In this document: positions 1 to 64,000 of the stretch, piece after piece
Layout of the letters: each line of letters opens with the position of its first letter
How positions within the stretch are numbered: the stretch's first letter is position 1
Source of the DNA: Synechococcus sp. UW69
GTDB lineage: Bacteria; Cyanobacteriota; Cyanobacteriia; PCC-6307; Cyanobiaceae
NCBI RefSeq assembly: GCF_900474185.1
Contig: NZ_UCNW01000002.1
Coordinates: 1-64,000, forward strand
Direction of reading: 5' to 3'
Length of the DNA: 64,000 nucleotides
Notes under the pieces: model-generated
The model's database searches: none
What the model was told of the DNA's origin: nothing
Seen by the model: the letters and a program-made list of their open reading frames with translations, nothing else
Position numbers and translations under genes: made by a program

Positions 1-54
1 GGCCAGAAGGCCAAGGGCAGCAGGAGCCACCAGCAGTTGCTGGAAAAGCTTCAT
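1..54 (-). CDS. Outer-membrane porin, N-terminal fragment (partial)
   Basis: Only the first 18 codons lie in the window; the gene continues off the left edge. The readable N-terminus starts MKLFQQLLVAPAALGLLA, a signal peptide of the type found on marine Synechococcus porins (SLH-domain/OprB-like, som family). These form outer-membrane channels for small solutes. The ATG at 54 follows an AGGA Shine-Dalgarno element. The family call rests on the signal peptide only; the SLH and barrel parts are not visible. Confidence 0.6.
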   Translation of the reverse strand, partial: MKLFQQLLVAPAALGLLA

Positions 55-58
55 TGAA

Positions 59-68
59 TTCCTCACAC
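59..68 (-). promoter_or_regulatory. Porin leader: Shine-Dalgarno and predicted Yfr1 sRNA pairing site
   Basis: On the minus strand the porin leader reads GTGTGAGGAA just before the start codon. Nine bases are the exact complement of UCCUCACAC, part of the conserved unpaired core of the cyanobacterial sRNA Yfr1. Porin mRNAs are reported Yfr1 targets in Prochlorococcus. The site covers the ribosome binding site. A 6-1-6 inverted repeat (GCCCAA/TTGGGC) lies just upstream at 75-87. Pairing is inferred; Yfr1 itself is not in this window. Confidence 0.5.
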
Positions 69-412
69 AGGAAAGCCCAAATTGGGCACGCCTATACTGC
101 CGTTGCGCTGTATTTGCTGCTACTCGTATAGAGCACTTCCAAGTAGCTTTTTATACGTCTGCCTGTTCACTTTTGTTGTCAGCCTCATCGCAGTCCCTTT
201 GGAGATGTCTGTGGTCTGTTTGGGGCTTCGCTGTGTCTCTTAGGCATCAATAAGAAGACTGACGGCCTTGTGTCATTTGTTACTCTCTTCCGTGTTTTGG
301 GCCTGTTGGAGCGATTAGAGTTAAAAAGTTGATTCCCATTGGATCTTGGCCAATTCATCCGACGACAATTTACGGCAGTCCAAAAAAAAGGGCTGTAAAA
401 AGTCAAAGTGTT
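69..412. other. AT-rich intergenic stretch, no supported gene
   Basis: This is the region between the porin start and the CRP-like gene. It should hold the porin promoter. Base composition is clearly more AT-rich than the rest of the window. A 73-codon minus-strand frame inside it has no coding-like composition and was not called. Confidence 0.5.
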
Positions 413-1027
413 CTAAATGGAAGGGTGGAACATGTCGGTGTGGCCATTGATTTGATTTGCCGGCAATATCAGTTGATTCTTTAGTTCGTCAATATAAATT
501 TTATTAGATTTCCTGAGAGAGCTTATGCTTCTGGAAACAGTAGATCTTGTAGTTCCAATGATTTCAGCGATGCGTCCATGAGAGAGAGTGTGCTCTAGCA
601 AATAACCATCGGTCGTACGTATCCCAAGTCTGGTGGTTAATAGTTGAAATAATTTCATGAGACGACTTTCTATGTTTGTTTCGAGTCTGACAATGTGCAG
701 TTGTAACACCCATTCCATGATGCCGTCATTGAATCTTTGTTCTGGATGATGGCAATAGCTTGCTTGGCATTTTGTTTCTGTTATCGCCTCTATCCTGATC
801 GATAACTCTTCAGGATACTTGAATCTGCATGGTTCAGATTTGCATGCAAAAGCTAAAGTCAAATCAATTATCTTGCCTTCTTGGTAGGCGCCAATTCTTA
901 CGATTCCATCTTCTACTGTTATTTCTACGTCTTCTCTGCCTTTAGGTCTATCGAGAAGCACTGTTTCCGAAGCATTCAGGCATATTGGCCTGTGCTGCCT
1001 GGGATTATTTCCACCCTTCGTATTCAT
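413..1027 (-). CDS. CRP/FNR-like transcriptional regulator, divergent
   Basis: This 204-residue protein has a C-terminal winged helix-turn-helix of CRP/FNR type at residues 148-173 (LSHGRIAEIIGTTRSTVSRS). The long helix before it (about 105-135) fits the dimerisation helix. The N-terminal half is short for a cyclic-nucleotide-binding beta-roll and shows no clear cAMP-binding signature, so the sensed signal is unknown. It is likely a DNA-binding regulator, possibly of the neighbouring porin, which is transcribed in the same direction downstream. The gene is AT-rich compared with most of the window, which suggests a variable or transferred region. Family call is confident, function is not. Confidence 0.75.
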   Translation of the reverse strand: MNTKGGNNPRQHRPICLNASETVLLDRPKGREDVEITVEDGIVRIGAYQEGKIIDLTLAFACKSEPCRFKYPEELSIRIEAITETKCQASYCHHPEQRFNDGIMEWVLQLHIVRLETNIESRLMKLFQLLTTRLGIRTTDGYLLEHTLSHGRIAEIIGTTRSTVSRSISSLRKSNKIYIDELKNQLILPANQINGHTDMFHPSI

Positions 1028-1240
1028 TGATGTGCTGACGTGTGCTTTTTGATGCTTTCTGCTGTAGTCGCGTTGCCACCTATTTATTTGCTGTTCTGTA
1101 TAAACAAGTCATCGCGGTTTTGTATTAGATGGATTTTATAGCACGTTGTGGATTGTTGGCTTTGTTCGTTGTTGTGATATTTGCCCTTTTTGAAGTTCGA
1201 TATGACACATTGCGTCGTCGCGATAAGGATGCTCTGTCTG

Positions 1241-1432
1241 TTAACGCTTCAGCCACAGCATTTTTTCCGGCCTGATCACCTCAAGGGCTTCCATGTGCTC
1301 GTTGGTTAGCGCCTGGGCAGCCTGATGTTGGCCTGCAAGGGAAAGCTGCGACGCTCGTCCAAAGCACCAGTCTTTGATGTCATTGAGCGTCTTAGCTCGA
1401 TGGCGATGTTTGTTGATATTTTCTGATTGCAT
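1241..1432 (-). CDS. Hypothetical small protein (63 aa)
   Basis: Starts at an ATG and encodes a charged, soluble, mostly helical protein with no signal peptide or membrane segment. It lies in the AT-rich stretch between the CRP-like regulator and the metallothionein promoter, on the opposite strand to the metallothionein. No family recognised. Composition is protein-like, but support is only moderate. Confidence 0.45.
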   Translation of the reverse strand: MQSENINKHRHRAKTLNDIKDWCFGRASQLSLAGQHQAAQALTNEHMEALEVIRPEKMLWLKR

Positions 1433-1762
1433 TTTTCACTTGAGGATCTTTTTATTGTCTCGTATTGTATTTCAATTTTTCTTTTTTGTGTACGTTTGAG
1501 CGTAGTCAATTGTTGTTCCTCATGTAGCTATTGCTTTCCTGCTCTTTTGGGGCTGCCTTTTGAAACTTTTTATCTATAACCATCTCTCTTGTCCTTCTTT
1601 GGTTTTGTTGACGCCTCCTGTCTGTCAGTGCTCTGTAGCCCTTGGTCGCGTTTTTGCTGATAATCATTCTCGCTACTTTTTTCGCTCTTTGTGTTGGTTT
1701 GTTCTTCTATTTGCTTCTCATGTTTCAAGCCTCTATAAATATCCCCAGATGATCCGTCAGTT
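1433..1762. other. Intergenic region upstream of the metallothionein
   Basis: About 330 bases with no convincing gene. It contains the Zur-type box at 1658-1672 and must hold the metallothionein promoter. Overlapping open frames on both strands (1560-1832) look like chance frames in T-rich sequence. Confidence 0.6.
1658..1672 (+). promoter_or_regulatory. Zur/Fur-type operator upstream of the metallothionein gene
   Basis: Reads TGATAATCATTCTCG, a close match to the cyanobacterial Zur box (TGATAAN-ATTATCA type) with arms TAAT/ATTC around a central C. It lies about 90 bases before the metallothionein start. In Synechococcus WH8102, Zur is reported to activate bmtA, so an upstream activator position is plausible. 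A related box sits at 5119-5131. Confidence 0.6.
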
Positions 1763-1936
1763 ATGCCTTCAGCCCTACTTCTTTGTGCTTGTGAGCGTTG
1801 CACCTGCGAGGTTCAGGAGACTAAAGCTGTGATGCTGCATGGCCTGAGCTTCTGTTCAGAGGCCTGTGCCAGCGGCCACCCCAATAACGAGCCATGCCAT
1901 GGCAGCGGTTCCTGTGGATGCACCTGTGCGGAGTGA
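1763..1936 (+). CDS. bmtA: Bacterial metallothionein (SmtA/BmtA)
   Basis: This 57-residue protein binds and buffers zinc (and cadmium or copper) in the cytoplasm through a four-metal cysteine/histidine cluster. Ten cysteines are visible at 8, 10, 13, 15, 31, 35, 45, 51, 53 and 55. The CxCxxCxC start, the FCSEAC centre and the CGCTCAE end match the SmtA family, as does the length. It has its own Zur-type box upstream. It converges with the small membrane-protein gene at 1953-2237, which ends the second zinc-linked operon. I found it by direct translation; it is under 60 codons. Confidence 0.93.
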   Translation: MPSALLLCACERCTCEVQETKAVMLHGLSFCSEACASGHPNNEPCHGSGSCGCTCAE

Positions 1937-1952
1937 GCGAGTTGGGTTGAGC

Positions 1953-2237
1953 TCAACCCCCTTTCGATCGGGCTGGCCTCAGCAGCATCGTCAGCCCTGA
2001 CACGGTGACAACAATGGTCAGCCCTCCCAGCAGGATTGGATAAATCGGTTGGAGGTTCAGCCAGCCGAATTGTCCCGTGTGCAGCTTGAGCAGCCAGAAG
2101 GCATCGATGTTCCGCTCAAGGAGCAAGCTGTAGAGGGAGCCAGTGCCTGCTGTAATCAGCAGTGGTGCTGCGGCGATTGGCACCAGCCAGCGGTGGATGC
2201 GTCGTGCCTGACGGCTCGTTGTTCTCGATTTTTTCAT
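1953..2237 (-). CDS. Small PepSY-associated TM-type membrane protein
   Basis: The 94-residue protein begins with a basic stretch (RQARRIHRWLVP) leading into a membrane helix with a TGSLYS motif, then a second helix near residues 65-85. This pattern resembles a single PepSY-associated TM repeat. Its ATG overlaps the stop of the DUF3721 gene by four bases (ATGA), so the two are translationally coupled. It is the last gene of the minus-strand unit that starts near the Zur-type box at 5119. Role unknown; possibly membrane redox or metal handling. Confidence 0.7.
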   Translation of the reverse strand: MKKSRTTSRQARRIHRWLVPIAAAPLLITAGTGSLYSLLLERNIDAFWLLKLHTGQFGWLNLQPIYPILLGGLTIVVTVSGLTMLLRPARSKGG

Positions 2238-2455
2238 TGCTTGCGCAGCTGTTGATGGAGTTTCCGTTCATCAGCGCAAGGCATCCAGCGTCCGTTGTTC
2301 TCGTGAACGCTGGTGCAACCGATTTCGGTAGCTCGCTGCTGAGCTTCCGCCTCGGTGGCGTAGAGCCCTTTGCTGTGAGCCAATCCTGGCGTTTGGTTTA
2401 CCAAGAGGGTCACCACACCGACGGCAAGAGCCGTTAAAGGTTGGATGGCGGTCAT
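2234..2455 (-). CDS. DUF3721-like secreted small protein
   Basis: The 73-residue protein has an N-terminal signal peptide (about 1-26) and a short domain with the motif LYATEAEAQQRATEIGC followed by WMPC. This is the DUF3721 pattern, common in marine Synechococcus. The two cysteines probably form a disulfide outside the cytoplasm. It lies four bases after the next upstream gene and overlaps the following one by four bases, so it belongs to the same operon. Molecular function is not known. Confidence 0.75.
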   Translation of the reverse strand: MTAIQPLTALAVGVVTLLVNQTPGLAHSKGLYATEAEAQQRATEIGCTSVHENNGRWMPCADERKLHQQLRKQ

Positions 2456-2459
2456 TGGT

Positions 2460-2717
2460 TCAGAAGCCTTCGCAGTGTTCGATGGCTTTCAAGTAATTCA
2501 TCTTGCCCGGGTGTGTGTTTCCGTCGGTGTTGATCGCGACCCGCATGGCGATCTGGGCATCGACGCAGCGGTTGTAGCGATCGGTTTTGACGGCTTGCGG
2601 AATCAACAGAACAGCAATGCTGAGCAGGCTGAGGCTGCTGACTGCAGCCAGCACCGGGTAAGCGTGGGCCCTCACCATTTCACGCACCGTGAGCTGTTGT
2701 TGGTTGTGATCGTTCAT
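2460..2717 (-). CDS. Hypothetical single-pass membrane protein (85 aa)
   Basis: A soluble N-terminus is followed by one membrane helix near residues 20-42 and an RCVD-containing tail with two cysteines. The plan resembles the 77-residue protein at 22524-22757 (helix, then a CVxA motif and a terminal cysteine), suggesting a shared small-protein family. It sits in the minus-strand run below the metallophosphoesterases, four bases before the DUF3721 gene. Function unknown. Confidence 0.65.
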   Translation of the reverse strand: MNDHNQQQLTVREMVRAHAYPVLAAVSSLSLLSIAVLLIPQAVKTDRYNRCVDAQIAMRVAINTDGNTHPGKMNYLKAIEHCEGF

Positions 2718-2785
2718 GTACTGATGGCGATTGCCCCAGCGTATGAACGCCCTTTCGGTTTGTTTGGCCTGAATGAACGAGGCAG

Positions 2786-3496
2786 TCAGCCAAAGCCCCG
2801 CCCCGAGGCGTGGACGGGTTCTCCCGCAATCCGAAACTCGATGTGATCAGTTGCGGGGTCGTACAGGGTGTAGTTCCTCCCTCCGCCAATACCGATCACG
2901 CTGCGCTTGGGTACGGCCTGTTCGCTCTGCTCTTCTCCGGAATGGTCCTTGACATGCGATTGGATCGATCCACCGGAGAGTTCAAGCCGGAACTGACGCT
3001 GGCAGCGTGCTGTGAAGAGGCGATTGACATCCAGTCGCGTCAGGCGATCCAACAACACCAGGGCAGAAGTGTCTTCTGTCAGCCGGTCACCAACATCAGC
3101 TGAACTGCCATGGATAAGGGCGCAGTCGAGTTCGATGAAACCGAACTGCAGCGATGCCAGCCAGTTGAGATGGTCTGCATCCACGGCAGCAAGAAGTGCG
3201 TTGACGCCAGCCTCGCCGTGCTCTTGTCTGAGAGCTTCAGCCTTGCGTTCCCCGCGGTAGCCAGACTCAGCAAGCAGCTGCTCTTCCCACCAGCCGTAGA
3301 TGCACTCGGGCTGAAGATCAGCGCGATGCGGCTGTCTCAGACGCTCGAGCAGTGCATTGCACTTGCGTTGTGATCCGATCAAATCACCGAGAACGAAGAG
3401 ATTGGCAACACCCCGCTGTTGCTTCAACTCCTTCTGGATCTGCTCGTACAGATCCAGGTCTCCTTGGAGACCACTCACCAGGGCCCAGCGTTCCAT
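2786..3496 (-). CDS. Metallophosphoesterase-like protein, diverged
   Basis: The 236-residue protein aligns in layout with the upstream metallophosphoesterase (start ALVSGLQGDLDLYEQI, then VLGDLIG and an LIHGS motif), so the calcineurin-like fold is retained. The first metal motif is altered: the usual DxH is replaced by SGLQGDL. That suggests reduced or changed catalysis. Its start overlaps the previous stop by one base (TGATG), so translation is coupled to the canonical enzyme. Both lie in the Zur-box operon. Substrate unknown. Confidence 0.7.
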   Translation of the reverse strand: MERWALVSGLQGDLDLYEQIQKELKQQRGVANLFVLGDLIGSQRKCNALLERLRQPHRADLQPECIYGWWEEQLLAESGYRGERKAEALRQEHGEAGVNALLAAVDADHLNWLASLQFGFIELDCALIHGSSADVGDRLTEDTSALVLLDRLTRLDVNRLFTARCQRQFRLELSGGSIQSHVKDHSGEEQSEQAVPKRSVIGIGGGRNYTLYDPATDHIEFRIAGEPVHASGRGFG

Positions 3497-4311
3497 CAGC
3501 GCTCACACACGTGGCTGGCGTCTTCAGCCCGCTCGGCGTATTCGAATCCGTGGCTGAGCCTCCAGGCAAACACCTCCGGTAAGCCCGCATCAACGATGGC
3601 CTGACAGGTTTTGGCGACGTCGTAGTCGACCTCTCGAATGGTGACGTCTCCTGTGTTGTCGTCATGGATCACATAGGTCGCCTTCGTGCTCCCATGACGT
3701 GGTTCCCCCACGGAACCAGCGTTGACGATCCGCCGCATTGGCAGTTCCAGCTCATCTTCTGTTGGTGTGCCTTGATCGCGTTGTTGCACCTTCACCCGAA
3801 TGGTCCCCTGCCGTAGTTCGCGCACATAGGGCTGGTGGGTGTGGCCGCAGAACAAGGTTTCCGCTCCTGCTGTTTCCACCCGCTCAAGGGCTGCAAATGC
3901 GTTCATGTCAGGCAACAGATACTCGTGCTGACTGTTTGGACTGCCATGCACAAACAGCAGCTTCTCTCTGCGGAATGTCATGGGCAGTTCGGCCAGAAAT
4001 GCTTTGTTCGCCTCCGTGAGCGTTGCGGCTGTCCAGTGGTGGGCACGATGGCCTCGACGTTCCGCCAGCTGGGAGGGATAGCTGCATTCACAGGCATTCA
4101 AGCCATCAATGATGTCCTCATCCCAGCACCCCTGGCACGTGTCAATTTGGCGCTGCCGCACCAACTCCACCACCTCATTGGGCTGAGGTCCGTAACCAAC
4201 AAGGTCGCCCAGACAGGTGATGGTTTTGATCCCGTGGGAGTCAATGTCGTCGAGGACGGCCTCAACGGCTGCCAGGTTGGCGTGCAAACAGGAGATGACG
4301 GCATGCTTCAT
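3496..4311 (-). CDS. Metallophosphoesterase (YfcE/calcineurin-like family)
   Basis: The 271-residue enzyme has the expected motifs in order: SCLHANL near residue 8, CLGDLVGYGP near 34, LFVHGSP near 120 and FCGHTHQPY near 154. These residues normally bind two metal ions and hydrolyse phosphoesters in the cytoplasm. The first motif has CLH in place of DxH, as in some family members. It lies five bases after the CobW-like gene and is coupled to the next phosphoesterase gene. The Zur-type box points to control by zinc or iron. Substrate is not predictable. Confidence 0.85.
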   Translation of the reverse strand: MKHAVISCLHANLAAVEAVLDDIDSHGIKTITCLGDLVGYGPQPNEVVELVRQRQIDTCQGCWDEDIIDGLNACECSYPSQLAERRGHRAHHWTAATLTEANKAFLAELPMTFRREKLLFVHGSPNSQHEYLLPDMNAFAALERVETAGAETLFCGHTHQPYVRELRQGTIRVKVQQRDQGTPTEDELELPMRRIVNAGSVGEPRHGSTKATYVIHDDNTGDVTIREVDYDVAKTCQAIVDAGLPEVFAWRLSHGFEYAERAEDASHVCER

Positions 4312-4316
4312 TTCAG

Positions 4317-5099
4317 TCAGCTTTCCAATGAGGGTTGTTGTTGTTGCTGGAGCTGTTGTTGTTGCGCGATGAGCACGTCATCTGCGAGCAGACAATCGTT
4401 GATGGTTGCTTGCATTCCTTCAGGATTGAGTGCCTTGCCTTGAACGACCAGTTCTGAAGTTCGACTGGGGCGCCCTGTGGGGGGAGCCGTGGTATCCAAG
4501 GGCAGAAACTGTGATCCCTGTTGGCTCACCATCCAATTGCAGAAAAATGAACGCCCGTCGGGGAGATTCATCAATCCTTTGGCGCGGTACACATCGCCGT
4601 AGGCACCATTGACGAGTTCAAACCAGAAGCTGCTGAGGCTGTCTGGGTCCCATACACAACCTGAAAGGGATGTATGCCAAGCCTCAAGCTTGCTGAACTC
4701 CAAGGTGTCATTCGAAGGCAACTCTGGGTCTCGCCCAAAGTGCATGACTTGGTCAGGTCGCAGCTGCAATGCGTCCAGCTTTGAGCGGACGTTGATTCCA
4801 AAGCCATCGATGCCCTCCTGGGTGGGAGTACGAAACCTCTGAACTTCGATCAACGTGAGCGCATCGTCCTCCTGCTTCAGCTCTGCTGCATTGGATGGAG
4901 TCGCCTCCTCAAGCCTGGGGATCTGGTCCTTGAGCCAGTTCAGGTCGATACCGCTGTCGGCTCCCTGCTCAAGCCCCGCTTCTGGTTCTTCCTCCAGGCG
5001 CAGGTAGGCGCAGGGGCCGCCGTGATCTTGAAGCGTTTTGAGTGCCCAGGATGTTTTTCCGCACCCCGGAGGACCTGAAATCAGGCACACCTGACCCAT
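4317..5099 (-). CDS. CobW-like (COG0523) P-loop protein, reduced form
   Basis: This 260-residue protein has a Walker A motif at residues 7-15 (SGPPGCGKT) and a C-terminal region typical of CobW_C (SFWFELVNGAYGDVYRAKG). CobW/COG0523 proteins are GTP-dependent metal chaperones, often zinc-regulated. This copy shows no CxCC metal motif and no NKxD guanine motif, and ends in a glutamine-rich tail, so it is reduced. I chose the ATG at 5099 over a GTG at 5111 because GGAGG sits six bases before it. It heads the minus-strand operon, 20 bases from the Zur-type box. Confidence 0.7.
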   Translation of the reverse strand: MGQVCLISGPPGCGKTSWALKTLQDHGGPCAYLRLEEEPEAGLEQGADSGIDLNWLKDQIPRLEEATPSNAAELKQEDDALTLIEVQRFRTPTQEGIDGFGINVRSKLDALQLRPDQVMHFGRDPELPSNDTLEFSKLEAWHTSLSGCVWDPDSLSSFWFELVNGAYGDVYRAKGLMNLPDGRSFFCNWMVSQQGSQFLPLDTTAPPTGRPSRTSELVVQGKALNPEGMQATINDCLLADDVLIAQQQQLQQQQQPSLES

Positions 5100-5118
5100 C
5101 GCAGCCTCCACAAAGCTC

Positions 5119-5131
5119 GAGAATCATTCTC
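5119..5131 (-). promoter_or_regulatory. Zur/Fur-type operator of the CobW-metallophosphoesterase operon
   Basis: GAGAATCATTCTC is a perfect 6-1-6 palindrome, continued by ATTATG, which resembles cyanobacterial Zur and Fur boxes. It lies 20 bases from the CobW start codon, a position suited to repression. It shares the core AATCATTCTC with the box before the metallothionein gene. Zur is favoured over Fur because of that partner gene. Confidence 0.6.
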
Positions 5132-5250
5132 ATTATGGTCGCTCGTCGCTGTCCTGTCGCGCTTCGTCTCCATTGCATTGAGGTTGGTATCGCTTGTTAT
5201 GGGCTGTGCTTGCATCTCTCGCTAGGGTCACCAGAACTCGGTTTTGACCT

Positions 5251-5520
5251 ATGCAGGCCTTGGAGTTCCTCGCCCTCGCGCTGGTGAACTTGGCTCTGAT
5301 GGTTTATCTGTTTGAAAAAGGCTTCAAATTCTGGAAGGAGAACCGTCGTCTCGATCGCCTGGTTAATCAGCATCCCGAAATGAAGGGGGTGCATCCTGAC
5401 GAGGATGGCCTTTTTGTTTTTGAAAGTGATGACTCCTTAAAGGTTTTGGTTCTGGAGAACGATGAGCCCGGTGTGGATGAGCCCTTCTATGTGAGAGAAG
5501 AAGATCTTGAAGAGGAGTGA
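5251..5520 (+). CDS. Hypothetical membrane-anchored acidic protein (89 aa)
   Basis: One N-terminal membrane helix (about 4-22) is followed by a basic patch and an acidic tail ending DLEEE. Orientation is probably helix in the membrane and tail in the cytoplasm. It is divergent from the CobW operon and is followed 35 bases later by another small gene. Coding composition is good; no family recognised. Confidence 0.7.
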   Translation: MQALEFLALALVNLALMVYLFEKGFKFWKENRRLDRLVNQHPEMKGVHPDEDGLFVFESDDSLKVLVLENDEPGVDEPFYVREEDLEEE

Positions 5521-5555
5521 ATGCAAAGCCTGACCTGAAGTTCTGGGGGTAATTC

Positions 5556-5732
5556 GTGCAGGAATGGAATGATGAATTTGTTACCCAGGCTCAACATGAG
5601 CTCACCTCTATGGTGACTGACTGGAAATACGATTACGGCGTCAGTGATCGTGATTGTTCGGCCATGTTGCTCTGGATGCTGATCAAGCTCAATCCCGATT
5701 GCAATCTCGATGCCGGTGTTCTGGATCCCTGA
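5556..5732 (+). CDS. Hypothetical small protein (58 aa, GTG start)
   Basis: A GTG start preceded by a G-rich Shine-Dalgarno stretch (GGGGGT) opens a frame rich in aspartate and tryptophan (MQEWNDEF... ending LDAGVLDP). It is soluble and probably helical. It lies just after the 89-residue gene and may share its transcript. No family recognised. Confidence 0.6.
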   Translation: MQEWNDEFVTQAQHELTSMVTDWKYDYGVSDRDCSAMLLWMLIKLNPDCNLDAGVLDP

Positions 5733-5845
5733 GCAGGCGTTGTGTCTTGGGTCGCCAGTGGGGGCGGTGTCGATGGATGGGGGTGATGCGTTTGTCTGCC
5801 CCTAGGTGAAAGCACCGATGTTTATTGGTTCTTGGCGATACACAA

Positions 5846-5923
5846 TGAAAGGGTGACCCCCAGCTCAGAACAGGGGGAATCTGCGTCGAACAAGGGGAGG
5901 GACTAGGGAACCCTCCCTTTTTT
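5846..5923 (+). ncRNA. Candidate small RNA with two hairpins
   Basis: No reading frame explains this plus-strand stretch. It has a CCCCC/GGGGG hairpin (5857-5877), a linker of about 17 bases, and a GGGAGGG/CCCTCCC stem at 5895-5917 followed by six T residues. That ending is a typical intrinsic terminator. A weak promoter-like ATACACAAT precedes the start. The layout matches free-standing cyanobacterial sRNAs, but I could not assign it to a known Yfr family. The 5' end is estimated. Confidence 0.4.
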
Positions 5924-5975
5924 GTGGCTGGACTGCAGTTCAGCTCACCTAGGCCTTTCTCTGGGGTCTAATCAC

Positions 5976-6000
5976 AAAAAAGCCCGCCAAAGCAGCGGGC
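5976..6000 (-). terminator. Intrinsic terminator, minus strand
   Basis: On the minus strand the stem GCCCGC/GCGGGC is followed by a T run. It could end transcription from the small minus-strand gene at 6125-6316. Confidence 0.6.
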
Positions 6001-6124
6001 CAGGTGATGGGGGATCCCAACATAACGACCACTGCCAATGGATGCAGTGTTTCTTTCTTATTCATGCTGCGGATCCGGTTGCAACTTATGGCCCTGCTGT
6101 GAGCGGTATCGCTTTGCGCAAGAT

Positions 6125-6316
6125 CTAGTTCAGTCGCCTGCGTGAGCCGCTGTTACGCCCAACTGCCGGAACGTTTCGGCTCAGATATAGGGCATTGCTG
6201 AGTCCCATCACGACGGTGCATCCTGCCGGGCCGCACACTCGGTAGAAGTGATGTCCAATGGATTCGACTGTTCCGTTGCCTTGAACGGAGTACGGCAGAT
6301 GCAGAGGCTCGGCCAT
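6125..6316 (-). CDS. Hypothetical small protein (63 aa)
   Basis: The ATG-started frame has protein-like content, including YRVCGPAGCTVVMGLS with two cysteines, and a basic C-terminus. There is no obvious Shine-Dalgarno. A terminator lies downstream at 5976-6000. No family recognised; modest confidence. Confidence 0.4.
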   Translation of the reverse strand: MAEPLHLPYSVQGNGTVESIGHHFYRVCGPAGCTVVMGLSNALYLSRNVPAVGRNSGSRRRLN

Positions 6317-6446
6317 AGGACGACGCTTGAGGCAAAACCGTCCTACGGATCCTGGATTGGACTTGACTGAGACATCTGATACGGATTTGCTTTTCTTTGC
6401 CTCCCTCAGTGTTTCTTAGGGATCCAGGCCTGTGCCTTCGTCGGCC

Positions 6447-6623
6447 TCAGGTTCCTGGGAAGTGACTGGCCTTGAGTCGAACAAGGTGATCCCGCACTTC
6501 CAGGTCTGGCATTCGCATCACGCGTTGCATCAGGTCTTGCCGATGGGCGTAAAGCCCCCTGCAACCCTTGATGGGTTCGGTGAGCAGCTCCAGCAGTTGT
6601 GCTTTGGCCGTTGTGCTTGTCAT
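6447..6623 (-). CDS. Hypothetical small helical protein (58 aa)
   Basis: Begins MTSTTAKAQLLELLTEP at an internal ATG of a longer frame whose upstream part is not coding-like. It is leucine- and arginine-rich, soluble and probably helical. It is divergent from the secreted-protein gene at 6797. No family recognised. Confidence 0.45.
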   Translation of the reverse strand: MTSTTAKAQLLELLTEPIKGCRGLYAHRQDLMQRVMRMPDLEVRDHLVRLKASHFPGT

Positions 6624-6796
6624 GGTCTTTTGCTGCGCCTGGTCTCGTCTTGTCCCCCAAAGCATCGCGAACATGTGATCGCAACACATCACCCATTCGA
6701 GTGGTTGTCTGCACTGATCCCAGGCGACGTCTCCCCCATTCGAGGGGTGGCTGCCAGGGTCAGCTTCTTTATCGTGACGTGTCTTTCGAGGTTCGG

Positions 6797-7210
6797 ATGA
6801 GGGTTCTGCAATCCGTTCTGGCGTTGCTGTTGGTGCTGGGTTGCGCAACAGCTTCACCGGTGTTTGCTGCCATGAGCGAGGAGTCGGCGAGTAGTGATTT
6901 GATTGCGACGCTCGAACAAGCGCGGGATGTGCGGGAGCAGGCGGATCTAAAAATCCGGGAAAATCTCAAATTGATGGCGTCCAGTTGCCTCTATATGAGT
7001 GATTCGTTGAAGGAGTTGATGGCTTTGGAGAATCAGTTTGAAGACCGCCAGATCGCAGATTTCACTGTGGGCATGGCCGATGCGGTCGAGTTGGAATTGC
7101 TCGATGAGGAATCCCGGAAGATCAAAGCGCTGTACCGGCGATCCCACTGTGACGACCCGATCATCCTGCGGGAACAGTTGCGGCAGGCGGATCAAAAGCG
7201 GAAGGCCTGA
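6797..7210 (+). CDS. Hypothetical secreted helical protein (137 aa)
   Basis: A signal peptide at residues 1-25 ends in SPVFAA. The mature part is charged and helical with two cysteines (near 64 and 118) that may pair outside the cytoplasm. The ATG at 6797 was chosen because it starts the signal peptide; the frame is open further upstream but that part is not coding-like. Two strong hairpins follow the gene. Function unknown. Confidence 0.75.
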   Translation: MRVLQSVLALLLVLGCATASPVFAAMSEESASSDLIATLEQARDVREQADLKIRENLKLMASSCLYMSDSLKELMALENQFEDRQIADFTVGMADAVELELLDEESRKIKALYRRSHCDDPIILREQLRQADQKRKA

Positions 7211-7231
7211 CTCAAGCAAGCTTCGCAACAG

Positions 7232-7271
7232 CAGACCCCCGACCCCTTTGACGGAGGGGGCCGAGGGTCTG
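7232..7271 (+). terminator. Strong hairpin after the secreted-protein gene
   Basis: CAGACCC and CCCC on the left pair with GGGG and GGGTCTG on the right around a short loop. There is no T run, so it may terminate weakly or protect the mRNA 3' end. Confidence 0.45.
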
Positions 7272-7301
7272 GTTCTGAACGGTGTCGTTCAGGTTTGAAG
7301 T

Positions 7302-7330
7302 GGCCGTCCCGTTCCGATGAACGGGCGGCC
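7302..7330. repeat. Inverted repeat hairpin
   Basis: GGCCG-CCCGTT pairs with AACGGG-GGCC across a six-base loop. It stands 30 bases after the previous hairpin and has no T run on either side. Role unknown. Confidence 0.5.
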
Positions 7331-7758
7331 TAGATCGCTCGCTTGTGCATGACGCACTCCATCAGGTTTTCGGCTGAAGGAAGGTCGAAGCGTCTGGCTC
7401 GTGGCGCCTGGGGCCATGTTCCAAGGGGTCGGGTGAAGGGTGCTCCTTAGGGCACCTGACACGGTGCAGATGGAGTGCCGATCGGCCTGGCCTTTCGCAC
7501 AAGGCCTGCCGAAGGGCGCACCCGACAAGAGGTGTGAAAACTGTTGGAGCAGGGGCCTGAAAGTCAGTTTGCTTCTGACGTCTGCTCGGTTGGACCGTCG
7601 TCACGCATGGACGCCTCCGATCTCGATGGACACATTCTTGGGGGTGGGTCGAGTCCCGGCAATCAGCACGAACACGCATTGCCTTTCAGGGCTGAATCGG
7701 CCGAAAGTGGGAATGCCGTGGCTGTGATCTGATTAGCCTGAACCGCCGACCGCGGTTG

Positions 7759-7923
7759 ATGACCATTCCCTTCGGCACGCCTGAGCCTTCGGAGGGTCTG
7801 CTGAACAAGTCGGTCTCATCCACACGACTGCGTGCCTGGTTGAACACACGTCTTCGCCAGCTCGCCATGGGGCAACGGATCCAGGATGCGCGGGCGTTGC
7901 GTAGCGAATTCCTCGTGGAGTGA
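7759..7923 (+). CDS. Hypothetical basic small protein (54 aa)
   Basis: The frame starts MTIPFGTPEPSEGLL and ends FLVE, with an arginine-rich helix in the middle. It is soluble with no cysteines. A short inverted repeat (AACCGC/GCGGTT, 7741-7757) sits directly before the start codon. Convergent with the acetyltransferase gene. No family recognised. Confidence 0.55.
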   Translation: MTIPFGTPEPSEGLLNKSVSSTRLRAWLNTRLRQLAMGQRIQDARALRSEFLVE

Positions 7924-7952
7924 TCAGTGCCGCTCAGGTCTGTTCAGGGAGA

Positions 7953-8831
7953 TCAACCCAGCTCGAGGCAGGCCAGGCCATAAACGTTGCGATCGTGACC
8001 TTTCGGCATCACGCCTTTGTACATGCGCACCGTTGATCCCATGGGCTTGAAACCCTTCGCCGTTGTAAGGGTTTTGGCGGAGTGGTTGTGTCCGGGGGTG
8101 TCGATCAGAACGACTCCCTTATGGCGGTCCATGGCGTTGTTCAGTAACAGCGATGCCATCCCAGCGTCTTCTGCAAGCCATGGCCCCACCCGCCAACCGT
8201 CGCCAATCGGGAGGAGGCAGGGTCGAATGCGCACATAGCCATGGCATTCACCCTTGCTATCCATGGCCACGAACACCTCCCCAGCCTTGTGGCGAAGCCA
8301 CAGTTCAAGGAAATGGGGGCGTGGGCTGATTTCGTGTCGTTCGTCGTAACGCTGGACGGCCTCGAGTGAGATGTCGCGCAATGACACGACGTTGATGTCG
8401 CTGCGATGGAGAAGGGTTGTGTTCGGGTTGTTCGATTGATCGCTCAGGCACAACATCTGCCGGCGAGTGGTGACGCAGTCCTTCTGAAAACCGGCTTTTT
8501 CATAGAAGCCAACCATCTGCACCGCTGCTTCCAGACCGATGCACTCCACGCTGTTCAGGGTCTGCAGGGCATGTCGCCAGAGGCGATGGCCAATGCCCTG
8601 GCCGCGATGGTCCTGCTTCACAACAAACAGGCCGATGAAGGCGTAGCCGGGGTTGTAGGTCACCGCGGCGATGCATCCCAACGGCTGGTTGTTTTGCCAA
8701 GCCAACCAGATCCCCTGGCCATCGGTGTTGGCATAGATCTCGATATCGCCCACACCAGGAGCGAAACCCTGCTCACGGGCCAGACCTGTCACAAAGTCAA
8801 GGTCGGATGACGTGAATGGTTTGATCTCCAA
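7953..8831 (-). CDS. GNAT-family N-acetyltransferase with second acetyltransferase-like domain
   Basis: The 292-residue protein has an N-terminal GNAT domain with the acetyl-CoA pyrophosphate loop HRGQGIGHRLW near residues 75-85 and VGFYEKAGF near 107. A C-terminal domain of Acetyltransf_18 type follows (about 145-290). It should transfer an acetyl group from acetyl-CoA to an amine in the cytoplasm; the substrate is not predictable. The start is TTG. A decayed relative of its C-terminal half lies at 57795-58235. A small unrelated gene lies upstream. Confidence 0.85.
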   Translation of the reverse strand: MEIKPFTSSDLDFVTGLAREQGFAPGVGDIEIYANTDGQGIWLAWQNNQPLGCIAAVTYNPGYAFIGLFVVKQDHRGQGIGHRLWRHALQTLNSVECIGLEAAVQMVGFYEKAGFQKDCVTTRRQMLCLSDQSNNPNTTLLHRSDINVVSLRDISLEAVQRYDERHEISPRPHFLELWLRHKAGEVFVAMDSKGECHGYVRIRPCLLPIGDGWRVGPWLAEDAGMASLLLNNAMDRHKGVVLIDTPGHNHSAKTLTTAKGFKPMGSTVRMYKGVMPKGHDRNVYGLACLELG

Positions 8832-8889
8832 AATCGACAGTCAGGCGAGGGGGCAGCAACCTGAGTGTTCGAACAATTTTCAGGCGCCG

Positions 8890-9063
8890 TCAGGCGGCCC
8901 GGAGAATTGAATCCACACTGGTTGGATAACGGCGCACGTACGCATTGGTTTCCATGGCGACGATGCGCGCCTCTTGGCGATCAGCTGCCTGGAGTTGCAG
9001 CGTGTGTTGGCTACCGTCGTCTGTTTTGTAGCGAACGAGAAAACGTTGAGGATTGGCTGTCAT
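8890..9063 (-). CDS. Hypothetical small protein, paralogue of 62426-62611
   Basis: This 57-residue protein has a strand-rich start (RFLVRYKTDDGS) and a helix reading EARIVAMETNAYV, ending DSILRAA. The protein at 62426-62611 shares the order YxVRxKT, EAR-xAME-NAY and DSILR. The pair defines a small conserved soluble family whose function I do not recognise. ATG start; located upstream of the acetyltransferase gene. Confidence 0.7.
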   Translation of the reverse strand: MTANPQRFLVRYKTDDGSQHTLQLQAADRQEARIVAMETNAYVRRYPTSVDSILRAA

Positions 9064-9122
9064 CGGTCTGAGACCTTCCGTCCGATCCGCAGTGTTGCTG
9101 GCCGTAGCGCACAGGCAAGAGC

Positions 9123-9275
9123 GTGAAATGGTCTGTGGTTTCCCTCAACGATGAGATGTCCCATCGGTTGGGCGTGAGCCAGGTCGAGCTTCATGGCTTT
9201 GCCGTGAATGCACCCGTCTTACTGCCTCTGCAACCGGATCTCCATCCCCCTGTTATGGGATACGTCGACCTGTAG
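9123..9275 (+). CDS. Possible small protein (50 aa, GTG start)
   Basis: A GTG-started frame has plausible composition (MKWSVVSLNDEMSHRLGVSQ at the start) but only a weak Shine-Dalgarno. A strong plus-strand terminator follows at 9423-9453, and no other plus-strand gene explains it. Uncertain. Confidence 0.35.
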   Translation: MKWSVVSLNDEMSHRLGVSQVELHGFAVNAPVLLPLQPDLHPPVMGYVDL

Positions 9276-9422
9276 GTCGCCGATCCTGTCGTGATGGGCT
9301 CTTGGCCGTCTGTTTCGGCTAGGGGAAGGGGAGATCCGAACCGTTGCGGGCGGTTCTCCTCTCCCTGTGTTGCAGCCTCCTGAGCGACGCTTGACCCGGA
9401 CAGATGTTCATGAGGGGACCAA

Positions 9423-9453
9423 CCCCTGAGGCTCGACCCTCAGGGGTTTTTTT
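9423..9453 (+). terminator. Intrinsic terminator, plus strand
   Basis: CCCCTGAGG pairs with CCTCAGGGG around a short loop, followed by seven T residues. It could end a transcript covering 9123-9275. Confidence 0.8.
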
Positions 9454-9529
9454 ATGGCTGTTCAGAGTGAACAGTTGCTCCCTAGGGTGATTCCCATGAC
9501 TCACGAGCCCCTGCGGGCTTTTGCTGACC

Positions 9530-9922
9530 ATGACTGCTTCGAAGCTGTTCGACTTTCTCGGCCGGGTGCTGATGGCGGCCGTGTTTGTGAATGCATTGCC
9601 GGGGAAGTTCAGCAACTTCGCTGAAACGGCAGGCTTCATTGCCTCCAAGGGCATTCCTGAGCCGCTGGCATCGGTTCTGCTGGTGGCGGCAATTGTGGTG
9701 TTGATCGCCGGATCGATCCTGCTGGTGTTCGGCAGCAATACGGTGCTGGGGGCTTCCCTGCTGCTGCTGTTCCTGGTGCCCACCACGCTGCTCTTTCATA
9801 CCTTCCCGGTAGACAGTGGTTTCGCGATGAACCTGGCCTTGATCGGAGCGTTGATCCTGGCCATCACCCGTGCCTGGGGCAGTGGAGTGCCCAGCTTCAC
9901 GAACATCCGCTCCAAGGGTTGA
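9530..9922 (+). CDS. DoxX-family membrane protein
   Basis: The 130-residue protein has four predicted membrane helices and the N-terminal pattern LFDFLGRVLMAAVFVNALPGK, typical of the DoxX family of small inner-membrane proteins linked to redox or quinone functions. The ATG at 9530 was preferred to a TTG three codons earlier. Convergent with the gamma-glutamyltransferase gene. Specific role unknown. Confidence 0.8.
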   Translation: MTASKLFDFLGRVLMAAVFVNALPGKFSNFAETAGFIASKGIPEPLASVLLVAAIVVLIAGSILLVFGSNTVLGASLLLLFLVPTTLLFHTFPVDSGFAMNLALIGALILAITRAWGSGVPSFTNIRSKG

Positions 9923-9938
9923 TCGCCCGCTGGCTGGG

Positions 9939-11681
9939 TCATGGCAGGGCCAGGGCCGTTCCCTCACGGCGCGGGTCTGCCACCCCTTGCCAAACCCCAT
10001 CGATTCTCTGCACCAGGGCTGTGCCGCTGCCAATGGGCTGACGCCGCACTGGCCCTTTTGTTGTCAGCTGCTCTAGCGGTAACGGCCAGGCGAGCGGAGG
10101 ATCGTCTTCCAGCACCAGCGTCTCGCCCCGCCTGACGAGATGGGGCAGGGCCACCGCTCGCGTTGGCGGCTCGTTCCAGACCATTGATGCCAACAACACC
10201 CGGCTGAGTAGATGCGGAATGCTCCGACCGCCAGGGCTGCCGAGGGCCAGCACCGGTTGACCATGACGGAACACCAGGGTGGGCGCCATCGACGACATCG
10301 GCCGCCGTCCTGGCAGGCGACGGTTCGCCACCGGTTTGCCGCCAAGGCTGGGTCTGAAGGCGAAGTCGGTGAGCTGATTGTTCATCACCATGCCGGCCAC
10401 CAGGTGCCGACTTCCGAAGATTGTCTCCACTGAGGAGGTGTAGGAGGCAATATTGCCTCCGGCATCCACGATCGTGATCTGGGTGGTCCCCTGCTCCTGC
10501 CCCTGACCAGGCCGACCGAAGGGGTAGCGATCCGACCCCGGTGGCAGCCCTGGAGTGGGTTGCGTTGCCTCGGCGATCTGCATGGCCTGGGCTCGCTTTG
10601 CGATGTACCCCGGATCGAGCAAGCCAACGGTGGGAACCGCTCCATCGCGCGGGTCACGCACCCAATAAAGGCGGTCGGCATCGGCCCAGGCTTGGGCTCG
10701 GCCCAGCTGCCTCCAGATTTCAGGCTCAGCTGCGCTGGACCCTGGAAGATCGCTGCTCTGGCTGAGCAGGGCGAGGGTCTGCAGCAGCGCCAACCCACCA
10801 CTGCTGGGGGGCGGCATCGTGCAGATCTGATGTTGAAGCTGTTGGCGGCAGAGGGGGGCGCGATCCAGCACGGCATAGCCGCTCAGATCGGCTGGACTCC
10901 AGCCACGGAAGTCTGGTTCGCTGGCCTGCAGGGCATTGATCCCGTCGAGGATCTGCTGCGCCAATGGCCCTTGATAGAAGGCCGGCCCACCGTCACGGGC
11001 CAGCAGCCTCAGGGTCTGGGATAGGGCGCTGTTGCGGAACGGCTGATCCGCCGGCGGGGGCTGGCCACCGGGCAGGTACAGCGCCTGAAAACCGGGGCTG
11101 TGGGCCACACCGAAACGCTGGGCAAGACGAATGGAGCGCCGCAGCCGGGGGCTCGGTTGAAAGCCAACGCTGGCCAGGCGGATCGCTGGTTGGAAGGTGT
11201 GGGCCCAGGCCAGACGACCGTGGTTTTGGTGCGCCTCCCAAAGCAGGGCAACGGTGCCAGGAATGCCGATGGCGTTGGCTTTGGCGGTGGCCTCTCGCCA
11301 GGGGAGGGGGCTACCCGAGGGGTTGAGCAGGTCGTCGGGCTGGCTGCGCTCGGGGGCCACTTCACGGCCATCCAACACCTCCAACCTGCGTTGCTTTGCA
11401 TCCCAGTGGAGGAGGAATCCGCCGCCTGCGAGGCCGGAGCTCTGGGGTTCCACCACGGCCAGCACCGCTTGCGCGGTGACCAGGGCATCGACGGCGGTGC
11501 CGCCCTCCCTGAGACTTCTCAGCGCAGCTTCACTGGCCAGGGGATTGGCGGTGACCACCACGGCTGATCCGCTGGCGCTGGAGATGCCCTTGCTGCCGGG
11601 GTCGGCCGATTCCGGATCATCGCGGCTGATCGGTGCCGCTGTTATTGGGGGGCAGATCAAGAGAGTCAGAGCCAGCAGCAA
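9939..11681 (-). CDS. ggt: Gamma-glutamyltransferase
   Basis: The 580-residue enzyme cleaves or transfers the gamma-glutamyl group of glutathione and related compounds in the periplasm. Visible signatures include NPLASEAALRSLREGGTAVD, GLAGGGFLLHW, and TTQITIVDAGGNIASYTSS, where the first threonine of TTQ is the expected autocatalytic cleavage site and nucleophile. A hydrophobic N-terminus fits a signal peptide. The start codon appears to be TTG at 11681; a slightly different start is possible. Length is normal for the family. It stands alone, convergent with DoxX. Confidence 0.9.
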   Translation of the reverse strand: MLLALTLLICPPITAAPISRDDPESADPGSKGISSASGSAVVVTANPLASEAALRSLREGGTAVDALVTAQAVLAVVEPQSSGLAGGGFLLHWDAKQRRLEVLDGREVAPERSQPDDLLNPSGSPLPWREATAKANAIGIPGTVALLWEAHQNHGRLAWAHTFQPAIRLASVGFQPSPRLRRSIRLAQRFGVAHSPGFQALYLPGGQPPPADQPFRNSALSQTLRLLARDGGPAFYQGPLAQQILDGINALQASEPDFRGWSPADLSGYAVLDRAPLCRQQLQHQICTMPPPSSGGLALLQTLALLSQSSDLPGSSAAEPEIWRQLGRAQAWADADRLYWVRDPRDGAVPTVGLLDPGYIAKRAQAMQIAEATQPTPGLPPGSDRYPFGRPGQGQEQGTTQITIVDAGGNIASYTSSVETIFGSRHLVAGMVMNNQLTDFAFRPSLGGKPVANRRLPGRRPMSSMAPTLVFRHGQPVLALGSPGGRSIPHLLSRVLLASMVWNEPPTRAVALPHLVRRGETLVLEDDPPLAWPLPLEQLTTKGPVRRQPIGSGTALVQRIDGVWQGVADPRREGTALALP

Positions 11682-12047
11682 GGCTCTGATCAGCAGGAGC
11701 CCGCTCCTGCTTGTGGCAATGAAAACATCACTGCAAAGGCTTTTGGAGGAAAAAGTGATCAGATTCCCTCACTCACCCCTCTCGGATTTCAATCCAAGGG
11801 CTAAACCTGTATAGGAAGAGATGTATCCGCAGGCCCACCTACGGGATACATCGCAGTCCTGATAGACAACTTACCGAAAAAAAGGTTCCCAAAGAGCCCA
11901 CTCCTCAGGAACAACTCGTGCATGCGGGCAGAACTTAATGCTACTCAATCTCCCTTAACAATAAGTAAATTTGCTCAGCATGAGCGGGCTGGGTCTTTGC
12001 GTGGCGTTGCTGATTGCTGCTTCCTCTGGCAGCTCGTTTCAGCTGGG
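11682..12047. other. Intergenic stretch, no gene seen
   Basis: About 365 bases between the gamma-glutamyltransferase start and the minus-strand terminator at 12048. An inverted repeat (ATGTATCC/GGGATACAT) lies near 11820-11850. I see no coding frame. Confidence 0.5.
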
Positions 12048-12077
12048 CAAAAAGAAGCCCCCGTCTAGACGGGGGCT
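12048..12077 (-). terminator. Intrinsic terminator of the small membrane-protein gene
   Basis: A perfect 11-bp-arm palindrome (AGCCCCCGTC and its complement) is followed on the minus strand by a T-rich tract. It lies just after the stop at 12110. Confidence 0.85.
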
Positions 12078-12109
12078 GCATTCCTATGGCGTTGTCGCGC
12101 TGGGATTGA

Positions 12110-12292
12110 TCAAAGACCGAGGAATTTTGCAGGAATGCCATCCAAGCTGCTGTTTCCCATCATTTGGAAGATGACGTTGATCAGCATCCCTCCAATGTGG
12201 ATGGCTCCTACCAGTGCCAAGCCTCTCCAGAGCTTCTCAAATGCTGCTGGGGGCTGATTGTTAACCCACGTGCCGGATCCGTTGGTCATCAA
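12110..12292 (-). CDS. Small membrane protein (60 aa), possibly Hli-like
   Basis: A short polar start (TNGSGTWVNNQPP) precedes one membrane helix with FEKLWRGLALVGA. That arrangement resembles a degenerate high-light-inducible helix, but the chlorophyll-binding ExxNGRxAM motif is not present, so the Hli link is tentative. Two adjacent ATG codons could start it. A strong terminator follows. Probably a thylakoid or plasma-membrane protein. Confidence 0.6.
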   Translation of the reverse strand: MMTNGSGTWVNNQPPAAFEKLWRGLALVGAIHIGGMLINVIFQMMGNSSLDGIPAKFLGL

Positions 12293-12359
12293 TTCATTGT
12301 GACTTTTGCAACCTTGGCGGAAGCTGTTGTTTTGGTCCAGTATTTGTCATTGACATTCA

Positions 12360-12629
12360 TCAGCGCACGGGGGGAGAGCAGCGCCGCCAGCCTGTCTTGA
12401 GCATCGTGTTCCACGCTTCGATGGCGTTGTGGCGGAGCATCCGCCGGCGGGTCTGTGGCATCGGTGGCCGAGGCGGAACCCAGTAGTAGGTGTGCACCGC
12501 AACCCACTGGGAATGGACGGTGGCTGAGTCTGGTTTGAACTGCACCACCTTTTGCTGCTCAGGGCTCACCAGCCAGCCTTTACCGCCTGGCTTTTCCGTT
12601 GGTTCGTGGGTGGCGCGGTATCGAGGCAA
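12360..12629 (-). CDS. DUF1651-like small protein (89 aa)
   Basis: The region GWLVSPEQQKVVQFKPD, then a WVAVHTYYW stretch and a helix ending NTMLKTGW match the DUF1651 layout. The paralogue at 27712-27981 has the same length and order. The start is uncertain: a TTG at 12629 was chosen since the longer open frame upstream is not protein-like. Soluble; function unknown. Confidence 0.6.
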   Translation of the reverse strand: MPRYRATHEPTEKPGGKGWLVSPEQQKVVQFKPDSATVHSQWVAVHTYYWVPPRPPMPQTRRRMLRHNAIEAWNTMLKTGWRRCSPPVR

Positions 12630-13104
12630 GGGGGTGGGGCGACTGCAACAGGAGACAGCTCTGCGAAGCGCGTGCTGCCGGGGCGGTGCCCCGCCGTGAT
12701 GATGGCGAGCCTGATCATGACTGGTGGGCCAAATCGAGCGCGAACCGTTGGGATTGCCAGGGAATGAACAGAGTGTCCTGGATGGCGATGGCAATCTCAG
12801 TTGAGAAACATCGATTCACACCTTTTTGATGCTACAAAAAAGAAGCTCGTCTCAGTCAAAAAGACGCATCAGAGAAGCTTCCGGAGGCCTAGATTGCGAC
12901 CAATGTCCCACTAAGGCAAGAGATTTTTGCGCTGTCCTGTACTTAGAGGACAGGCTATGAAGATCTTTTTGGTTCTCAACGAAAAAACATAAAGTTTTGC
13001 TATCGACCTATAAGCAAGTGTGAGAAACTTGAATTATTGGCTTGATAAATTAATGCTACTTCATGCCCTTGTCGCTTACATTCAAGTAAATCCGTTTGGC
13101 AATA
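12630..13104. other. Intergenic stretch, no gene seen
   Basis: About 475 bases between the DUF1651-like gene and the next plus-strand gene. No convincing frame. Composition shifts to AT-rich after about 12800, which continues through the following small genes. Confidence 0.45.
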
Positions 13105-13392
13105 ATGGAAGGCCGTCAGGTTGAAGATTTTTCCCAAAAAATAGCCTCGGACTTCGCGCAAGCCTGCAGGAATGATGAGAAAAGTGAGGATTGTTTTGGA
13201 ACTGCGTACAGCTACGGTCGAGATAACGAGACTCGCTTGACGCATGAAATCATTCGCCTCCAGCGAGAAAGTGGTTTGTCGAGAAGAGAAATTATTGAGT
13301 CGATCAGGGATCTTGCAAGTCGTATGAATGCACTTTCTTATGTTTTTCTAGTTGCGGCTGACGTTGCCGAAAAAGCCCTCGACGATGATTGA
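13105..13392 (+). CDS. Hypothetical small helical protein (95 aa)
   Basis: A soluble, charged, helical protein starting MEGRQVEDFSQK. The ATG at 13105 was preferred to a TTG three codons earlier. Its stop overlaps the start of the next gene by eight bases, so the two are probably co-translated. AT-rich compared with flanking genes. No family recognised. Confidence 0.65.
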   Translation: MEGRQVEDFSQKIASDFAQACRNDEKSEDCFGTAYSYGRDNETRLTHEIIRLQRESGLSRREIIESIRDLASRMNALSYVFLVAADVAEKALDDD

Positions 13393-13639
13393 TCCTGGCG
13401 GTTTGCATGATCCACGCCAGCCAAGTGACGACCCTCCGGGCTATGCCCCGCGAGGAGACTTTTTGATGGGCCTAGCGGAAGAAGCGATCAAGGAGACCAG
13501 GAGGCGAAAAGTTGAGAAGGAAATTGCCGTACTTTCATCGGCACTGAAGGACTGCAAAGATAAAATCTCGAGTCGACGCTATGAGCAACTAATGAATCGT
13601 CTTGCCGAGCTGAAGAGCGAGCTCAACAGCAATCCTTAA
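13385..13639 (+). CDS. Hypothetical small coiled-coil protein (84 aa)
   Basis: A proline-rich start is followed by a long charged helix (about 30-80, with ETRRRKVEKEIAVL) likely to form a coiled coil. Overlaps the previous gene by eight bases, indicating translational coupling. Function unknown. Confidence 0.65.
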   Translation: MIDPGGLHDPRQPSDDPPGYAPRGDFLMGLAEEAIKETRRRKVEKEIAVLSSALKDCKDKISSRRYEQLMNRLAELKSELNSNP

Positions 13640-13841
13640 ATCCAAAATACAGCACAATTTGATCTCTGAACAATTTCTTGGATGCTTGCTTGATCAGGCC
13701 TGCGACGATATCTCTGGCTTGGCGCTGATGGCGCCTGTTCTTTTAGCAGTGCTCAACTAGGGGAGATTCGGCGAAGACTTATAAAAACAAAACCTCTCTG
13801 ATCCATTTAGGAGCAAGAATTATGAAAATATATGCAGTTTT

Positions 13842-14162
13842 TCAGAACATCGACATGGCTTTGATTTTGCTTAACTTCAGTTGATTGAGGCCATCTAGAT
13901 CATTGTATTTGATCAAATCTTGCTTGATCATGTCGGCCAATGTGAAAAGAATATTGCTGAAATCAAATTCCATTCGACCCTCGTATTGGTAGCGCTCGGT
14001 GCTTAAAAAGTCGTGCAGGCTCCAGATGGATTCAGGTGTGTCGAGTTTCGCGCTTTGATCCTTGAGCGTTTCAATCAAGATCACCACGGACCGTTGTTTG
14101 CCCAGGGCGAAGGCATGCCGCGCTACCGCTTCTTCTTCAGAGGTCCAATCGGTCGCAGACAT
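13842..14162 (-). CDS. frp: Fluorescence recovery protein
   Basis: FRP binds active orange carotenoid protein and speeds its return to the resting state, ending phycobilisome quenching. The 106-residue length fits. The conserved core ESIWSLHDFLSTER supplies W47, H50, D51 and R57, matching the tryptophan, histidine, aspartate and arginine known to matter in Synechocystis FRP. It lies 60 bases after crtW in the ocp-crtW-frp order typical of marine Synechococcus. Soluble, probably a helical dimer attached to the thylakoid side. Confidence 0.88.
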   Translation of the reverse strand: MSATDWTSEEEAVARHAFALGKQRSVVILIETLKDQSAKLDTPESIWSLHDFLSTERYQYEGRMEFDFSNILFTLADMIKQDLIKYNDLDGLNQLKLSKIKAMSMF

Positions 14163-14222
14163 GTGGTGGGTGAGGTGGGATGGCGTCGAGCGTCTGGATC
14201 GGGCCAGACTTCAGTGAACAAA

Positions 14223-14957
14223 TCAACCCGTCCTCAGTTCCGGCAAAAGGAACCACGGGGCTTTCGGGTTGCTGTGGTGCTCGCGATGATAACCAAAATG
14301 GTAACAAGCGAGAAGTGATACAAAAGGATGAAGATTCAAGCTTTTAATTGAAACTTCATGGCTCTTCTGTCGGTGTTCTTTGCGATGGGGCAAGTAGGTG
14401 CCAACAAAGAAAAGCTGTCCGGTGCTGATGAGCAAGGGAAGCAGATATGTGACGGAAACTGTGATGAATGGAGGGTTGTGATTGGCTTGGGTTGCCAGCA
14501 CAAGAACCATTAAAACGAGGATCAGTCGGCTGAGTTGTGCCGGATTGAGGTAATTCCGCAAAAAGCGCGTCAGCCAGGCCACAACGGATCGGTTGTTGGC
14601 TGGGCAGAAGTCTGGGTCGGCGTCTGATTCCGGCATCAGGTGATGCCGGCGGTGATTTGATCTGCAGACGTCGTAATTCAGACCCGCGTACAACCACAAA
14701 CAAACCCGGCCAATCCTCTGATTGATCAGGCCATGCCCCGGTGCCAGGCTGTTGTGCATGGCGTCGTGGGCAAGGATGAACAGGCCGGTGTGCAGGAAGC
14801 TCCGGCACAGAATCCAGCTGATGATCAGCAGTGGATGCAGCTGACTCAGCTCGATGCGCAGGCCAATGATCAGCGTGACCAGCCAGGAGACTGCAATCAG
14901 AGCTCCCAGTTGCAGGCCTCGCTGAACAGAGGGCTTCAGGCCGTCATTTGGCACCAA
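14223..14957 (-). CDS. crtW: Beta-carotene ketolase CrtW
   Basis: This 244-residue membrane di-iron enzyme adds 4-keto groups to beta-carotene, giving echinenone or canthaxanthin, the pigments bound by OCP. Three histidine clusters are visible: HDAMHNS, HRRHH and HREHHSN. The start is a TTG or GTG that overlaps the ocp stop by 11-14 bases, so the two are co-transcribed and probably coupled in translation. Placement between ocp and frp fits supply of the OCP pigment. Confidence 0.93.
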   Translation of the reverse strand: MVPNDGLKPSVQRGLQLGALIAVSWLVTLIIGLRIELSQLHPLLIISWILCRSFLHTGLFILAHDAMHNSLAPGHGLINQRIGRVCLWLYAGLNYDVCRSNHRRHHLMPESDADPDFCPANNRSVVAWLTRFLRNYLNPAQLSRLILVLMVLVLATQANHNPPFITVSVTYLLPLLISTGQLFFVGTYLPHRKEHRQKSHEVSIKSLNLHPFVSLLACYHFGYHREHHSNPKAPWFLLPELRTG

Positions 14958-15900
14958 GTTTCAGCAGTTCAGCGGGTGAGGCGAGAAGGTCGATCGCGAC
15001 GAAGTAGATCTTGTCGTTGTCGTCGAGCAGGAAGCGCCAGGCGACATTCATGCCCACTTCGCGGCCAAACCAGGGGGTTTGCACCTTGCCGGTGACTTTG
15101 ATCTGATTGAAACCACCTTCAGTCGGTTCACCGAAGCCGCCTTGGGGCATCAGCTTCAGGTTCTGACAATCTCGCTTGAAGAATTTCAGGATCGCTTCAC
15201 GGCCCACAATCGGACGCTGGAAGGGGGGCTGGAGAGCGCCGTCGTCGAGGAACAGATCAATGAGCTGATCGAAATCGTTGGCGTTCAACAGCTGCATGTA
15301 GCTGAGGATCGTCTGGTTGAGAACGCCAGGAATGAAGATCTCTTCGCGCTCATCCACCGGTGTGGGGGCGACGATCGGCTCTGTAACGATCTTGGTGTCG
15401 TCAATGTTGGGATCAAATCCCATGTCGACAACGAAGTTGCGCAGCAGGGTGATCTGCTGGCCTTGCTCGACCTTCTTCACCGCTTCCAGCACCGAATTGG
15501 CGTTGGCCGAAAGCTTGTAGCCCTGGGGAATGGGGGCGACTTTGCCCTGGCGCATGAATTCGCCCAGCTCGTACCAGAAGCAGAGCTTTACGTTCACCGA
15601 CCAGTAGGCATAGGTATTGGAGATCGGGCTGTTGATCTTGCCCGCGAGGTCACACATGACCTTTGTCTGTTCGTCGAAACTCATGGCCAAGATCTGGTCA
15701 AGGGTCGGACGAGCCAACTGCATGCGTGCAGCGCCGGGGGCGGCGATGGTGATGGTCTGACCCATCTCGAGGTAGGCGAACCAGATCAGTGCCAGCTGAT
15801 CTTCTGCGGAAAGCAGTTGGAAGCGGGCTGTGATGGCCGGAACGGCATCAGCAGTAAGAGTGTCCGGGAAGATCTGACGAGCCTTATCGAGCGTGAACAT
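14944..15900 (-). CDS. ocp: Orange carotenoid protein
   Basis: OCP senses strong blue-green light and quenches phycobilisome energy. The 318-residue protein has both halves: the all-helical carotenoid domain (about 1-165, starting MFTLDKARQIFPD) and the NTF2-like C-terminal domain (about 190-315, with IPGVLNQTILSYMQLLNAND and VAWRFLLDD). Length is normal. It is the first gene of an ocp-crtW-frp operon. An inverted repeat lies upstream at 15917-15955. A 301-codon open frame on the opposite strand is a shadow. Confidence 0.97.
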   Translation of the reverse strand: MFTLDKARQIFPDTLTADAVPAITARFQLLSAEDQLALIWFAYLEMGQTITIAAPGAARMQLARPTLDQILAMSFDEQTKVMCDLAGKINSPISNTYAYWSVNVKLCFWYELGEFMRQGKVAPIPQGYKLSANANSVLEAVKKVEQGQQITLLRNFVVDMGFDPNIDDTKIVTEPIVAPTPVDEREEIFIPGVLNQTILSYMQLLNANDFDQLIDLFLDDGALQPPFQRPIVGREAILKFFKRDCQNLKLMPQGGFGEPTEGGFNQIKVTGKVQTPWFGREVGMNVAWRFLLDDNDKIYFVAIDLLASPAELLKLGAK

Positions 15901-15916
15901 CCAGGACGTAAGAAGG

Positions 15917-15955
15917 TGTTTACAGACTGTAACACTATGTTTCTTTGTGTAAACA
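15917..15955 (-). promoter_or_regulatory. Inverted repeat in the ocp promoter region
   Basis: TGTTTACA (15917-15924) and TGTAAACA (15948-15955) form an 8-bp inverted repeat 17-55 bases before the ocp start. A nested imperfect palindrome, GTTTACAG-A-CTGTAAC, overlaps the left arm. It could be a regulator site; the protein is unknown. Confidence 0.45.
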
Positions 15956-16167
15956 TGCGCTCCGCTTGGCCTCCTGTTCGTTAATGAGCAATTGGCCTGG
16001 CAGGGTTTTGTTCCGAATCAGGGTCGCTGATCAGGAGTCGAGTATTCGTCGTCCAGTCCGTGAGGGTTAACGCTTTTTGGTAGGGCGCTGAAACAAGAGC
16101 GGGCCTGCCGGTTCCGTTGGCTTCGGGGTGTTGATCGGCTCTTGTCTGATTGCGTTGAGGCGCAGGT

Positions 16168-16323
16168 TTATGAATGCTGGCGCAGTTTCTTGAGTTGATC
16201 GTTGATCTGAAAGCGCAACTGCCTCAGATTTTCAACATTGATCTCGTGTTCGCCCGCACTCCAGTGCTGCGGGTTGGCGACACGAATCTCGAGTTCACGT
16301 AGGCGGGAGCGATCGGTTTGCAT
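16168..16323 (-). CDS. Hypothetical small helical protein (51 aa)
   Basis: ATG start; the sequence begins MQTDRSRLRELEIRV and ends with a long helix (LRQLRFQINDQLKKLRQ). Soluble and basic, likely coiled-coil. No neighbours in close operon spacing. No family recognised. Confidence 0.6.
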   Translation of the reverse strand: MQTDRSRLRELEIRVANPQHWSAGEHEINVENLRQLRFQINDQLKKLRQHS

Positions 16324-16464
16324 GTCGAGCTCCGCGGGCGGATTCAGTCTGTTGCCATTGCGCCGTGTTCAACATGAGTTTTTTTACCGCTTCGTAGAAA
16401 AGAAGTGACTGCAGTCCAGGCCGGTTCAACATCGAATGGATGAACAGCTTCAGCTGGGAAAGGC

Positions 16465-16641
16465 TTAATTGGAATCAGACTCGAACAGGTGATCCATTAA
16501 GGCTGCATAGAGTTTGGTCTTCATGTCCAACAGGAGGGCTTGTTCGTTTGCATCACCCCCAGGCCAGCTGACGTAGGCCTCAGCAATCGCCTTGTGCAAA
16601 AGGCGCAGAGCGTCTCTTTCCACCGCGATCGTTGTGATCAT
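16465..16641 (-). CDS. Hypothetical small protein (58 aa)
   Basis: Starts MITTIAVERDALRLL. The ATG at 16641 is preceded by GGAGGG seven bases upstream, which settles the start against a longer frame. Helical, leucine-rich and acidic at the end. It follows another 58-residue gene by 40 bases, possibly one transcript. Function unknown. Confidence 0.65.
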   Translation of the reverse strand: MITTIAVERDALRLLHKAIAEAYVSWPGGDANEQALLLDMKTKLYAALMDHLFESDSN

Positions 16642-16681
16642 TTGGTTGCCCTCCATTTGCTTTGAACGAAACAAGCTGTCT

Positions 16682-16858
16682 TCAGAGATCTCTCGGTTGG
16701 CGCATGATCCAGTCCGAGGCGGCTTGCTGTTGTTTCCAGGCCACCAAAAGGTCTTTCGCAATGCTGCGGAGGGCCTGAAGATCCTTTGAGTTGTCGATCT
16801 CCCGTGAAAATTTCTCGATTTCAAATTTCTGGCCCAGAGTCAACGCAATCGGTTCCAT
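16682..16858 (-). CDS. Hypothetical small protein (58 aa), weakly NblA-like
   Basis: The segment LTLGQKFEIEKFSREID resembles the first helix of NblA-type phycobilisome degradation adaptors, but the remaining helix differs and ends WIMRQPRDL, so I do not call it NblA. ATG start; soluble and helical. Lies 40 bases upstream of the previous entry on the same strand. Confidence 0.6.
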   Translation of the reverse strand: MEPIALTLGQKFEIEKFSREIDNSKDLQALRSIAKDLLVAWKQQQAASDWIMRQPRDL

Positions 16859-17055
16859 TGGCTTGTGGCTTTGCGACCGGAAAGTAACCCAGAACTTTTG
16901 GTGCTGCAAATTGAAACCGTAGTGTTTGCAACCGATTAGAGAGAACTATGATCAGCTCAATACATTGCCACCGTTACAGAACATTTCTGAATGCGGCTAA
17001 TCAATCGGATCGCAAAGGCTTATGGCCTTAGAAAGCATTTGCAGCTCTAGATCTG

Positions 17056-17226
17056 ATGCATTTTTCCTGGGAAAAACATCTTGAATTATCCCGGAATGTA
17101 GCTATTGCTTCAGACGAAAATCAGGGTATGGCTCTGGCACTTATGGGTGTTGCTCTGACCATGCTGGTCAAGGATCTCCTGGCCCATGAACTGAATGGCA
17201 CAGCGCTGCCGTCATCCAGGTCTTGA
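17056..17226 (+). CDS. Hypothetical small protein (56 aa)
   Basis: Begins MHFSWEKHLELSRNVAIASD; a hydrophobic helix (MALALMGVALTMLV) occupies the middle, so it may be membrane-associated. ATG start with no clear Shine-Dalgarno. No family recognised. Confidence 0.45.
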   Translation: MHFSWEKHLELSRNVAIASDENQGMALALMGVALTMLVKDLLAHELNGTALPSSRS

Positions 17227-17248
17227 GCCAGAAGGCCAAGTCGTTGGC

Positions 17249-17350
17249 TCAAAGAAAGTCCATCTCATCTTCGTTGTTCTCGTCTTCCTGGGATTGGATC
17301 CACAGCGCCGATAGCGGAAAGATGAAGCAACTAGCAATCAGAAATTCCAT
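17249..17350 (-). CDS. Possible membrane micropeptide (33 aa)
   Basis: The frame has a hydrophobic half (EFLIASCFIFPLSALW) followed by an acidic tail (EDENNEDE). The pattern of one helix plus a charged tail is typical of real micropeptides, but length alone makes this uncertain. Confidence 0.35.
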   Translation of the reverse strand: MEFLIASCFIFPLSALWIQSQEDENNEDEMDFL

Positions 17351-17476
17351 TTGAACCTGGGTTTGCTGCACTAACGATCAAGCAAAACTGGATGGTGATC
17401 TGTATCAACTGATCTCGTTTTTTCTGGTTTTGGTCGTCGATTGATCCGTTTTATCTTATTGAGTGATTGTGCTTAG

Positions 17477-17548
17477 TCAGCCCAGGCTGAGCGAGGCCAC
17501 ACCTGTAATCAACAGCAGAACAGACAGCACCAACAAGCTTCCATTCAT
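17477..17548 (-). CDS. Possible membrane micropeptide (23 aa), coupled to upstream gene
   Basis: MNGSLLVLSVLLLITGVASL plus three residues forms a single membrane helix. Its ATG overlaps the stop of the basic-protein gene by four bases (ATGA), which supports real, coupled translation. Similar in size to small photosystem subunits but not matching one I know. Confidence 0.4.
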   Translation of the reverse strand: MNGSLLVLSVLLLITGVASLSLG

Positions 17549-17772
17549 CGGTTGCTTGTTCTTTTGATCGATTCCATCCCCAGGCGTGCTGCCTCGCGGC
17601 CCAGATCAATCGCTGCTTTGGCGCTGCTTTTGATCAAATCCTTGGCCGAGCTTCGAACCCGTCGGGGGCTGCGCTGCATGGCGTCGGGCCAGGATCCTTC
17701 CGGCCATCGCGGCACGCGACGGGTGACTCGGTCACCGAGTTGAAGCAGGGATCGACGCAGCCGGCTGGCCAC
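17545..17772 (-). CDS. Hypothetical basic small protein (75 aa)
   Basis: An arginine-rich protein starting at GTG (MASRLRRSLLQLGDRV) with a helical lysine/alanine-rich second half (SSAKDLIKSSAKAAIDLGRE). The charge suggests nucleic-acid or membrane-surface contact. Its stop is shared with the start of a 23-residue membrane peptide. No family recognised. Confidence 0.5.
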   Translation of the reverse strand: MASRLRRSLLQLGDRVTRRVPRWPEGSWPDAMQRSPRRVRSSAKDLIKSSAKAAIDLGREAARLGMESIKRTSNR

Positions 17773-17858
17773 AGCTTTGAAGCAACAGCATCAATCTGCT
17801 GGCTCTATTGCAAGGGTGTTGTGCCAAAAGACACGAAGGCGGGTTGGCATCTGCATGG

Positions 17859-17887
17859 GAAAGCCCCACCACAGGGGCGGGGCTTTC
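17859..17887. terminator. Bidirectional terminator hairpin
   Basis: GAAAGCCCC pairs with GGGGCTTTC around an 11-base loop. It can serve the methyltransferase operon on the minus strand and any plus-strand transcript. Confidence 0.65.
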
Positions 17888-17931
17888 GGGATATGGCGGT
17901 CGCTGGTGAGCCATCTACAGGCCTACGTCTC

Positions 17932-18651
17932 CTACTGAGCGGCTTCAGCCTGACCCTCAGCTCGGCATAGCCAGAGGCGGATGAACAATCCCTGATAGAG
18001 CTGCAGAGGTGCCCGCCAACCGGCTTGCTCCAGCACAGCCGCGACCCGGCTGGCATCAAGGGAGAACACCACCTTGTTGCGGCTGTCCCTGATTTTTTCA
18101 AGCCGGTCTTCAGGAACGCCCCGGTCGACAAGCCGTTGCCACGCCACATTGAACACTTCGCGTTGGCTCTCGCCCTCCTCCGCTTCGCTGTAGGCGCTCA
18201 GCAACAACACGCCGCCATCAGCCGTGCACTGCGTCAGTTCGCGCAACATCGCGTTCTGTTCGTCATGGGGCAGCAGGTGAAGCACGTTGTGGCACACCAC
18301 CAGATCAAACCGGGCGCCGTTCAGTTCGCCCTCGAGCGCCGCGTTCAGGGTGCAGGGCAGCAACCGGCAGCGGCTGCTGCCGAGGTGATCCGAAAGGGTT
18401 TTGCGGCATTGCTCCAGCATCAGCTCACTGGGCTCGAGCACCGTCAGCTCAGCATCAGCGCAGGCGTTGAGAAGGTTTGGAAGTTCATCGCCGGGGCCGG
18501 GACCCACCACCAGCACCTGCTTTGCATCGCTTGCTGTGGCCTTGATCGCTGCTCTGGCGATCTCGTGCAGAACGTCGTGGCCGGGAATGGAGTCTTGAAT
18601 GCTCTTGCGATAGGTACGGCCGTACTCGCCATCGAAATCAAGGGAGGACAT
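17932..18651 (-). CDS. SAM-dependent methyltransferase
   Basis: The 239-residue protein starts at the ATG preceding SSLDFDGEYG. Motif I of class I methyltransferases is VLVVGPGPGDELPNLL (about 45-60), with ELTVLEPSELML as the acidic SAM-ribose motif and FDLVVCHNVLHLLP as motif II. It methylates an unknown cytoplasmic substrate. The long upstream extension of the open frame overlaps the flavin oxidase gene and is not coding. It lies 46 bases after that oxidase on the same strand. Confidence 0.8.
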   Translation of the reverse strand: MSSLDFDGEYGRTYRKSIQDSIPGHDVLHEIARAAIKATASDAKQVLVVGPGPGDELPNLLNACADAELTVLEPSELMLEQCRKTLSDHLGSSRCRLLPCTLNAALEGELNGARFDLVVCHNVLHLLPHDEQNAMLRELTQCTADGGVLLLSAYSEAEEGESQREVFNVAWQRLVDRGVPEDRLEKIRDSRNKVVFSLDASRVAAVLEQAGWRAPLQLYQGLFIRLWLCRAEGQAEAAQ

Positions 18652-18697
18652 GGACCACCGCGATGGAGCTTTCCCAATGATGGTTGCTTTGTGCGAT

Positions 18698-20437
18698 TCA
18701 GCCTTGGAGGTTGCCGATGCCGTTGTGCACCCGGAACAGGTTGCTGGGATCCACCCGTCGTTTGATCGCCTGCAGCCGCTCCAGGTGCGGCCCCCACTGG
18801 GCCTGGCCCGCATCCTTGAGGAAGTAGTCGGTTTCATTGCCATAGGTGCCGGCCTTGGGGAAGACCCGGCGCAGCGTGGCCAGCACCCGCTGCACGCGGT
18901 CTGCCTCCGCTTGGCCCTGTTGGATGTCGGGTTCATGGCCCGCCAGGCCGGGGTAGCGGTACTGCTGCAACGACGCGCAGATCACCAGCGCTGCGGCGCC
19001 GTAGCAATCCGGGTGCAGGGCTGTGGCCCGATCGCGCTGCCGGGCTTCCGCGGCTTCCCCCGAAAGCCCCTTGTTGATCTGGAAGGTGAAACCGCGATGG
19101 CGTGAGGCGTCCAAGAAGGCGTTCGCTACTTGCTCCGGCCGCTCCCTCAGCGCCTGGGTGGGAATCCAGAGTGAGTCGTAGCTGTTCCAGAAGGCCCCCA
19201 CCTCTCCCTGGTTGCCCTCCCACCAGAACCGTCCTTTTGGGGCACCGGGTTGGTCGTCCCGGATCACCGCCCCCGGCTTCAAGCGCTCCCAGGCTTCGGC
19301 ATTCCAGATGTCTTTGAACGGCATGAAGGTGAACTCCGGCTGCACCGTGAAGCGATCGGGCTGGGCCCGGAACGGTTCCAGCAGTGCGTCGAGGCTGCTG
19401 CGCACCTGCGCGTCCGGCAGGTCCAAGGCGGTGAGCAGGAAGCCCAGGCTGTTGTCGGGGTTGAACTGGATCTGCTCGCCCCAATGCGGGTTATCCAGAT
19501 GGCGGGGGTAGAAGCGCAGTACCGCTTCGATGAGCTCGCGGTAGGCGGCGTCATCCACCGCTTTCACCCCACCGGTCACCAGGGCCAGCCGTTCGGGGAT
19601 CGGATGGCTCAGCAGCGTGATCGAGCTGAGCACGCCGAAACTGCAGGCACCGCCGCCCCGCAAGGCGAAGAACAGCTCCGGATCCTGGTGCTGGTTCACC
19701 CGCCGGATCCGGCCATCGGCGGTGATCACCTCCGCCTCCAGTAACCCGGCGGCACCTGAGCCGTAGCGCTTGGAGAAGCTGCCGAAGCCGCTGCCGAGGA
19801 TGAAGCCGCCGCAGGCGCCCACGCTGGTGCAACCGCCCCCCTGCACGTAGCGGCCCGCTGCGGTGGCGGCCACATACACCTCCAGCCAACGCACCCCCGC
19901 CTGCACCGTGATCGCCTGCTGCGCTGTCGTTCCTGCAGGAGCTCCCTGGGGCAGGAAGGCCTCGTGCACCTGGATGCCGCGCATCGGCTGGGTCCAGAGC
20001 AGCAGCGAATCGGGCGCGCAGTTGCGGCCCAGGTAGTCGTGGCCAGCTCCTTTCACGACCAGGCGGAGCCGATGCTGCTGGGCAAAGCGCACCCCAGCGG
20101 CCAGGTCTTCAGCGGACTCCGCTGCGATCGCCCGGCTGCTGGCGGCGGCCTGCCAGCCCCCCAGCCAGCCGGTGGATTGCAGGCCCATCGGCTGGTCCTG
20201 GATCCAGAAGGGATTGCGCAGCTTCTGCAGCACGCCGGCGCTGGCGTTGCTCCAGGGCAGTTGCGGTGTCAGCAGCCGGCCTTGGAGTTGCTGTTCCAGG
20301 GCCGCCCAGGCCTGACGGCTTGGGGCGCTGCCAGCTCTGGCGCCCTTCGGCAATAGCGGGCCGGCCCCTGCCGTGGCGATGCCGGCCCCGAGCATCCGCA
20401 GCAGGGCCCGCCGCGACCAACGCCCTTGACTCGTCAT
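18698..20437 (-). CDS. Tat-exported FAD-linked oxidase, berberine-bridge-enzyme type
   Basis: An RRALLRMLGAG twin-arginine signal at the N-terminus predicts Tat export. The FAD-binding PP-loop region holds VVKGAGHDYLGRN, whose histidine normally carries FAD, and GGGCTSVGACGGF, whose cysteine matches the second covalent flavin link in berberine-bridge enzymes. A BBE-type C-terminus (NETDYF... and FRVHNGIG) closes it. The reaction is probably oxidation of a sugar or other alcohol. Start at ATG 20437; a slightly longer form from 20503 is possible. About 579 residues. Confidence 0.82.
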   Translation of the reverse strand: MTSQGRWSRRALLRMLGAGIATAGAGPLLPKGARAGSAPSRQAWAALEQQLQGRLLTPQLPWSNASAGVLQKLRNPFWIQDQPMGLQSTGWLGGWQAAASSRAIAAESAEDLAAGVRFAQQHRLRLVVKGAGHDYLGRNCAPDSLLLWTQPMRGIQVHEAFLPQGAPAGTTAQQAITVQAGVRWLEVYVAATAAGRYVQGGGCTSVGACGGFILGSGFGSFSKRYGSGAAGLLEAEVITADGRIRRVNQHQDPELFFALRGGGACSFGVLSSITLLSHPIPERLALVTGGVKAVDDAAYRELIEAVLRFYPRHLDNPHWGEQIQFNPDNSLGFLLTALDLPDAQVRSSLDALLEPFRAQPDRFTVQPEFTFMPFKDIWNAEAWERLKPGAVIRDDQPGAPKGRFWWEGNQGEVGAFWNSYDSLWIPTQALRERPEQVANAFLDASRHRGFTFQINKGLSGEAAEARQRDRATALHPDCYGAAALVICASLQQYRYPGLAGHEPDIQQGQAEADRVQRVLATLRRVFPKAGTYGNETDYFLKDAGQAQWGPHLERLQAIKRRVDPSNLFRVHNGIGNLQG

Positions 20438-20523
20438 CGCGCCAGCGCCCCAGAACCTGCCTTCAGTGTTGGCAGCCAGGGCCCGGTTGTCAGCCATCAG
20501 CACAGGCGGATGGCTTGTTTGGA

Positions 20524-21330
20524 TCAGGAGTTGATCTGCCCTTTGGCCACCAGCTTTTGCCGTAGTTGATCAGCTACCTCCGGGTTAGCTTCAGCCCAGG
20601 CCACCAGTTTGCGGTCGTTCAGGTAGGCCTCCCAGGTCGGTGTTTCGTTCGATCGTTTGGAGGCGTTCTGAGCTGTAAACGATGGCGCTGTGGTTTTCGT
20701 TGCTGGCTTCATCGGCGTTGCCGAGGCGACTGCGCCATTCATGCCGAGACGTGTCGGCAATCCATCCGTCGAGGTTGCCTTGCCTTGGCTGTAAGCCGCG
20801 TAAGCCACCTCCAGCTCGTCGGCGGTGCGTTCCTCACCCATCGAAAGGCCGGTCACCGCTGGCAGGGCTGTGCGCAATCGGTTCGCCGGTTTCTTATTGA
20901 TGAAGCGGAAGGAGTTTGAGATCTTCTCTCCTTTTTTGTTGTATCCAACAACGGTGAAGTACCCCTCGAATTCCTTGCCGGCGCCGGAGCCGGCCATCGC
21001 TCCTCCGATCAGGCCACCGAGCAGACCGATCGGCCCCAGCAGTAAAGCTCCCCCGACGGCACCTGCTGTTGCTCCGCCCAGGCCTCCGGCCACGCCTTTG
21101 CCGCCGTGGTAGCCGCTGTCGGTGCCCACTGTCCATTTCGACACCAGTTCACTGGGGATGAATCCACCGGGCCCCGAGATTCCGCGCCCATCAACACTGA
21201 TGCTGCAACCGCTGTCGCCGCAGAGGGCGTTATAGGTCTCGGCCTGAACGGGGTTCGTCATCAGGGTGAGGTTGCTGATGCCGGCCACCGCAATGCTGCT
21301 GGCCATCAGGAGAGCCTTGAATCGATGCAT
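20524..21330 (-). CDS. Secreted or membrane glycine-zipper protein (268 aa)
   Basis: A signal peptide (about 1-30, ending VQA) is followed by CGDSGCSISVDG and a glycine-rich hydrophobic segment (GGLGGATAGAVGGALLLGP) typical of glycine-zipper membrane insertion. The C-terminal half is soluble and variable. Start at ATG 21330 was chosen to begin the signal peptide. It is divergent from the LuxR unit, and two palindromic elements lie upstream. Function unknown. Confidence 0.7.
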   Translation of the reverse strand: MHRFKALLMASSIAVAGISNLTLMTNPVQAETYNALCGDSGCSISVDGRGISGPGGFIPSELVSKWTVGTDSGYHGGKGVAGGLGGATAGAVGGALLLGPIGLLGGLIGGAMAGSGAGKEFEGYFTVVGYNKKGEKISNSFRFINKKPANRLRTALPAVTGLSMGEERTADELEVAYAAYSQGKATSTDGLPTRLGMNGAVASATPMKPATKTTAPSFTAQNASKRSNETPTWEAYLNDRKLVAWAEANPEVADQLRQKLVAKGQINS

Positions 21331-21403
21331 TGAAAAGATGAAAGAGAGTTGACGTGTCGGCCCTTGAGGCACGCGAGCAGCTTCCTGGGATTGTTCTGAT
21401 CAC

Positions 21404-21458
21404 GACTCCCTCATCTGAGGGATGGTCTCGCCCCGATGACTCCCCCAACTGAGGGATG
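21404..21458 (+). promoter_or_regulatory. Two copies of the CCCTCA-NN-TGAGGG palindrome
   Basis: Sites at 21408-21421 (perfect 6-2-6) and 21442-21455 (one mismatch) are embedded in direct repeats of 20-21 bases, 34 bases apart, sharing GACTCCC and CTGAGGGATG. The second ends 53 bases before the start of 21508-21681. The same element at the same distance precedes its paralogue at 36823. Confidence 0.6.
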
Positions 21459-21507
21459 TGATTCTTCTGCTGTTGGGGCTCAATAAAGAAGCGCGCCATT
21501 GCTTCCT

Positions 21508-21681
21508 ATGCCCCCGGTTTACGACTTGATCCTTCAGCGCAAGGGCGAGCTGCAGACCGAAACGGTGCAGGTTGCCGATGCCGCCCAGGCCTGGCGATTG
21601 GGGCGTGAGCGCTATCCCAACTGCATCCGTGGCGTTGTTCGTCGGGATAGCTCTGCAGCTGAGCCATCCAAACGCCGCTAA
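21508..21681 (+). CDS. Hypothetical small protein, MPPxYDLI family (57 aa)
   Basis: Starts MPPVYDLILQRKGELQTETV and contains a DAAQAWRLG motif. The paralogue at 36823-36993 shares MPP-YDLI, ET and DAAWRVG, so the family is real. Soluble, basic at the end. It lies directly upstream of a LuxR-type regulator and downstream of a double palindrome, suggesting a regulated unit. Function unknown. Confidence 0.75.
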   Translation: MPPVYDLILQRKGELQTETVQVADAAQAWRLGRERYPNCIRGVVRRDSSAAEPSKRR

Positions 21682-21706
21682 AAGGTGGTTATCTGAATGT
21701 TTTGGG

Positions 21707-22417
21707 ATGGAGCTGCGGCTTGAGTCGCGCGCGTTAAGCGAAGCCATCGAAGCGACGGCGCAGTTCTTTCAGAACCAGCGGGTGGTGGTCTGCTGCGGTG
21801 ACCGTCTCACCCTCACCTGTCTCTGCCTGGCGGAGCCGATTCGCCGTGCCGTGGTGGGCGCCGCCACCACCGAGGAGGAGGGCTTCGAGTTGGTGCTGCG
21901 CACCCGGCCGAGCCTGCTGATCTGCAGTGCGGATCTCGAAACCGGCTACGGCATGAATCTGCTGCGGCGGGTGAAGGCGGAGCTGCCCACCTGTCAGCTC
22001 CTGATCGTGCTGGTGCGCGAAACCCAGGCCGTGGTGCAGGAGGCGATGGAGGCCTATGCCGACGCCGTGATCTTCAAATCAAGCCTTGGCACAGGAAAGG
22101 GTGATTTCGTTCAAGCACTCCACACCCTCGCTGAAGGAGGCGTGTACTTCCCTGAGGAGATTCGTAGCCTTGGCGCGGCCCAGGCGCCGAACCCGAATCT
22201 GCCCGCGTTGATTGAAGACCTCACCGAGCGGGAGCTGGAGGTGGTGGCGGGGGTGGCCCGAGGTCTCACCAACCAGGGGGTTGGCAGCAGCCTCGGCATC
22301 TCGGTGGAAACGGTGAAGACCCATGTGATGAATGCCAAAGACAAACTTGGTGCTGCTGATCGCACCCAGCTGGCGGTGATGGCACTGCTTTATGGCTTGA
22401 TCGATCCCCTCGGCTGA
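21707..22417 (+). CDS. LuxR/NarL-type response regulator
   Basis: The 236-residue protein has a receiver-like N-terminal domain (about 20-150; SLLICSADLETGYGMNLLRRVK) and a C-terminal LuxR helix-turn-helix (about 175-230; LTERELEVVAGVARGLTNQG and SVETVKTHV). It likely binds DNA; whether it is phosphorylated is uncertain because the acidic pocket is not clear. The ATG at 21707 gives a length near that of its paralogue at 56289-56975. Both regulators lie beside the same palindromic elements. Confidence 0.8.
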   Translation: MELRLESRALSEAIEATAQFFQNQRVVVCCGDRLTLTCLCLAEPIRRAVVGAATTEEEGFELVLRTRPSLLICSADLETGYGMNLLRRVKAELPTCQLLIVLVRETQAVVQEAMEAYADAVIFKSSLGTGKGDFVQALHTLAEGGVYFPEEIRSLGAAQAPNPNLPALIEDLTERELEVVAGVARGLTNQGVGSSLGISVETVKTHVMNAKDKLGAADRTQLAVMALLYGLIDPLG

Positions 22418-22523
22418 TTCACTTGCTTCACTCACTTCGGCAAGCCTGTTCGGTGATCACGGTCGCCATCCCGCTTCGGTCGCCGTCGCTGGATCCATAG
22501 GGTCTCTGCGTTGCTTTTTTGTG

Positions 22524-22757
22524 ATGTCCGAGCAAACCACCAACCAGCAGTCCTGCAACGGCAAGAAGCGGGCGATGCTCGCCTATGGCGTGATTCAGAT
22601 CTCCGCCACCGTTGTTTCAGCCGTGTCGTTGGCGGCCATTGCCTTCGGTTTGTGTGCTGTGAAGCAGGAAAGCCGTTTGTTCAATGGCTGCGTTGAGGCT
22701 GTCGTGGCAGAGGGCAGGTCTCAGTCCGAAGCTGTTCGTTACTGCAACGGCGGTTGA
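22524..22757 (+). CDS. Hypothetical single-pass membrane protein (77 aa)
   Basis: A polar start (MSEQTTNQQSCNGKKR), one membrane helix (about 20-45) and a tail with NGCVEAVVAEGR and a terminal CNGG. The layout recalls the protein at 2460-2717. ATG chosen over an adjacent GTG. Function unknown. Confidence 0.65.
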   Translation: MSEQTTNQQSCNGKKRAMLAYGVIQISATVVSAVSLAAIAFGLCAVKQESRLFNGCVEAVVAEGRSQSEAVRYCNGG

Positions 22758-22954
22758 GATTCAAGTTCAACCGTTGTCTGCGGTTGACCAAGAGCCCTTG
22801 GCGACGCTGCGTTTTGAGCGAGACCAGGCCTTCGTTGTGGGGTGAGTCAGCCAACGCCATTGGGGCGAGCAACCCAGCTTTTAACTATTACTAAGTTCAT
22901 CTCCAACAATTAAGAGATCGCCATATCTTTGATCTGATTTCACTGTTTCCTCGG

Positions 22955-23827
22955 ATGCCAGCCCTGAAGTACAAGCGGGATTTCACCCACGAACAGCGGG
23001 TGTCCTTCGCCTTTGCGAACTCCGTGGACGCAACCAAAAGTGCCAGCTCTAACAAGCGCAAGGCGGCATCCACACCTGCTGAGTACAAGCAAAACCAATG
23101 CGCCGCCATGGGCATTGGCATGGGCCCTCGGATCCATGAGGAGTGCCCCTTCTCGGCGATCAACCACTCCTATGCCTCAACGGGCAGCCAGGCTCTGGAA
23201 GCTGCCATCAGCGCGGGTTACAAGCAGGTGTTCGGCAATATCGGCATCTCCTCTAACCAGCGTCTCGTCTCACTGGAGGCCTTCCTCTGTGATGGCCGCA
23301 TCAATGTGCAGGGCTTCATGGCCGGCCTGGTCAAATCTGAGCTCTACAAGCAGAAGTTTTTCCACGCCGTGTCTCCCATGCGCGGCATCGAGCTCACCAC
23401 CAAGCACCTGCTGGGGCGTCCTCCCATCGATCAGAAGGAAGTGAGTGCTGGCATTCAGCTGATCGCTGAAGAGGGCTTCGACGCTTTCGTCGACAGCCTC
23501 GTCCGCTCTGAGGAGTATCTCGAAACCTTCGGAACTGACACGGTTCCCTACCTGCGTGGTTTCAAGTCGGAAGCACGGGCTTCCTGCTCCACCTTTGTTG
23601 GCATGGCCGAAATCACTCCGGCAAACGCCAGCTCTGAAAACGCCATGTACACCGGTCCTTCGCTGGTGAAGCGCTTCAGCATGGATCTCGGTTCCTTTGC
23701 TGCTGCTGCCGTCTACTCAGACGACAGTGATCGTGGTGGCTTCTCCTACATGAATGCAGTCAGCAACCCCCGCAACGCTGCTTACCGTCGGATGTATGGC
23801 GGCAAGTTCAACTACGGCCGCTTCTGA
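22955..23827 (+). CDS. Phycobilisome linker, phycoerythrin gamma-subunit type
   Basis: The 290-residue protein has a pfam00427-type linker domain (about 60-230; FSAINHSYASTGSQALEAAI, then FGNIGISSNQRLVSLEAFL and the VPYLRGF end). The N-terminus carries QC49AAMGIGMGPRIHEECPF, where Cys-49 matches the phycourobilin attachment site of marine Synechococcus gamma linkers such as MpeC. It probably joins phycoerythrin-II hexamers in the rod and harvests light. The gene stands alone with its own terminator, outside any rod operon in view. Which Mpe paralogue it is cannot be decided here. Confidence 0.9.
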   Translation: MPALKYKRDFTHEQRVSFAFANSVDATKSASSNKRKAASTPAEYKQNQCAAMGIGMGPRIHEECPFSAINHSYASTGSQALEAAISAGYKQVFGNIGISSNQRLVSLEAFLCDGRINVQGFMAGLVKSELYKQKFFHAVSPMRGIELTTKHLLGRPPIDQKEVSAGIQLIAEEGFDAFVDSLVRSEEYLETFGTDTVPYLRGFKSEARASCSTFVGMAEITPANASSENAMYTGPSLVKRFSMDLGSFAAAAVYSDDSDRGGFSYMNAVSNPRNAAYRRMYGGKFNYGRF

Positions 23828-23860
23828 TTCATTGCTGCTTGCAGCACTGAGCTGAGAGAC

Positions 23861-23897
23861 AAAAAGGGCAGGAGAGCTAACTCTCTTGCCCTTTTTT
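23861..23897 (+). terminator. Intrinsic terminator of the linker gene
   Basis: AAAAAGGGC and GAGAG pair with CTCTC and GCCCTTTTTT around a four-base loop, directly after the linker stop. The A/T flanks allow use in both directions. Confidence 0.88.
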
Positions 23898-23936
23898 AAT
23901 GGCGGCGCTGTTGAGCCGCTGGCGGTGCCCTCAGGC

Positions 23937-24152
23937 CTATTGGGCTGCCCCTGGGTATGAATACTCATTGAAAATGATCCACGCTTCCGTAAGATCTCGT
24001 CGCTCTTGAATCGTTTGATGCATTACTTCGGGCTCTTGGTGCACGAGAGTGGCCAGGTGACTGCTCTCTTTGAAACTCAATTGCTCGAAGTTGCGGTGAC
24101 TAAGTTTTTCCAACAATGCCTGCAGAACGGCTATGCGCCTGTTGATGTTCAT
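23937..24152 (-). CDS. Hypothetical small helical protein (71 aa)
   Basis: Starts MNINRRIAVLQALLEKLSHR; soluble and helical, ending YSYPGAAQ. ATG start. Convergent with the linker gene; the terminator between them may serve both. No family recognised. Confidence 0.6.
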   Translation of the reverse strand: MNINRRIAVLQALLEKLSHRNFEQLSFKESSHLATLVHQEPEVMHQTIQERRDLTEAWIIFNEYSYPGAAQ

Positions 24153-24437
24153 CTGCGATTAATCAAATATTCGTCGCCAAAATTTCCATTTGAGACCTGT
24201 CTTGATAAAAATCTTTTGGTTTCTGGATATAACTTGCAAGTGGAAAATTATCAGTAGTGGATCTGCTCTTGCTCCGATGGGATGCGTTCGCCATCGGAGT
24301 TAGTGATGTTTGGCTGTTGCTTGATTCTTGAGTGGATCTCTTGGCCAGGCTTGCTTTCGGCAGTCGCTCCCTTTCTTATTTCCGTCAGCGCGTGAAGCGG
24401 AGATGAGATCTTGGTTAGTGCCCCTGCCTGATGTTCC

Positions 24438-25046
24438 TTGGCCAGCCCAGCCGACGCCGACGCCAATCTCAAGCGGGCTCTTGAGCAGCTCAGCGGCAAT
24501 GAGGCTGCGGTAGCCGAGGCCATCAATGAAGTGCGGGCCGAGCACGCCCGAAGTGAACCGCCGCTCACTGGGCCCGCACTGCTTGAGCGCATTGATCAGT
24601 TGGCAGCCCAGCGGACTCTCGACAGTCAGGACGCCGCGATCCTCTGCCATTGGCCCGATGCCGCTTCCATCGGCCAGGCCTGGTTCGAGCTCAAGCACCC
24701 CGGCAGAAGTGTGCCCAGCCCGATGCTCGTGCTCGATGCCTATCTCGTCGGTGCTCCGCCGTTCCTCAGCAAGGCCCAGCGTGATCAGGTGGGTGACTGG
24801 TACCGCAGCAAGGTGAGTGCCAATCCTGAGTACACCGATGCCGTCACCGGGGCGGCCAAGGCTTTTGTGCTGATCGGCGATCTCAATGCAAGTGCCGCTG
24901 GCATGGCCTGGCAAACGATCATTCCCGATCTGCTCGAGCAGGGTCACGACCTTGAGTTCAGCGTCACCAAGGAACAGGTGACAGCTGCAGCGGCCCGCTG
25001 GATTGTTGCGGTAGCTGACACCTTCGCGGCACCATCGCTGGATTAA
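24438..25046 (+). CDS. Hypothetical protein (202 aa)
   Basis: A soluble alanine-rich helical protein (ALEQLSGNEAAVAEAINEVR near the start; a WYRSKV... centre). The only in-frame start after the upstream stop is the TTG at 24438. It lies 12 bases before the next small gene, so the two are probably co-transcribed. No domain recognised. Confidence 0.65.
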   Translation: MASPADADANLKRALEQLSGNEAAVAEAINEVRAEHARSEPPLTGPALLERIDQLAAQRTLDSQDAAILCHWPDAASIGQAWFELKHPGRSVPSPMLVLDAYLVGAPPFLSKAQRDQVGDWYRSKVSANPEYTDAVTGAAKAFVLIGDLNASAAGMAWQTIIPDLLEQGHDLEFSVTKEQVTAAAARWIVAVADTFAAPSLD

Positions 25047-25058
25047 CGCGAGCGATTG

Positions 25059-25283
25059 ATGGGTCTTCAGCTGGTTTCCGCCGATTACCTCCACGAAGAC
25101 GGCATCACCTATCGAATCCGCCGCGACAACCTCCAGCAGGACTTCACCATTGAGGAAAAGCGCAATGGTTCCTGGGTCGACTGCGGCCTCGATCAGGCGG
25201 TGAAGGATGTGAACTTCGCTGAGTTCAAGCGCCTCGGTCTCCTGATCAAGAAGGTGATGGATGCCGACCAGTGGCTGGCTTGA
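25059..25283 (+). CDS. Hypothetical small protein (74 aa)
   Basis: Begins MGLQLVSADYLHEDGITYRI and ends MDADQWLA, with strand-like YRIRRD and DFTIEEK segments. ATG preferred to an adjacent TTG. Likely in an operon with the gene before it. Function unknown. Confidence 0.65.
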   Translation: MGLQLVSADYLHEDGITYRIRRDNLQQDFTIEEKRNGSWVDCGLDQAVKDVNFAEFKRLGLLIKKVMDADQWLA

Positions 25284-25322
25284 GCTGATCGGAGTCGCGA
25301 CTCCTGGCCGAACGCGCCAGGA

Positions 25323-25340
25323 TGTAACGAATTCGTTACA
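25323..25340. promoter_or_regulatory. Perfect 18-bp palindrome before a small gene
   Basis: TGTAACGAATTCGTTACA is a perfect 9+9 inverted repeat that ends nine bases before the ATG at 25349. The symmetry and size fit an operator for a dimeric repressor (for example TetR type). Its position would block transcription or ribosome loading. Confidence 0.6.
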
Positions 25341-25348
25341 CGACTCTC

Positions 25349-25603
25349 ATGACTGTCGGAGAAATTTTCCTCGAGAGCCTGTCCACCGGAGTGATCACCG
25401 AGCATGAGGTGAGCTGGCTGACCTCGCACCAGAGCAGTTTTGCCCGTCCGGAAGAAGCTGCTGCGATTCGGCTGGGTCGCCTGATGGACCAGGGAGAGAT
25501 CAACCTCGGCTGTCGCCTGCCTGAGCCGATGCTGCGCCACCAGGAGGTGTTGGTGGATTGGATCGAACCTCTGGGCCGCCGTCGTCACCGCGCTGCCGCC
25601 TGA
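25349..25603 (+). CDS. Hypothetical small protein (84 aa)
   Basis: Starts MTVGEIFLESLSTGVITEHE; soluble and helical, ending in an arginine-rich tail. No Shine-Dalgarno is visible because the 18-bp palindrome occupies the leader. The last 19 bases overlap the convergent cytochrome P450 gene. Function unknown. Confidence 0.65.
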   Translation: MTVGEIFLESLSTGVITEHEVSWLTSHQSSFARPEEAAAIRLGRLMDQGEINLGCRLPEPMLRHQEVLVDWIEPLGRRRHRAAA

Positions 25604-26823
25604 ACCAGCAGGCCGTCCTTCGGGCTGGGGCTGGGAATCAGCTGCAGAGCCAGGTCTTGATCTGGCTGCAGCTGCAGCTCCACCGCCTGGAGCAAGCCAA
25701 CCGCCATTAGGCGGATCTCCAGTTCCGCCAGTGCCTTGCCAAGGCAGACCCGCTCGCCGCCGCCGAAGGGCAACAACGTTTGCCCGAAGGATCCATCCAG
25801 ATGCCGTTGCGGCCGGAATGCCGCAAGGTCTGCGTCGTCGTTGTCGGATGCCGGGCTCAACACCACCTGAACCACGCTGCCCTGCGGAATGGCCACCCCC
25901 GCCAGGGTGATCGGCGCCAGGCTGCGACGGAAGAACCCTCCCACCGGAGGCGTCAGCCGCATCACTTCCAGCACCGTGGCATCCAGCCGCGGCGACGTCA
26001 CGCTTTCAGCCAATCCCTCCCGCAACCAGGTCTCGATCTCCGGGTTCAGTAGCAGCGCTCGAAACAGGCAGCTCAGTGACGATGCGGTGGTTTCGTAGCC
26101 GGCGAACAGCAGCAGCAGCAGTTGCTCGGCCAGGTCGTCATCGTCCAGGGGGATGCCGGCTTCATCCAGTCCGCCACTTAGGAGATCAAGGCCCCCTGCC
26201 TTGCTGTCCCGTTGCAGCTCAGCCTTGATCCGCTGCAACAGACGCTGACGTGCGGCCATGGCTTTGGCGAAGGGTGTTCCCGGGATCGCCAGCGGAATCG
26301 AGAACAGGGCCCGGGTCCAGATCTCGAAGTCGGCGAACAGGGCATCGCGGCTAGCGCCATCCAGCCCCAGCACCGTGGTGGCAATCACCGCAAATGCGAA
26401 GCGGCGCATCCGTGCCGCCAGCGGCAAAGGTTTCTCGGCGGTGACCAGCTCCTGGCACAGCTCTTCCACCAACTGCTGAATCGAAGGGGTGTAGCGCGCC
26501 AGAGCAGCGCTGGAGAACAGTTGCCCCACCACCCGCCGGCGCGCTTTGTGGCCTGTGCCATTGCGGTTCGCCAGCGACTTGCTGCCCAGCAGTTGCTGCA
26601 CACTGTCGGGCCACCAACCCTCCAGGGCATCGCCCTGGCCCAGCAGGTCGGCGATGGCCCGTTCACCACGGATGAACACCATGCGCTGGGCCAGCAGCTT
26701 GGTTTCGAATACATCGCCGTAGGCCTGGAACCGCCGTTGGGCGAAGTCGGCTTGGGTGAAAAAGGCCAGGGTTTCCCCCAGTCCGCTCACGGCGCCCGTG
26801 CTGGGGAGGGGAATGGTCGTCAT
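25585..26823 (-). CDS. Cytochrome P450
   Basis: The 412-residue haem monooxygenase shows the I-helix oxygen motif AGYETTASS, a K-helix region (LEVMRLTPP) and the haem loop FGGGERVCLGKALAELE with Cys-360 as the expected iron ligand. The overall type recalls CYP120, a cyanobacterial family acting on retinoid or terpenoid-like compounds. No N-terminal membrane anchor is obvious. A redox partner is not adjacent, though a 2Fe-2S ferredoxin gene lies at 49.6 kb. Substrate uncertain. Confidence 0.92.
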   Translation of the reverse strand: MTTIPLPSTGAVSGLGETLAFFTQADFAQRRFQAYGDVFETKLLAQRMVFIRGERAIADLLGQGDALEGWWPDSVQQLLGSKSLANRNGTGHKARRRVVGQLFSSAALARYTPSIQQLVEELCQELVTAEKPLPLAARMRRFAFAVIATTVLGLDGASRDALFADFEIWTRALFSIPLAIPGTPFAKAMAARQRLLQRIKAELQRDSKAGGLDLLSGGLDEAGIPLDDDDLAEQLLLLLFAGYETTASSLSCLFRALLLNPEIETWLREGLAESVTSPRLDATVLEVMRLTPPVGGFFRRSLAPITLAGVAIPQGSVVQVVLSPASDNDDADLAAFRPQRHLDGSFGQTLLPFGGGERVCLGKALAELEIRLMAVGLLQAVELQLQPDQDLALQLIPSPSPKDGLLVQAAAR

Positions 26824-26887
26824 CGCAGCAGTGGGGGAATGGCTGTTTTAGGGCTGACAGTGCTGCAGGTGCTGGCTACCTGAAGGT

Positions 26888-27163
26888 GTGTGCTGCGCCA
26901 ACTCTGTGGATCTCAAGTTCCTGGTCATGGTGCTGGTCTCCCATTTGATCAGCGCTGGTTTGTCCAAAACTGTTGCCGCCCAGAAGGCACGCAACAGCAA
27001 CCGCTGGTTGTTGGCTGGCCTGTTGTTTGGTCCGTTGGGTCTGATCGCCGCCGTCGGGATGCCGGATCGTCATCAGATCGTCTATCTCCGTTATCTGGCC
27101 GAACAGCAGGGATACCAACCTCGCCATGCCTGTGGTGGGCAGAAGGGTGACACGGTGGCTTGA
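26888..27163 (+). CDS. Hypothetical membrane protein (91 aa)
   Basis: GTG start; one or two hydrophobic helices (about 10-30 and 40-55; NRWLLAGLLFGPLGLIAAVG) and a basic tail. The RNRWLLAGLLFGPLGLIA style resembles short superinfection-immunity or phage-holin-like helices, but no firm family. Divergent from the P450 gene. Confidence 0.6.
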   Translation: MCCANSVDLKFLVMVLVSHLISAGLSKTVAAQKARNSNRWLLAGLLFGPLGLIAAVGMPDRHQIVYLRYLAEQQGYQPRHACGGQKGDTVA

Positions 27164-27182
27164 AAGCTGTGGCTTAAGGGCG

Positions 27183-27638
27183 TCAGCGGCAGCGTTGAAA
27201 GCGAACAATGCTGCGGGTCAGCCCTTTTTCGGGCCAGTTGGGCATCACCCTCCAGGGAGTGTGCACCGTGAGCAGATCACCGTCGATTGAGAAAAATCGG
27301 GTCTGTTCGGTGCCAACCCACTCGGGGTTCCAGGCCACATCCACCTTGGTGATCCAGCGATCACCCTCCAGGCGATAAATGCCGGTGTAGGCAATCATGC
27401 TGCTCAGCAGAGACGAGCGCTCCTCGGCGCTGGCTCCTGGTTGCCGTCCTTCGGCCGAGAGCATGAAGGAGAGACGTCCTTCCGGTGTGAAGATCACATA
27501 TCCGGTGGGGTGATCGCCCATTGGCGCAAAGGTGTTGCCATTGGATTGTTCTTCCACGCTGTAGCTCAACAGCTGCCAGGCGCCATGAACTGTGGGTGGA
27601 GTGATGGCTTGGGCGGGTTGAACTGAACTGACGCTCAC
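27183..27638 (-). CDS. Lipocalin-like domain protein (151 aa)
   Basis: The pattern VHGAWQLLSYSVEEQ followed by HPTGYVIFTPEGRLSFML and a later WRVMPNWPEKG matches the lipocalin-like family (Lipocalin_5). These proteins form a beta-barrel that may bind a small hydrophobic ligand. GTG at 27638 was chosen because the upstream open frame is not coding-like. No signal peptide is clear. Ligand unknown. Confidence 0.75.
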   Translation of the reverse strand: MSVSSVQPAQAITPPTVHGAWQLLSYSVEEQSNGNTFAPMGDHPTGYVIFTPEGRLSFMLSAEGRQPGASAEERSSLLSSMIAYTGIYRLEGDRWITKVDVAWNPEWVGTEQTRFFSIDGDLLTVHTPWRVMPNWPEKGLTRSIVRFQRCR

Positions 27639-27711
27639 AACTGAACCTGTTCCTGACGGGCAACCTATCGATCGCCATTCAGCTTCTACAGCTTGAATCT
27701 CTGGATTCCTG

Positions 27712-27981
27712 TCAAATTGAAGCCATTGAATGCCGATCCAGTAACAACAACCACGAAACTGCTCGGGTTTTGATGGCGTCGTCCTGCGCTGCGCGTCGAT
27801 GGCTGACTGGTGCAAGCGGACGTGGAGGTTCATGGTGATCCGTCCTGATTGACAGCCAGCAAGCGTTTTCTGGAGTTGGATCTGGTCTGAAACTCACAAC
27901 CTGATGTTGGTTCGTGTTGACCAACCAACCGACGCCCCCCTGATCAGGATCTGATTGGAACTGAGAGTCGGTGTCTGTCAT
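27712..27981 (-). CDS. DUF1651-like small protein (89 aa)
   Basis: Starts MTDTDSQFQSDPDQGG and contains GWLVNTNQHQVVSFRPD, the DUF1651-type opening. Same length and order as 12360-12629. ATG start. Soluble; function unknown. Lies upstream of the lipocalin-like gene on the same strand. Confidence 0.65.
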   Translation of the reverse strand: MTDTDSQFQSDPDQGGVGWLVNTNQHQVVSFRPDPTPENACWLSIRTDHHEPPRPLAPVSHRRAAQDDAIKTRAVSWLLLLDRHSMASI

Positions 27982-28230
27982 CTCGTTCAATCTTCGATTC
28001 CATCTGTTGGCATTTGATGGCTGTGTCAAACCATCCACCCACGGCGATCGAGTTTGTCGCTTGATTCTTGCTCGCAATCCGTTGCATCGGTCGGCTTCAT
28101 CGATCGGGTTTATCGATCGAGCCTGCGGTATTGAAAGACTTCCGAGCAAATCAACTGAAATCAGCTTTTTTATCCCCTTGTGATCTTGCAAATATGGGGT
28201 CTAATACGTGGGTCTCGTTCTCACAGTCCC

Positions 28231-28596
28231 ATGCTTACCGGAGCTGAATTGCTCAACCGCGTCAAGGAACTTGGCGATTGCGCCAAAACAGATCTGGCCA
28301 AAGGTTGTGGCTATGTCGTCACCAAGAAAGACGGCTCTGAACAGGTGAAATTCACGGCGTTCTACGAGGCTCTGCTGGAAGCCAAAGGCCTCTCTTTCTC
28401 TACCGGTGGATCCGGTGTTGGTAAGGGTGGTCGCAAGCTTTCTTACAAAGCTGTGGTTCAGGGCAACGGCAATCTGCTGATTGGTAAGGCCTACACCGCC
28501 ATTCTTGAACTGCAGCCTGGCGATGAATACGAAATCAAGCTGGGACGTAAGCAGATCCGCCTGATTCCCGTGGGTGGTTCTGAAGAAGAGGATTGA
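28231..28596 (+). CDS. cyAbrB transcriptional regulator
   Basis: The 121-residue protein begins MLTGAELLNRVKELGDCAKT and ends with PGDEYEIKLGRKQIRLIPVG, the AbrB-type DNA-binding domain placed at the C-terminus as in cyanobacterial cyAbrB proteins. These are abundant DNA-binding proteins that adjust carbon and nitrogen metabolism. The ATG at 28231 fits the family start; a longer open frame upstream does not. A terminator follows. Confidence 0.93.
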   Translation: MLTGAELLNRVKELGDCAKTDLAKGCGYVVTKKDGSEQVKFTAFYEALLEAKGLSFSTGGSGVGKGGRKLSYKAVVQGNGNLLIGKAYTAILELQPGDEYEIKLGRKQIRLIPVGGSEEED

Positions 28597-28629
28597 TTTC
28601 ATTTCTGGTTCAGCAGAAACAACATTTCT

Positions 28630-28666
28630 CCCTGTGGCCCCTTAGGTTCCACGGGGAATTTTTTTT
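28630..28666 (+). terminator. Intrinsic terminator of the cyAbrB gene
   Basis: CCCTGTGG pairs with CCACGGGG (one G-T pair) and is followed by eight T residues. Confidence 0.85.
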
Positions 28667-28672
28667 GCTCCA

Positions 28673-28864
28673 ATGCCCTACCAACCCACCAAGGAGCATT
28701 TGGACCATCACATTCCAGACACCTTCAAGAGCATCAACAACATGATGCGGCAGCTGAAGCAAGACATCGGAATGGATGACCGCTACATCGCTCTGATGCT
28801 TGATGCGTTGTCGCGGGAATATTCAGCCAAGCAGCCGATTGGTGATGGTTTCGGCTTCCGCTGA
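28673..28864 (+). CDS. Hypothetical small helical protein (63 aa)
   Basis: Starts MPYQPTKEHLDHHIPDTFKS; histidine-rich near the N-terminus, helical, soluble. Begins seven bases after the cyAbrB terminator. No family recognised. Confidence 0.7.
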   Translation: MPYQPTKEHLDHHIPDTFKSINNMMRQLKQDIGMDDRYIALMLDALSREYSAKQPIGDGFGFR

Positions 28865-28875
28865 ACGTTGAAGGG

Positions 28876-28923
28876 CTGTTCCAATCAACCTGTTCCAATC
28901 AACCTGTTCCAATCAACCTGTTG
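28876..28923 (+). repeat. 14-bp tandem repeat, three copies plus a partial
   Basis: CTGTTCCAATCAAC occurs three times head to tail (28876, 28890, 28904), followed by CTGTTG. It lies in the leader of the small gene at 28958, so copy number could change its expression. Slippage during replication is the likely origin. Confidence 0.9.
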
Positions 28924-28957
28924 CTACCAACCGGTGGAATGGCGCCTCTGTTCACCG

Positions 28958-29125
28958 ATGAAACGACTCCTGCTCGTCCACAACCTGGTGCATGGTCAGA
29001 GCGTTGTTCATGAATTAGACGACAAAGATTTCGCCGTGGAGTTGGTGGAGGGCGATCCCGAGGTCGATGAGCAGGGGGAGATGGACGTGGAAAGTCGTTT
29101 TTTCATCCGGGTCGACACCGAATGA
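28958..29125 (+). CDS. Hypothetical acidic small protein (55 aa)
   Basis: Starts MKRLLLVHNLVHGQSVVHEL and continues with an aspartate/glutamate-rich half. The ATG at 28958 was chosen since the frame upstream runs through the tandem repeats. Soluble; function unknown. Confidence 0.6.
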   Translation: MKRLLLVHNLVHGQSVVHELDDKDFAVELVEGDPEVDEQGEMDVESRFFIRVDTE

Positions 29126-29154
29126 TTCCGGTGAGCAGCTCAGCACAGAGGTGA

Positions 29155-29394
29155 TTGGTTCCACTTGATCAGCGCTATTTCGAAGGCATCAGTTGGTGGA
29201 TCGTGATGTCGACGCGCTACGTGCTTCGGACGGGAGAAATCATTCTCTCCAATCGCAACCCTGAGGGGCTTGATGTCTACTGCTACCGAACGGGCTACAA
29301 CCACCACACCTGTCTATTGCTCTCCGAGCAATCCGAGGCGGACTTTCTGCTCCGCTATGGATCGGAGGAGTTGAACGTGGCCTACCCAGGCTGA
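29155..29394 (+). CDS. Hypothetical small protein (79 aa)
   Basis: TTG start with a GAGG stretch upstream; an internal ATG at 29206 is an alternative. Strand-rich content (STRYVLRTGEIILSNRNPEG; VYCYRTGYNHHTCLLL) suggests a small beta fold. Function unknown. Confidence 0.6.
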   Translation: MVPLDQRYFEGISWWIVMSTRYVLRTGEIILSNRNPEGLDVYCYRTGYNHHTCLLLSEQSEADFLLRYGSEELNVAYPG

Positions 29395-29472
29395 CTGCTG
29401 CCTTGGCCCTTCCCCCAGGCCCTTGACGCTGCTCAGATCGTGGCCTGAATGGGTTGGCATCAAGGCAATTCC

Positions 29473-29622
29473 ATGGATGACGTCAGGCTGCAACTGCTGC
29501 TTCAGGAGGCTGAGGACCATCTCCGTTCCCGCAGCTGCCGTCAACGCTATGAGCGCGCCGTCGTTCGTCTGCCCGACAGCCGCCGTGGCATCTGGTTCGG
29601 TGATGACAAGCGTGCTGCCTGA
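29473..29622 (+). CDS. Hypothetical basic small protein (49 aa)
   Basis: Starts MDDVRLQLLLQEAEDHLRSR; a helical N-terminus is followed by an arginine-rich region ending WFGDDKRAA. ATG start; no clear Shine-Dalgarno. No family recognised. Confidence 0.5.
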   Translation: MDDVRLQLLLQEAEDHLRSRSCRQRYERAVVRLPDSRRGIWFGDDKRAA

Positions 29623-29679
29623 TCCTCTGTATTGGTGCTGAGCGGCTGCACATCCAGCTTGATCTTGGGGCGATCGCCC

Positions 29680-30123
29680 TCAGCTGACGGCTGACGGTAT
29701 TGCGGCTGGTGCCTTGCAGGACGACTCCAGGGGGGCATGCAGCAAGTCGAAGACCGAATCGATGCGCTCAGCTTCCACTTGAGAAATGGAGAGCATCAAG
29801 GCCAATAGATCAAGCCGGCGCCGCTCCTCGGCTGAATAGGGCCCGTCGGAGCGCATCAGTTCCGAGGCCATGGCGTAGGCCGTGAGGGCCTGATCGGCCG
29901 AGAGCACTTTGGCTGCCTCCACCATCAGAGCTTTGGTGCCCCGCTCCAGCCGCATGGCCAGCACCGCATCCATCAGCAACACCAGCTCGTTGTCACTCAT
30001 CCGGCAGTAGGGCTCGCGGTAGTCGAGGGCGTGCCGGAATGCCCTTGCTCCGGCCCGGCTGAGGGTTTCGTCCCACGACACTGCTGTGAGGCCAACGGCC
30101 GCAAAGGCTGTGACGACATTCAT
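29680..30123 (-). CDS. TerB-like helical protein (147 aa)
   Basis: An alanine-rich helical protein with repeated motifs of the TerB fold: MSDNELVLLMDAVLAMRLE, then DGPYSAEERRRLDLLALML. TerB proteins were named for tellurite resistance, but in cyanobacteria the role is unclear and may involve metal sensing at membranes. No signal peptide beyond a weak hydrophobic start. Stands alone. Confidence 0.7.
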   Translation of the reverse strand: MNVVTAFAAVGLTAVSWDETLSRAGARAFRHALDYREPYCRMSDNELVLLMDAVLAMRLERGTKALMVEAAKVLSADQALTAYAMASELMRSDGPYSAEERRRLDLLALMLSISQVEAERIDSVFDLLHAPLESSCKAPAAIPSAVS

Positions 30124-30233
30124 CTGGGATGACGCAGGTGTTGCCCAACTGTCAACGCAATCCCCGGTTCGTGATTGTCTAAAGCGCCACAGAGCGACCC
30201 AGATGAGTCGTTTGGCCTACCTGGGGGATGGCC

Positions 30234-30395
30234 TCACTCCGGAAGACGCTCCACGGCCACATGCATGAACCGTTTCACCATGGCGATTGGCCAGCCTTCC
30301 CGCTGCAGCTCCTCAGCAATCTGATCAATCTGATAGACGATTTCCTCGGCGACGAGCTCTTCCAGCAGATGGTTGGAGTGTTGCGTGGTGGTCAT
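30234..30395 (-). CDS. Hypothetical small helical protein (53 aa)
   Basis: Starts MTTTQHSNHLLEELVAEEIV; acidic, helical, ending VAVERLPE. ATG at 30395 chosen over a longer frame that overlaps the opposite gene. Function unknown. Confidence 0.6.
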   Translation of the reverse strand: MTTTQHSNHLLEELVAEEIVYQIDQIAEELQREGWPIAMVKRFMHVAVERLPE

Positions 30396-30501
30396 GGCTC
30401 GATTGCACTGCTTCGGGGCTAACCCATCCAGGCCACGTTTTGCCACTTCGATTCTGTGGCGTCCGGTTGCAGGCTGGTGCTGCTGTTGCCAACTTGAGGT
30501 G

Positions 30502-30654
30502 ATGAAAGAAGCCTCCCTGCTCCGGCGCATCGGCACCTACCTGCTCGGCCTGGTGGATGAGTATTGGGCGATGCGTCGTCCTTGGCAGTACGGCGCCAAG
30601 CAACCCCAATGCGGATTGCAGTGCGATGGCGACCACTGCGAACGGATCGACTGA
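30502..30654 (+). CDS. Hypothetical small protein (50 aa)
   Basis: Starts MKEASLLRRIGTYLLGLVDE after a GAGG stretch six bases upstream. The tail has CGLQCDGDHC, a cysteine/histidine cluster that could bind a metal. Soluble or amphipathic. No family recognised. Confidence 0.6.
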   Translation: MKEASLLRRIGTYLLGLVDEYWAMRRPWQYGAKQPQCGLQCDGDHCERID

Positions 30655-30735
30655 GCCACTGAAAAAAATGCGCCTTTACACGGGTTGCCGTTGCTCTGTG
30701 TCCTCACAACAGTGAGGTCAGCACCTGGAGATTGG

Positions 30736-30897
30736 ATGGAGTTCAAAAGCCGCATTTTTGCCACCTCGCGAGGCTCCACCATCGATGCCATCGGTGAAGG
30801 GCGTTATCTGGTCTGCAATCCGGCTTACTGCTTCATGGTGCATGGCCTGCGTCAGGCCCATGAAGCCGTTCAACGCCAGGAGAAGTCCGCGCTTTGA
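30736..30897 (+). CDS. Hypothetical small protein (53 aa)
   Basis: Starts MEFKSRIFATSRGSTIDAIG and contains CNPAYCFMVHG. It is followed three bases later by the zinc-ribbon gene, so the two share a transcript. Function unknown. Confidence 0.6.
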   Translation: MEFKSRIFATSRGSTIDAIGEGRYLVCNPAYCFMVHGLRQAHEAVQRQEKSAL

Positions 30898-30900
30898 GCC

Positions 30901-31077
30901 ATGGCTGAGTACCGAATTCACTGCAAGCACTGTGGCTACGAGGGGAAGGACAACTCCCGCTGGATCCCTTTCGTACAAGTGGAGCGTCGGGGGCAGGATT
31001 GCCCCCACTGCGGTCGCCCGACTCTGCTTGAGCCTTGGTGCACCTTGCGGGCTGAAACATCCATGCCTGACTACTGA
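30901..31077 (+). CDS. Small zinc-ribbon protein (58 aa)
   Basis: Two paired cysteine knuckles, C8KHC11 and C34PHC37, predict a zinc ribbon. The rest is short and basic. It may bind nucleic acid or another protein. ATG start; located just after 30736-30897. Confidence 0.65.
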   Translation: MAEYRIHCKHCGYEGKDNSRWIPFVQVERRGQDCPHCGRPTLLEPWCTLRAETSMPDY

Positions 31078-31104
31078 TTTCGCCTTTGCGACGCAGCTGC
31101 CGGG

Positions 31105-31251
31105 TTAAAAGTTTTGCCAGCTGCTGGTGAGCCACTGGGGAGCCAGGCTCCACCAGATGGCGGTCGCCACGAAGATGGCGGCCAGGCCGATCAGGCTGGT
31201 GATCAGTTCCTCTTGCCTGCTGTCGGAGCCAAGTTTCTTGGTTTTGCCCAT
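31105..31251 (-). CDS. Small single-pass membrane protein (48 aa)
   Basis: A basic start (MGKTKKLGSDSRQEEL) precedes one membrane helix (ITSLIGLAAIFVATAIWW) and a short tail. Positive-inside rule places the N-terminus in the cytoplasm. Divergent from SelO. No family recognised. Confidence 0.6.
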   Translation of the reverse strand: MGKTKKLGSDSRQEELITSLIGLAAIFVATAIWWSLAPQWLTSSWQNF

Positions 31252-31371
31252 CGTTCCCTCGTTTGCTTCCCGTGTTTGCTCCCCTCGGTGTAAGGCCTCT
31301 GCTCACAGTTGGCCATCGGTCAAAACACCCGGACCCAGTCCTGGCGATGATGATGTCAGCTTCAAGGCCCG

Positions 31372-33045
31372 ATGAGCACCGCCACGTTTGCTGAGTTCGC
31401 CGAGCGGGCCGACTATTCCCTGCTGGATAACCTCACGCCTGATCCGGAGGCGACAGCGGATGGGGAGGACCACCGACCACGTCAGGTGCTCTCCGGCCAC
31501 TACGTGCCGGTGACCCCCACCCCGATTCCTGAGCCCGAATACTTAGCGCACAGCCGATCCTTGTTCGGCGAGCTTGGTCTCAGTGATGACCTGGCCCAGG
31601 ACGTTCAGTTCCGCCGGATGTTCTCAGGCGATCTCCGTGTGGCCACCGGTCCAATGCGGCCTTGGGGCTGGGCCACCGGCTATGCCCTGTCGATCTACGG
31701 CACGGAATACACCCAGCAGTGCCCCTTTGGAAATGGCAATGGCTACGGCGATGGCCGAGCCATGTCGGTGTTTGAGGGGGTGTTTGAAGGCCGCCGCTGG
31801 GAGATGCAGCTCAAAGGGGGTGGTCCGACGCCCTATTGCCGTGGTGCTGATGGTCGAGCGGTGCTCCGCTCCAGTGTTCGTGAGTTTCTGGCGCAGGAGT
31901 TCATGCACGCCCTTGGTGTGCCCACCTCCCGTTCGTTGACTCTCTACGTCTCCCATGCCGAGACGGTTCGTCGCCCCTGGTATTCCGAGAACTCACGCTC
32001 CATGGACCCGGACGTGATGGTCGACAACCCCGCGGCCATCAGCACCCGGGTGGCGGCATCGTTTCTGCGGGTGGGTCAGCTGGAGTTGTTCGCCCGCCGT
32101 GCCCGCAGTGATGCCCATCCCAAGGCGCACCAGGAGCTGCATCTGATCGTGGCGCACCTGATCGAACGCAATTACCGCCAGGAGATCGATCCCCGCCTGC
32201 CCTTCTGCGATCAGGTTGTGCTGTTGGCCCAGTTGTTCCGTGATCGCCTCACGGCCTTGGTCGCCAACTGGATCCGCGTTGGCTACTGCCAGGGCAACTT
32301 CAACAGCGACAACTGCGCCGCCGGTGGCTTCACCCTCGATTACGGGCCATTCGGATTCTGTGAGCTGTTCGATCCGCGCTTTCAGCCCTGGACCGGTGGC
32401 GGAGCTCATTTCTGCTTTTTCAACCAGCCGGTTGCCGCTGAGGCCAACTACCGCATGTTCTGGAAATCCCTGCGCACGCTGATGGAGGGTCAGGCGGAGG
32501 CCCAGGCCCAACTCGATCAGTTGCTGGAGGGTTTCCCTGTTGCCATGCAGGACGCCATGCAACGGATGTGGAGCAGCAAACTCGGCTTGTCCGGCACCGC
32601 TGAAACACTGGTGCAGGAGTTGCTGCAGCTCCTGGTGGAGTCGAGCGCCGATTATTCGATGTTCTTCCGCCGCTTGTCGGATCTGCCCGATCAGATCGAT
32701 CCGCTGCGGGACTGTTTCTATCTGCCCCTCTCGGCGACCCTCGAATCCCAGTGGCAGGACTGGTTGCAACGCTGGCGTGCCCAGTGGCCCCATGGCGTCG
32801 ATCCGGCCCTGATCTCCGCGGGCATGCGGCGGGTCAATCCGGCGATCACCTGGCGTGAGTGGCTGATCGCTCCGGCTTACCAGCAGGCAGCCGAAGGCAA
32901 CACCTCTCTGATGGCTGAACTGCAGCAGCTGTTCAGTGCCCCCTACGACACCCCTTCCCCCGACCTGGCGGCCCGCTACGACCGCTTGAAGCCCCGGGAG
33001 TTCTTCAGTGCTGGAGGGGTGTCCCACTACAGCTGTTCGTCTTGA
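31372..33045 (+). CDS. selO: SelO/YdiU-family protein AMPylase (UPF0061)
   Basis: SelO is a pseudokinase that transfers AMP from ATP to protein Ser, Thr or Tyr residues and takes part in the oxidative stress response. The 557-residue protein shows LKGGGPTPYCRGADGRAVLR (nucleotide-binding lysine and loop), GNFNSDN (catalytic loop) and LDYGPFGF (metal-binding DxG equivalent). The C-terminus ends SCSS, with Cys in place of selenocysteine. Length is normal. Its stop overlaps the TTG of the next gene by four bases. Confidence 0.93.
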   Translation: MSTATFAEFAERADYSLLDNLTPDPEATADGEDHRPRQVLSGHYVPVTPTPIPEPEYLAHSRSLFGELGLSDDLAQDVQFRRMFSGDLRVATGPMRPWGWATGYALSIYGTEYTQQCPFGNGNGYGDGRAMSVFEGVFEGRRWEMQLKGGGPTPYCRGADGRAVLRSSVREFLAQEFMHALGVPTSRSLTLYVSHAETVRRPWYSENSRSMDPDVMVDNPAAISTRVAASFLRVGQLELFARRARSDAHPKAHQELHLIVAHLIERNYRQEIDPRLPFCDQVVLLAQLFRDRLTALVANWIRVGYCQGNFNSDNCAAGGFTLDYGPFGFCELFDPRFQPWTGGGAHFCFFNQPVAAEANYRMFWKSLRTLMEGQAEAQAQLDQLLEGFPVAMQDAMQRMWSSKLGLSGTAETLVQELLQLLVESSADYSMFFRRLSDLPDQIDPLRDCFYLPLSATLESQWQDWLQRWRAQWPHGVDPALISAGMRRVNPAITWREWLIAPAYQQAAEGNTSLMAELQQLFSAPYDTPSPDLAARYDRLKPREFFSAGGVSHYSCSS

Positions 33046-33569
33046 CCGCTGACGACGTTCTGCACTTCTGGTTCCAGCAGTGCCGTCCCTGGCAGTGGTT
33101 TCGTCGCCGCGACAGCTTCGATGCCCTCGTGTCGGATCGTTTCGGTGCTTTGGTTGAGCGTGCCCTTGCCGGTGATCTTCAGGAGTGGGCCGATCGGCCC
33201 TCCAGTGCTCTGGCTTTGGTGTTGTTGCTGGATCAATTCAGCCGTCAGATCTGGCGCGGGGAGGCCAAGGCCTTTTCAGGAGATCAACAGGCGTTGGCTG
33301 TTGCCCTGATGGGCCTCCAACAAGGATGGGTTGCGGCTGAACCGCAGCGACCGCGACGTCAGTTTTGGCTGATGCCTTTGCTGCACAGCGAAGAGGAAGG
33401 CGTGGTGGCGAAGGCCATTCCCTTGCTGGAGCAATGGGCGGATGCCGCCACAGCCGATGTGGCCCGCCGCAATTTGATGCAGCTGCATCGTTTCAGTCGT
33501 TATCCCCAGCGCAATGCTGCCCTCGGACGCAACAGTTCACGGGCAGAAGTCTTGTTTCTGGAAGGATGA
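33042..33569 (+). CDS. DUF924 family protein (175 aa)
   Basis: The pattern VLHFWFQQCRPWQWFRRRDSF followed by LALVLLLDQFSRQIWRG matches DUF924, a soluble all-helical family with tetratricopeptide-like fold. The TTG start overlaps the SelO stop, so the two are translationally coupled. Function unknown; the link to SelO suggests a stress-related role. Confidence 0.82.
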   Translation: MTADDVLHFWFQQCRPWQWFRRRDSFDALVSDRFGALVERALAGDLQEWADRPSSALALVLLLDQFSRQIWRGEAKAFSGDQQALAVALMGLQQGWVAAEPQRPRRQFWLMPLLHSEEEGVVAKAIPLLEQWADAATADVARRNLMQLHRFSRYPQRNAALGRNSSRAEVLFLEG

Positions 33570-33816
33570 TCCCGTTGCGCGTGTGTCTCGCTCTATCTCC
33601 GCAATCGGTTCTCAGCAAGCGATGGTCTCAACGTAAAAGGTATCTCGTTAAAGCTCGGTTTTTCAGGAATTTATTGCAGTTTCATACGCTAGATCAAGGA
33701 GTCCAATCTTGATCCAGTCTCCCGATGGCCAAAATGACAAAGGAGTTGAGGTGAATGCAAACCAACGCAATTATTTCTCCTCCTGATGACAGCTCAGCTT
33801 TGTTGTAGAGCTCTGC

Positions 33817-33987
33817 TTACTTCTGTTCCCCTTCATCAGCCATCAATCGAAGCGCCGCATTCATGACGGCAACTTTTACCTCCCGTCGCTCCAATCCTTG
33901 ACGTTCGAAGTGACGGACGATGCGCGACAGGTCCCACCAGACAGCGACTTCGACTTCATCCATTTCATTGGCGACGTGGAGAGCCAT
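33817..33987 (-). CDS. Hypothetical small protein (56 aa)
   Basis: Starts MALHVANEMDEVEVAVWWDL, acidic first half then arginine-rich helix. ATG start. A 250-base stretch between it and DUF924 contains no other convincing gene. Function unknown. Confidence 0.6.
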   Translation of the reverse strand: MALHVANEMDEVEVAVWWDLSRIVRHFERQGLERREVKVAVMNAALRLMADEGEQK

Positions 33988-34095
33988 GACTGCGCTAAGA
34001 CCTATTTCAGCTGTAGCCCGCTGCCAGCTGTTCGCGAAGCTCCTCCTGAATGACTGCTGAATTCAGTTGCGATTTAGCGTTGATGGCTGCATTCC

Positions 34096-34446
34096 GTGGC
34101 TACGAATCAGTTGGATGCACCCTTCACCTTGCAGCACTATCTGATTGTCTGGACGTTCCCGACTGTGGAGGGGGCTTGGGAGTCATCTCCAGGCTTTGCT
34201 GAGTACATCAATGCTGGAGCCCCTGGAGATGTCTTTGATGGCTTCGCACTCAAATATCGCGTCTGCGAGCCGATCAGCGGTAGTGGGGTGGCAATTGCCG
34301 TTGCCAGTGATATCGGCAAGGTCTGGGCGCACCTCGGCCCTTGGATCAAGGATTTCGGTATTCAGTTCGATGTCACCGCCGTGGTTTCGGATGCCGAATT
34401 TGCTGCCATGTGGCCGATGGTGGAAGCTGCAGCATCCGTCGACTGA
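34096..34446 (+). CDS. DUF3303-like small protein (116 aa)
   Basis: A soluble alpha/beta protein with HYLIVWTFPTVEGAWE at the start and GSGVAIAVASDIGKVWAHL later, resembling ferredoxin-like dimeric barrels of the DUF3303 type. GTG start. Lies 30 bases before the glycosyltransferase gene, possibly co-transcribed. Function unknown. Confidence 0.65.
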   Translation: MATNQLDAPFTLQHYLIVWTFPTVEGAWESSPGFAEYINAGAPGDVFDGFALKYRVCEPISGSGVAIAVASDIGKVWAHLGPWIKDFGIQFDVTAVVSDAEFAAMWPMVEAAASVD

Positions 34447-34476
34447 GACGGCTCTCCTTCACACCGTTGTCTGGCC

Positions 34477-35670
34477 GTGACGCTCGCCTTGCTTGAGCCT
34501 GTGCTGCTCCTCGTTACGGCCACAGCAGCTTCAGCGGGATTGTTGATCCTTCAGTTGGGTCTGCGACGGGTGTTTGCTGTCGCACCGCGATTAAAGCCGG
34601 CCCAGGAGGCTCCCGCCCCAGACACGTCTCTGACGGTGGTCATCCCCGCCTTCAACGAAGCCCACAACATCGCTGACTGCCTGGGCAGCGTGCTGGCCAG
34701 TGCGCCCCCTTGCCGGGATTGGTCGGTGGTGGTGGTGGACGACGAGTCAACAGATGCGACCGTCGAGAACGCCATCCGGGCCGGTTCCACCGCTTCACGG
34801 TTCCGCCTGATCAAGGCGGGCCCCCGACCTGCCGACGAGCGCTGGGTCGGCAAGAACTGGGCCTGCAGCAGGGCCGTCGAGCAGGTCTCCAGCGATTGGC
34901 TCTTGTTTATTGATGCAGACGTTCGACTGAAGCCGGATGCTCTTCAGCGGTCCCTGGCGCAAGCTGTTGATGAGCATGCCGATCTGCTGAGCCTGGCCCC
35001 TCGACTGAGCTGCGGATGCCTGGCGGAGTGGATGGTGCAGCCGATCATGGCCAGCCTGCTGGGCCTTGGCTTCCCCATCCTTGAAACCAACGATCCGCAA
35101 TCGCCGGTGGCGTTTGCGGCAGGTCCGTTCATGTTGTTTAAGGCATCCACCTACGAGTGCATCGGCGGTCACCGGGCTCTCGCGGGCGAAGTGGTGGAGG
35201 ATCTCGCCCTCGCCCGGGCCATCAAGGCCGGCGGCTATCGACTTAGCTATTTGCTGGGTCTTGATGCGCTCGACCTTCGGATGTATGCCGACCTCGCTGC
35301 CCTCTGGGAGGGGTGGACCAAGAATTGGTTCATCGGGTTGGACAGGGATCCAGGCAAAGCCATCGGTGCCGCCTTGGTGGTGGTCCTGATGTTCACAGCC
35401 CCGTGGCTGTTGTTGCCGACATCGCTTGTTCTGCTTTGGCTTCAGCCCGTGCTGTCGGTCGCTTGGTTGTGGCTCATGGCTTTGGCGGGTCTAGCCATCG
35501 TTCAGCAGCTGCTGCTGCGGCTCTGGACGCGCAGCACCTTTGATGTGCCCATCAGGTACTGGTACCTGATGGGTGTGGGTGGTTTGCTGGTGGGTGCGAT
35601 CGGTCCTGTTTCGATCTGGCGCACACGCACGGGTCGTGGCTGGACCTGGAAAGGACGCGCTCTCGGTTAA
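34477..35670 (+). CDS. Membrane-bound family 2 glycosyltransferase
   Basis: The 397-residue protein has an N-terminal membrane helix, a GT-A domain (VVIPAFNEAHNIADCL near 55; VVVVDDESTDATVE near 85; LLFIDADVRL as the metal-binding DxD-type motif), a WVGKNWACS segment, and three or four C-terminal helices. The type resembles carotenoid or lipid glycosyltransferases such as CruC. It uses a nucleotide sugar to glycosylate a membrane acceptor. GTG start. Acceptor unknown. Confidence 0.8.
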   Translation: MTLALLEPVLLLVTATAASAGLLILQLGLRRVFAVAPRLKPAQEAPAPDTSLTVVIPAFNEAHNIADCLGSVLASAPPCRDWSVVVVDDESTDATVENAIRAGSTASRFRLIKAGPRPADERWVGKNWACSRAVEQVSSDWLLFIDADVRLKPDALQRSLAQAVDEHADLLSLAPRLSCGCLAEWMVQPIMASLLGLGFPILETNDPQSPVAFAAGPFMLFKASTYECIGGHRALAGEVVEDLALARAIKAGGYRLSYLLGLDALDLRMYADLAALWEGWTKNWFIGLDRDPGKAIGAALVVVLMFTAPWLLLPTSLVLLWLQPVLSVAWLWLMALAGLAIVQQLLLRLWTRSTFDVPIRYWYLMGVGGLLVGAIGPVSIWRTRTGRGWTWKGRALG

Positions 35671-35693
35671 GGGAGTTTGGTCCGATCAGACCA

Positions 35694-35867
35694 TCACGAG
35701 TGGCGAGCCTGTTTCCGTGCATCTTCAGCCCGACGCCGCAGCGCTGCATGCCGGAATGCCGTTTCCAGCTTGGTCAATCTGGGCTGTTTGTCTTTTAAAG
35801 CAGCCTCTCCGCGTGCCTTGGCTGCGTTGATGAAATCGTCTGATTTTGTGCCGCTGAGTCCAGTCAT
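35694..35867 (-). CDS. Hypothetical basic small protein (57 aa)
   Basis: Starts MTGLSGTKSDDFINAAKARG; lysine/arginine-rich and helical. ATG start; convergent with the glycosyltransferase gene. Function unknown. Confidence 0.55.
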   Translation of the reverse strand: MTGLSGTKSDDFINAAKARGEAALKDKQPRLTKLETAFRHAALRRRAEDARKQARHS

Positions 35868-35935
35868 CTCAAGGCCCTAACTGCCTTAAGCCTGCTTTCG
35901 TTAAGGCTCAACTTGGCTCGAATAAAAGGCCTTCT

Positions 35936-36058
35936 ATGGAATTCACGCTCGAACGATGCTTTCTGGTCTCTCTGGACCACGCCATTGCGCTGACCCATCC
36001 AGAGCGCCTTTTGGGCCCCGCTGAGCCGATGCTGTTCGATGTGAAAAAGGAACGTTGA
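35936..36058 (+). CDS. Hypothetical small protein (40 aa)
   Basis: Starts MEFTLERCFLVSLDHAIALT and ends FDVKKER. It precedes the RNA-binding protein gene by 53 bases and could form one transcript with it. Function unknown. Confidence 0.5.
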   Translation: MEFTLERCFLVSLDHAIALTHPERLLGPAEPMLFDVKKER

Positions 36059-36111
36059 ACGGCTTCGGTTCGCTGTGTGCGAAGGTAATCAGTGTTGAGC
36101 CAGTCTTTTTT

Positions 36112-36357
36112 TTGACGATCTTTATTGGAAATCTCTCCTGGGACGCTGAGCGGGAGGATTTGGTACACCTGTTCGGCCAGTACGGCGAAGTGAGCAAATG
36201 CTCCTTACCGCTGGACCGGGAGACAGGCCGCAAGCGTGGTTTCGCTTTTGTGGATCTCAGCAATGAAGCCGATGAGCAATCGGCGATTGATGATCTTCAG
36301 AACGTCGAGTGGATGGGGCGTGCCATCTCGGTTCGTAAGGCCGAACCTCGCCGCTGA
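36112..36357 (+). CDS. RRM-type RNA-binding protein (Rbp family)
   Basis: The 81-residue protein is a single RNA recognition motif: RNP2 is IFIGNL near residue 4 and RNP1 is KRGFAFVDL near 42. Cyanobacterial Rbp proteins bind RNA, respond to cold and may help localise thylakoid mRNAs. There is no glycine-rich tail. The likely start is the TTG at 36112, which gives the family-typical N-terminus. A strong hairpin follows. Confidence 0.9.
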   Translation: MTIFIGNLSWDAEREDLVHLFGQYGEVSKCSLPLDRETGRKRGFAFVDLSNEADEQSAIDDLQNVEWMGRAISVRKAEPRR

Positions 36358-36377
36358 TCCTCGGGATCAATCAACGG

Positions 36378-36411
36378 GTGGTGGGGCGGTGATTGATCAC
36401 CGCCCCACCAC
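36378..36411 (+). terminator. Perfect 15-bp hairpin after the RRM gene
   Basis: GTGGTGGGGCGGTGA pairs perfectly with its complement around a TTGA loop, followed by TCTTTC. It is a strong terminator or 3' stabiliser, although the T run is short. Confidence 0.75.
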
Positions 36412-36453
36412 TCTTTCGTTCGCCAAGGCGTTCTTTTGATGGGATTGCTTGGC

Positions 36454-36711
36454 TCAACTTCCGAAGCCTCGCTCGGTCGATGAGGGTGATCCCTCCTTTT
36501 GTGCTGCGCCTGTGTTGATCTGTTGGTTTTGAGAGGCCTGGTTGAACCGGCTATCGATCCAACGCGAGAGCACATAAATCCCAATGAACATGGGAATATA
36601 GATCTGGTAGGCACTCTGCTGCTCAAGCTGCAGCTGATTGACGACGGTGACGGCGGCTGTGCTGAGCACGAGATAAATCCCGACGCGGCGAAGTAGGGGG
36701 GACTTGAACAA
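36454..36711 (-). CDS. Small membrane protein with two helices (85 aa)
   Basis: TTG start. Two membrane helices (about 12-26 and 38-50; IYIPMFIGIYVLSRWID) are followed by a polar tail rich in Gln, Asn and Ser. Convergent with the RRM gene. No family recognised. Confidence 0.65.
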   Translation of the reverse strand: MFKSPLLRRVGIYLVLSTAAVTVVNQLQLEQQSAYQIYIPMFIGIYVLSRWIDSRFNQASQNQQINTGAAQKEGSPSSTERGFGS

Positions 36712-36756
36712 CGATTTGGAAAGCCGGGGTCTTCATCATGCTCACTCCGTTGAAAT

Positions 36757-36770
36757 CCCTCAGCTGGGGG
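36757..36770 (+). promoter_or_regulatory. CCCTCA-NN-TGGGGG palindromic element
   Basis: One-mismatch copy of the element seen at 21408 and 21442. It ends exactly 53 bases before the ATG at 36823, the same distance as at 21508, and shares the flank GGGATGTG. Confidence 0.6.
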
Positions 36771-36822
36771 ATGTGCCAAACGAGCTCTGGCACCTGAATG
36801 GAGAGGCCATGCAACGAATCCG

Positions 36823-36993
36823 ATGCCACCCGCCTATGACCTGATCATTGAGCGTGGAGGCTCGATTCTGGTGGAGACCATTGAGGCTTGCAATGAGGAT
36901 GCTGCCTGGCGCGTTGGTCTGATGTTGCACATTGATTCCCTCATGGCCGTGGTCTGTCGGAACGAAGACGATGCACAATCAACGCAGGCTTAA
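36823..36993 (+). CDS. Hypothetical small protein, MPPxYDLI family (56 aa)
   Basis: Starts MPPAYDLIIERGGSILVETI and contains EDAAWRVGLML. Clear paralogue of 21508-21681. Preceded by the shared palindrome. It is followed by a secreted small-protein gene 27 bases later. Function unknown. Confidence 0.72.
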   Translation: MPPAYDLIIERGGSILVETIEACNEDAAWRVGLMLHIDSLMAVVCRNEDDAQSTQA

Positions 36994-37020
36994 GATTCTC
37001 GTAAGAGTTGGACCAGTGCT

Positions 37021-37188
37021 GTGATCGTTTTGATCGCCTCAGGTTTGTTCCTCATGTTTCCATCGATCCCCGGGGCAGATCTCTCACTGTTCCGTCAGCT
37101 GAACAGTGAGCTCGGAGCCCTCTGTCAGGAACCCCCCGTTCAGGCGCTCAGGGTTTGTCGCCTGCACTCGAGGTTGGTGAACCGTTAA
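37021..37188 (+). CDS. Hypothetical secreted small protein (55 aa)
   Basis: GTG start; a hydrophobic N-terminus (MIVLIASGLFLMFPSIPGAD) fits a signal peptide. The mature part has two cysteines (ALCQEPPVQALRVCRLHSR) that may form a disulfide. Function unknown. Confidence 0.6.
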   Translation: MIVLIASGLFLMFPSIPGADLSLFRQLNSELGALCQEPPVQALRVCRLHSRLVNR

Positions 37189-37214
37189 TCGGGCGGGGCT
37201 AGCGCTCTGATCGT

Positions 37215-37751
37215 TTAGCGATCGTCTTGCACCACGCCACAGGCAACCCGTGCTCCACCTCCGCCGAGGGGTGGTTCGTCTCTGTAGGTGTCGCCACCAG
37301 CGTGAACAATCAGTGCCTTGCCCCGGAGATCGGCTGTGCTGAGCCGTGGTGCAACAACGCTCGTGTTTGTGTTGCCGTCGTCATCCACGATCAACTTGCT
37401 CAGGTCGCCTCGGTGGCCGTTGCCGAAGGGGCCGAGGTGCTGGCCTGATCCGTCAGGATCCCAATGCCCACCCGCGGCAAGGCCGGCAACTGCGGTGCCA
37501 TTCTCTGTTTCGCCTGCATCACAGCTGCCAACGCTGTGGAGGTGAAAGCCATGCTCCCCTGGTGTCAGCCCCGACAGATCGGGATAGATCACCAGGCCTT
37601 GATCGGTGTCCTGCGCTGTGATGCTGCCGATGGATTCGCCAGTGCCGTTGCCATCAATGCTTTGCAGTGTCACCTCCAAGGCTCCGCACCAGCCGGGTGT
37701 GATGGTGATCAGGCTGATGAGTACAAGGAGCTGAGCGAGCAGGCGACGCAT
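37215..37751 (-). CDS. sodC: Cu/Zn superoxide dismutase
   Basis: The 178-residue enzyme converts superoxide to hydrogen peroxide and oxygen in the periplasm. A signal peptide (about 1-23) is followed by metal ligands in HGFHLHSVGSCDAG, GGHWDP, GNGHRGD and LIVHAGGD, covering the copper and zinc histidines and the disulfide cysteines (SC...VAC). ATG at 37751 starts the signal peptide. Length fits bacterial SodC. Confidence 0.95.
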   Translation of the reverse strand: MRRLLAQLLVLISLITITPGWCGALEVTLQSIDGNGTGESIGSITAQDTDQGLVIYPDLSGLTPGEHGFHLHSVGSCDAGETENGTAVAGLAAGGHWDPDGSGQHLGPFGNGHRGDLSKLIVDDDGNTNTSVVAPRLSTADLRGKALIVHAGGDTYRDEPPLGGGGARVACGVVQDDR

Positions 37752-37836
37752 CACAGAACAGCATGTTCTTGAATTGTGCACCCCAGTCGGTGCCTTCTGC
37801 GGCGAAGATGGTGCATCGTTCGGTTGATGCTTGGTA

Positions 37837-38073
37837 ATGCGGTGGGAATACACCCAGTTGCGCTTCGTACCCCGTGGTAAGACATGGACCGGCGAAATTG
37901 AGGAGCTCTGGCTGGATGATCGCCAGCTGATTTCTAGAAACCATCCGCAGCGTGATGTCAGTCTGGTGGGATTGATGAATGAGTTGGGTGAGCAGGGTTG
38001 GGAGCTTGTGACCTATGCCCAACCCTTCACCGGATACCACGGTGGTTGCTACACCTTTAAGCGTCAGAAGTAA
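37837..38073 (+). CDS. DUF4177-like small protein (78 aa)
   Basis: The motif MRWEYTQLRFVPRG plus LMNELGEQGWELVTYAQP matches the small DUF4177-type fold. Soluble alpha/beta. ATG chosen over a TTG two codons earlier. Divergent from sodC with about 85 bases between starts. Function unknown. Confidence 0.7.
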   Translation: MRWEYTQLRFVPRGKTWTGEIEELWLDDRQLISRNHPQRDVSLVGLMNELGEQGWELVTYAQPFTGYHGGCYTFKRQK

Positions 38074-38082
38074 CCAGATCGT

Positions 38083-38205
38083 TCAGAGCACGCTGGCATT
38101 GATGTGTTGAGCCATTCCCATAAAACCAATGACGAGAAGGGCGACAGCAATTGTTGACACCAGGGATGCAACGCCGATTTGTCTTTGATGATTCAAGGTT
38201 CTCAT
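38083..38205 (-). CDS. Small membrane protein (40 aa), coupled to upstream gene
   Basis: Starts MRTLNHQRQIGVASLVSTIA; one membrane helix. The ATG overlaps the stop of 38202-38390 by four bases (ATGA), supporting coupled translation. Function unknown. Confidence 0.55.
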   Translation of the reverse strand: MRTLNHQRQIGVASLVSTIAVALLVIGFMGMAQHINASVL

Positions 38206-38390
38206 GACTCATCCTCACTTTTTAGATGTACAAGAATGCATTGTTCGTAGCAGCTGCCATCGTCAAGATTGCAGAGGGTTAGGCATTCAAAATAGGCATT
38301 GACTTGAGATTCAGTTACACAGGCTTGAGCTGCATTTGGTGATTCAAGAGTTCTACTTAGCATGTCTTTCATCGGTTCGCTAGGCGACAC
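38202..38390 (-). CDS. Hypothetical cysteine-rich small protein (62 aa)
   Basis: Contains ACVTESQVNAYFECLTLCNL and GSCYEQCILVHL with five cysteines, suggesting metal binding or disulfides. GTG start at 38390, or ATG at 38372. AT-rich compared with neighbours. Coupled to the 40-residue membrane protein gene that follows. Confidence 0.55.
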   Translation of the reverse strand: MSPSEPMKDMLSRTLESPNAAQACVTESQVNAYFECLTLCNLDDGSCYEQCILVHLKSEDES

Positions 38391-38538
38391 TATGCTGGTT
38401 TTTCTCTTAAGGCAATTATTTTATTTCGGCGGGTAAATACCTAGATAAGATTACCTATAACCATGTTGATGGATTTGTTGGCACGCCTTGAATCCAAAGT
38501 CGATGTGATTGCCAGTCCAGCCTGTTTAAGGTGATTGG

Positions 38539-38892
38539 ATGAACAACCGGAATCCCACTGAGCGGCTTGAGGACGAGCTTGATCGTGCCAAGGCTCTTGG
38601 GCGGTGGCTCAGTGAAGATGAGCAGGCTGAGCTTGATCGTGCCGCTGACGCCGTGGCCACGCGAGTGGAAACAAGGAAACGGCGTGATCGAAAGCTGGTG
38701 ATTTTGACGGGCGTCTGTCTGTTGATTCCGCCGCTCTGGCCTTTGGCTTTGGGGCTGACCTTGTTTCTTCTTTATCCAGACACCATGGCCAGGATCGGAC
38801 TGGCCGCTGGTATCGCTTTCCTGGTCGGCGGACTGTTGCTGGCTGGCGTGCTGGGTTTAGCCATGGTCTGGCTGGTTCAATTGTTGTTCTGA
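38539..38892 (+). CDS. Hypothetical membrane protein (117 aa)
   Basis: A charged helical N-terminus (about 1-50) precedes two or three membrane helices (VILTGVCLLIPPLWPLALG and later). Probably plasma-membrane. Its stop abuts the stop of the convergent YccF gene. No family recognised. Confidence 0.65.
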   Translation: MNNRNPTERLEDELDRAKALGRWLSEDEQAELDRAADAVATRVETRKRRDRKLVILTGVCLLIPPLWPLALGLTLFLLYPDTMARIGLAAGIAFLVGGLLLAGVLGLAMVWLVQLLF

Positions 38893-39294
38893 TCAGTCCA
38901 AGCCCTTGGATTTCACAACTGTCATGCCGACGGGGGCCAGAGCAATCAACGCCAGTTTGATGTGCTGAATGCCGAAGGGAATGCCGATGATCGTGACAAA
39001 GCAGGCCAATGCACTGCTGAGGTGACCCAGGGCCAACCACCACCCAGCCACAAGGAACCAAATCACGTTTCCGATCAGGCCGAGGGGCCCCGTTCCCAGG
39101 TCGTCTCTACCCCTGAGATCACGGCGGTTGACCGCTTCTGAACCGAAGGGCCACAGAGAGAAAAGCCCCATCACCCAGCACGACCGTGCCCACGGCAGCC
39201 CCACGATGGTGATGGCGCAGATCAATGCTGCAACCCACCAGGCCAGAGCCATGGGTAGGCCGCCGAGAACAACCCAGAGAAGGTTGAGGGCCAT
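38893..39294 (-). CDS. YccF domain membrane protein
   Basis: Two repeats of the YccF type (DUF307) are visible: LNLLWVVLGGLPMALAWWV then IVGLPWARSCWVMG, and later IGNVIWFLVAGWWLALGHL with IIGIPFGIQHIKLA. About 133 residues, four helices. YccF proteins are inner-membrane proteins of unknown function. ATG at 39294 chosen. Confidence 0.88.
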   Translation of the reverse strand: MALNLLWVVLGGLPMALAWWVAALICAITIVGLPWARSCWVMGLFSLWPFGSEAVNRRDLRGRDDLGTGPLGLIGNVIWFLVAGWWLALGHLSSALACFVTIIGIPFGIQHIKLALIALAPVGMTVVKSKGLD

Positions 39295-39368
39295 AGAAAT
39301 CATGTCTCCATTGTCACGGCAAAGCTGATCTCCGTTCGTTAAATTCTGTAAAAGGTGTTTGACCAGGC

Positions 39369-40229
39369 ATGCTCGGCAGTTTCGGAATTATCGGTTGTGG
39401 ATACGTCGGATCTGCTGTCGCCGTCCATCTAGGACGTCAGGGTCATGAGGTCGTTGGAACCACCACCAACCCCGGACGGTTGGCTGAACTTTGCGATGTG
39501 GTCGACCATCCCCGCATCTACAACGCTTGCGACTCCATGGCCGATGCCAGCTTTCTGGATCGTCTTGATGGTGTTCTGATCGCTATGGCCCCAACCACCT
39601 CCACTTTTGAGGAGGATCAATACGAAAAGGTCTATGGCCAGGCTGTTCCAGCCCTCGTTGAATCCCTGCGTCAGCGCCAAGGTCGCAGGCCGCTGCATGT
39701 CTCGTATCTGAGCAGTGCAGGGGTTTATGGGGATCAGTCAGGTGCCGTTTGCAATGAGCTGACGCCCTTGGATTGTTCCAACAGTGCCAACGCTCTTCTT
39801 GCCAGTGCCGAGACAGCTGTTCTCGCCTTGAACGATGCTTCAACCCAGGCCTGTGTTCTCCGGCTCGGTGGCATTTATGGTCCTGGGAAGGACATCCCGT
39901 CCTACATCCGCAGTGCTGCGGGCCAGTCGGTTCGTAAAAACGGCAATCACATCAATGCCTGGGTCCATCTGCAGGACATCATCCGGGGCGTTGACTTCGC
40001 TTTCGGGAAACGGCTTCAAGGGATTTACAACCTTGTGGATGATCTCCAGTTCACCCGTCGTCAGCTTTCCAATGCACTGTGTGACGACCAAGGCCTCCCC
40101 CCCGTGATTTGGGACAACCACGACCGCCCGGGCGCTCGCATCTTCAATGCCCGTGTCAGCAACGCACGTCTGCGTGAAATCGGTTTCCAGCCCAGCATTT
40201 CGTCCATGCTTGAGCCAGTGGCGGCCTGA
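39369..40229 (+). CDS. NAD(P)-dependent epimerase/dehydratase (YeeZ-like)
   Basis: The 286-residue short-chain-dehydrogenase-like protein opens with the Rossmann motif IGCGYVGSAVAVHL (GxGxxG) and carries YLSSAGVYGD, where the SS...Y region marks the catalytic zone. It probably changes a nucleotide sugar or related compound. ATG start. Stands alone. Substrate unknown. Confidence 0.82.
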   Translation: MLGSFGIIGCGYVGSAVAVHLGRQGHEVVGTTTNPGRLAELCDVVDHPRIYNACDSMADASFLDRLDGVLIAMAPTTSTFEEDQYEKVYGQAVPALVESLRQRQGRRPLHVSYLSSAGVYGDQSGAVCNELTPLDCSNSANALLASAETAVLALNDASTQACVLRLGGIYGPGKDIPSYIRSAAGQSVRKNGNHINAWVHLQDIIRGVDFAFGKRLQGIYNLVDDLQFTRRQLSNALCDDQGLPPVIWDNHDRPGARIFNARVSNARLREIGFQPSISSMLEPVAA

Positions 40230-40396
40230 AACTCATCGAGAATTAGCGATTCCGCTTGAGCGCCGCGACTGTATTGATCTTTTGAGACGTGTTGATCTTT
40301 GACGACCGACTGTGCGTGTTTGTGTAAAGCGAGATTGCGAGATCCACGGTCGGCTCGTTGCATTGTTTAGACCTTGCTCATTCAAGTTGATGTGTT

Positions 40397-40543
40397 GTGA
40401 AAGAAGACTCATTTTGTATCCAATTCGCTTCGTCTCTGGCACTCATGCTGCTTGAGCTCAATGCAGAATTGCTTGATCTTGCAGAACAAGAGTCCTGCAT
40501 CATTGCTGAGTCTTCCGTTGTTGAACTTGAGAACGTCTGCTGA
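40397..40543 (+). CDS. Hypothetical acidic small protein (48 aa)
   Basis: GTG start; MKEDSFCIQFASSLALMLLE then ELLDLAEQESC. Its TGA overlaps the next ATG (TGATG), so translation is coupled. Function unknown. Confidence 0.55.
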   Translation: MKEDSFCIQFASSLALMLLELNAELLDLAEQESCIIAESSVVELENVC

Positions 40544-40836
40544 TGTTGAGCCGCATCCGTGCCGTCTTTGCTGAGGCACAAGTGGAAGGTTTGGATCAGC
40601 TCTATGACGTGATCAATGCGGCCCGCGACCTTGCGCCCGATTCAGATTTCCAAGCCTGTTATGACCTTGTGATGGCGTCAGGTGGTCCGGAAGTGGAGGC
40701 ATGGATCAACTTCACAGTGATCACGGCCACACAGTTCGACATCGATGATCAACCGGATCCTGAGCAGTTTCTTTCTGTTCTTGAGGAATGTTGTGATGCC
40801 CGGCGTCTAAAAGAGCTGTCTCAGCCTTCGGAGTAG
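40543..40836 (+). CDS. Hypothetical protein (97 aa)
   Basis: Starts MLSRIRAVFAEAQVEGLDQL; soluble and helical with a CCDARRLKEL end. Coupled to the 48-residue gene upstream; convergent overlap of 16 bases with 40821-41186. No family recognised. Confidence 0.65.
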   Translation: MLSRIRAVFAEAQVEGLDQLYDVINAARDLAPDSDFQACYDLVMASGGPEVEAWINFTVITATQFDIDDQPDPEQFLSVLEECCDARRLKELSQPSE

Positions 40837-41186
40837 CGCAGTGCTTTGAGACCCATCACCAAATGGGTTCGGAAGCTACCAAGAGCCATCACTTGCTTTG
40901 GCGTCCTCGTATCGCTGACGGCATCCCCCTGGCCTTCAATCCAACGCAGTAATTCTTGGGTTTGATCAGCCCAGGCTGTGAGGGCTGCCCGAAGCAGTTC
41001 GTCATCGCTGAGCTTTCCCTCAGGGAGGACGGATGTGTCCATCGCCGCTCTCAGCAAGGCACTGAGTTGCTGATGGCTTAACGCGTCAGGAACGAAGGGA
41101 TCAGAGTCGATGCTTAAGAAAACCTTTAGCCGGTCCTTTGACGGTAGTTCAGCGGTGTCTATGGCGATACCCGTTTTTTGACCCAT
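40821..41186 (-). CDS. Hypothetical soluble protein (121 aa)
   Basis: An acidic helical protein (GIAIDTAELPSKDRLKVFLS at the start; LRWIEGQGDAVSDT later). Lies four bases after the DCC-motif gene, so the two form an operon. Function unknown. Confidence 0.65.
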   Translation of the reverse strand: MGQKTGIAIDTAELPSKDRLKVFLSIDSDPFVPDALSHQQLSALLRAAMDTSVLPEGKLSDDELLRAALTAWADQTQELLRWIEGQGDAVSDTRTPKQVMALGSFRTHLVMGLKALRYSEG

Positions 41187-41190
41187 TCCT

Positions 41191-41577
41191 TCAGTTATGG
41201 AGCCCTTGATCCGGGTCAGCGCTCAGCCCGCGTGTCGCCAGAGCGATGCGCCGGGCGGCCAAAAGGGCCGGGTAGGCCAGTGCTGAGCGTTGCCCATCGC
41301 AGAACAGCGTTGACAGCAACCTCAGCAAAGGATCACTGGGCTTCATGCGACGGCTGAGTTCCGCAATGGCTTCACTTCCATGCCAACGATGCTCACCTTC
41401 GATCAGAACGGCGCCGTCCCTGAGAGGCAGCCCTAGGGCGTTGAGCTCATGGCGGATGCTGTGATCAGCGCGCCCGTCAATAATTCGCAGGTTTGGAATG
41501 CCAGCCTTGAGTTCACTGCGTAAGGCGAATTGCCGACAGAATGGGCATCCGCCGTCGTAGATGAGGGTTAACAGCAT
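41191..41577 (-). CDS. DUF393 (DCC-motif) thiol-disulfide oxidoreductase-like protein
   Basis: The 128-residue protein begins LTLIYDGGCPFCRQF, the DUF393 signature with a CPFC thioredoxin-like pair. A thioredoxin-fold redox role is inferred. Its start is next to that of the divergent secreted protein gene, whose start codon may overlap by one base. First gene of a two-gene operon. Confidence 0.85.
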   Translation of the reverse strand: MLLTLIYDGGCPFCRQFALRSELKAGIPNLRIIDGRADHSIRHELNALGLPLRDGAVLIEGEHRWHGSEAIAELSRRMKPSDPLLRLLSTLFCDGQRSALAYPALLAARRIALATRGLSADPDQGLHN

Positions 41578-41945
41578 TGCTGAATTCTGTCGCGAAGGGC
41601 CTTGGTCTGGCGATGCTTCTGGCCTGTTGGTTGTTGGTTTCCCCTCAGCCGTCGTGGGCGGATTGGATGTGTGACGGGGATCGCCTCAGCGTCGAGATCA
41701 CCCGGGGAGCCGTTGATGTCACCGGTTTGGCGGATGGCATTCCCAATTCCGCTGCGGGAACCCTCCCTGGGGATGGTGTTCTGGTGCGCTGGGGGGATCT
41801 TGTTTTGCAGCTTCCGCGCACCAACAATGCTGGAGCCCCCAGTTACACCGATGGCCGTTGGTGGTGGCGTGTGGTTGACGCTTCTGAGCCGGAATTCTTT
41901 GAACGTCGCGGCACGGTGATTCACCATCAGTGCGAGCCGGTCTGA
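41577..41945 (+). CDS. Hypothetical secreted protein (122 aa)
   Basis: A signal peptide (MLLACWLLVSPQPSWAD portion) is followed by a strand-rich domain with two cysteines (WMCDGDRLSVEI; HHQCEPV). The longest start, TTG at 41577, touches the divergent DUF393 start; the ATG at 41613 is an attractive alternative. Function unknown. Confidence 0.7.
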   Translation: MLNSVAKGLGLAMLLACWLLVSPQPSWADWMCDGDRLSVEITRGAVDVTGLADGIPNSAAGTLPGDGVLVRWGDLVLQLPRTNNAGAPSYTDGRWWWRVVDASEPEFFERRGTVIHHQCEPV

Positions 41946-41957
41946 GCGTGAACTCAG

Positions 41958-42149
41958 TTAGTCCCTTCGACGTTTGCGCCGGTTCGACTTGCGTGTTCCT
42001 CCATAGCGGTAACCAGCCTGTTTTCGAAATTTCGGCCAGCAGGTTTCGCACACAAAGATCCAGCTCGTCTGGAGAGACGTGGTGACGCGGAAATGCACGT
42101 GTCCTGGCCGTCTGCAGTCGTCACAACAAAAGTGTTGGTTTTTCCACAA
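41958..42149 (-). CDS. Small zinc-ribbon-like protein (63 aa)
   Basis: Two cysteine pairs, CCDDCRRPGH and CETCW, suggest zinc binding, and the basic tail (GGTRKSNRRKRRRD) suggests nucleic-acid or ribosome contact. TTG start gives the coding-like part; the longer open frame upstream is not protein-like. Convergent with the secreted protein gene. Confidence 0.6.
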   Translation of the reverse strand: MWKNQHFCCDDCRRPGHVHFRVTTSLQTSWIFVCETCWPKFRKQAGYRYGGTRKSNRRKRRRD

Positions 42150-42433
42150 TTTGATAGGTGATTGTTGCGTCTGATCACCGTCTCGTTGGATCTGCTGAGG
42201 ATTCTGCTCTTGGTTCACAGCACAGAGCGGTTGGCTTCGCATCGATGGGGTTCCAGGATTTCTGACAATGCAAACCTGGCAAATGGACTGCCAGCACAGC
42301 ATTCTCAAGACCTGATCAGAGGATTCTGTCTGTGCTCGCAAGGCACTGCGAGTTGTTTTCCACGCCGATTCCCGAAACCATTGGTCTGGTCGGGATTGTT
42401 TGCAGAGTCCTTGTGGAAAAGCTGTGTATAACC

Positions 42434-42721
42434 CTACGAATCGCTCGGCGCATGGGCGTTGATGGAGGCTTTCAGGGCTGCCGTTTCATGGACGCTGAGG
42501 TGAGCCTCGACAGCCTCTGGGTTGTTGTTCAGGTAGTGGATCCATTCGTCGTAACACTGCTTCTGTCGCTGATCGGTAATGGAATCAGCGTCTGCAAGAA
42601 AGGTGGCGATGGTCTCCCGTTCTTTGTCTGCCCTGGTGCTGAACAGGACCTCCTCGATTTTGGAAAGCCGCGCTTCGATGCGGCTCAGACGGTTGTCGAG
42701 GGAGGCATCCTCTTGCGTCAT
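42434..42721 (-). CDS. Hypothetical coiled-coil protein (95 aa)
   Basis: Starts MTQEDASLDNRLSRIEARLS, a heptad-rich coiled coil, then a soluble helical domain (YDEWIHYLNNNPEAVEAHLS). ATG at 42721. An inverted repeat (AGTACAT/ATGTACT, about 42785-42812) lies upstream. Function unknown. Confidence 0.65.
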   Translation of the reverse strand: MTQEDASLDNRLSRIEARLSKIEEVLFSTRADKERETIATFLADADSITDQRQKQCYDEWIHYLNNNPEAVEAHLSVHETAALKASINAHAPSDS

Positions 42722-42869
42722 GTCCCTGAGGAACGGATGGAGCCGTGATTGTTGCGGAGAGCCCCAGGGTTGACGCAATAGTACATGCGCACTAAAACAG
42801 ATGTACTGCTCTGTTGCTCATGTCTGCGAGTTCCCCCTACGCCACATTTCGCGCTGATGAGTGGATGCG

Positions 42870-43127
42870 TCACTCCTTGATCCGTCCGCGCAAGGCGTTC
42901 CCGACAGCGGCGTCAGGGATGTCGCAACCTCGTGCAAGGTCCTCCAGTTCTGTTCGCTGCTGCGATGCCGTCCAGGGAGAGCTGTTTCTCTTCCCCGTTG
43001 TGATGTGTTGAACGAAGGTCTCTGCGACAAACGTTTGCAGGAGTCGCTCTTTGTCTCCTGTTCTGCCAGTGTGCTCTTTGGTTTTTGTTGCCAGACCATG
43101 CTGTTGTTCGCCTCTCAGACGGCTCAA
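42870..43127 (-). CDS. Possible small protein (85 aa)
   Basis: The C-terminal half (TELEDLARGCDIPDAAVGN, then LRGRIKE) looks like a real protein, but the N-terminal half is less convincing and overlaps a plus-strand candidate. Start uncertain. Confidence 0.3.
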   Translation of the reverse strand: MSRLRGEQQHGLATKTKEHTGRTGDKERLLQTFVAETFVQHITTGKRNSSPWTASQQRTELEDLARGCDIPDAAVGNALRGRIKE

Positions 43128-43223
43128 GGCGGTCCCACTGTCATCCTTCCGGCCTTGCTGATCACCGGTCTCCTCGTCGCAGCATCACAAGCTTTCGTAC
43201 CCAAGGGCGGCGATCAGGACTGA
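43098..43223 (+). CDS. Possible small membrane protein (41 aa)
   Basis: ATG start; one membrane helix (VILPALLITGLLVAASQAF) and a short charged tail. Convergent with the serine hydrolase gene. Plausible but short. Confidence 0.4.
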   Translation: MLLFASQTAQGGPTVILPALLITGLLVAASQAFVPKGGDQD

Positions 43224-43239
43224 GCATTGGCGTTTGCAC

Positions 43240-44625
43240 TCAGCGAAGGGCTGAGAGAACGTCAGCTCCAAAGTCATTGGCATCAAATCCTGGCTTTTTA
43301 GGGGTTTGACCTAGGCGCACGACGACAGCTTGCTGAGATGGGGCTATCAAGAGCAGCTGTCCCTGATAGCCCTCCGCTGAAAAGCTGTCATTGGGAAGAT
43401 CATGTCGAGATTTGCGCCGACTGAGCCACCAGTGCGCTCCGTACCCCTTCTTGGATCCTCGTGTTGCTGTTCGGGCGTGCCTGACCCAGTTCTGGGGTAA
43501 GAGCTGCTCACCGTTCCAGTTCCCGTCATCCAAGTAGAGCTGTCCAAACCGCGCCCAATCTCGTGCGCTGGCCCAGACCAGTGACGAGCCAACCAAGGTT
43601 CCACTGTTGTCGGTTTCGAGAACCGCCGTCGTCATGCCGAGGGGGCGGAACAACTGTTTTGAGGGAAAGCTCCAATAACGCTGATCGTCGTCGATGGCGT
43701 GTCTCAGGATCCGGCTGAGAATGTTTGTTGTTCCGGATGAATACCTCCACTTTCTGCCGGGTGTCTTTGCTAGCCGCTTGCTGGCGGCGAACTGTGCCAT
43801 GTCTGCTTCCTGGGTCAGCATCCGCACCAGATCCGAGTTCAGCGCTCCCGTCGATTCCTCGAAGACCAGCCCGCTGTTCATTCTCAGCAGCTGATCCAGG
43901 GTGATGTCTTGTCGAGGGTCCTGCGGGTCGCTCCACTCGGGCACGGTCGGTGGGCGTTTGAGATCCAGATGTCCCTCTCGGATGGCCAGTCCGATCAGGG
44001 CATGGGTGATGCTTTTGCTCATCGACCAGCCGATCAGCGGCATCTCGGGAGGGATCCCGCTGGCGTAGCGCTCAGCGATCACCCATCCGTTCTGCACCAC
44101 CACCACAGCTCGCGTTCGTTTTGGAGTGAGTGGATCGTCTTCGCGAAATGCGCGATTCAGAGCCTTGCTCAGCGCCTTGCTGTCGATCGCCGGTGGCTCG
44201 GGACTGGCCGTGGCAACGAGAGGCCACGGCTCACTGGTTGCGGTGGGATCCTTTGAAACAGGAGCTGCTTGGCTTGGTGGTTGGGGGATGGGCCTGCCGT
44301 TGATCCGTTGGCTGCAGCCATGTCCATCGTTTTGAACCGCTTCAGCGCGAACCAATCCGAACAGGGCACTGGCTTCAACGCGTCCACCGGCCTGGTCGAT
44401 CTTGGTTTGAATCAGCCCCTTGCTGGCAGCCAGGTCTTCGCTGAGCATCCGATCTGGATCCATCCCAGCCATCAACACGCCACTACACAGCTGTTTCGCG
44501 CTGAAGCTTGTTCCGGCTCTCGCAAAGATGATCAGGTGCCGCAGGGGTGGTTCCAGGCCAGCCGCTGTGCTGAAGGCCACTGCCGCAGCGGAGATCAGCA
44601 CATAGCGCCAATGGTTTTTCGTCAC
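43240..44625 (-). CDS. Serine hydrolase of the beta-lactamase (class C/NylB-like) family
   Basis: The 461-residue protein has an N-terminal membrane or signal helix, a variable linker, then a hydrolase domain with S201MSK204 as the catalytic SxxK motif, RYSSGTTN as the YSS (YxN-equivalent) motif and a C-terminal YGAHWWL region. Relatives include 6-aminohexanoate-dimer hydrolase and EstB esterase. It probably cleaves a small ester or amide in the periplasm. Substrate unknown. Confidence 0.85.
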   Translation of the reverse strand: MTKNHWRYVLISAAAVAFSTAAGLEPPLRHLIIFARAGTSFSAKQLCSGVLMAGMDPDRMLSEDLAASKGLIQTKIDQAGGRVEASALFGLVRAEAVQNDGHGCSQRINGRPIPQPPSQAAPVSKDPTATSEPWPLVATASPEPPAIDSKALSKALNRAFREDDPLTPKRTRAVVVVQNGWVIAERYASGIPPEMPLIGWSMSKSITHALIGLAIREGHLDLKRPPTVPEWSDPQDPRQDITLDQLLRMNSGLVFEESTGALNSDLVRMLTQEADMAQFAASKRLAKTPGRKWRYSSGTTNILSRILRHAIDDDQRYWSFPSKQLFRPLGMTTAVLETDNSGTLVGSSLVWASARDWARFGQLYLDDGNWNGEQLLPQNWVRHARTATRGSKKGYGAHWWLSRRKSRHDLPNDSFSAEGYQGQLLLIAPSQQAVVVRLGQTPKKPGFDANDFGADVLSALR

Positions 44626-44639
44626 CCAGAACCGCCATG

Positions 44640-44665
44640 AAAAAAGCGGGGGATCTCCCCCGCTT
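44640..44665 (-). terminator. Intrinsic terminator of the DUF4278 gene
   Basis: GCGGGGG pairs with CCCCCGC and is followed on the minus strand by a T run. Lies 24 bases after the DUF4278 stop. Confidence 0.85.
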
Positions 44666-44688
44666 CAATCATGGGTGGAAAGTTGGCA

Positions 44689-44931
44689 TCAGTACACGTC
44701 GTAGCTGACGCCGCGGTAGCGCAGTTCGCGCCCACCGCTTGGGTGTTGCTGTGGATCGATCGGTTGGTAGGTCACGCCGCGATAGCGCAGCACCTTGGCT
44801 TTGACTCCCACTGGCGTGTGCACCCGGTCGATATGGCCCTGATGGCGAAAGGCCCTAGCCATCTGTGTTCTGGCCGTCTCGATGGCCTGATTGCGCACAG
44901 TCCGTGCCTTGATCAGTTGAAGTGTGTTCAT
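44689..44931 (-). CDS. DUF4278 protein (80 aa)
   Basis: Two copies of the DUF4278 signature, LRYRGVTY and LRYRGVSY, lie in the second half. The first half is a basic helix (TVRNQAIETARTQMARAFR). ATG at 44931 chosen over a longer frame. These short proteins are common in marine Synechococcus; function unknown. A terminator follows. A second family member is at 46712-46879. Confidence 0.82.
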   Translation of the reverse strand: MNTLQLIKARTVRNQAIETARTQMARAFRHQGHIDRVHTPVGVKAKVLRYRGVTYQPIDPQQHPSGGRELRYRGVSYDVY

Positions 44932-45047
44932 CTCTCTCTTGCCCGGTGTCCACGCCCCCGTTGCCTGGCGTGAATCTGACTGCGGCCTGCCGAAGAGGCT
45001 CAACGTGAATTCACTATAGGCCCATTCTGTAACAACGGCTACCGTTC

Positions 45048-45692
45048 TTGCTGTTGCTTCATTGGATTCGTTGCCAGCATGGGGATGGATTTGGACTTCG
45101 TTTGTCCGGAGCAGTTCCCCTGTTTTGCATTTGCGGTCCATCCGCGGCTGGTAAGACAACCTTTGCTGAACATCTGGCGGAGCAGCTGCGATCTAAGGGG
45201 CGTCATCCACTTCTGATCGCCTGCGATGACTACTACCGCAGTGGCTGGTCCCCCGTCTCTCGCTATGGGTTCGACACGGTTGATGCCATCGATGCTGATC
45301 AGCTTCGACTGCAGGTGAGCGCTGTTCGCTATCGACAGCTTGATTCCTTGCGCAGTTATGACATGCGCGCCCGCAAGGTTGGCTCCAGGCCGTTGAACCA
45401 GCCCTACGACCTGATTCTTGTTGAAGGCTCCTACGGACCGCAACTGCTTCTGGAGTCTGTGCCGATTTCGCTTGTTGTGTACGTCGAGACCCCAGTTGTG
45501 CAGAGGCTGATCTGGCGGCTTTGGCGTGATGTACGCGTTCGCCATCGGCCAGTGATTTATGTGATTCGCCAGATGCTGCTGGAGATGCTCCCGGCTGAGC
45601 GGCGCTTCATCTATCCCTTGAAGCGCCGTGCCGACGTCATTATTCAAGGTATGAATAAGGGTTTGGAGGATGTTCTGGAGAGAATTGAATGA
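45048..45692 (+). CDS. P-loop kinase, uridine kinase/phosphoribulokinase-like
   Basis: The 214-residue protein has Walker A GPSAAGKTT near residue 30 and CDDYYRSGW, the motif that follows strand 2 in uridine kinase-like enzymes. A later LILVEGSYGPQLL fits the Walker B region. It should phosphorylate a nucleoside or similar small molecule. The start is uncertain: the TTG at 45048 or a later TTG. Substrate unknown. Confidence 0.75.
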   Translation: MLLLHWIRCQHGDGFGLRLSGAVPLFCICGPSAAGKTTFAEHLAEQLRSKGRHPLLIACDDYYRSGWSPVSRYGFDTVDAIDADQLRLQVSAVRYRQLDSLRSYDMRARKVGSRPLNQPYDLILVEGSYGPQLLLESVPISLVVYVETPVVQRLIWRLWRDVRVRHRPVIYVIRQMLLEMLPAERRFIYPLKRRADVIIQGMNKGLEDVLERIE

Positions 45693-45993
45693 TCGTCCTT
45701 CACCCATCAACCTGAGAGAGCACCTGATCTGCAGGGTCAATTGCAATCAACTTCTTTTTGGAAGTTGCCTGATGCAGGTGAAGGGCGGCGGCCCCCTCTC
45801 TGTTCATCTCATGCTCTGCGCAGCCCCGGTGTTTAGGGAGGATGGTTCGGGCCTGAAGTGCAATTTCACTGTTCCTGATGGGCCGGCACCCTGCATCTCT
45901 GAGCAGAAGCAAAAGATTCACTCGAATCTGACCAAACCCCATCGCCGTGGAGCATTAAGTGGTTTTGGCTTAAGGGGGAGATTTGCAGAGTGG
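45693..45993. other. Intergenic stretch, nothing firm
   Basis: About 300 bases without a convincing gene. A 35-codon minus-strand frame (ending near 45703, starting MNREGAAALHL) is possible but unsupported. Confidence 0.4.
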
Positions 45994-46236
45994 TCACTCT
46001 GGGTTTTCTTTCTTTTTGACCAAATCCATTCCATTCACTTCGGCGACCACCTGATTGGCCCAACTCGCATGGACCACGCGATATGTGCCCAATGTTGCCA
46101 TTGACTTGGTGCGAGCGTTGACAAAAGCCTTGAACTCAGTCTTAAAGCAAATTTCACGCCTCCATTGACAGTCATTGTCTTGGCGTTCGATGCAATACAT
46201 GCTGAGAACCTCGTTCAGCACATACAAGCCATGCAA
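45994..46236 (-). CDS. Hypothetical protein, paralogue of 58858-59100 (80 aa)
   Basis: The core CFKTEFKAFVNARTKS and a later ANQVVAEVNG match LYFQTEFKAYICASTKS and TNEVTSIVRNG in the island gene at 58858-59100; both are 80 residues. Soluble alpha/beta. AT-rich. Function unknown. Confidence 0.65.
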   Translation of the reverse strand: MHGLYVLNEVLSMYCIERQDNDCQWRREICFKTEFKAFVNARTKSMATLGTYRVVHASWANQVVAEVNGMDLVKKKENPE

Positions 46237-46662
46237 TGTTCAAACACCGCAAATATGCGGAGTGGCTTCGGGATCGTTTCTTTGATTCCACACAGTGGCG
46301 TTTGTTAGAAGTCGGTTTTGCTTCCGGTCTCTTCAGCTCTCCGAACGTGTGACTTCACTTTCCATACCAGAAACTATAGAAGTCGCAGGGAATTTGTTGA
46401 TGTCTGAATAGTGCTCGCCACGGCACTACAGATTCGGAACTTTCGCCCCATCATCGCGGAGTCAGGTCGCGAAGCGGGCCTGAAAGTCGGGTAGAGCGAT
46501 GTCCGACGAGTTCTGTGATTTGACCTCAGTTTTATCTGGGGTCAAGTCCGTTCCTCTCTTAAGAAATATGGTTGTGTCTAGGAAGACGCGGGTCGGCTGA
46601 TCAATCTATTTTTGTGGTCGAATCGCTCCGGTGGTGCATCACCGTCGGCCATCCAAAATTGC
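46237..46662. other. Intergenic stretch, no gene seen
   Basis: About 425 bases. A tRNA-like D-arm segment (GTCGGGTAGAGC near 46477) drew attention but no full cloverleaf forms. No reading frame is convincing. Confidence 0.45.
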
Positions 46663-46690
46663 AAAAAGAAACCCCTGCCAAAGGCAGGGG
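46663..46690 (-). terminator. Intrinsic terminator, recurring hairpin type (copy 1)
   Basis: CCCCTGCC pairs with GGCAGGGG and the minus strand continues TTTCTTTTTG. It ends the DUF4278 gene at 46712. Two near-identical hairpins follow within 1 kb. Confidence 0.8.
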
Positions 46691-46711
46691 CAAGGTCTCA
46701 GAGATTTCGAA

Positions 46712-46879
46712 CTACTTGGTGTAAGAAACGCCTCGGTAGGTGAGAGTGGGGTGGTTGTCGTGGACGATTTCCTGCCGGCAAGTGTTGTAGTGCTCGCGGC
46801 GGTAGGTGAGTTCCACGCAGGCCTTGGGAGCAGATGCCGCTCCTGCGTAGGTGTGACCTCGATAGAGAAGTGCAGTCAT
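46712..46879 (-). CDS. DUF4278 protein (55 aa)
   Basis: Three DUF4278-like segments: LLYRGHTY, LTYRREHY and LTYRGVSY at the end. ATG at 46879 chosen over a longer frame. A terminator follows 21 bases after the stop. Function unknown. Confidence 0.8.
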   Translation of the reverse strand: MTALLYRGHTYAGAASAPKACVELTYRREHYNTCRQEIVHDNHPTLTYRGVSYTK

Positions 46880-47013
46880 GGATGTTCCTCGAAGAAATCC
46901 AAGTCCCCGTTCCGTGGCTTGGAGTGTCTGCGCCCCACAGGAGCGGGGTGAACGTTTGTAGCTGTTGCTACAGAAATTATTGGTGTCTCCTTGGCGGCTG
47001 TCAAGACCTGCTG

Positions 47014-47045
47014 GCAAAAAGAAACCCCCGCCATAGGCAGGGGTT
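47014..47045 (-). terminator. Intrinsic terminator, recurring hairpin type (copy 2)
   Basis: AACCCCCGCC pairs with GGCAGGGGTT (one mismatch); the minus strand continues TCTTTTTG. Lies directly after the secreted-peptide gene at 47062. Confidence 0.8.
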
Positions 47046-47061
47046 CCAGCTTCAGGAGGCC

Positions 47062-47208
47062 TTATTTGTGAATCTGCCCTCGCGTGGGCTCTGCAGACTT
47101 GTCTCTTGAGCAACCGTCAGCATTGGCGACGTTGGCAAAAGCCGCCATGACCATCACGGCGATAACGATGGTGCCACCGATAAAAGCAAGGTTCGGGGAG
47201 CGCTTCAT
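47062..47208 (-). CDS. Hypothetical small secreted or membrane peptide (48 aa)
   Basis: Starts MKRSPNLAFIGGTIVIAVMV; the hydrophobic stretch ends at ANA, a possible signal peptidase site, followed by a short charged tail with one cysteine. A terminator follows. Function unknown. Confidence 0.6.
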   Translation of the reverse strand: MKRSPNLAFIGGTIVIAVMVMAAFANVANADGCSRDKSAEPTRGQIHK

Positions 47209-47262
47209 CTGGGGTGTGGCTTAGAGCCCGCGAACCCTATCCACCCTGTTGCCCTTATCGCT

Positions 47263-47565
47263 TTAAGGCCTGAGTCGGCCGATGCCATATCCAGTCAACA
47301 GGCCAACGGCTGCACCAATGGAACCAGCCGTTAGTTGCATTCTTTCTTTCGGGCTGATTCGGCCCGCAAGCACCAATGCTGCTGAGACGACGAACAGCAA
47401 CAGAGCGGTGACCAGAACTGCATCCAGTGAATTACTACCCGGCTTCCCAGGTGGGCCACCACTTCTTTTGCCCGGTTTCGCAGGGGGATGTCCTCCTGGA
47501 GGGTTGGTCGCATCAAGTTCCCTCTCGATGCGGTTGATTTCCTTTTCCGGCGAGGTCGGATCCAT
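47263..47565 (-). CDS. Small membrane protein (100 aa)
   Basis: A proline/glycine-rich polar N-terminal half (ATNPPGGHPPAKPGKRSGG) precedes two membrane helices (LVTALLLFVVSAALVLAG and GSIGAAVGLLTGYGIG). ATG at 47565 preferred to a TTG two codons upstream. Function unknown. Confidence 0.65.
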   Translation of the reverse strand: MDPTSPEKEINRIERELDATNPPGGHPPAKPGKRSGGPPGKPGSNSLDAVLVTALLLFVVSAALVLAGRISPKERMQLTAGSIGAAVGLLTGYGIGRLRP

Positions 47566-47892
47566 GCGCAAATTTTGTCAGGGATCAGAAGTGGCGAAAC
47601 GCTTGAGGTAACTGCTCAGCGTGCCAAAAAGAAACCCCCGCCGAAGGCAGGGGTTTCGAAACGCTTCTCGGGAGTGTGACCTTGTTTCCACCCCGTGAGG
47701 CGTTTTTCCTCACACAGCAACGATGCCAACTGGAAGCGTGTAGTGGGATCGCTAATGGACACCCTCAAGGTTGGCCACAAGTGGATCTAGGTGATATCTA
47801 CTTCGAGGCTGTTGCGTTTTGGAGGAGAGGGCCTGGCACTTCCCTTTGGTGCATGTGGGGTGTGGTTGTCGCTCTGATTTGATGAGATCGAA
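47566..47892. other. Intergenic stretch with a recurring hairpin
   Basis: About 330 bases with no convincing gene. It holds hairpin copy 3 (47632-47656), flanked by direct repeats CGAAACGCTT at about 47595 and 47657. Confidence 0.5.
47632..47656. terminator. Recurring hairpin (copy 3), flanked by direct repeats
   Basis: AAACCCCCGCC pairs with GGCAGGGGTTT. The upstream CCAAAAAG matches copies 1 and 2. No gene ends close by on the minus strand, so its role here is unclear. Confidence 0.6.
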
Positions 47893-48141
47893 TCAGAGCT
47901 CAAACGCGTCGCCCCAGGCCGGCGATGCGAGACGTTTCCATCCCTGGGTCTGCAATGACGCCCAGAGCTGTTCTGCCTCTGCCTTCCGAAGGTGGCGGCG
48001 CTCCTTCAGCAGCGGTGGGCCCTCCGGCATCCGTCGACCTCTGTCGATGAACACCTTTGGCTCGTTGATCCATGCCTTCTGATCACGGTGGAAGCGCCAG
48101 ATCCAATAGCCGTCGCTGTCGATCAACCAGCCTTCCCCCAT
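47893..48141 (-). CDS. DUF1651 protein (82 aa)
   Basis: The pattern GEGWLIDSDGYWIWRFHRD, then FIDRGRRMPEGPPLLKERR and a final helix with LWASLQTQGWKRL is a clear DUF1651 domain. ATG at 48141 preferred to GTG at 48144. A LexA-like box lies 12 bases upstream. Function unknown; damage-induced expression is possible. Confidence 0.82.
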   Translation of the reverse strand: MGEGWLIDSDGYWIWRFHRDQKAWINEPKVFIDRGRRMPEGPPLLKERRHLRKAEAEQLWASLQTQGWKRLASPAWGDAFEL

Positions 48142-48152
48142 CACCGTTATGC

Positions 48153-48168
48153 TAGTACGTCAGTACTA
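48153..48168 (-). promoter_or_regulatory. LexA-like (SOS) box upstream of the DUF1651 gene
   Basis: TAGTACGTCAGTACTA contains AGTAC-GTCA-GTACT, which satisfies the cyanobacterial LexA consensus RGTACNNNDGTWCB. The arms are a perfect 6-bp inverted repeat. It lies just before the start codon of the DUF1651 gene. Confidence 0.55.
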
Positions 48169-48406
48169 ATCGTGCCGGGAAGTGGTTGTCAAGTGCTCCA
48201 ATGTCTCAAGAAACATTCAAAAAGTGGGGGGAGCCCCCTGAGTTCACCCCTTCGGCGATGCATAGAACAACCACTTTGGTGAAGCACTGTTGGTGAAGCG
48301 CTGTTGGTGATCGCGGTGCGCTGAGGGAAGTTGAACGATCGCGGGCTCCAGTGCCCGAATCTCTCTTTCTTTTCTCAGCCTTCAGTTCAAGCGGTTCGTC
48401 CGTAAT

Positions 48407-48607
48407 TCATGGGCTTGCTTCCAGGGCCAGTGCGCTGGCCATTCTTTTTTCTTCAGCCGAAAGAAAATCAGCCCACATCCCGACCAGGAAGCTCAGGGTG
48501 GTTAGAGCGCGCACCTGCTCTTTCGAGCCAGGTGCGGTGTATTTGAAGTCCATAAACATCCGATCGGCCGTTTGTTGCTGTTCCTTGCACCGGGCATCAA
48601 TGGACAT
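48407..48607 (-). CDS. Hypothetical small protein (66 aa)
   Basis: Starts MSIDARCKEQQQTADRMFMD; soluble helical. Follows the 42-residue membrane protein gene by two bases, so it is co-translated with it. Function unknown. Confidence 0.6.
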   Translation of the reverse strand: MSIDARCKEQQQTADRMFMDFKYTAPGSKEQVRALTTLSFLVGMWADFLSAEEKRMASALALEASP

Positions 48608-48609
48608 CT

Positions 48610-48738
48610 TCAGATCCGGGACTGGGACTTTTTGATGACTGGTAGGTCTGTTGGCTGGGCCAGGACGTAAACGACAGCTGCCGAGAGGACTGTTGTTACG
48701 ACAACAACTGCGGCGATGGCGGACGTGTAATCAGTCAC
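48610..48738 (-). CDS. Small membrane protein (42 aa)
   Basis: GTG start; MTDYTSAIAAVVVVTTVLSA forms one membrane helix, then a short basic tail. Two bases separate it from the next gene. Function unknown. Confidence 0.55.
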   Translation of the reverse strand: MTDYTSAIAAVVVVTTVLSAAVVYVLAQPTDLPVIKKSQSRI

Positions 48739-48828
48739 GGGAGCTCAGGCGGCTTGTGTGACGAGGTTAGGAGTTTTGTAACGGAGTGTGAATGAGTGTT
48801 TGTGCTCCCTGCTCTGGGCCTATGCGGC

Positions 48829-49089
48829 CTAACTTTTCGAAGTTGCTTTCTTGTGGATGGCCGTCATCGTGCCGTCCAGCTCCCCAACATCCCGCAAGCC
48901 TTCGGCGCTGAACCAAGCCGCGTTCTCCCAGCTAAACCCTTCTCCGAAGGTGTTGTCTGGCGCCGTGATGTACCAGTGACAATCCACGTCCGGGGTGTCG
49001 ACAGAGCATTGGGACCAATCTGGTTGCCATTGCGGCACCTGCACCCACATCACTGCCGCAAAAACCAGTGAGAACAAGGCTTTCAGCAT
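48829..49089 (-). CDS. Hypothetical secreted protein (86 aa)
   Basis: A signal peptide (about 1-17) is followed by a tryptophan-rich region (VPQWQPDWSQCSVD; CHWYITAPDN) with two cysteines that may pair outside the cytoplasm. ATG start. Function unknown. Confidence 0.65.
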   Translation of the reverse strand: MLKALFSLVFAAVMWVQVPQWQPDWSQCSVDTPDVDCHWYITAPDNTFGEGFSWENAAWFSAEGLRDVGELDGTMTAIHKKATSKS

Positions 49090-49166
49090 GAGGCTTCTGA
49101 GACGGGTGTGAGACCCTAGGCGAATTCGCGTGACGGGCTCGATCCGGTTGGGGCTCTCGGCTTTGC

Positions 49167-49400
49167 TCAGCTGTTGGGAACGATGTGGGTGACCAGGTCG
49201 GCGCAGAACCAGCGGATCGCCCCTGAATCCACATCAGTCACCTGGAACAAGGTCGGAATCCTTGGATCCCTGGCGCCGCCGTCGACGTGAATCACGTCGG
49301 CCATCCACCAGTCGTCGGAGTCGGTGCTGCCGCAGATCACGGTTATTCCTGCTTTGACGGATAGAAAGATTGGCTCCTGGGCTGCGGAGCTGTGGCGCAT
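49167..49400 (-). CDS. DUF3104 protein (77 aa)
   Basis: The pattern IFLSVKAGITVICGSTDSDD, WWMADVIHVDGGARDP and PTLFQVTDVDSG ending ADLVTHIVP matches DUF3104, a small family mostly seen in marine picocyanobacteria. ATG start. Function unknown. Confidence 0.82.
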   Translation of the reverse strand: MRHSSAAQEPIFLSVKAGITVICGSTDSDDWWMADVIHVDGGARDPRIPTLFQVTDVDSGAIRWFCADLVTHIVPNS

Positions 49401-49578
49401 GGGAGAGATTGAGCCCTCAGCAGATATTGTTCCTGGCTAGTTTATTTGTACTATAAAGATAGTGCTGGTGTCTGGGTTGAGGCAATAAGTCGTGGAGCGT
49501 CTCGAATTGAGCTGCGGCGCTGTCTTTTTGGCACGGATCGTCTGATCCAGCTATCAAGCCTTTAGGACCTTCAGAGTC

Positions 49579-49863
49579 ATGGCCTCTTACAACATCAGCA
49601 TCGAGGGTGGGACAAGCTTTTCGTGCCCTGATGACGTCTACATCCTTGATGCGGCTGAAGAAGCCGGTGTCGATCTGCCCTATTCCTGCCGTGCCGGAGC
49701 CTGTTCAACCTGCGCCGGACGCCTGGTGAGTGGATCGGTTGATCAGACCGATCAGAGTTTTCTGGATGATGACCAGATCGGCCAGGGGTTTGCCTTGCTT
49801 TGTGTGAGCTATCCCACCGCTGATTGTGTGATCAAGGCCAACGCCGAAGAGCATCTGTCTTGA
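49579..49863 (+). CDS. petF: Plant-type 2Fe-2S ferredoxin
   Basis: The 94-residue protein carries electrons from photosystem I to NADP reductase and other acceptors. The 2Fe-2S ligands are C37, C42, C45 and C75 in [10 protein letters not shown] and LLCVSYP. Length and charge fit photosynthetic ferredoxins. ATG start. Its stop is adjacent to that of the convergent endonuclease gene. Which of several ferredoxin paralogues it is cannot be told, so the symbol is by family. Confidence 0.93.
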
Positions 49864-50517
49864 TCATGGCTTGCGGGTGATCACTGGACGGCGCCGTTTC
49901 GGATAGAGCTCACGGCACATCGAGCAGACGGTTCCGTCGCAGCCCCGTGCCGTGCAGAACTCACGGCCCCAGAAGATGATTTGAAGGTGCAGGCGATTCC
50001 AGTGCTGCTTTGGAAAGAGGCGTTTGAGATCCTGTTCCGTACGCGCAACGTTGCTTCCGTCGCTTAAGCCCCATCGCTGGGCCAGCCGGTGTATGTGGGT
50101 GTCGACGGGGAAAGCAGGAACGCCAAAGGCTTGGGCCATCACCACACTGGCTGTCTTATGTCCCACACCAGGTAGCGCCTCAAGCTCCTCAAAACTCTGG
50201 GGGACATCGCCGTCATAGGCCGTGTCCAGAATCTGCGCGAGGCGACGCACATTTTTGGCCTTGGTCTTGGCCAGCCCGAGCTGACGGATGAAACCGAGGA
50301 TCTGTTGCTCTTCAAGTGCCGCCATGGCTGCTGGGGTGGAGCCCGCGGCAAAAAGCGCCGGTGTGACCTCATTCACTTTCTTGTCGGTGCACTGTGCACT
50401 CAGCAGCACAGCAATCAGCAGCGTGAATGGATCGCTGTGATCCAGGGGAATCGGTGTTTCCGGGTACTGCTCGTTGAGGCGTTGCAAGATCACCTCCACT
50501 CGCTCTGGCCTGCGCAA
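49864..50517 (-). CDS. nth: Endonuclease III
   Basis: The 217-residue base-excision repair glycosylase/AP lyase removes oxidised pyrimidines. The helix-hairpin-helix LPGVGHKTASVVMAQAF supplies the catalytic lysine, and FPVDTHIHRLAQRWGL the catalytic aspartate. Cysteines for a 4Fe-4S cluster follow (CTARGCDGTVCSMC). ATG start, normal length. Confidence 0.95.
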   Translation of the reverse strand: MRRPERVEVILQRLNEQYPETPIPLDHSDPFTLLIAVLLSAQCTDKKVNEVTPALFAAGSTPAAMAALEEQQILGFIRQLGLAKTKAKNVRRLAQILDTAYDGDVPQSFEELEALPGVGHKTASVVMAQAFGVPAFPVDTHIHRLAQRWGLSDGSNVARTEQDLKRLFPKQHWNRLHLQIIFWGREFCTARGCDGTVCSMCRELYPKRRRPVITRKP

Positions 50518-50637
50518 GGGTTCACCGTGGGTTCTGTGATCCTGGCGCGTTTCCTGCCGGCACCGTTCCTTTTGGCGATTGCATCGCTTCGTTGCAGCGT
50601 TTTACGGCCACTGCATCAGTTGCTTTAGGACCGGCCA

Positions 50638-51606
50638 ATGCGATTCTTGAGCAAGCCAAGTCAGTCGTCGTTGAAGCTGTTCGACTTGAAGCGTTCGGCG
50701 GTGGTGTTGCTGGTCATGGTGAGCGTTCTGCTTGTGTCCTGCCGCAACCGAGACCAGGAGCGCGCAACCGATTCGCGGCCGCAGGTGCTCACCACCTTCA
50801 CGGTGCTGGCCGATCTCGCCCGGAATGTGTCTGGTGATCGGTTGCAGGTGGCCTCAATCGTCAAGCCTGGCGCTGAAATTCACGGCTACCAACCCACCCC
50901 CAGTGATATCGAGCGAGCCAGCAAGGCAGATCTGATTGTGGAGAACGGACTGGGTCTGGAGTTGTGGGCCCGGCGCTTCACCGCCGCAGCTGGGGATGTG
51001 CCCACGATCACACTCTCGGACGGCATGGATCCTCTGCTCATTGCAGAAGATGCCTATGCGGGGAAACCCAATCCCCATGCCTGGATGTCACCCCAGCGCG
51101 CCATGCTTTATGTGGATCATCTGCAGCGGGCTTTTACACAACTCGATCCAGCGGGTGCAGAGGTCTACGCCGCCAATGCGGCGGCCTACAAGGCCAAGCT
51201 TCAGGCTCTTGATGATGAATTGCGGAAGGCGATTGCTGCGCTTCCTTCACAGCAACGTTTGCTGGTGAGTTGCGAAGGTGCCTTCACGTATCTGGCCGCT
51301 GACTATGGGCTTGAGGAGGCGTATCTCTGGCCGGTGAATGCTGAAAGCCAGATCACCCCAAAACGCATGGCACGGTTGATCGACACCGTGCGAGAGCGAC
51401 AGGTTCCGACCATCTTTTGTGAAAGCACCGTGAGTGATAAAGCCCAACGGGAAGTGGCGGCTGCTGCAGGTGCCAGATTCGGCGGCACTTTTTATGTGGA
51501 TTCACTCTCATCCCCGGAAGGGCCAGCGCCCACCCTGTTGGACCTGCAACGGCACAATGTGGGTCTAATTCGCAAGGGCCTGGACCTGTCCGAGAGCAAC
51601 CGCTGA
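50638..51606 (+). CDS. mntC: Manganese ABC transporter substrate-binding lipoprotein
   Basis: The 322-residue protein captures Mn2+ outside the membrane and passes it to the permease. A lipobox ends at C35 (LLVSC). The cluster A-I metal ligands are H82 (AEIHGYQP), H147 (NPHAWM), E213 (SCEGAF) and D288 (YVDSL). There is no His-rich loop as in ZnuA, so manganese is favoured over zinc. The last base overlaps the start of the ATPase gene by one. Confidence 0.85.
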   Translation: MRFLSKPSQSSLKLFDLKRSAVVLLVMVSVLLVSCRNRDQERATDSRPQVLTTFTVLADLARNVSGDRLQVASIVKPGAEIHGYQPTPSDIERASKADLIVENGLGLELWARRFTAAAGDVPTITLSDGMDPLLIAEDAYAGKPNPHAWMSPQRAMLYVDHLQRAFTQLDPAGAEVYAANAAAYKAKLQALDDELRKAIAALPSQQRLLVSCEGAFTYLAADYGLEEAYLWPVNAESQITPKRMARLIDTVRERQVPTIFCESTVSDKAQREVAAAAGARFGGTFYVDSLSSPEGPAPTLLDLQRHNVGLIRKGLDLSESNR

Positions 51607-52361
51607 TGCGTATCGAGGCCGACCAGCTCTGTGTTGACTACAACGGCACTGTTGCCCTGTACGACGCCAGCCTGCATCTCCCCGCGGGTTGCATCTGTGG
51701 TCTGGTGGGGATGAATGGTGCGGGGAAGTCGACGTTCTTCAAAGCCCTGACTGGGTTTGTTCGCCCCTCGCGTGGCCGGATTCGGATCAACGGCAGCAGT
51801 GTCGCTGATGCTCAGCGCCATCAATCGGTGGCTTACGTCCCCCAGAGTGAGGGTGTGGATGCCCAGTTCCCAGTGTCGGTTTGGGACGTGGTGATGATGG
51901 GCCGTTACGGCTCGATGAATCTGCTGCGGATTCCCCGCAGCTCGGATCGCGTGGCCGTACGGGATGCCCTGACTCGGGTCGATCTGCTCGATCTGGCGGA
52001 GCGTCCTCTCGGCACCCTTTCGGGTGGACAGCGCAAGCGCACGTTTCTGGCGCGTGCGATCGCCCAGCGCGCTGATGTGCTGCTGCTGGACGAGCCGTTC
52101 AATGGGGTTGATGTTCGAACTGAGCAGCTGATGGCTCAGCTGTTTCTTCAGTTCCGGGATGAAGGCCGCACGATTTTGATCTCCACCCATGACCTGGGCC
52201 ACGTCCGTGATTTTTGCGACCTGGTCGTTTTGATCAATAAGACCGTCCTCGCCTATGGGGAAACCTCGGAGGTGTTCACTCCTGAGAACCTCGCCTTGAC
52301 CTTCGGGGGAGTGCCGCCGGATCTGCTCACCGGAAACAGCTCCCCCGAAGAGGCGTTCTGA
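51606..52361 (+). CDS. mntA: Manganese ABC transporter ATP-binding protein
   Basis: The 251-residue ATPase powers the transporter. Walker A is GMNGAGKST near residue 38, the signature LSGGQRKR near 138 and Walker B VLLLDEP near 158. It overlaps the substrate-binding gene by one base. The permease gene does not follow directly: an opposing acyltransferase gene lies between. Confidence 0.9.
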   Translation: MRIEADQLCVDYNGTVALYDASLHLPAGCICGLVGMNGAGKSTFFKALTGFVRPSRGRIRINGSSVADAQRHQSVAYVPQSEGVDAQFPVSVWDVVMMGRYGSMNLLRIPRSSDRVAVRDALTRVDLLDLAERPLGTLSGGQRKRTFLARAIAQRADVLLLDEPFNGVDVRTEQLMAQLFLQFRDEGRTILISTHDLGHVRDFCDLVVLINKTVLAYGETSEVFTPENLALTFGGVPPDLLTGNSSPEEAF

Positions 52362-52397
52362 TTGAAGACCTCGCGTTTTAATCGCTGGTGAGCAGTG

Positions 52398-53732
52398 TTA
52401 AGCAGCGTCGGGCATGACCTCGATGAGAGCCTGCTCCAGGTCTTGCATGAACAGCTGCATGGACTCGCGTCGGTTCCTGAGGTAACCGTTCAGTCTTGGT
52501 CTGACCGGTAAAGCTCGCCCAAGACGCAGTTCCACGCGCTGTGGTCCGAGGCTCGGCTGCCCTTTCCAAGGCTTGTCTTCGATCCAGCCAATCGCCTCTT
52601 CCACCAGAAGCAACATTTCAGCAAAGCGGTCAAAGTCAGAGCGATCGCTGATGTAGTGACCACTCACGCTGGTGAAATGCTCCACCAGTCGCATGCGTGT
52701 GAGTTGGAGATCGGCTTCCCGAGCCTCCCAGTCCGCCAGACTTCGCTCCAGGGGAGGGAGCTGATCAACACCGTCCCTGTAGATCCGATCCCATGCGGCT
52801 TGTTCGATCCGTCGGCAACGCTCCTGCAGATTGCCAACGGCACGCAAGGCGAAATGGGCTTCGGCTTTGGCCAGGCCATGCAGGCGATAGGCCCCAATCC
52901 GTTCGCTGAAAGACTTTTCTGGATCTGGCTTCAGCCGCTCAAGTTGCTCAAGGGCTTTGAGCAGATTCATACCGATCTGAATCAGCCGTTCTCGTCGGGT
53001 TGTCTCGGGATTCCCTTGGTAGGCGGCGGCGTTGGGAATGCCCAGGTGGCGTTCCAGGGCATTCAACCGAGCATCGAGGGCCCCCCAGTTGTGCTTCCTC
53101 CAGCTGTACTGAATCCCCACAGGCAACACCTCCAGTTGCCTTGAGTCGCCTGCTTTCTCCAGATCCTCAGCAGCCCAGAAGGCCAGTTGGGCGACCCCCG
53201 GTTCCAAGGGAGCCATCTCACCGGAGAGATTGTTCGTCGCTCCTTCCGGTGCCACCACCAGGGGGTAGCGCCCCTGAACGAGAGCCGCACGCGCCTGGGC
53301 GAGGGCCGGGCGGTCCAACCGGCCGCGATGGATCGCGATGCCGCCACTGCGTTGCAGCAGCCAACCGATCACCGGGCCAGCCCAGATCGGAATGCCGCGG
53401 TCGTAGAGAAACCGCAGCTGGATGGGGCGTGCCAGTTGCAGATGGTGTTGCCGTGCCGCTCTGGGTGCACGGTTCCAGAACAGATCCGCCAGCACCAGCG
53501 GATCGCGTGTACTGGGGTGGCGGAACGCAATCAGCAGATTGCAGGCTCCCGACTGCTGTGCTGCAAAGGCTCTTGCCAGACCCTCTGACGCATCGCTACT
53601 GCTGATTTCCAGCCCTTGACTGCGGAAGAGCAAGGGCAGCACCCAGCTGACCACGTCCTGAACGATCCGGCTGGCGCGGGTGGGCAGCCGGCGCAAAGCA
53701 GGACGAGCGTTCTGGGTGGAGGCGCGGGGCAT
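52398..53732 (-). CDS. PlsC-type acyltransferase (444 aa)
   Basis: The acyltransferase motif H72PSTRD77 (HxxxxD) and VVAPEGATNN (the later PEG motif) mark a glycerolipid acyltransferase, which moves an acyl chain to a lysophospholipid or similar acceptor. A long C-terminal helical region (about 250-444) is unusual for plain PlsC. It is transcribed against the manganese transporter genes and sits between the ATPase and permease. Acceptor unknown. Confidence 0.82.
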   Translation of the reverse strand: MPRASTQNARPALRRLPTRASRIVQDVVSWVLPLLFRSQGLEISSSDASEGLARAFAAQQSGACNLLIAFRHPSTRDPLVLADLFWNRAPRAARQHHLQLARPIQLRFLYDRGIPIWAGPVIGWLLQRSGGIAIHRGRLDRPALAQARAALVQGRYPLVVAPEGATNNLSGEMAPLEPGVAQLAFWAAEDLEKAGDSRQLEVLPVGIQYSWRKHNWGALDARLNALERHLGIPNAAAYQGNPETTRRERLIQIGMNLLKALEQLERLKPDPEKSFSERIGAYRLHGLAKAEAHFALRAVGNLQERCRRIEQAAWDRIYRDGVDQLPPLERSLADWEAREADLQLTRMRLVEHFTSVSGHYISDRSDFDRFAEMLLLVEEAIGWIEDKPWKGQPSLGPQRVELRLGRALPVRPRLNGYLRNRRESMQLFMQDLEQALIEVMPDAA

Positions 53733-53764
53733 CGAACCGGCTGCAGCGCGCCCATACTGATCCG

Positions 53765-54589
53765 ATGGAGCTCTTGCTGGAACCCCTCAGTCACGCCTTC
53801 ATGGTCAAGGCGCTAATGATCAGTGCCCTGGTTGGGGGCGTTTGTGGGCTGTTGTCCTGCTTCATGACTCTGAAGGGATGGGCGCTGATGGGCGATGCCG
53901 TCTCCCATGCCGTCCTTCCCGGCGTTGTGGTTGCCTACGCCCTTGGCCTGCCCTTTTCACTGGGGGCGTTCGTCTTCGGTGTCGGTTCTGTTGCTGCCAT
54001 CGGCTTTGTTAAGCAAAAGTCGCGGGTGAAGGAAGACACCGTCATCGGCCTTGTCTTCACCGGTTTCTTCGCCCTGGGTCTGGTGCTCATTTCGAAGACC
54101 CGCAGCAACATCGATCTAACCCACATCCTGTTCGGCAATGTCTTGGGCATCTCGGCCGGGGATGTGCGCCAGACCCTTGTGATTTCCGCTCTAGTTCTGG
54201 GGTTATTGCTGCTGTTCCGCCGGGATCTCATGCTCTTCTGCTTTGACCCCACCCATGCCCGATCCATTGGGATCAACACCGGACTCCTGCACTACATGCT
54301 GCTGGGGCTTCTTTCCCTGGCCGCTGTCGCCGGCTTACAAACCGTAGGCATCATCTTGGTGGTGGCCATGCTGGTGACCCCCGGTGCCACGGCTTACCTG
54401 CTCACCGATCGCTTTGACCGGATGACGCTTCTGGCGGTGAGCAGCAGCATTCTCTCCAGCGTTCTGGGGGTGTTCATCAGCTACTGGACCGACAGTTCCA
54501 CCGCCGGTTGCATCGTGTTGGTGCAGACCGCACAGTTCATTCTTGCCTTCCTCCTGGCCCCTGGGCAGGGGGTGCTCCGGCGTCTCTGA
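53765..54589 (+). CDS. mntB: Manganese ABC transporter permease
   Basis: The 274-residue protein has eight or nine membrane helices of the ABC-3 family: MKGWALMGDAVSHAVLPGVV-like helix 2 segment (LKGWALMGDAVSHAVLPGVV) and the cytosolic GLVFTGFFALG region. It forms the channel for Mn2+ import. It is separated from its partners by the opposing acyltransferase gene, so it has its own promoter in the 32-base gap or is carried through by read-through. Confidence 0.88.
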   Translation: MELLLEPLSHAFMVKALMISALVGGVCGLLSCFMTLKGWALMGDAVSHAVLPGVVVAYALGLPFSLGAFVFGVGSVAAIGFVKQKSRVKEDTVIGLVFTGFFALGLVLISKTRSNIDLTHILFGNVLGISAGDVRQTLVISALVLGLLLLFRRDLMLFCFDPTHARSIGINTGLLHYMLLGLLSLAAVAGLQTVGIILVVAMLVTPGATAYLLTDRFDRMTLLAVSSSILSSVLGVFISYWTDSSTAGCIVLVQTAQFILAFLLAPGQGVLRRL

Positions 54590-54597
54590 TCGGTTGA

Positions 54598-54753
54598 TCA
54601 GTGGTCGTCGTCGTCCCAGTCGTAGATGTCGTTGAACCGCTGGACGCCGGCTTCACGGAAGTGAAACTCCTCCATGGCAGGCCCGTGCCTGGAGGTCGCT
54701 TCCGTTGAACCAGCTTGGTCCCACGGCTCGCGGTAATCCTGATCGTCCTGCAT
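54598..54753 (-). CDS. Hypothetical acidic small protein (51 aa)
   Basis: Starts MQDDQDYREPWDQAGSTEAT and ends in an aspartate run (YDWDDDDH). ATG at 54753 chosen. It follows the next upstream small gene by 13 bases, likely one transcript. Function unknown. Confidence 0.6.
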   Translation of the reverse strand: MQDDQDYREPWDQAGSTEATSRHGPAMEEFHFREAGVQRFNDIYDWDDDDH

Positions 54754-54766
54754 TGTGCGGGACGAT

Positions 54767-54967
54767 TCAGGAGGCTTCGGCGTCATCCCATTTGGCTTTG
54801 CCATCCAGCAGTTCGATCAGCTCCTGCAGCCTGCCCATGGTGACGCGCACATCGGCACCGTCGGGAAGGACACCATCGGCCACCACGTTGTAGTGGTCAC
54901 GGCACTGGTTGCGCAGCTCCTGGAGGCGTTTTTTGGTGATGGTCTTTTTCTGTTCTGCCGTTGCCAT
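54767..54967 (-). CDS. Hypothetical small helical protein (66 aa)
   Basis: Starts MATAEQKKTITKKRLQELRN; a basic helix then VVADGVLPDGADVRVTMGRL. ATG at 54967 preferred over an upstream start. Soluble; function unknown. Confidence 0.65.
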   Translation of the reverse strand: MATAEQKKTITKKRLQELRNQCRDHYNVVADGVLPDGADVRVTMGRLQELIELLDGKAKWDDAEAS

Positions 54968-55022
54968 GGCGGGTGCAGGTACTGGCACTCATCCCTAGCA
55001 GAGCAGGGTGCTGCTTTTGGGA

Positions 55023-55214
55023 CTACCCGGGAAGGACCTGGCGAAACCCATTGGCTTCGACCACGTTGAGCGGGGTCTTGAACAGCTCACTCAACGCGGT
55101 CGGCCGCAGCTTTTCACGGGGACTGCCGTCGCCCACGATGGTTCCCTGGGTCAGAAACAGCACGCGTTGCATCTCCGGAACGATGGTGTCCACCCGGTGG
55201 GTGACTTGAACCAC
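55023..55214 (-). pseudogene. C-terminal fragment of an ABC transporter ATPase gene
   Basis: The 63 codons match the end of the intact ATPase at 60503-61297: VVQVTHRVDTIVPEMQRV is shared, and both end GFRQVLPG. At the DNA level a stretch of about 47 bases from TGCATCTCCGGAACG to ACTTGAACCAC is identical in the two. The fragment lacks Walker A, the signature and Walker B, so it is not a working ATPase. The identity breaks off abruptly at about 55215. Confidence 0.85.
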
Positions 55215-55242
55215 CGGACTGGTCTATGTGCCTATGAGGTCC

Positions 55243-55383
55243 TCATAACACCTTTGCTGAAAAGTCGTTCTCGGGGTTGGTGCCGTTGGCAGAATCCAAT
55301 TCGTTGACAAAGTGTTGATAACAATCTGGGAACCGCGTTGACAACGCTCCCACGTCTAATTGCTCCAGCACAATCGGCCCCAT
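55243..55383 (-). CDS. Hypothetical small protein (46 aa), coupled
   Basis: Starts MGPIVLEQLDVGALSTRFPD at an ATG that overlaps the stop of the preceding 46-codon gene (TGATG). Soluble, acidic. Lies next to the truncated ATPase at the left edge of the island-like region. No family recognised. Confidence 0.5.
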   Translation of the reverse strand: MGPIVLEQLDVGALSTRFPDCYQHFVNELDSANGTNPENDFSAKVL

Positions 55384-55523
55384 CAGTCCTTGCTCGTGCT
55401 GGTCATATGAGCCAATAGCAGACGCAGAGTGATTACCAGGCTCTCGGGGTGGCCGCAGCTCAGTTCCTCAAGCCAGGGGCCATTCAACTTTTCCAGCTCT
55501 GCCAAGAAATGAAGACAAGTCAT
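55383..55523 (-). CDS. Hypothetical small protein (46 aa), coupled
   Basis: Starts MTCLHFLAELEKLNGPWLEE; helical, leucine-rich. Its stop overlaps the next start by one base. Island location. No family recognised. Confidence 0.5.
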   Translation of the reverse strand: MTCLHFLAELEKLNGPWLEELSCGHPESLVITLRLLLAHMTSTSKD

Positions 55524-55965
55524 TCGACGTGAGACTTGGCGGCCTCAGGCATCGGCGCTAACTCTTAAGTCTTCAATTTGGCGAGGGTGCTTTCCAGGCT
55601 CAATTCCATGCTGAACAAAGACCGCGCCACTAATCCCCCGCAGGAGAAGCCCCGTGGTGAGGTATGGCTGCTACTCCATCCCCCTTCCTGGTCGTCGCTT
55701 ACTCCGACGAGCTGATTAAGCCGTCCAGGTTGGATGCTGTCTGAGCAAAGACGGCCTCTCTCAAAGAACAACTCTCTGGCAGAAATAGCGATTCCGTTGA
55801 GGTTGCAGTACCAGGCAGCTCCATTTGTGCTGGTTATGCACGCAGTACCTTTGCGAATTCGGTGATTCGGCTGATCCGACGTTTGAGCTGGTGAGCTCCC
55901 AGAAACGTTCAATCCGACCGCTGAGTGGTGTTGTCTTTCCATTGACTGTTGTCTTGCCTGGACTC
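55524..55965. other. Island stretch without a convincing gene
   Basis: About 440 bases. A 125-codon minus-strand frame (55565-55942) has a plausible C-terminal half but no supported start and no recognisable domain, so it was not called. Confidence 0.4.
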
Positions 55966-56205
55966 CTACGCCGCTTTTTGGCTCCGCCGATGTTCCCTCA
56001 GCGTGAGAAACAGCGCACGCGGATCGCTGTAACGCTCCGGCAGGGCCTGGTGAAGCCGGTCAAGTCGTCGCCAGCAAACGCTTTCGCGGGCCGCTGCCTC
56101 CTTCACATCATCAGCCACCAGATATTCCATGGCACGCGCGTAAACCTCTCCTGTGTCCTGCAGTTCAGCGATGGAGGAGTCATGGGTGAAGGTGATTGTT
56201 TCCAT
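55966..56205 (-). CDS. Hypothetical protein, paralogue of 57406-57642 (79 aa)
   Basis: The C-terminal half ESVCWRRLDRLHQALPERYS matches MFCWHRLQLLHRSLPKQYKS in the other copy. Helical, soluble. ATG start. A CCCCCA-NN-TGGGGT element lies 59 bases upstream. Function unknown. Confidence 0.65.
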   Translation of the reverse strand: METITFTHDSSIAELQDTGEVYARAMEYLVADDVKEAAARESVCWRRLDRLHQALPERYSDPRALFLTLREHRRSQKAA

Positions 56206-56263
56206 CTCTACTTGATGTCAATTGACGCCCACCATTGAGTATTGGGCGGGGCATTGATCTCTA

Positions 56264-56277
56264 CCCCCATTTGGGGT
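56264..56277 (-). promoter_or_regulatory. CCCCCA-NN-TGGGGT palindromic element
   Basis: One-mismatch copy of the element at 21408, 21442 and 36757. It is 59 bases before the start of 55966-56205, between that gene and the end of the LuxR regulator gene. Confidence 0.45.
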
Positions 56278-56288
56278 GATTCATCCGG

Positions 56289-56975
56289 TCAGATCTGAAC
56301 CATGCCGCAGCGCATGCCTTTCAATACGGCTTGAACCCGATTGTTCACTTCGAGGGTACGTAGCAATCGTTTGGTGTAGGTGCGAGCCGTCTCTTCGGTG
56401 ACGATCAGATCCTCAGCGATTTCTCGGTCAGACATTCCGCGGGCGAGTCGGTCCAAAACCTCGTACTCCCGAGGTGTGAGCCGCGGACAGCTGAGATAAG
56501 GAAGTTCATCCGAACGAAGCGATGGACTGCGGTAGGAGTGATGTCCCATCACCGCCAACACTGCTGCTTCGAGGGGTTTGCGGTCTTCAATGATGTCGGC
56601 TTCGGCGACCACGGCTTCCAGCCATGATGCGTTGTCGTACTCCACCGGAATGGCATCGCTTAAGGCCAGCATCACAACTTTTAGGTCGTGTCGCATTTCT
56701 CTGGCTTTGCGTACTAATTCAAAACCGTTCCCTTTTTCAAGTAGATCCGTGCAGAGAAGAAGCTCAAATGATTCTTGTTTAAGATACTTTAAGCACGACT
56801 CTTCATCTGTGACAGCACATCCGATGCGGGCTCTTTCACTAAAACTTTCGCAGAAACAACGCAGAAAGAACCGCCCCTTCATGGCCAGTGCAATGCGTCC
56901 GTTGATGGCAACGGAAAGTAGGTGCTCCTCGTCGTCTGACTTGGGTTGATTTTGCAAGTATGGGGTCAAGTCCAT
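56289..56975 (-). CDS. LuxR/NarL-type response regulator
   Basis: The 228-residue protein has a receiver-like domain (about 20-150; FELLLCTDLLEKGNGFELVR) and a LuxR helix-turn-helix (about 165-225; LTPREYEVLDRLARGMSDRE then TEETARTYTKRLL). Same design as 21707-22417. It likely controls transcription; phosphorylation is uncertain. It lies in the island between two small-gene units that carry the shared palindrome. Confidence 0.8.
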   Translation of the reverse strand: MDLTPYLQNQPKSDDEEHLLSVAINGRIALAMKGRFFLRCFCESFSERARIGCAVTDEESCLKYLKQESFELLLCTDLLEKGNGFELVRKAREMRHDLKVVMLALSDAIPVEYDNASWLEAVVAEADIIEDRKPLEAAVLAVMGHHSYRSPSLRSDELPYLSCPRLTPREYEVLDRLARGMSDREIAEDLIVTEETARTYTKRLLRTLEVNNRVQAVLKGMRCGMVQI

Positions 56976-57092
56976 GCGCTTCCCTACCGCCTCGCTCCAT
57001 CTTTGCTGGCCAACCTGACTCGATTGTTTTTACCTTTGTCGGTCATGATAGATGAGGCATTCCGGAACTGTGAGGTTCAAATCGCAACGCAC

Positions 57093-57284
57093 TTATAGCC
57101 AGTAGGCAGTGTCCTTGTGATCACCAGGATGGTGGGTGCGACAGATCTTGAGCCACTGGAGCGCTTTGGCGTAGTGACGTGCTCTCGCCTGATCTCCGCT
57201 GGCCTCCGCTTTGGTCAGTTCCTCACAATCTCTGGCGATGTGGGCTTCAATTGACTCCACGCTCAAACTTGCAGTCGAGGTCAT
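57093..57284 (-). CDS. Hypothetical small helical protein (63 aa)
   Basis: Starts MTSTASLSVESIEAHIARDC; an acidic then basic helix (EELTKAEASGDQARARHYAK). ATG at 57284 preferred to an upstream TTG. Two palindromic elements lie 29 and 54 bases upstream. Function unknown. Confidence 0.6.
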   Translation of the reverse strand: MTSTASLSVESIEAHIARDCEELTKAEASGDQARARHYAKALQWLKICRTHHPGDHKDTAYWL

Positions 57285-57312
57285 CAAACTCGCTGGCTGC
57301 GCCGTTGAGCTA

Positions 57313-57351
57313 CCCCCATCCGGGGACAGAAGGATTGTCCCCAAATGGGAG
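57313..57351. promoter_or_regulatory. Two palindromic elements between divergent small genes
   Basis: CCCCCA-TC-CGGGGA (57313-57326) and TCCCCA-AA-TGGGAG (57338-57351), 25 bases apart, relate to the 21408-type element. They lie between the start codons of 57093-57284 and 57406-57642 and could control both. Confidence 0.4.
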
Positions 57352-57405
57352 GTGATGGAGCGACCAACTTTTCTTCATACTTCCGCTTGGTTATGTCATT
57401 AAATT

Positions 57406-57642
57406 ATGAGCGCATCCGGCCTCAGTATCAGAGAACTCGAAGCTAAATATCCGCTGTATTGCAAAGACTTAAAAATGCTCATCAAGCTCATCAGGCAGGG
57501 GAAAACAAGCTCTCAACTTCAACGAATGTTCTGTTGGCACCGTCTGCAGTTGTTGCACCGCTCACTCCCCAAGCAATACAAATCACCCGAGCTGCTGACG
57601 TTGATGATTAAGACCGAATTCTCGACAGTCAATGATGCCTAA
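57406..57642 (+). CDS. Hypothetical protein, paralogue of 55966-56205 (78 aa)
   Basis: Starts MSASGLSIRELEAKYPLYCK; shares the CW-RL-LH-LP-Y-S-P core with its paralogue. Helical, soluble, AT-rich. ATG start; nine bases before the next gene. Function unknown. Confidence 0.65.
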   Translation: MSASGLSIRELEAKYPLYCKDLKMLIKLIRQGKTSSQLQRMFCWHRLQLLHRSLPKQYKSPELLTLMIKTEFSTVNDA

Positions 57643-57651
57643 GGAGGGATG

Positions 57652-57825
57652 ATGTCAATCGATGCTGATTCTATAAGGACTCAGATTATGAGTCATATCT
57701 CTCAAAGGATTGCCCTGCTTGATAAAGCACAACGCTTTGAAGACAGCTATGCAGTGACTCAGGAATACAGAGAGTGGATGCTCGATCCCGGGATCCAATC
57801 GAGCTCGAGGCAGGACAGGTCATAG
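57652..57825 (+). CDS. Hypothetical small protein (57 aa)
   Basis: Starts MSIDADSIRTQIMSHISQRI after an AAGGAG Shine-Dalgarno. The last dozen residues run into the decayed acetyltransferase on the other strand, so the original stop may have been lost. Likely in one operon with 57406-57642. Confidence 0.55.
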   Translation: MSIDADSIRTQIMSHISQRIALLDKAQRFEDSYAVTQEYREWMLDPGIQSSSRQDRS

Positions 57826-58235
57826 ATGTTGCGGTCGTTACCTTCCGTTATCACGCCCTTGAAAATGCGCATCATTGATCCCATAGGTTTGAACCCTGCA
57901 CCGTTGTGAGGTTTTTGGCGAAGCGGTTTTGCCCCGGGGTATCGATCAGAACGACTCCGCTGTGACCCAAGCGCCATCCCTCGCCGATGGGGATCACCCC
58001 TGGGTGGTAGCAATGATCCGAAATTAAGATGCCTAGTGCTGCCCGAGTGAATTCTTCGGGACAACAGTCGAGATGAGTGACCTGCAGGAATGCATGGCAC
58101 TCGGGATGGAAAGCAACAACATCGGTACCGTTGGTTCCGCGGCGCATGCGTTGAGCGCGATGTTCTGAATCGGAATCCAAAACCGATGGCTGCTGAATTG
58201 CTCCTAAGGCCGTTCATTGATCCCATCTGGGGGTA
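57795..58235 (-). pseudogene. Decayed GNAT acetyltransferase, C-terminal half
   Basis: Segments in different frames match the C-terminal half of 7953-8831: IPIGEGWRLG versus LPIGDGWRVG, GVVLIDTPGQNRFAKNLTT versus GVVLIDTPGHNHSAKTLTT, and GFKPMGSMMRIFKGVI versus GFKPMGSTVRMYKGVM. The segment between the first two is deleted, at least one frameshift separates the last two, and the N-terminal half is absent. Not functional. Confidence 0.85.
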
Positions 58236-58488
58236 TCTAACGGCGAAGCCAAAACTGTTTAGTCATAAGGCAGAGAGTTGAATCGGAAGCATCTCTCAGC
58301 TGTACAGACTGGTCTGGAAGTGAAGCCGCTTCCAGACTTTTAATCTTGCTTAGCGCCCTAAGGCTGCAACATGTCCACAAACCCTGGCTTCCGTCACCGA
58401 TGCTTAGTCTTCGTAATTCAATTTCAGTGCTCCCTCTCAGGCCAAAAACCGCTGAAGGCAGGGGGATGAGTATGAATGGCGCGAACAT

Positions 58489-58665
58489 CTAGCTGTTGTT
58501 CTGGTACAGCTTACAAGCCTCGCTCTCAGTCAAGTGTGGATTATTCGTCGATAAGATTTGGTGCACCAAGCCGTCTTGATCATCAGAAGAAAGGTTCCCA
58601 TCCCTACCTCGCTTCATGCAGGTGTTGAACGTGCAACCGCGAGGTTCATTAGGTCCGACAGTCAT
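58489..58665 (-). CDS. Hypothetical small protein (58 aa)
   Basis: Starts MTVGPNEPRGCTFNTCMKRG, with GGAG six bases before the ATG at 58665. Several charged residues and three cysteines in total. Island location, AT-rich. No family recognised. Confidence 0.55.
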   Translation of the reverse strand: MTVGPNEPRGCTFNTCMKRGRDGNLSSDDQDGLVHQILSTNNPHLTESEACKLYQNNS

Positions 58666-58857
58666 GTGATTCTCCATTTTTGCTAAACTGGACTTGGGAC
58701 TTTTTACGTTGCCGGAATTGCCCAGACAATATTGATTGTTTCGCTGTAAAGCCCTGCAGTAGTTAAGATAGGACATGACAGTATCGATCCTCTCGCTTTT
58801 TTTAGTCAGCCATAAGGGACAAGCTCCTTCATTTGAACAGTGTTTGAACACCAACGC

Positions 58858-59100
58858 TTATGTGATTAAGGGCTTACCGTTGCGAACGATCGAGGTCACT
58901 TCGTTGGTGGCAGCATCAACCACCAAGTGTGTGCACATCAATGCCTTCGACTTGGTGCTGGCACAGATGTAGGCCTTGAATTCCGTTTGGAAGTAGAGCT
59001 CCTTGACCCAATGTTCGAGAGCTTCTTGCTTATGGACGCAGTACACGGCAGTTGCCTGGACCTTTCTTTGCTGGTAACAACGCCATTGGCGTGCCAGCAC
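58858..59100 (-). CDS. Hypothetical protein, paralogue of 45994-46236 (80 aa)
   Basis: The core LYFQTEFKAYICASTKS and the ending VTSIVRNGKPL match the gene at 45994-46236; lengths are equal. Soluble alpha/beta. In the island. Function unknown. Confidence 0.65.
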   Translation of the reverse strand: MLARQWRCYQQRKVQATAVYCVHKQEALEHWVKELYFQTEFKAYICASTKSKALMCTHLVVDAATNEVTSIVRNGKPLIT

Positions 59101-59160
59101 AAACAGCGGGATTTCCCGTGTTTGACCCCGGACATCTCCGCATGTCGAATTTGGGCTATA

Positions 59161-59280
59161 TCACCCATTCAGTCCGTTCATGAAGAGGCAAACAACAAAG
59201 CAGCCAAACAACAGAAACGAAACGATTAGGCCATTCAAAGAGCTGTTGCTTGATCTTGAGGTTGGAATGCCAAACATCAT
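59161..59280 (-). CDS. Possible small membrane protein (39 aa)
   Basis: Two adjacent ATG codons open a frame with one membrane helix (LIVSFLLFGCFVVCLFMNG). Weak Shine-Dalgarno. A competing frame covers the same bases. Uncertain. Confidence 0.35.
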   Translation of the reverse strand: MMFGIPTSRSSNSSLNGLIVSFLLFGCFVVCLFMNGLNG

Positions 59281-59311
59281 CGACGTTTAGCTCCTTCTGG
59301 ATACAAAAGAA

Positions 59312-59339
59312 AAGCCCCAGAGTGACGGCTCCGGGGCTT
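59312..59339 (-). terminator. Intrinsic terminator, minus strand
   Basis: AAGCCCC pairs with GGGGCTT and inner GAG/CTC bases; the minus strand continues TTTCTTTTG. No minus-strand gene was recognised just upstream of it. Confidence 0.6.
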
Positions 59340-59599
59340 CCCCTATTAACCCGAAAGGGCCAGCCTTTTAACCCCCTCGGTACCGAGGACGAAAGCCCTG
59401 GTCGGTTCAAGCCCAAGGCCTTCGCTCGATGACCAGCGGAGCTACTAACGACACCACCGGCTTATTCAATCAACTACTTCTTGAAGTGTGCCAATACCCC
59501 CGCATGGGGACTATCGGGTTTCTCACAGTCGTGAGAAGTTCGATTGACGCGGAAGGGCCGAGAGACCACAACGCGAGATCTGAATCGGAGGTCTCAACA

Positions 59600-59776
59600 A
59601 TGAGCAGAAGAGGAATGCATCCCTTTTTGATGGGGTCGTACAAACCTGAGCGCAAAGTCGAGGACAAGGTCGAGAAAAAGAATGACTCTGGGCCAAGTGG
59701 TTTGGAGTCGGCTCAGCACAGACGTTTCCTGAGCGCCGAGGCAGAAGACGAAAAACAAGCCGAAGCCGGACATTGA
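59600..59776 (+). CDS. Hypothetical charged small protein (58 aa)
   Basis: Starts MSRRGMHPFLMGSYKPERKV; highly charged and probably disordered. One base separates its stop from the next ATG, so the two are coupled. Function unknown. Confidence 0.5.
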   Translation: MSRRGMHPFLMGSYKPERKVEDKVEKKNDSGPSGLESAQHRRFLSAEAEDEKQAEAGH

Positions 59777-59777
59777 G

Positions 59778-59930
59778 ATGAGACCGACCAAGCTCACCAA
59801 CGCGCCAGAAGGGTTTGAGTACTACAGGGTCTGCGACAAGGAAGGCGTCTGCCACGTGGTCAGAGGAATGCGGGAAGTCCAACGACTAATTGAGGTGAGG
59901 CCTGGCCTGACTGTCACCAAGATCCCCTGA
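59778..59930 (+). CDS. Hypothetical small protein (50 aa)
   Basis: Starts MRPTKLTNAPEGFEYYRVCD with strand-like segments (YYRVCDKEGVCHVVRG). Coupled to the gene before it. Function unknown. Confidence 0.55.
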   Translation: MRPTKLTNAPEGFEYYRVCDKEGVCHVVRGMREVQRLIEVRPGLTVTKIP

Positions 59931-59952
59931 TCGTTATTAAGCCAAGTAATCA

Positions 59953-60432
59953 TCAGTAGCGTGCTCCGTCCGCTAGCTGTCGGAACTCGGACCACACCTC
60001 CTGTGCTTCATTCTGAAGAATCTGCTGCATCCGAATCTCCTTTTCAGGCATGGGACGGCGAATGTCGTCGTTAATCGCCCGATCGGAAAAGAGATCGTCG
60101 TAGTCGCTCCAGGATGCCGCGTAGAAGACCTGGCGGATGTTGGCCCAATAGGCGATGGAATAACACATCGGACAGCATTCACAGCTCGAATACATCACAC
60201 ATCCGCTGAGATCCCAGTTGTCGATGGTTCGGCAGGCCTGGCGGATGGCATTGACCTCGGCATGGGCACTGGGGTCGTTGTCTTGGATCACGCTGTTGCC
60301 TGCGGCGGCGATCACCTGCCCCTCTTTGACGATTACTGCGCCGAAGGGACCGCCCGTTTTGTTCACCACGCCTGCATTGCGCATCAGCTGGATCGCCTGA
60401 CGCATGAAGGCCTGATCCTGATCAGATGCCAT
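59953..60432 (-). CDS. Nucleoside/guanine deaminase (CDA fold)
   Basis: The 159-residue zinc enzyme probably deaminates guanine or a related base. H57AE59 and C87PMC90 give the zinc ligands and the catalytic glutamate of the cytidine-deaminase fold; the C-terminal Y-rich part fits the GuaD group. ATG start, normal length. It marks the right edge of the island-like region. Confidence 0.88.
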   Translation of the reverse strand: MASDQDQAFMRQAIQLMRNAGVVNKTGGPFGAVIVKEGQVIAAAGNSVIQDNDPSAHAEVNAIRQACRTIDNWDLSGCVMYSSCECCPMCYSIAYWANIRQVFYAASWSDYDDLFSDRAINDDIRRPMPEKEIRMQQILQNEAQEVWSEFRQLADGARY

Positions 60433-60502
60433 GACGTCCCCTTAAGAGTGCCCCAAGGCTGGCAGCGACTGAAAAGACAGCCTGGGGACCACCTTTTGAG
60501 AT

Positions 60503-61297
60503 CTATGAAAATCCGGGTAAGACCTGCCGGAATCCGTTCTTTTCGACCACCTCCAGCTCCGTTTTGAACAGATTGCTGAGTTCTTTTGGCCGCAATAACT
60601 CGGCGGGAGAGCCGCTTTTTACGATTGTTCCGCCATCCAGGAATATGACGCGCTGCATCTCCGGAACGATGGTGTCCACCCGGTGGGTGACTTGAACCAC
60701 AGTGGTTCCCCCTTGGATCAAGCCTTGGAAAATCGCCAGCAGTTGATGACAGGCCCTTAGATCAAGGGCGCGGCTGGGCTCATCCAGCACAAGCACCTCC
60801 GGTTGGTGGACCAGGGCTCGAGCGATCAGAAGGCGGCGCCGCTGTCCGTCCGACAGTTCTCCGTAACAGCGTTCACGGATGCCGTTGAGCTGCAATTGAT
60901 CGAGCAGAGCACGCGCTTGCTCCCATTGCTCAGGGTTTGGCTGCTGATCACGACCGAGCCGCGTTGAACCGAAGAAACTGCTCACCACAACCTCATCAAC
61001 AGCTGTCTTTGGATGAAGCCGCTGTTCCAGCTCGCTCGACACCACACCCAGGCGGCTGCGCAGCGACCAGAGGTTCACCGTTTCACTGCCGAACAGACGC
61101 AGATGGGAGTCGGGTCGAACGATCGGGTAGAGGCTGCGGTCAATCAGTTTCACCAGACTGCTCTTGCCCGCACCATTGGGGCCCAGCACCGTTGTCGATT
61201 GCCGCAGCGTCAGTTGCAGATTGAGGTTGTGCAAGACCGGGCGACCGCCCAGCCAGGCCTCGATGTTGCGGAGATCCAGCCAGGTTTCAGTGGTCAT
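60503..61297 (-). CDS. ABC transporter ATP-binding protein
   Basis: The 264-residue ATPase has Walker A GPNGAGKSS near residue 40, an LSDGQRRR signature and VLVLDEP Walker B. It resembles the YlmA/molybdate-type stand-alone ATPases; no permease is adjacent. The start was placed at ATG 61297, which overlaps the NUDIX gene end by 11 bases. A C-terminal fragment copy lies at 55023-55214. Confidence 0.88.
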   Translation of the reverse strand: MTTETWLDLRNIEAWLGGRPVLHNLNLQLTLRQSTTVLGPNGAGKSSLVKLIDRSLYPIVRPDSHLRLFGSETVNLWSLRSRLGVVSSELEQRLHPKTAVDEVVVSSFFGSTRLGRDQQPNPEQWEQARALLDQLQLNGIRERCYGELSDGQRRRLLIARALVHQPEVLVLDEPSRALDLRACHQLLAIFQGLIQGGTTVVQVTHRVDTIVPEMQRVIFLDGGTIVKSGSPAELLRPKELSNLFKTELEVVEKNGFRQVLPGFS

Positions 61298-61718
61298 GGC
61301 CCTCCTGAAGCAGCCGTTCAATCACGATCGATAGGCGTGGCGCGACGGGCCGCAGCTCCTGCTGCCGCTCACTCCAAATGGATTCACTCAGCAGTTCGCT
61401 TAGGGAGACCAGCTTCATCTCCTGACCCTCCTTCAACTGCAGCTTGTTCAACGGCACGCTGAGGGGGCCGCGGAACACATGGGCCACCCGGTTGCCGCTG
61501 TCATCGCTGAACCAGGGCTCGAGCGCCACGCTGGGTGACCAGTGGATCTCCTCTTGAAGTTCCCGATGCACGGCGTCGATGGCTGTTTCGCCCGGTTCGA
61601 GGTGGCCGCCAAATAGCCCCCAGTGACCTGGATAGATGATCGAGTCGATATCGTCACGCAGCTGGAGCAGCCATCGACCCTCCCGCTGCAGCATGGCCAG
61701 GGCGACGGCGGGCTTCAT
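61287..61718 (-). CDS. NUDIX hydrolase
   Basis: The 143-residue enzyme hydrolyses a nucleoside diphosphate linked to another group. The NUDIX box runs GGHLEPGETAIDAVHRELQE followed by E (GX5EX7REUXEEXGU type), near residues 42-64. ATG at 61718. Overlaps the previous and next genes by a few bases, so it is part of a tight three-gene operon. Substrate unknown. Confidence 0.88.
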   Translation of the reverse strand: MKPAVALAMLQREGRWLLQLRDDIDSIIYPGHWGLFGGHLEPGETAIDAVHRELQEEIHWSPSVALEPWFSDDSGNRVAHVFRGPLSVPLNKLQLKEGQEMKLVSLSELLSESIWSERQQELRPVAPRLSIVIERLLQEGHDH

Positions 61719-62233
61719 GGGGAGTCCTGCTTGAGGCGCGACCACTGAGCCAGTCCCCCACCCCGGCCACGCGCCGTCAGCGTTCCCTGCTGTTCGTTCA
61801 GCTCGATCAGCGCAAAGAAGGGCAGACGTTGCGGTGGCGGTGGCGGCAGGCTTCGCCGATGCAGCACCTGACCAGACCAGGACAGCTCCAATGAAGCGAA
61901 GCTAAACACCAGCAGTGGCCTTGAACCTTTCAGATTGGCACTGCCACTGAACTGCAACTTAAAACCGGCCAAACAGACCTGATTGATGATCGTTAGGTCT
62001 TGATCGCAGCGTTTGAGAATCAGGCTGGCCTGCAGCCAACGCAGCAGTGTTGCGGTGCCAGGAGCCGGCGCATCGCCGCTGCGACTCCAGGTCTGCTGCA
62101 ACATCCAGCAGCCCGGTAATGCCTCGATCTGAATGTGGCTGCCCCCACGGCGAATCTCGCGCTCCCGGGCTAGGAGGGCTGCGGCAGGCTTACCAGGCAT
62201 GGCTGAGATCATGGGGCTCTGCAATCTCCCCAT
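61715..62233 (-). CDS. Hypothetical protein (172 aa)
   Basis: Starts MGRLQSPMISAMPGKPAAAL; mixed alpha/beta with a proline run (LPPPPPQRLP). Its stop overlaps the NUDIX start by four bases (ATGA), so it is first in the operon. The start is uncertain among several ATGs; the one at 62233 leaves 17 bases to the divergent gene. No domain recognised. Confidence 0.65.
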   Translation of the reverse strand: MGRLQSPMISAMPGKPAAALLAREREIRRGGSHIQIEALPGCWMLQQTWSRSGDAPAPGTATLLRWLQASLILKRCDQDLTIINQVCLAGFKLQFSGSANLKGSRPLLVFSFASLELSWSGQVLHRRSLPPPPPQRLPFFALIELNEQQGTLTARGRGGGLAQWSRLKQDSP

Positions 62234-62250
62234 TTTTTCGGAGCCGACCC

Positions 62251-62442
62251 ATGGAGCGCGACAAGCGCCGGACACCTCCCATAACGGACCTGCTTCTGCG
62301 GGGTCTACGCATCGGCTCCAGCACCATCGCTCTTGTCGAACTGCTCCGCAGCGATTGGATTGGAGGTGGTCTAGCCAGCCTGGCCTGGCTGGTCTTCGTT
62401 CAGGTGGAGCGGCGCCGTACCCCCCTCAAGCCTCCGTCCTGA
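62251..62442 (+). CDS. Small membrane protein (63 aa)
   Basis: A basic start (MERDKRRTPPITDLLLRGLR) precedes a hydrophobic helix (GGLASLAWLVFVQV) and a basic tail. ATG start. Divergent from the 172-residue gene; its end overlaps the next, convergent gene by 17 bases. Function unknown. Confidence 0.6.
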   Translation: MERDKRRTPPITDLLLRGLRIGSSTIALVELLRSDWIGGGLASLAWLVFVQVERRRTPLKPPS

Positions 62443-62611
62443 GAATCGAATCAATGCAGTTCGGATGTTGACGGATGTAAGCGTTGAACTCCATGGCCAG
62501 CAGGCGCGCCTCAAAGGCGTCGGTGGCGTAAAAGCACGATTCCAGCTTTTCTCCGTTGGAAGTCTTGTGGCGCACTGTGTAAGCAGCCCGTCCCTGAGCA
62601 ATGCTGGCCAT
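62426..62611 (-). CDS. Hypothetical small protein, paralogue of 8890-9063
   Basis: Starts MASIAQGRAAYTVRHKTSNG and carries EARLLAMEFNAYI and DSILRTEA, matching the other copy in order and spacing. ATG at 62611; a longer start at 62674 is possible. Soluble; function unknown. Confidence 0.7.
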   Translation of the reverse strand: MASIAQGRAAYTVRHKTSNGEKLESCFYATDAFEARLLAMEFNAYIRQHPNCIDSILRTEA

Positions 62612-62745
62612 GGATGAATCGAGCAACGGTTTCAAGCTGGCACTCCTGCCATGTGGAATTCCATAACCATTCATTCATGTTTGCGTTTCAACGCTTCGTA
62701 AAGCTGTTTGAAGCATTCGCCAGTCGTTCCGATCCCTCTGTCCGC

Positions 62746-63171
62746 ATGGTTTTGCCCATGGTCTCTTCCTCTCTGGCGTTCAGAATCGCTCTGGCGTCTC
62801 TGCTGTCCTTGGGGACCGTTCCGGCGCTGGCCGATTGGCAACCTGTGGAGGAACCGGCGGTCTGGCAGTCGCGTCGGAGCCGCTTGCTGCCAGGTAACGG
62901 TTGGATCTTCATGGAAGCGCTGGAGACCCCATCTCTCAAAGCGGCTGAATACATTCGCTCTCCCCAAGCCGTGGACGGTGCTGTCGAGGTGGAGGCGGGA
63001 TTGTTGATCCAGCGTGGAGGACAAGACCGGTGGACCCACCGAGTTCTGCCGATGCGTGCCAACTGCGCCAGCGGTCAGCTTGAGCAACGCGATTCCGACG
63101 GTGCGTGGACTGTCTACCCCGGTCGCGACGGAACTGTGGTTAAGGTCCGCTGGATTTGTGCGTTGCGATGA
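62746..63171 (+). CDS. Hypothetical secreted protein (141 aa)
   Basis: A signal peptide (about 1-30, SLLSLGTVPALAD) is followed by a strand-rich domain with two cysteines (RANCASGQL; RWICALR). The ATG at 62746 begins the signal peptide. Its stop overlaps the Hli gene start by four bases, so expression is probably shared. Function unknown. Confidence 0.7.
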   Translation: MVLPMVSSSLAFRIALASLLSLGTVPALADWQPVEEPAVWQSRRSRLLPGNGWIFMEALETPSLKAAEYIRSPQAVDGAVEVEAGLLIQRGGQDRWTHRVLPMRANCASGQLEQRDSDGAWTVYPGRDGTVVKVRWICALR

Positions 63172-63389
63172 GTCGGCCTGCTTTTCATTATGAAAAATAT
63201 GAGCGCTTCGGCGAGTCGCTGACTACAGCACGTCCCTGGAACCGTTCCGCTCTGACCGATGTGGAACGCCTTAACGGCCGTGTGGCCATGCTTGGTTTCG
63301 TCGCTGCGGTGGTGCTTGAAAAGCTGACCGGATTGGGAATCTCAGGTCAGCTCGGTGCTGCTTTGCATTGGTACCTGCAGTTGGGTTGA
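63168..63389 (+). CDS. High-light-inducible protein (Hli/SCP)
   Basis: Hli proteins bind chlorophyll and carotenoid in the thylakoid and protect photosystem II under excess light. The 73-residue protein has the motif DVERLNGRVAMLGFVAAVVL (residues about 31-50), the ExxNGRxAM chlorophyll-binding signature, in one helix. The ATG overlaps the previous stop (ATGA). It is followed by a methyltransferase gene three bases later. Confidence 0.92.
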   Translation: MSRPAFHYEKYERFGESLTTARPWNRSALTDVERLNGRVAMLGFVAAVVLEKLTGLGISGQLGAALHWYLQLG

Positions 63390-63392
63390 TCG

Positions 63393-64000
63393 ATGGCGGT
63401 TGTTTCTGTTCTTGAGGACTCCCAACGGTTCAAGTTGGATTCCTCGGATGACGCGATCTTCTATAGCGAGCCCCGCTTTGTTCATCATCTGGATGCCGGT
63501 TTTCGGGCTCGACTGACGACCCTCTATCGCGAGCGCATTCCCCCCTGCGCTCAGGTGCTGGATCTGATGAGCAGTTGGGTGAGCCATCTCCCGGAGGATG
63601 TCAGTTACGACAAGGTCATCGGCCATGGCCTCAATGGAGATGAACTGAAAGCCAATCCCCGTTTGGATCAGCACTGGGTTCAGAACCTGAACCAGGACCA
63701 GACCATTCCGGTGGAGGCTGATTCGATCGATGCCACCCTCATCGTTGCCGGTTGGCAGTACCTGCAGCAGCCGGAGCCGATCGCTGCTGAGCTGATGAGG
63801 ATCACCCGCCCCCGTGGTCAGGTGATCGTCGCGTTTTCCAATCGGATGTTCTTCACTAAGGCTCCACAGGTTTGGACCGATGGTGATGACGGCGATCACC
63901 TGCGTTACATCGCTGATGTGCTGATGGCACAGGGCTGGCCCCAGCCGGAAATAATTGCCGAAGACACCCGAGCCGAAGGCGTGATGGGTTTGTTCGGTGG
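63393..64000 (+). CDS. SAM-dependent methyltransferase-like protein (partial)
   Basis: The frame is open to the window end (over 200 residues). VLDLMSSWVSHLP near residue 50 fits methyltransferase motif I, altered from the usual GxGxG, and later ATLIVAGWQYLQQP and ITRPRGQVIVAFSNRMF fit motifs of the same fold. Starts three bases after the Hli gene, suggesting a joint role in light or pigment metabolism. Cut by the window end. Confidence 0.75.
   Translation, partial: MAVVSVLEDSQRFKLDSSDDAIFYSEPRFVHHLDAGFRARLTTLYRERIPPCAQVLDLMSSWVSHLPEDVSYDKVIGHGLNGDELKANPRLDQHWVQNLNQDQTIPVEADSIDATLIVAGWQYLQQPEPIAAELMRITRPRGQVIVAFSNRMFFTKAPQVWTDGDDGDHLRYIADVLMAQGWPQPEIIAEDTRAEGVMGLFG

Follow-up and report, generated by a model that had tools for sequence, protein, structure and literature searches.

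Two Zur-type boxes point to opposite zinc control of a metallothionein gene and a CobW-like operon in Synechococcus sp. UW69

The stretch of Synechococcus sp. UW69 DNA analysed here (64,000 nucleotides; the window) carries the metallothionein gene bmtA on the forward strand and, converging on it from the reverse strand, an operon encoding a CobW-like protein (mini-CobW) and two metallophosphoesterase-like proteins (MPE1 and MPE2). A Zur-type box precedes each unit. The features are as follows.

1658 to 1672, forward strand, Zur-type 7-1-7 box of bmtA (TGATAATCATTCTCG), 90-bp gap to the ATG, putative activator site
1734 to 1739, forward strand, predicted -10 element of bmtA (TATAAA), 61 bp downstream of the box
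1763 to 1936, forward strand, bmtA, prokaryotic metallothionein, 57 aa (PF02069, 47 bits versus a cut-off of 33)
1953 to 2717, reverse strand, three small ORFs (94 aa; 73 aa, DUF3721; 85 aa), order kept in close relatives
2786 to 3496, reverse strand, MPE2, degenerate metallophosphoesterase-like protein, 236 aa (hhalign to MPE1, 98% probability)
3496 to 4311, reverse strand, MPE1, metallophosphoesterase-like protein, 271 aa (PF12850, 86.6 bits; 3rqz, E 2e-31)
4317 to 5099, reverse strand, CobW-like gene (mini-CobW), 260 aa, P-loop and CobW_C (PF07683, 29.1 bits versus a cut-off of 22)
5118 to 5132, reverse strand, Zur-type box of the CobW-like operon (TGAGAATGATTCTCG), 18-bp gap to the ATG, putative repressor site
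5132 to 5137, reverse strand, -10 element of the operon (CATAAT), conserved, last base common to the box
5155 to 5160, reverse strand, -35 element of the operon (GCGACA), 17 bp from the -10

The first-pass annotation had described convergent units with two boxes sharing a core, one about 90 bases upstream of bmtA and the other about 20 bases from the start codon of the CobW-like gene. This description is accurate, the gaps being 90 bp to the ATG at 1763 and 18 bp to the ATG at 5099 on the reverse strand, where the forward-strand letters CGAGAATCATTCTCA of the second box read as TGAGAATGATTCTCG. The 13-mer it had offered as the motif fared less well: with three mismatches allowed, it occurs at chance level in the window (16 matches versus 11.9 expected), and we therefore used a matrix from other genomes of the genus instead, trained on 24 distinct znuA boxes with both window sites left out. 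An idealised palindrome was weakly above chance in the window (2 matches versus 0.8 expected). The matrix scan, a check with a marine Synechococcus Zur matrix that had been proposed beforehand, ranked the bmtA box first (22.0 bits) and the CobW-like box second (19.1 bits) in the 64 kb, the third-best site reaching 8.6 bits. Both lie above background, as the maximum in 3 Mb of first-order Markov sequence was 14.8 bits and no site there matched the scores of the two boxes.

The bmtA product exceeds the Pfam cut-off for prokaryotic metallothioneins, in keeping with its initial identification. Its box is placed as for an activator, some 80 bp ahead of the predicted transcription start, and no good -35 element was found in front of the gene here, nor a consistent one across relatives. 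A site of at least 13.5 bits stands upstream of 19 of the 23 bmtA orthologues scanned, with the upstream position also kept; four orthologues (loci L139, L145, L146 and L151) have no such site. Among distant metallothionein paralogues, none of the five scanned has one, in a scan that left out 13 further distant metallothionein-like matches (no loci). These observations bear on the possibility that Zur represses the operon but does not activate bmtA in this strain, the bmtA box being inactive or repressive. The weak bmtA promoter with its single box would fit this, as would Synechococcus sp. PCC 7002, where smtA is up in the zur mutant, contrary to activation (PMC4628125). However, the same text places smtA under a separate repressor, SmtB, and in strain WH8102 bmtA is activated by SynZur and falls in the zur mutant (PMC9337993). 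Given also that box and position persist in the 19 orthologues, we regard an inactive or repressive bmtA box as unlikely. The three small ORFs between the units are not established as members of the system.

We then consider which regulator reads the boxes. The genome encodes a Zur whose sequence is 76% identical to SynZur over query residues 3-125, with 7ne9 as its best PDB match. Searching the whole genome (2.37 Mb) with at most one mismatch to TGAKAATNATTMTCA, a consensus written in part from the window sites themselves, recovered the znuA/znuC divergent promoter (no mismatch) and the bmtA, CobW-like and ferritin promoters (one mismatch each). The same box type precedes znuA in 28/28 genus loci, and lies 12 bp before the znuA ATG in this genome. 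With 20.4 bits, the ferritin site outscores the CobW-like site, and thus neither motif nor matrix separates Zur from Fur sites. The boxes might accordingly belong to the iron sensor Fur, or to both sensors, with operon and bmtA answering to iron as well as zinc. Such a reading could draw on the conservation of the ferritin site (at least 13.5 bits in 19 of 23 ferritin loci scanned), the three Fur-family proteins of this genome, and the induction of iron-starvation genes, too, by the chelator TPEN in PCC 7002 (PMC4628125). The solute-binding protein gene beside the ferritin gene is read as iron-type. Against it, znuA/znuC, bmtA and the CobW-like operon are all among the genomic sites with no or one mismatch, and the 12 closest ferritin loci carry a constant C or G where the zinc sites carry T. 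Moreover, znuA and bmtA of WH8102 change with Zur and zinc (PMC9337993), and the section consulted on PCC 7002 lists the relevant gene, G0131, for the zur mutant and not for the fur strain (PMC4628125). Control by Fur therefore seems quite improbable to us. The original assignment to Zur agrees with the independent matrix, which is itself blind to Zur versus Fur, with the sites kept in relatives, and with the Zur gene in the genome.

At the operon, the -35/-10 pair adjoining the box is the sole promoter-like match in 1500-5400 (shuffles give 1.3). Of 25 Synechococcus-type sequences, 20 have such a pair ending on the box, a count that leaves out Prochlorococcus loci, versus 0.3% of control positions. 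Judged from this overlap in the sequence, the box would occupy a repressor position. Although the box sits in a 151-bp intergenic stretch common to mini-CobW and a divergent 89-aa gene (5251-5520), we rejected the latter as its target and consider that assignment highly improbable, since the gene accompanies mini-CobW in just 3 of its 80 named loci, the boxes stay with the operon, and the adjoining promoter faces mini-CobW. Terminator-like matches were near the shuffled number (7 found versus 4.1 expected) and are not used as evidence, and no Rfam family reached its cut-off in 1-8000.

The first gene of the operon had been labelled CobW. The family match stands, as CobW_C passes its cut-off here and in 4 of 6 relatives, but the protein is a short, divergent relative and not a canonical COG0523 member in the sense of PMC2770081. 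All 18 alignment rows retain the Walker A P-loop G[PS]PGCGKT, and neither the CXCC metal-binding motif nor an intact NKXD motif occurs in any of them. A PF02492 search of the genome did not recover mini-CobW; its three matches have no Zur-type site in the stretches fetched for them, the best scoring -1.4 bits. Using Foldseek, the top three matches were YjiA (E 5e-7 to 2e-6), at a whole-chain TM of only 0.3. VIA-align gave Z 9.3-9.5 for YjiA, mostly from the C-terminal domain, and nothing else above Z 8.

The first-pass annotation was also right in naming a CobW-metallophosphoesterase operon, although the metallophosphoesterase-like genes are two, not one. MPE1 has the fold by profile membership together with the GDxxG and GHTH motifs, yet Cys8 replaces the Asp of DxH, and Cys62-Trp63 replace Asn-His of GNHD. 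The change to CxH is found in 8/8 alignment rows and in 20/20 distant loci. GNH[DE] is absent, with GCWD in its place and GNYD in three non-cyanobacterial homologues. By its sequence, then, MPE1 is a metallophosphoesterase-like protein with two presumptive metal ligands changed to Cys. MPE2 has no Pfam match of its own, and has lost DxH.

The arrangement recurs in relatives, which are not independent samples. The CobW-like box scores at least 14.5 bits in 17/17 genus loci scanned, and 71 of 79 distinct named upstreams have a site of at least 13.5 bits ahead of the operon, versus 0.8% of random 300-bp pieces; one of the eight below this threshold is a contig-cut locus. MPE1 adjoins mini-CobW in all 80 named loci and in 20/20 fetched loci of other cyanobacterial families. 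Among the 20 distant loci, only ten have a site of at least 13.5 bits no more than 150 bp from the mini-CobW match, and two have none in the fetched stretch. In Cyanobium-type loci, a canonical COG0523 gene with intact NKXD lies just before the trio, with a 4-bp overlap (14/14, one contig-cut), and a site of at least 13.5 bits precedes that gene in 12 of the 13 loci with upstream present (best sites 11.0-20.9 bits). Missing boxes directly before mini-CobW in these 14 loci were dropped as counter-evidence because the gene overlaps the end of the COG0523 gene. The trio thus stands behind Zur-type boxes in many cyanobacteria, frequently with COG0523, znu, hemB or folE genes close by; on Trichormus plasmid A, the island that contains the trio also carries zinc ABC transporter genes, hemB, thrS and a COG0523 gene. 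Laboratory cyanobacteria with an intact trio include Picosynechococcus PCC 7117 and Trichormus variabilis ATCC 29413. The notion of a zinc module holds insofar as both units are preceded by boxes of their own elsewhere, but their pairing is a local arrangement, the two being convergent neighbours in 8 of 34 genus genomes searched.

We consider it very likely that one sensor, Zur, runs both zinc programmes from the two boxes, with the operon as the zinc-scarcity unit. Under sufficient zinc, Zn-Zur would bind the operon's box, whose centre is close to the transcription start, and cover the -10, so that transcription is shut off. At bmtA, where its site is some 80 bp ahead of the start point, Zn-Zur would leave polymerase unblocked and switch on metallothionein, so that surplus zinc is stored. 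When zinc is exhausted, Zur would leave both sites, storage would halt and the operon would be expressed. That activation of bmtA and repression by Zur hold in UW69 too is argued by analogy. The idea of one sensor with opposite zinc responses, put forward at the outset, agrees with the promoter anatomy, with bmtA and znuA in WH8102 (PMC9337993), and with PCC 7002, where loss of zur de-represses a gene that corresponds by order to the mini-CobW remnant (PMC4628125). Most likely, the products of the operon would handle or deliver zinc alongside COG0523 chaperones. A more specific and rather doubtful proposal is a split zinc chaperone, in which mini-CobW lost CXCC, zinc binding moved to the cysteines of MPE1, and MPE2 became a non-catalytic scaffold, the whole being made only at zinc scarcity under Zur, and this widely among cyanobacteria.

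For WH8102, it is already published that Zur activates bmtA and represses znuA (PMC9337993). What is new is the operon of a CobW_C protein lacking both CXCC and NKXD, a Cys-altered metallophosphoesterase-like protein and its degenerate paralogue. In the open-licence literature we found no paper on the trio; an earlier prediction of this site may exist elsewhere. Marine picocyanobacteria grow with very little zinc (PMC9337993). Judged by the two searched genomes closest to it, the strain defining the marine Zur regulon appears to have no such operon, so an uncharacterised unit for zinc scarcity may have gone unnoticed. Should the trio be a zinc-delivery complex, it would give a testable answer on part of the COG0523-type response in cyanobacteria. 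The paired promoters also offer a simple natural comparison of repression and activation by position for one metalloregulator.

The closest known system is the SynZur regulon of WH8102, which shares the Zur orthologue, the box type, the box between znuA and znuC, the box upstream of bmtA, and a single sensor with uptake repressed and storage activated (PMC9337993). In contrast, the CobW-like operon is not in the regulon as reported in that work. Unlike this genome, the two that come closest to WH8102 by Zur among those searched (G025 and G021, whose Zur is 98% and 92% like SynZur) lack its genes, which are present in G020 (90%). WH8102 has two bmtA boxes versus one here, where a matrix search of the window for a second gave -6.5 bits at best.

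ZagA and ZigA are names of Zur-regulated COG0523 genes, grouped with yciC. Genes of this type, which are reported to follow Zur sites in Prochlorococcus marinus (PMC2770081), resemble mini-CobW in P-loop and CobW_C, in YjiA as the best solved fold, in the Zur-type box in front and, in Cyanobium-type relatives, in direct overlap with a canonical member; mini-CobW differs in its 260 aa, in lacking CXCC and NKXD, and in being missed by PF02492 in the search of its own genome. The hemB-II/folE-II zinc cluster on pAQ7 of PCC 7002 contains the trio in naturally broken form, with mini-CobW and MPE2 remnants, MPE1 missing, and a Zur-type box before the mini-CobW remnant, whereas here the trio is intact and near bmtA. 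G0131 is de-repressed in the zur mutant and by TPEN, while G0129 and G0130 of the same cluster gave no response (PMC4628125); by gene order, the de-repressed gene matches the mini-CobW remnant. Finally, MPE1 shares the profile fold and the GDxxG, VHG and GHTH motifs with calcineurin-like metallophosphoesterases (3rqz; plasmid homologues in Adhaeribacter, Hymenobacter and Rubrobacter), from which the cyanobacterial family differs in having CxH for DxH and GCWD for GNxD.

The Synechococcus sp. UW69 genome comprises 2.37 Mb in 15 contigs; the opening 64 kb of contig C2 make up the window. Opposite bmtA, which encodes a prokaryotic metallothionein, lies a minus-strand run of a CobW-like gene (mini-CobW) and two metallophosphoesterase-like genes (MPE1 and MPE2), followed by three small ORFs.

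1658-1672, Zur-type box before bmtA
1763-1936, plus strand, bmtA
2786-3496, minus strand, MPE2
3496-4311, minus strand, MPE1
4317-5099, minus strand, mini-CobW
5118-5132, Zur-type box before mini-CobW

The first-pass annotation described convergent units with boxes sharing a core, one about 90 bases before bmtA and one 20 bases from the mini-CobW start codon, which the coordinates and sequence of the window bear out. Its loose 13-mer matches no better than chance in the window. Among named mini-CobW loci, those of Synechococcus are closest, at 82% identity. In linked genomes, the interval between bmtA and MPE2 (1953-2717, minus strand) holds small ORFs of 85 aa, DUF3721 and 94 aa; they look like a separate unit, since the three lie about 1.5 kb from MPE2 in genomes G002 and G024. 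A CRP-type regulator (413-1027, minus strand), recognisable by its HTH alone, lies upstream of bmtA, the two being separated by 735 bp of 43% GC; it also adjoins bmtA in relatives at 54-64% identity, below that of its neighbours.

A matrix trained on 24 distinct znuA boxes from the genus, none of them from UW69, gives the two proposed boxes the highest scores in the window, 22.0 bits for bmtA and 19.1 for mini-CobW, with the third site at 8.6 bits; 3 Mb of Markov background reached at most 14.8 bits. The window sites contributed in part to the consensus TGAKAATNATTMTCA but not to the matrix, whose znuA boxes were nevertheless chosen with that consensus. Across the whole genome, sites within one mismatch of TGAKAATNATTMTCA lie at znuA/znuC, bmtA, the CobW-like gene and a ferritin gene, the last scoring 20.4 bits, above the CobW-like site. 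Three Fur-family proteins are encoded; that at C9:176577-176945 matches 7ne9, the solved chain of the characterised WH8102 Zur (SynZur), with 76% identity (E 9e-66), and for the remaining two, identity to it is 29% and 27%.

The sites are conserved across the genus. All 28 znuA loci carry one with at most two mismatches. The CobW-like gene occurs in 19 of 34 genomes, and a site of at least 14.5 bits was present in 17/17 loci scanned by matrix, a set without L126 (too short) and L128 (an N-containing fragment). For bmtA matches of at least 49% identity, 19 of 23 scanned loci reached 13.5 bits (L140 by rounding; L150, too short, left out), compared with 0/5 distant paralogues (L154, too short, and 13 further distant matches without loci left out). 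Of 79 distinct upstreams from 80 named loci, 71 have a site of that strength within the 300 bp ahead of the operon, against 0.8% of random 300-bp pieces from the same loci; the 13.5-bit threshold was picked after the scores were seen, and many Prochlorococcus loci in this set are near-duplicates.

Aligned on the box, CobW-like promoters show a GGACA-like -35 and, at a spacing of mostly 17-18 bp, CATAAT or CAGAAT, a -10 that shares its final base with the start of the box. Four or more of six positions agree in each hexamer for 20 of 25 distinct sequences, drawn from hand-chosen Synechococcus-type loci (16 genus, 10 named; no Prochlorococcus), against 0.3% of control positions. A separate promoter scanner returned the same promoter as its sole hit in 1500-5400, where one hit is also expected from shuffled sequence. 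Zur bound here would cover the start point as well as the -10. For bmtA, the best predicted -10 is TATAAA (1734-1739), 61 bp 3' of the box, which would therefore be near -81 relative to the predicted start; the -35 is weak and the promoter varies among species. The idea of one zinc sensor repressing one unit and activating the other is supported in outline, and the underlying observation is confirmed.

The ferritin box (C14:7107-7121; L170:1501-1515) is a conserved 7-1-7 site with the form TGATAATGACTCTCA or GAGTC in the 12 closest loci, and 19 of 23 ferritin loci scanned score at least 13.5 bits. The gene adjoins a solute-binding protein gene read as iron-type, and in relatives the box is about 5.5-6 kb from bmtA. 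As it lies about 80 bp before the likely ATG, like that of bmtA, an activator layout may be common to iron- and zinc-storage genes.

The trio itself is widespread. In named picocyanobacterial loci, mini-CobW adjoins MPE1 in 80/80 and an MPE2 match follows in 75. A nearby, convergent bmtA was found in 8/34 genus genomes (G000, G002, G008, G015, G022, G023, G024 and G028; L030 is apparently the same contig as the G015 locus). The trio is split in G023 (L164), with about 7.4 kb from MPE1 to MPE2. Fourteen loci are of Cyanobium type, judged by record names such as Cyanobium and Vulcanococcus; in every one, mini-CobW shares 4 bp with a canonical COG0523 gene (CICC, NKXD, ETTG). L053 is truncated at the start of that gene; among the remaining 13, 12 reach 13.5 bits upstream of it, and the best site of each locus lies 3-49 bp ahead of the chosen ATG (13-15 bp in 9/13); several loci also hold weak to moderate znu matches and further strong sites within about 6 kb of the trio. 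The mini-CobW profile matched 93 of 386 genomes in a phylum sample, 67 of them outside the family. At the 20 of these 67 whose loci were fetched, MPE1 adjoins mini-CobW in 20/20, and 19 also contain MPE2. Sites scoring 13.5 bits or higher occur somewhere in 18 of the fetched stretches and in neither L281 nor L285; by the two best sites per locus, one is within 150 bp of the mini-CobW match in 10 of the 18. On Trichormus variabilis plasmid A, a 21.6-bit site immediately precedes mini-CobW, and the trio sits in an island with genes for a zinc ABC transporter, hemB, thrS, hisI and a GTP-binding protein whose CICC and NKTD motifs mark it as COG0523-type.

Mini-CobW exceeds the CobW_C cut-off and keeps the P-loop in 18/18 aligned rows, in none of which CXCC or NKXD was found; it differs in this from the canonical COG0523 family, where CXCC is described as constant (PMC2770081). 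With its structure model (pLDDT 81, pTM 0.74), the first three Foldseek hits are YjiA at a whole-chain TM of 0.3, and VIA gave Z of 9.3-9.5 to YjiA, chiefly over the C-terminal domain. In MPE1 aligned to 3rqz, the DxH Asp is replaced by Cys8 and the GNHD Asn-His by Cys62-Trp63, in 8/8 aligned rows and 20/20 distant loci; three non-cyanobacterial homologues retain the Asp and the Asn, reading SDxH and GNYD. MPE2 is related to MPE1 but degenerate. The trio rests on COG0523 and metallophosphoesterase folds that lack defining motifs of both families. The three non-cyanobacterial homologues (L296, L297 and L298), with the DxH Asp kept, share Cys74 and Cys76. One is flanked by genes for arsenite methyltransferase and an ACR3 transporter, and another adjoins the gene of an ArsR/SmtB-type regulator, a hint of a subfamily linked to metals or metalloids.

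The bmtA half of the observation is already known: for the WH8102 Zur regulon, PMC9337993 lists the znu cluster, bmtA and its neighbour. What is new is the operon, a probably Zur-linked trio widespread in cyanobacteria. The Zur most like SynZur is that of G025 (98%); the values for G021 and G020 are 92% and 90%. Mini-CobW and MPE1 are absent from the one-contig genomes G025 and G021, so the trio may have been missed in the WH8102 work; both are present in G020 and in 13/19 high-quality genus genomes.

In the laboratory strain PCC 7002, the trio is broken (L295:23717-25488, plasmid pAQ7). The gene beside the FAD protein carries the first 147 residues of the PCC 7117 mini-CobW (99% identity), MPE1 is missing, and another ORF is followed by the C-terminal part of MPE2 (96%). 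By gene order, the old tags being absent from the record, G0131 corresponds to the mini-CobW remnant and the 'phosphoesterase' G0129 to the MPE2 piece. According to PMC4628125, hemB-II, folE-II, G0131 (GTPase-like) and G0132 on pAQ7 are up in the zur mutant, and TPEN raises the same genes together with iron-starvation genes. A 22.1-bit site precedes the remnant; as G0131 rises without zur, this promoter is probably Zur-repressed. The same paper reports G0129 and G0130 as flat in the mutant, which fits a broken operon, and smtA as up, a response to zur loss opposite to that of marine bmtA.
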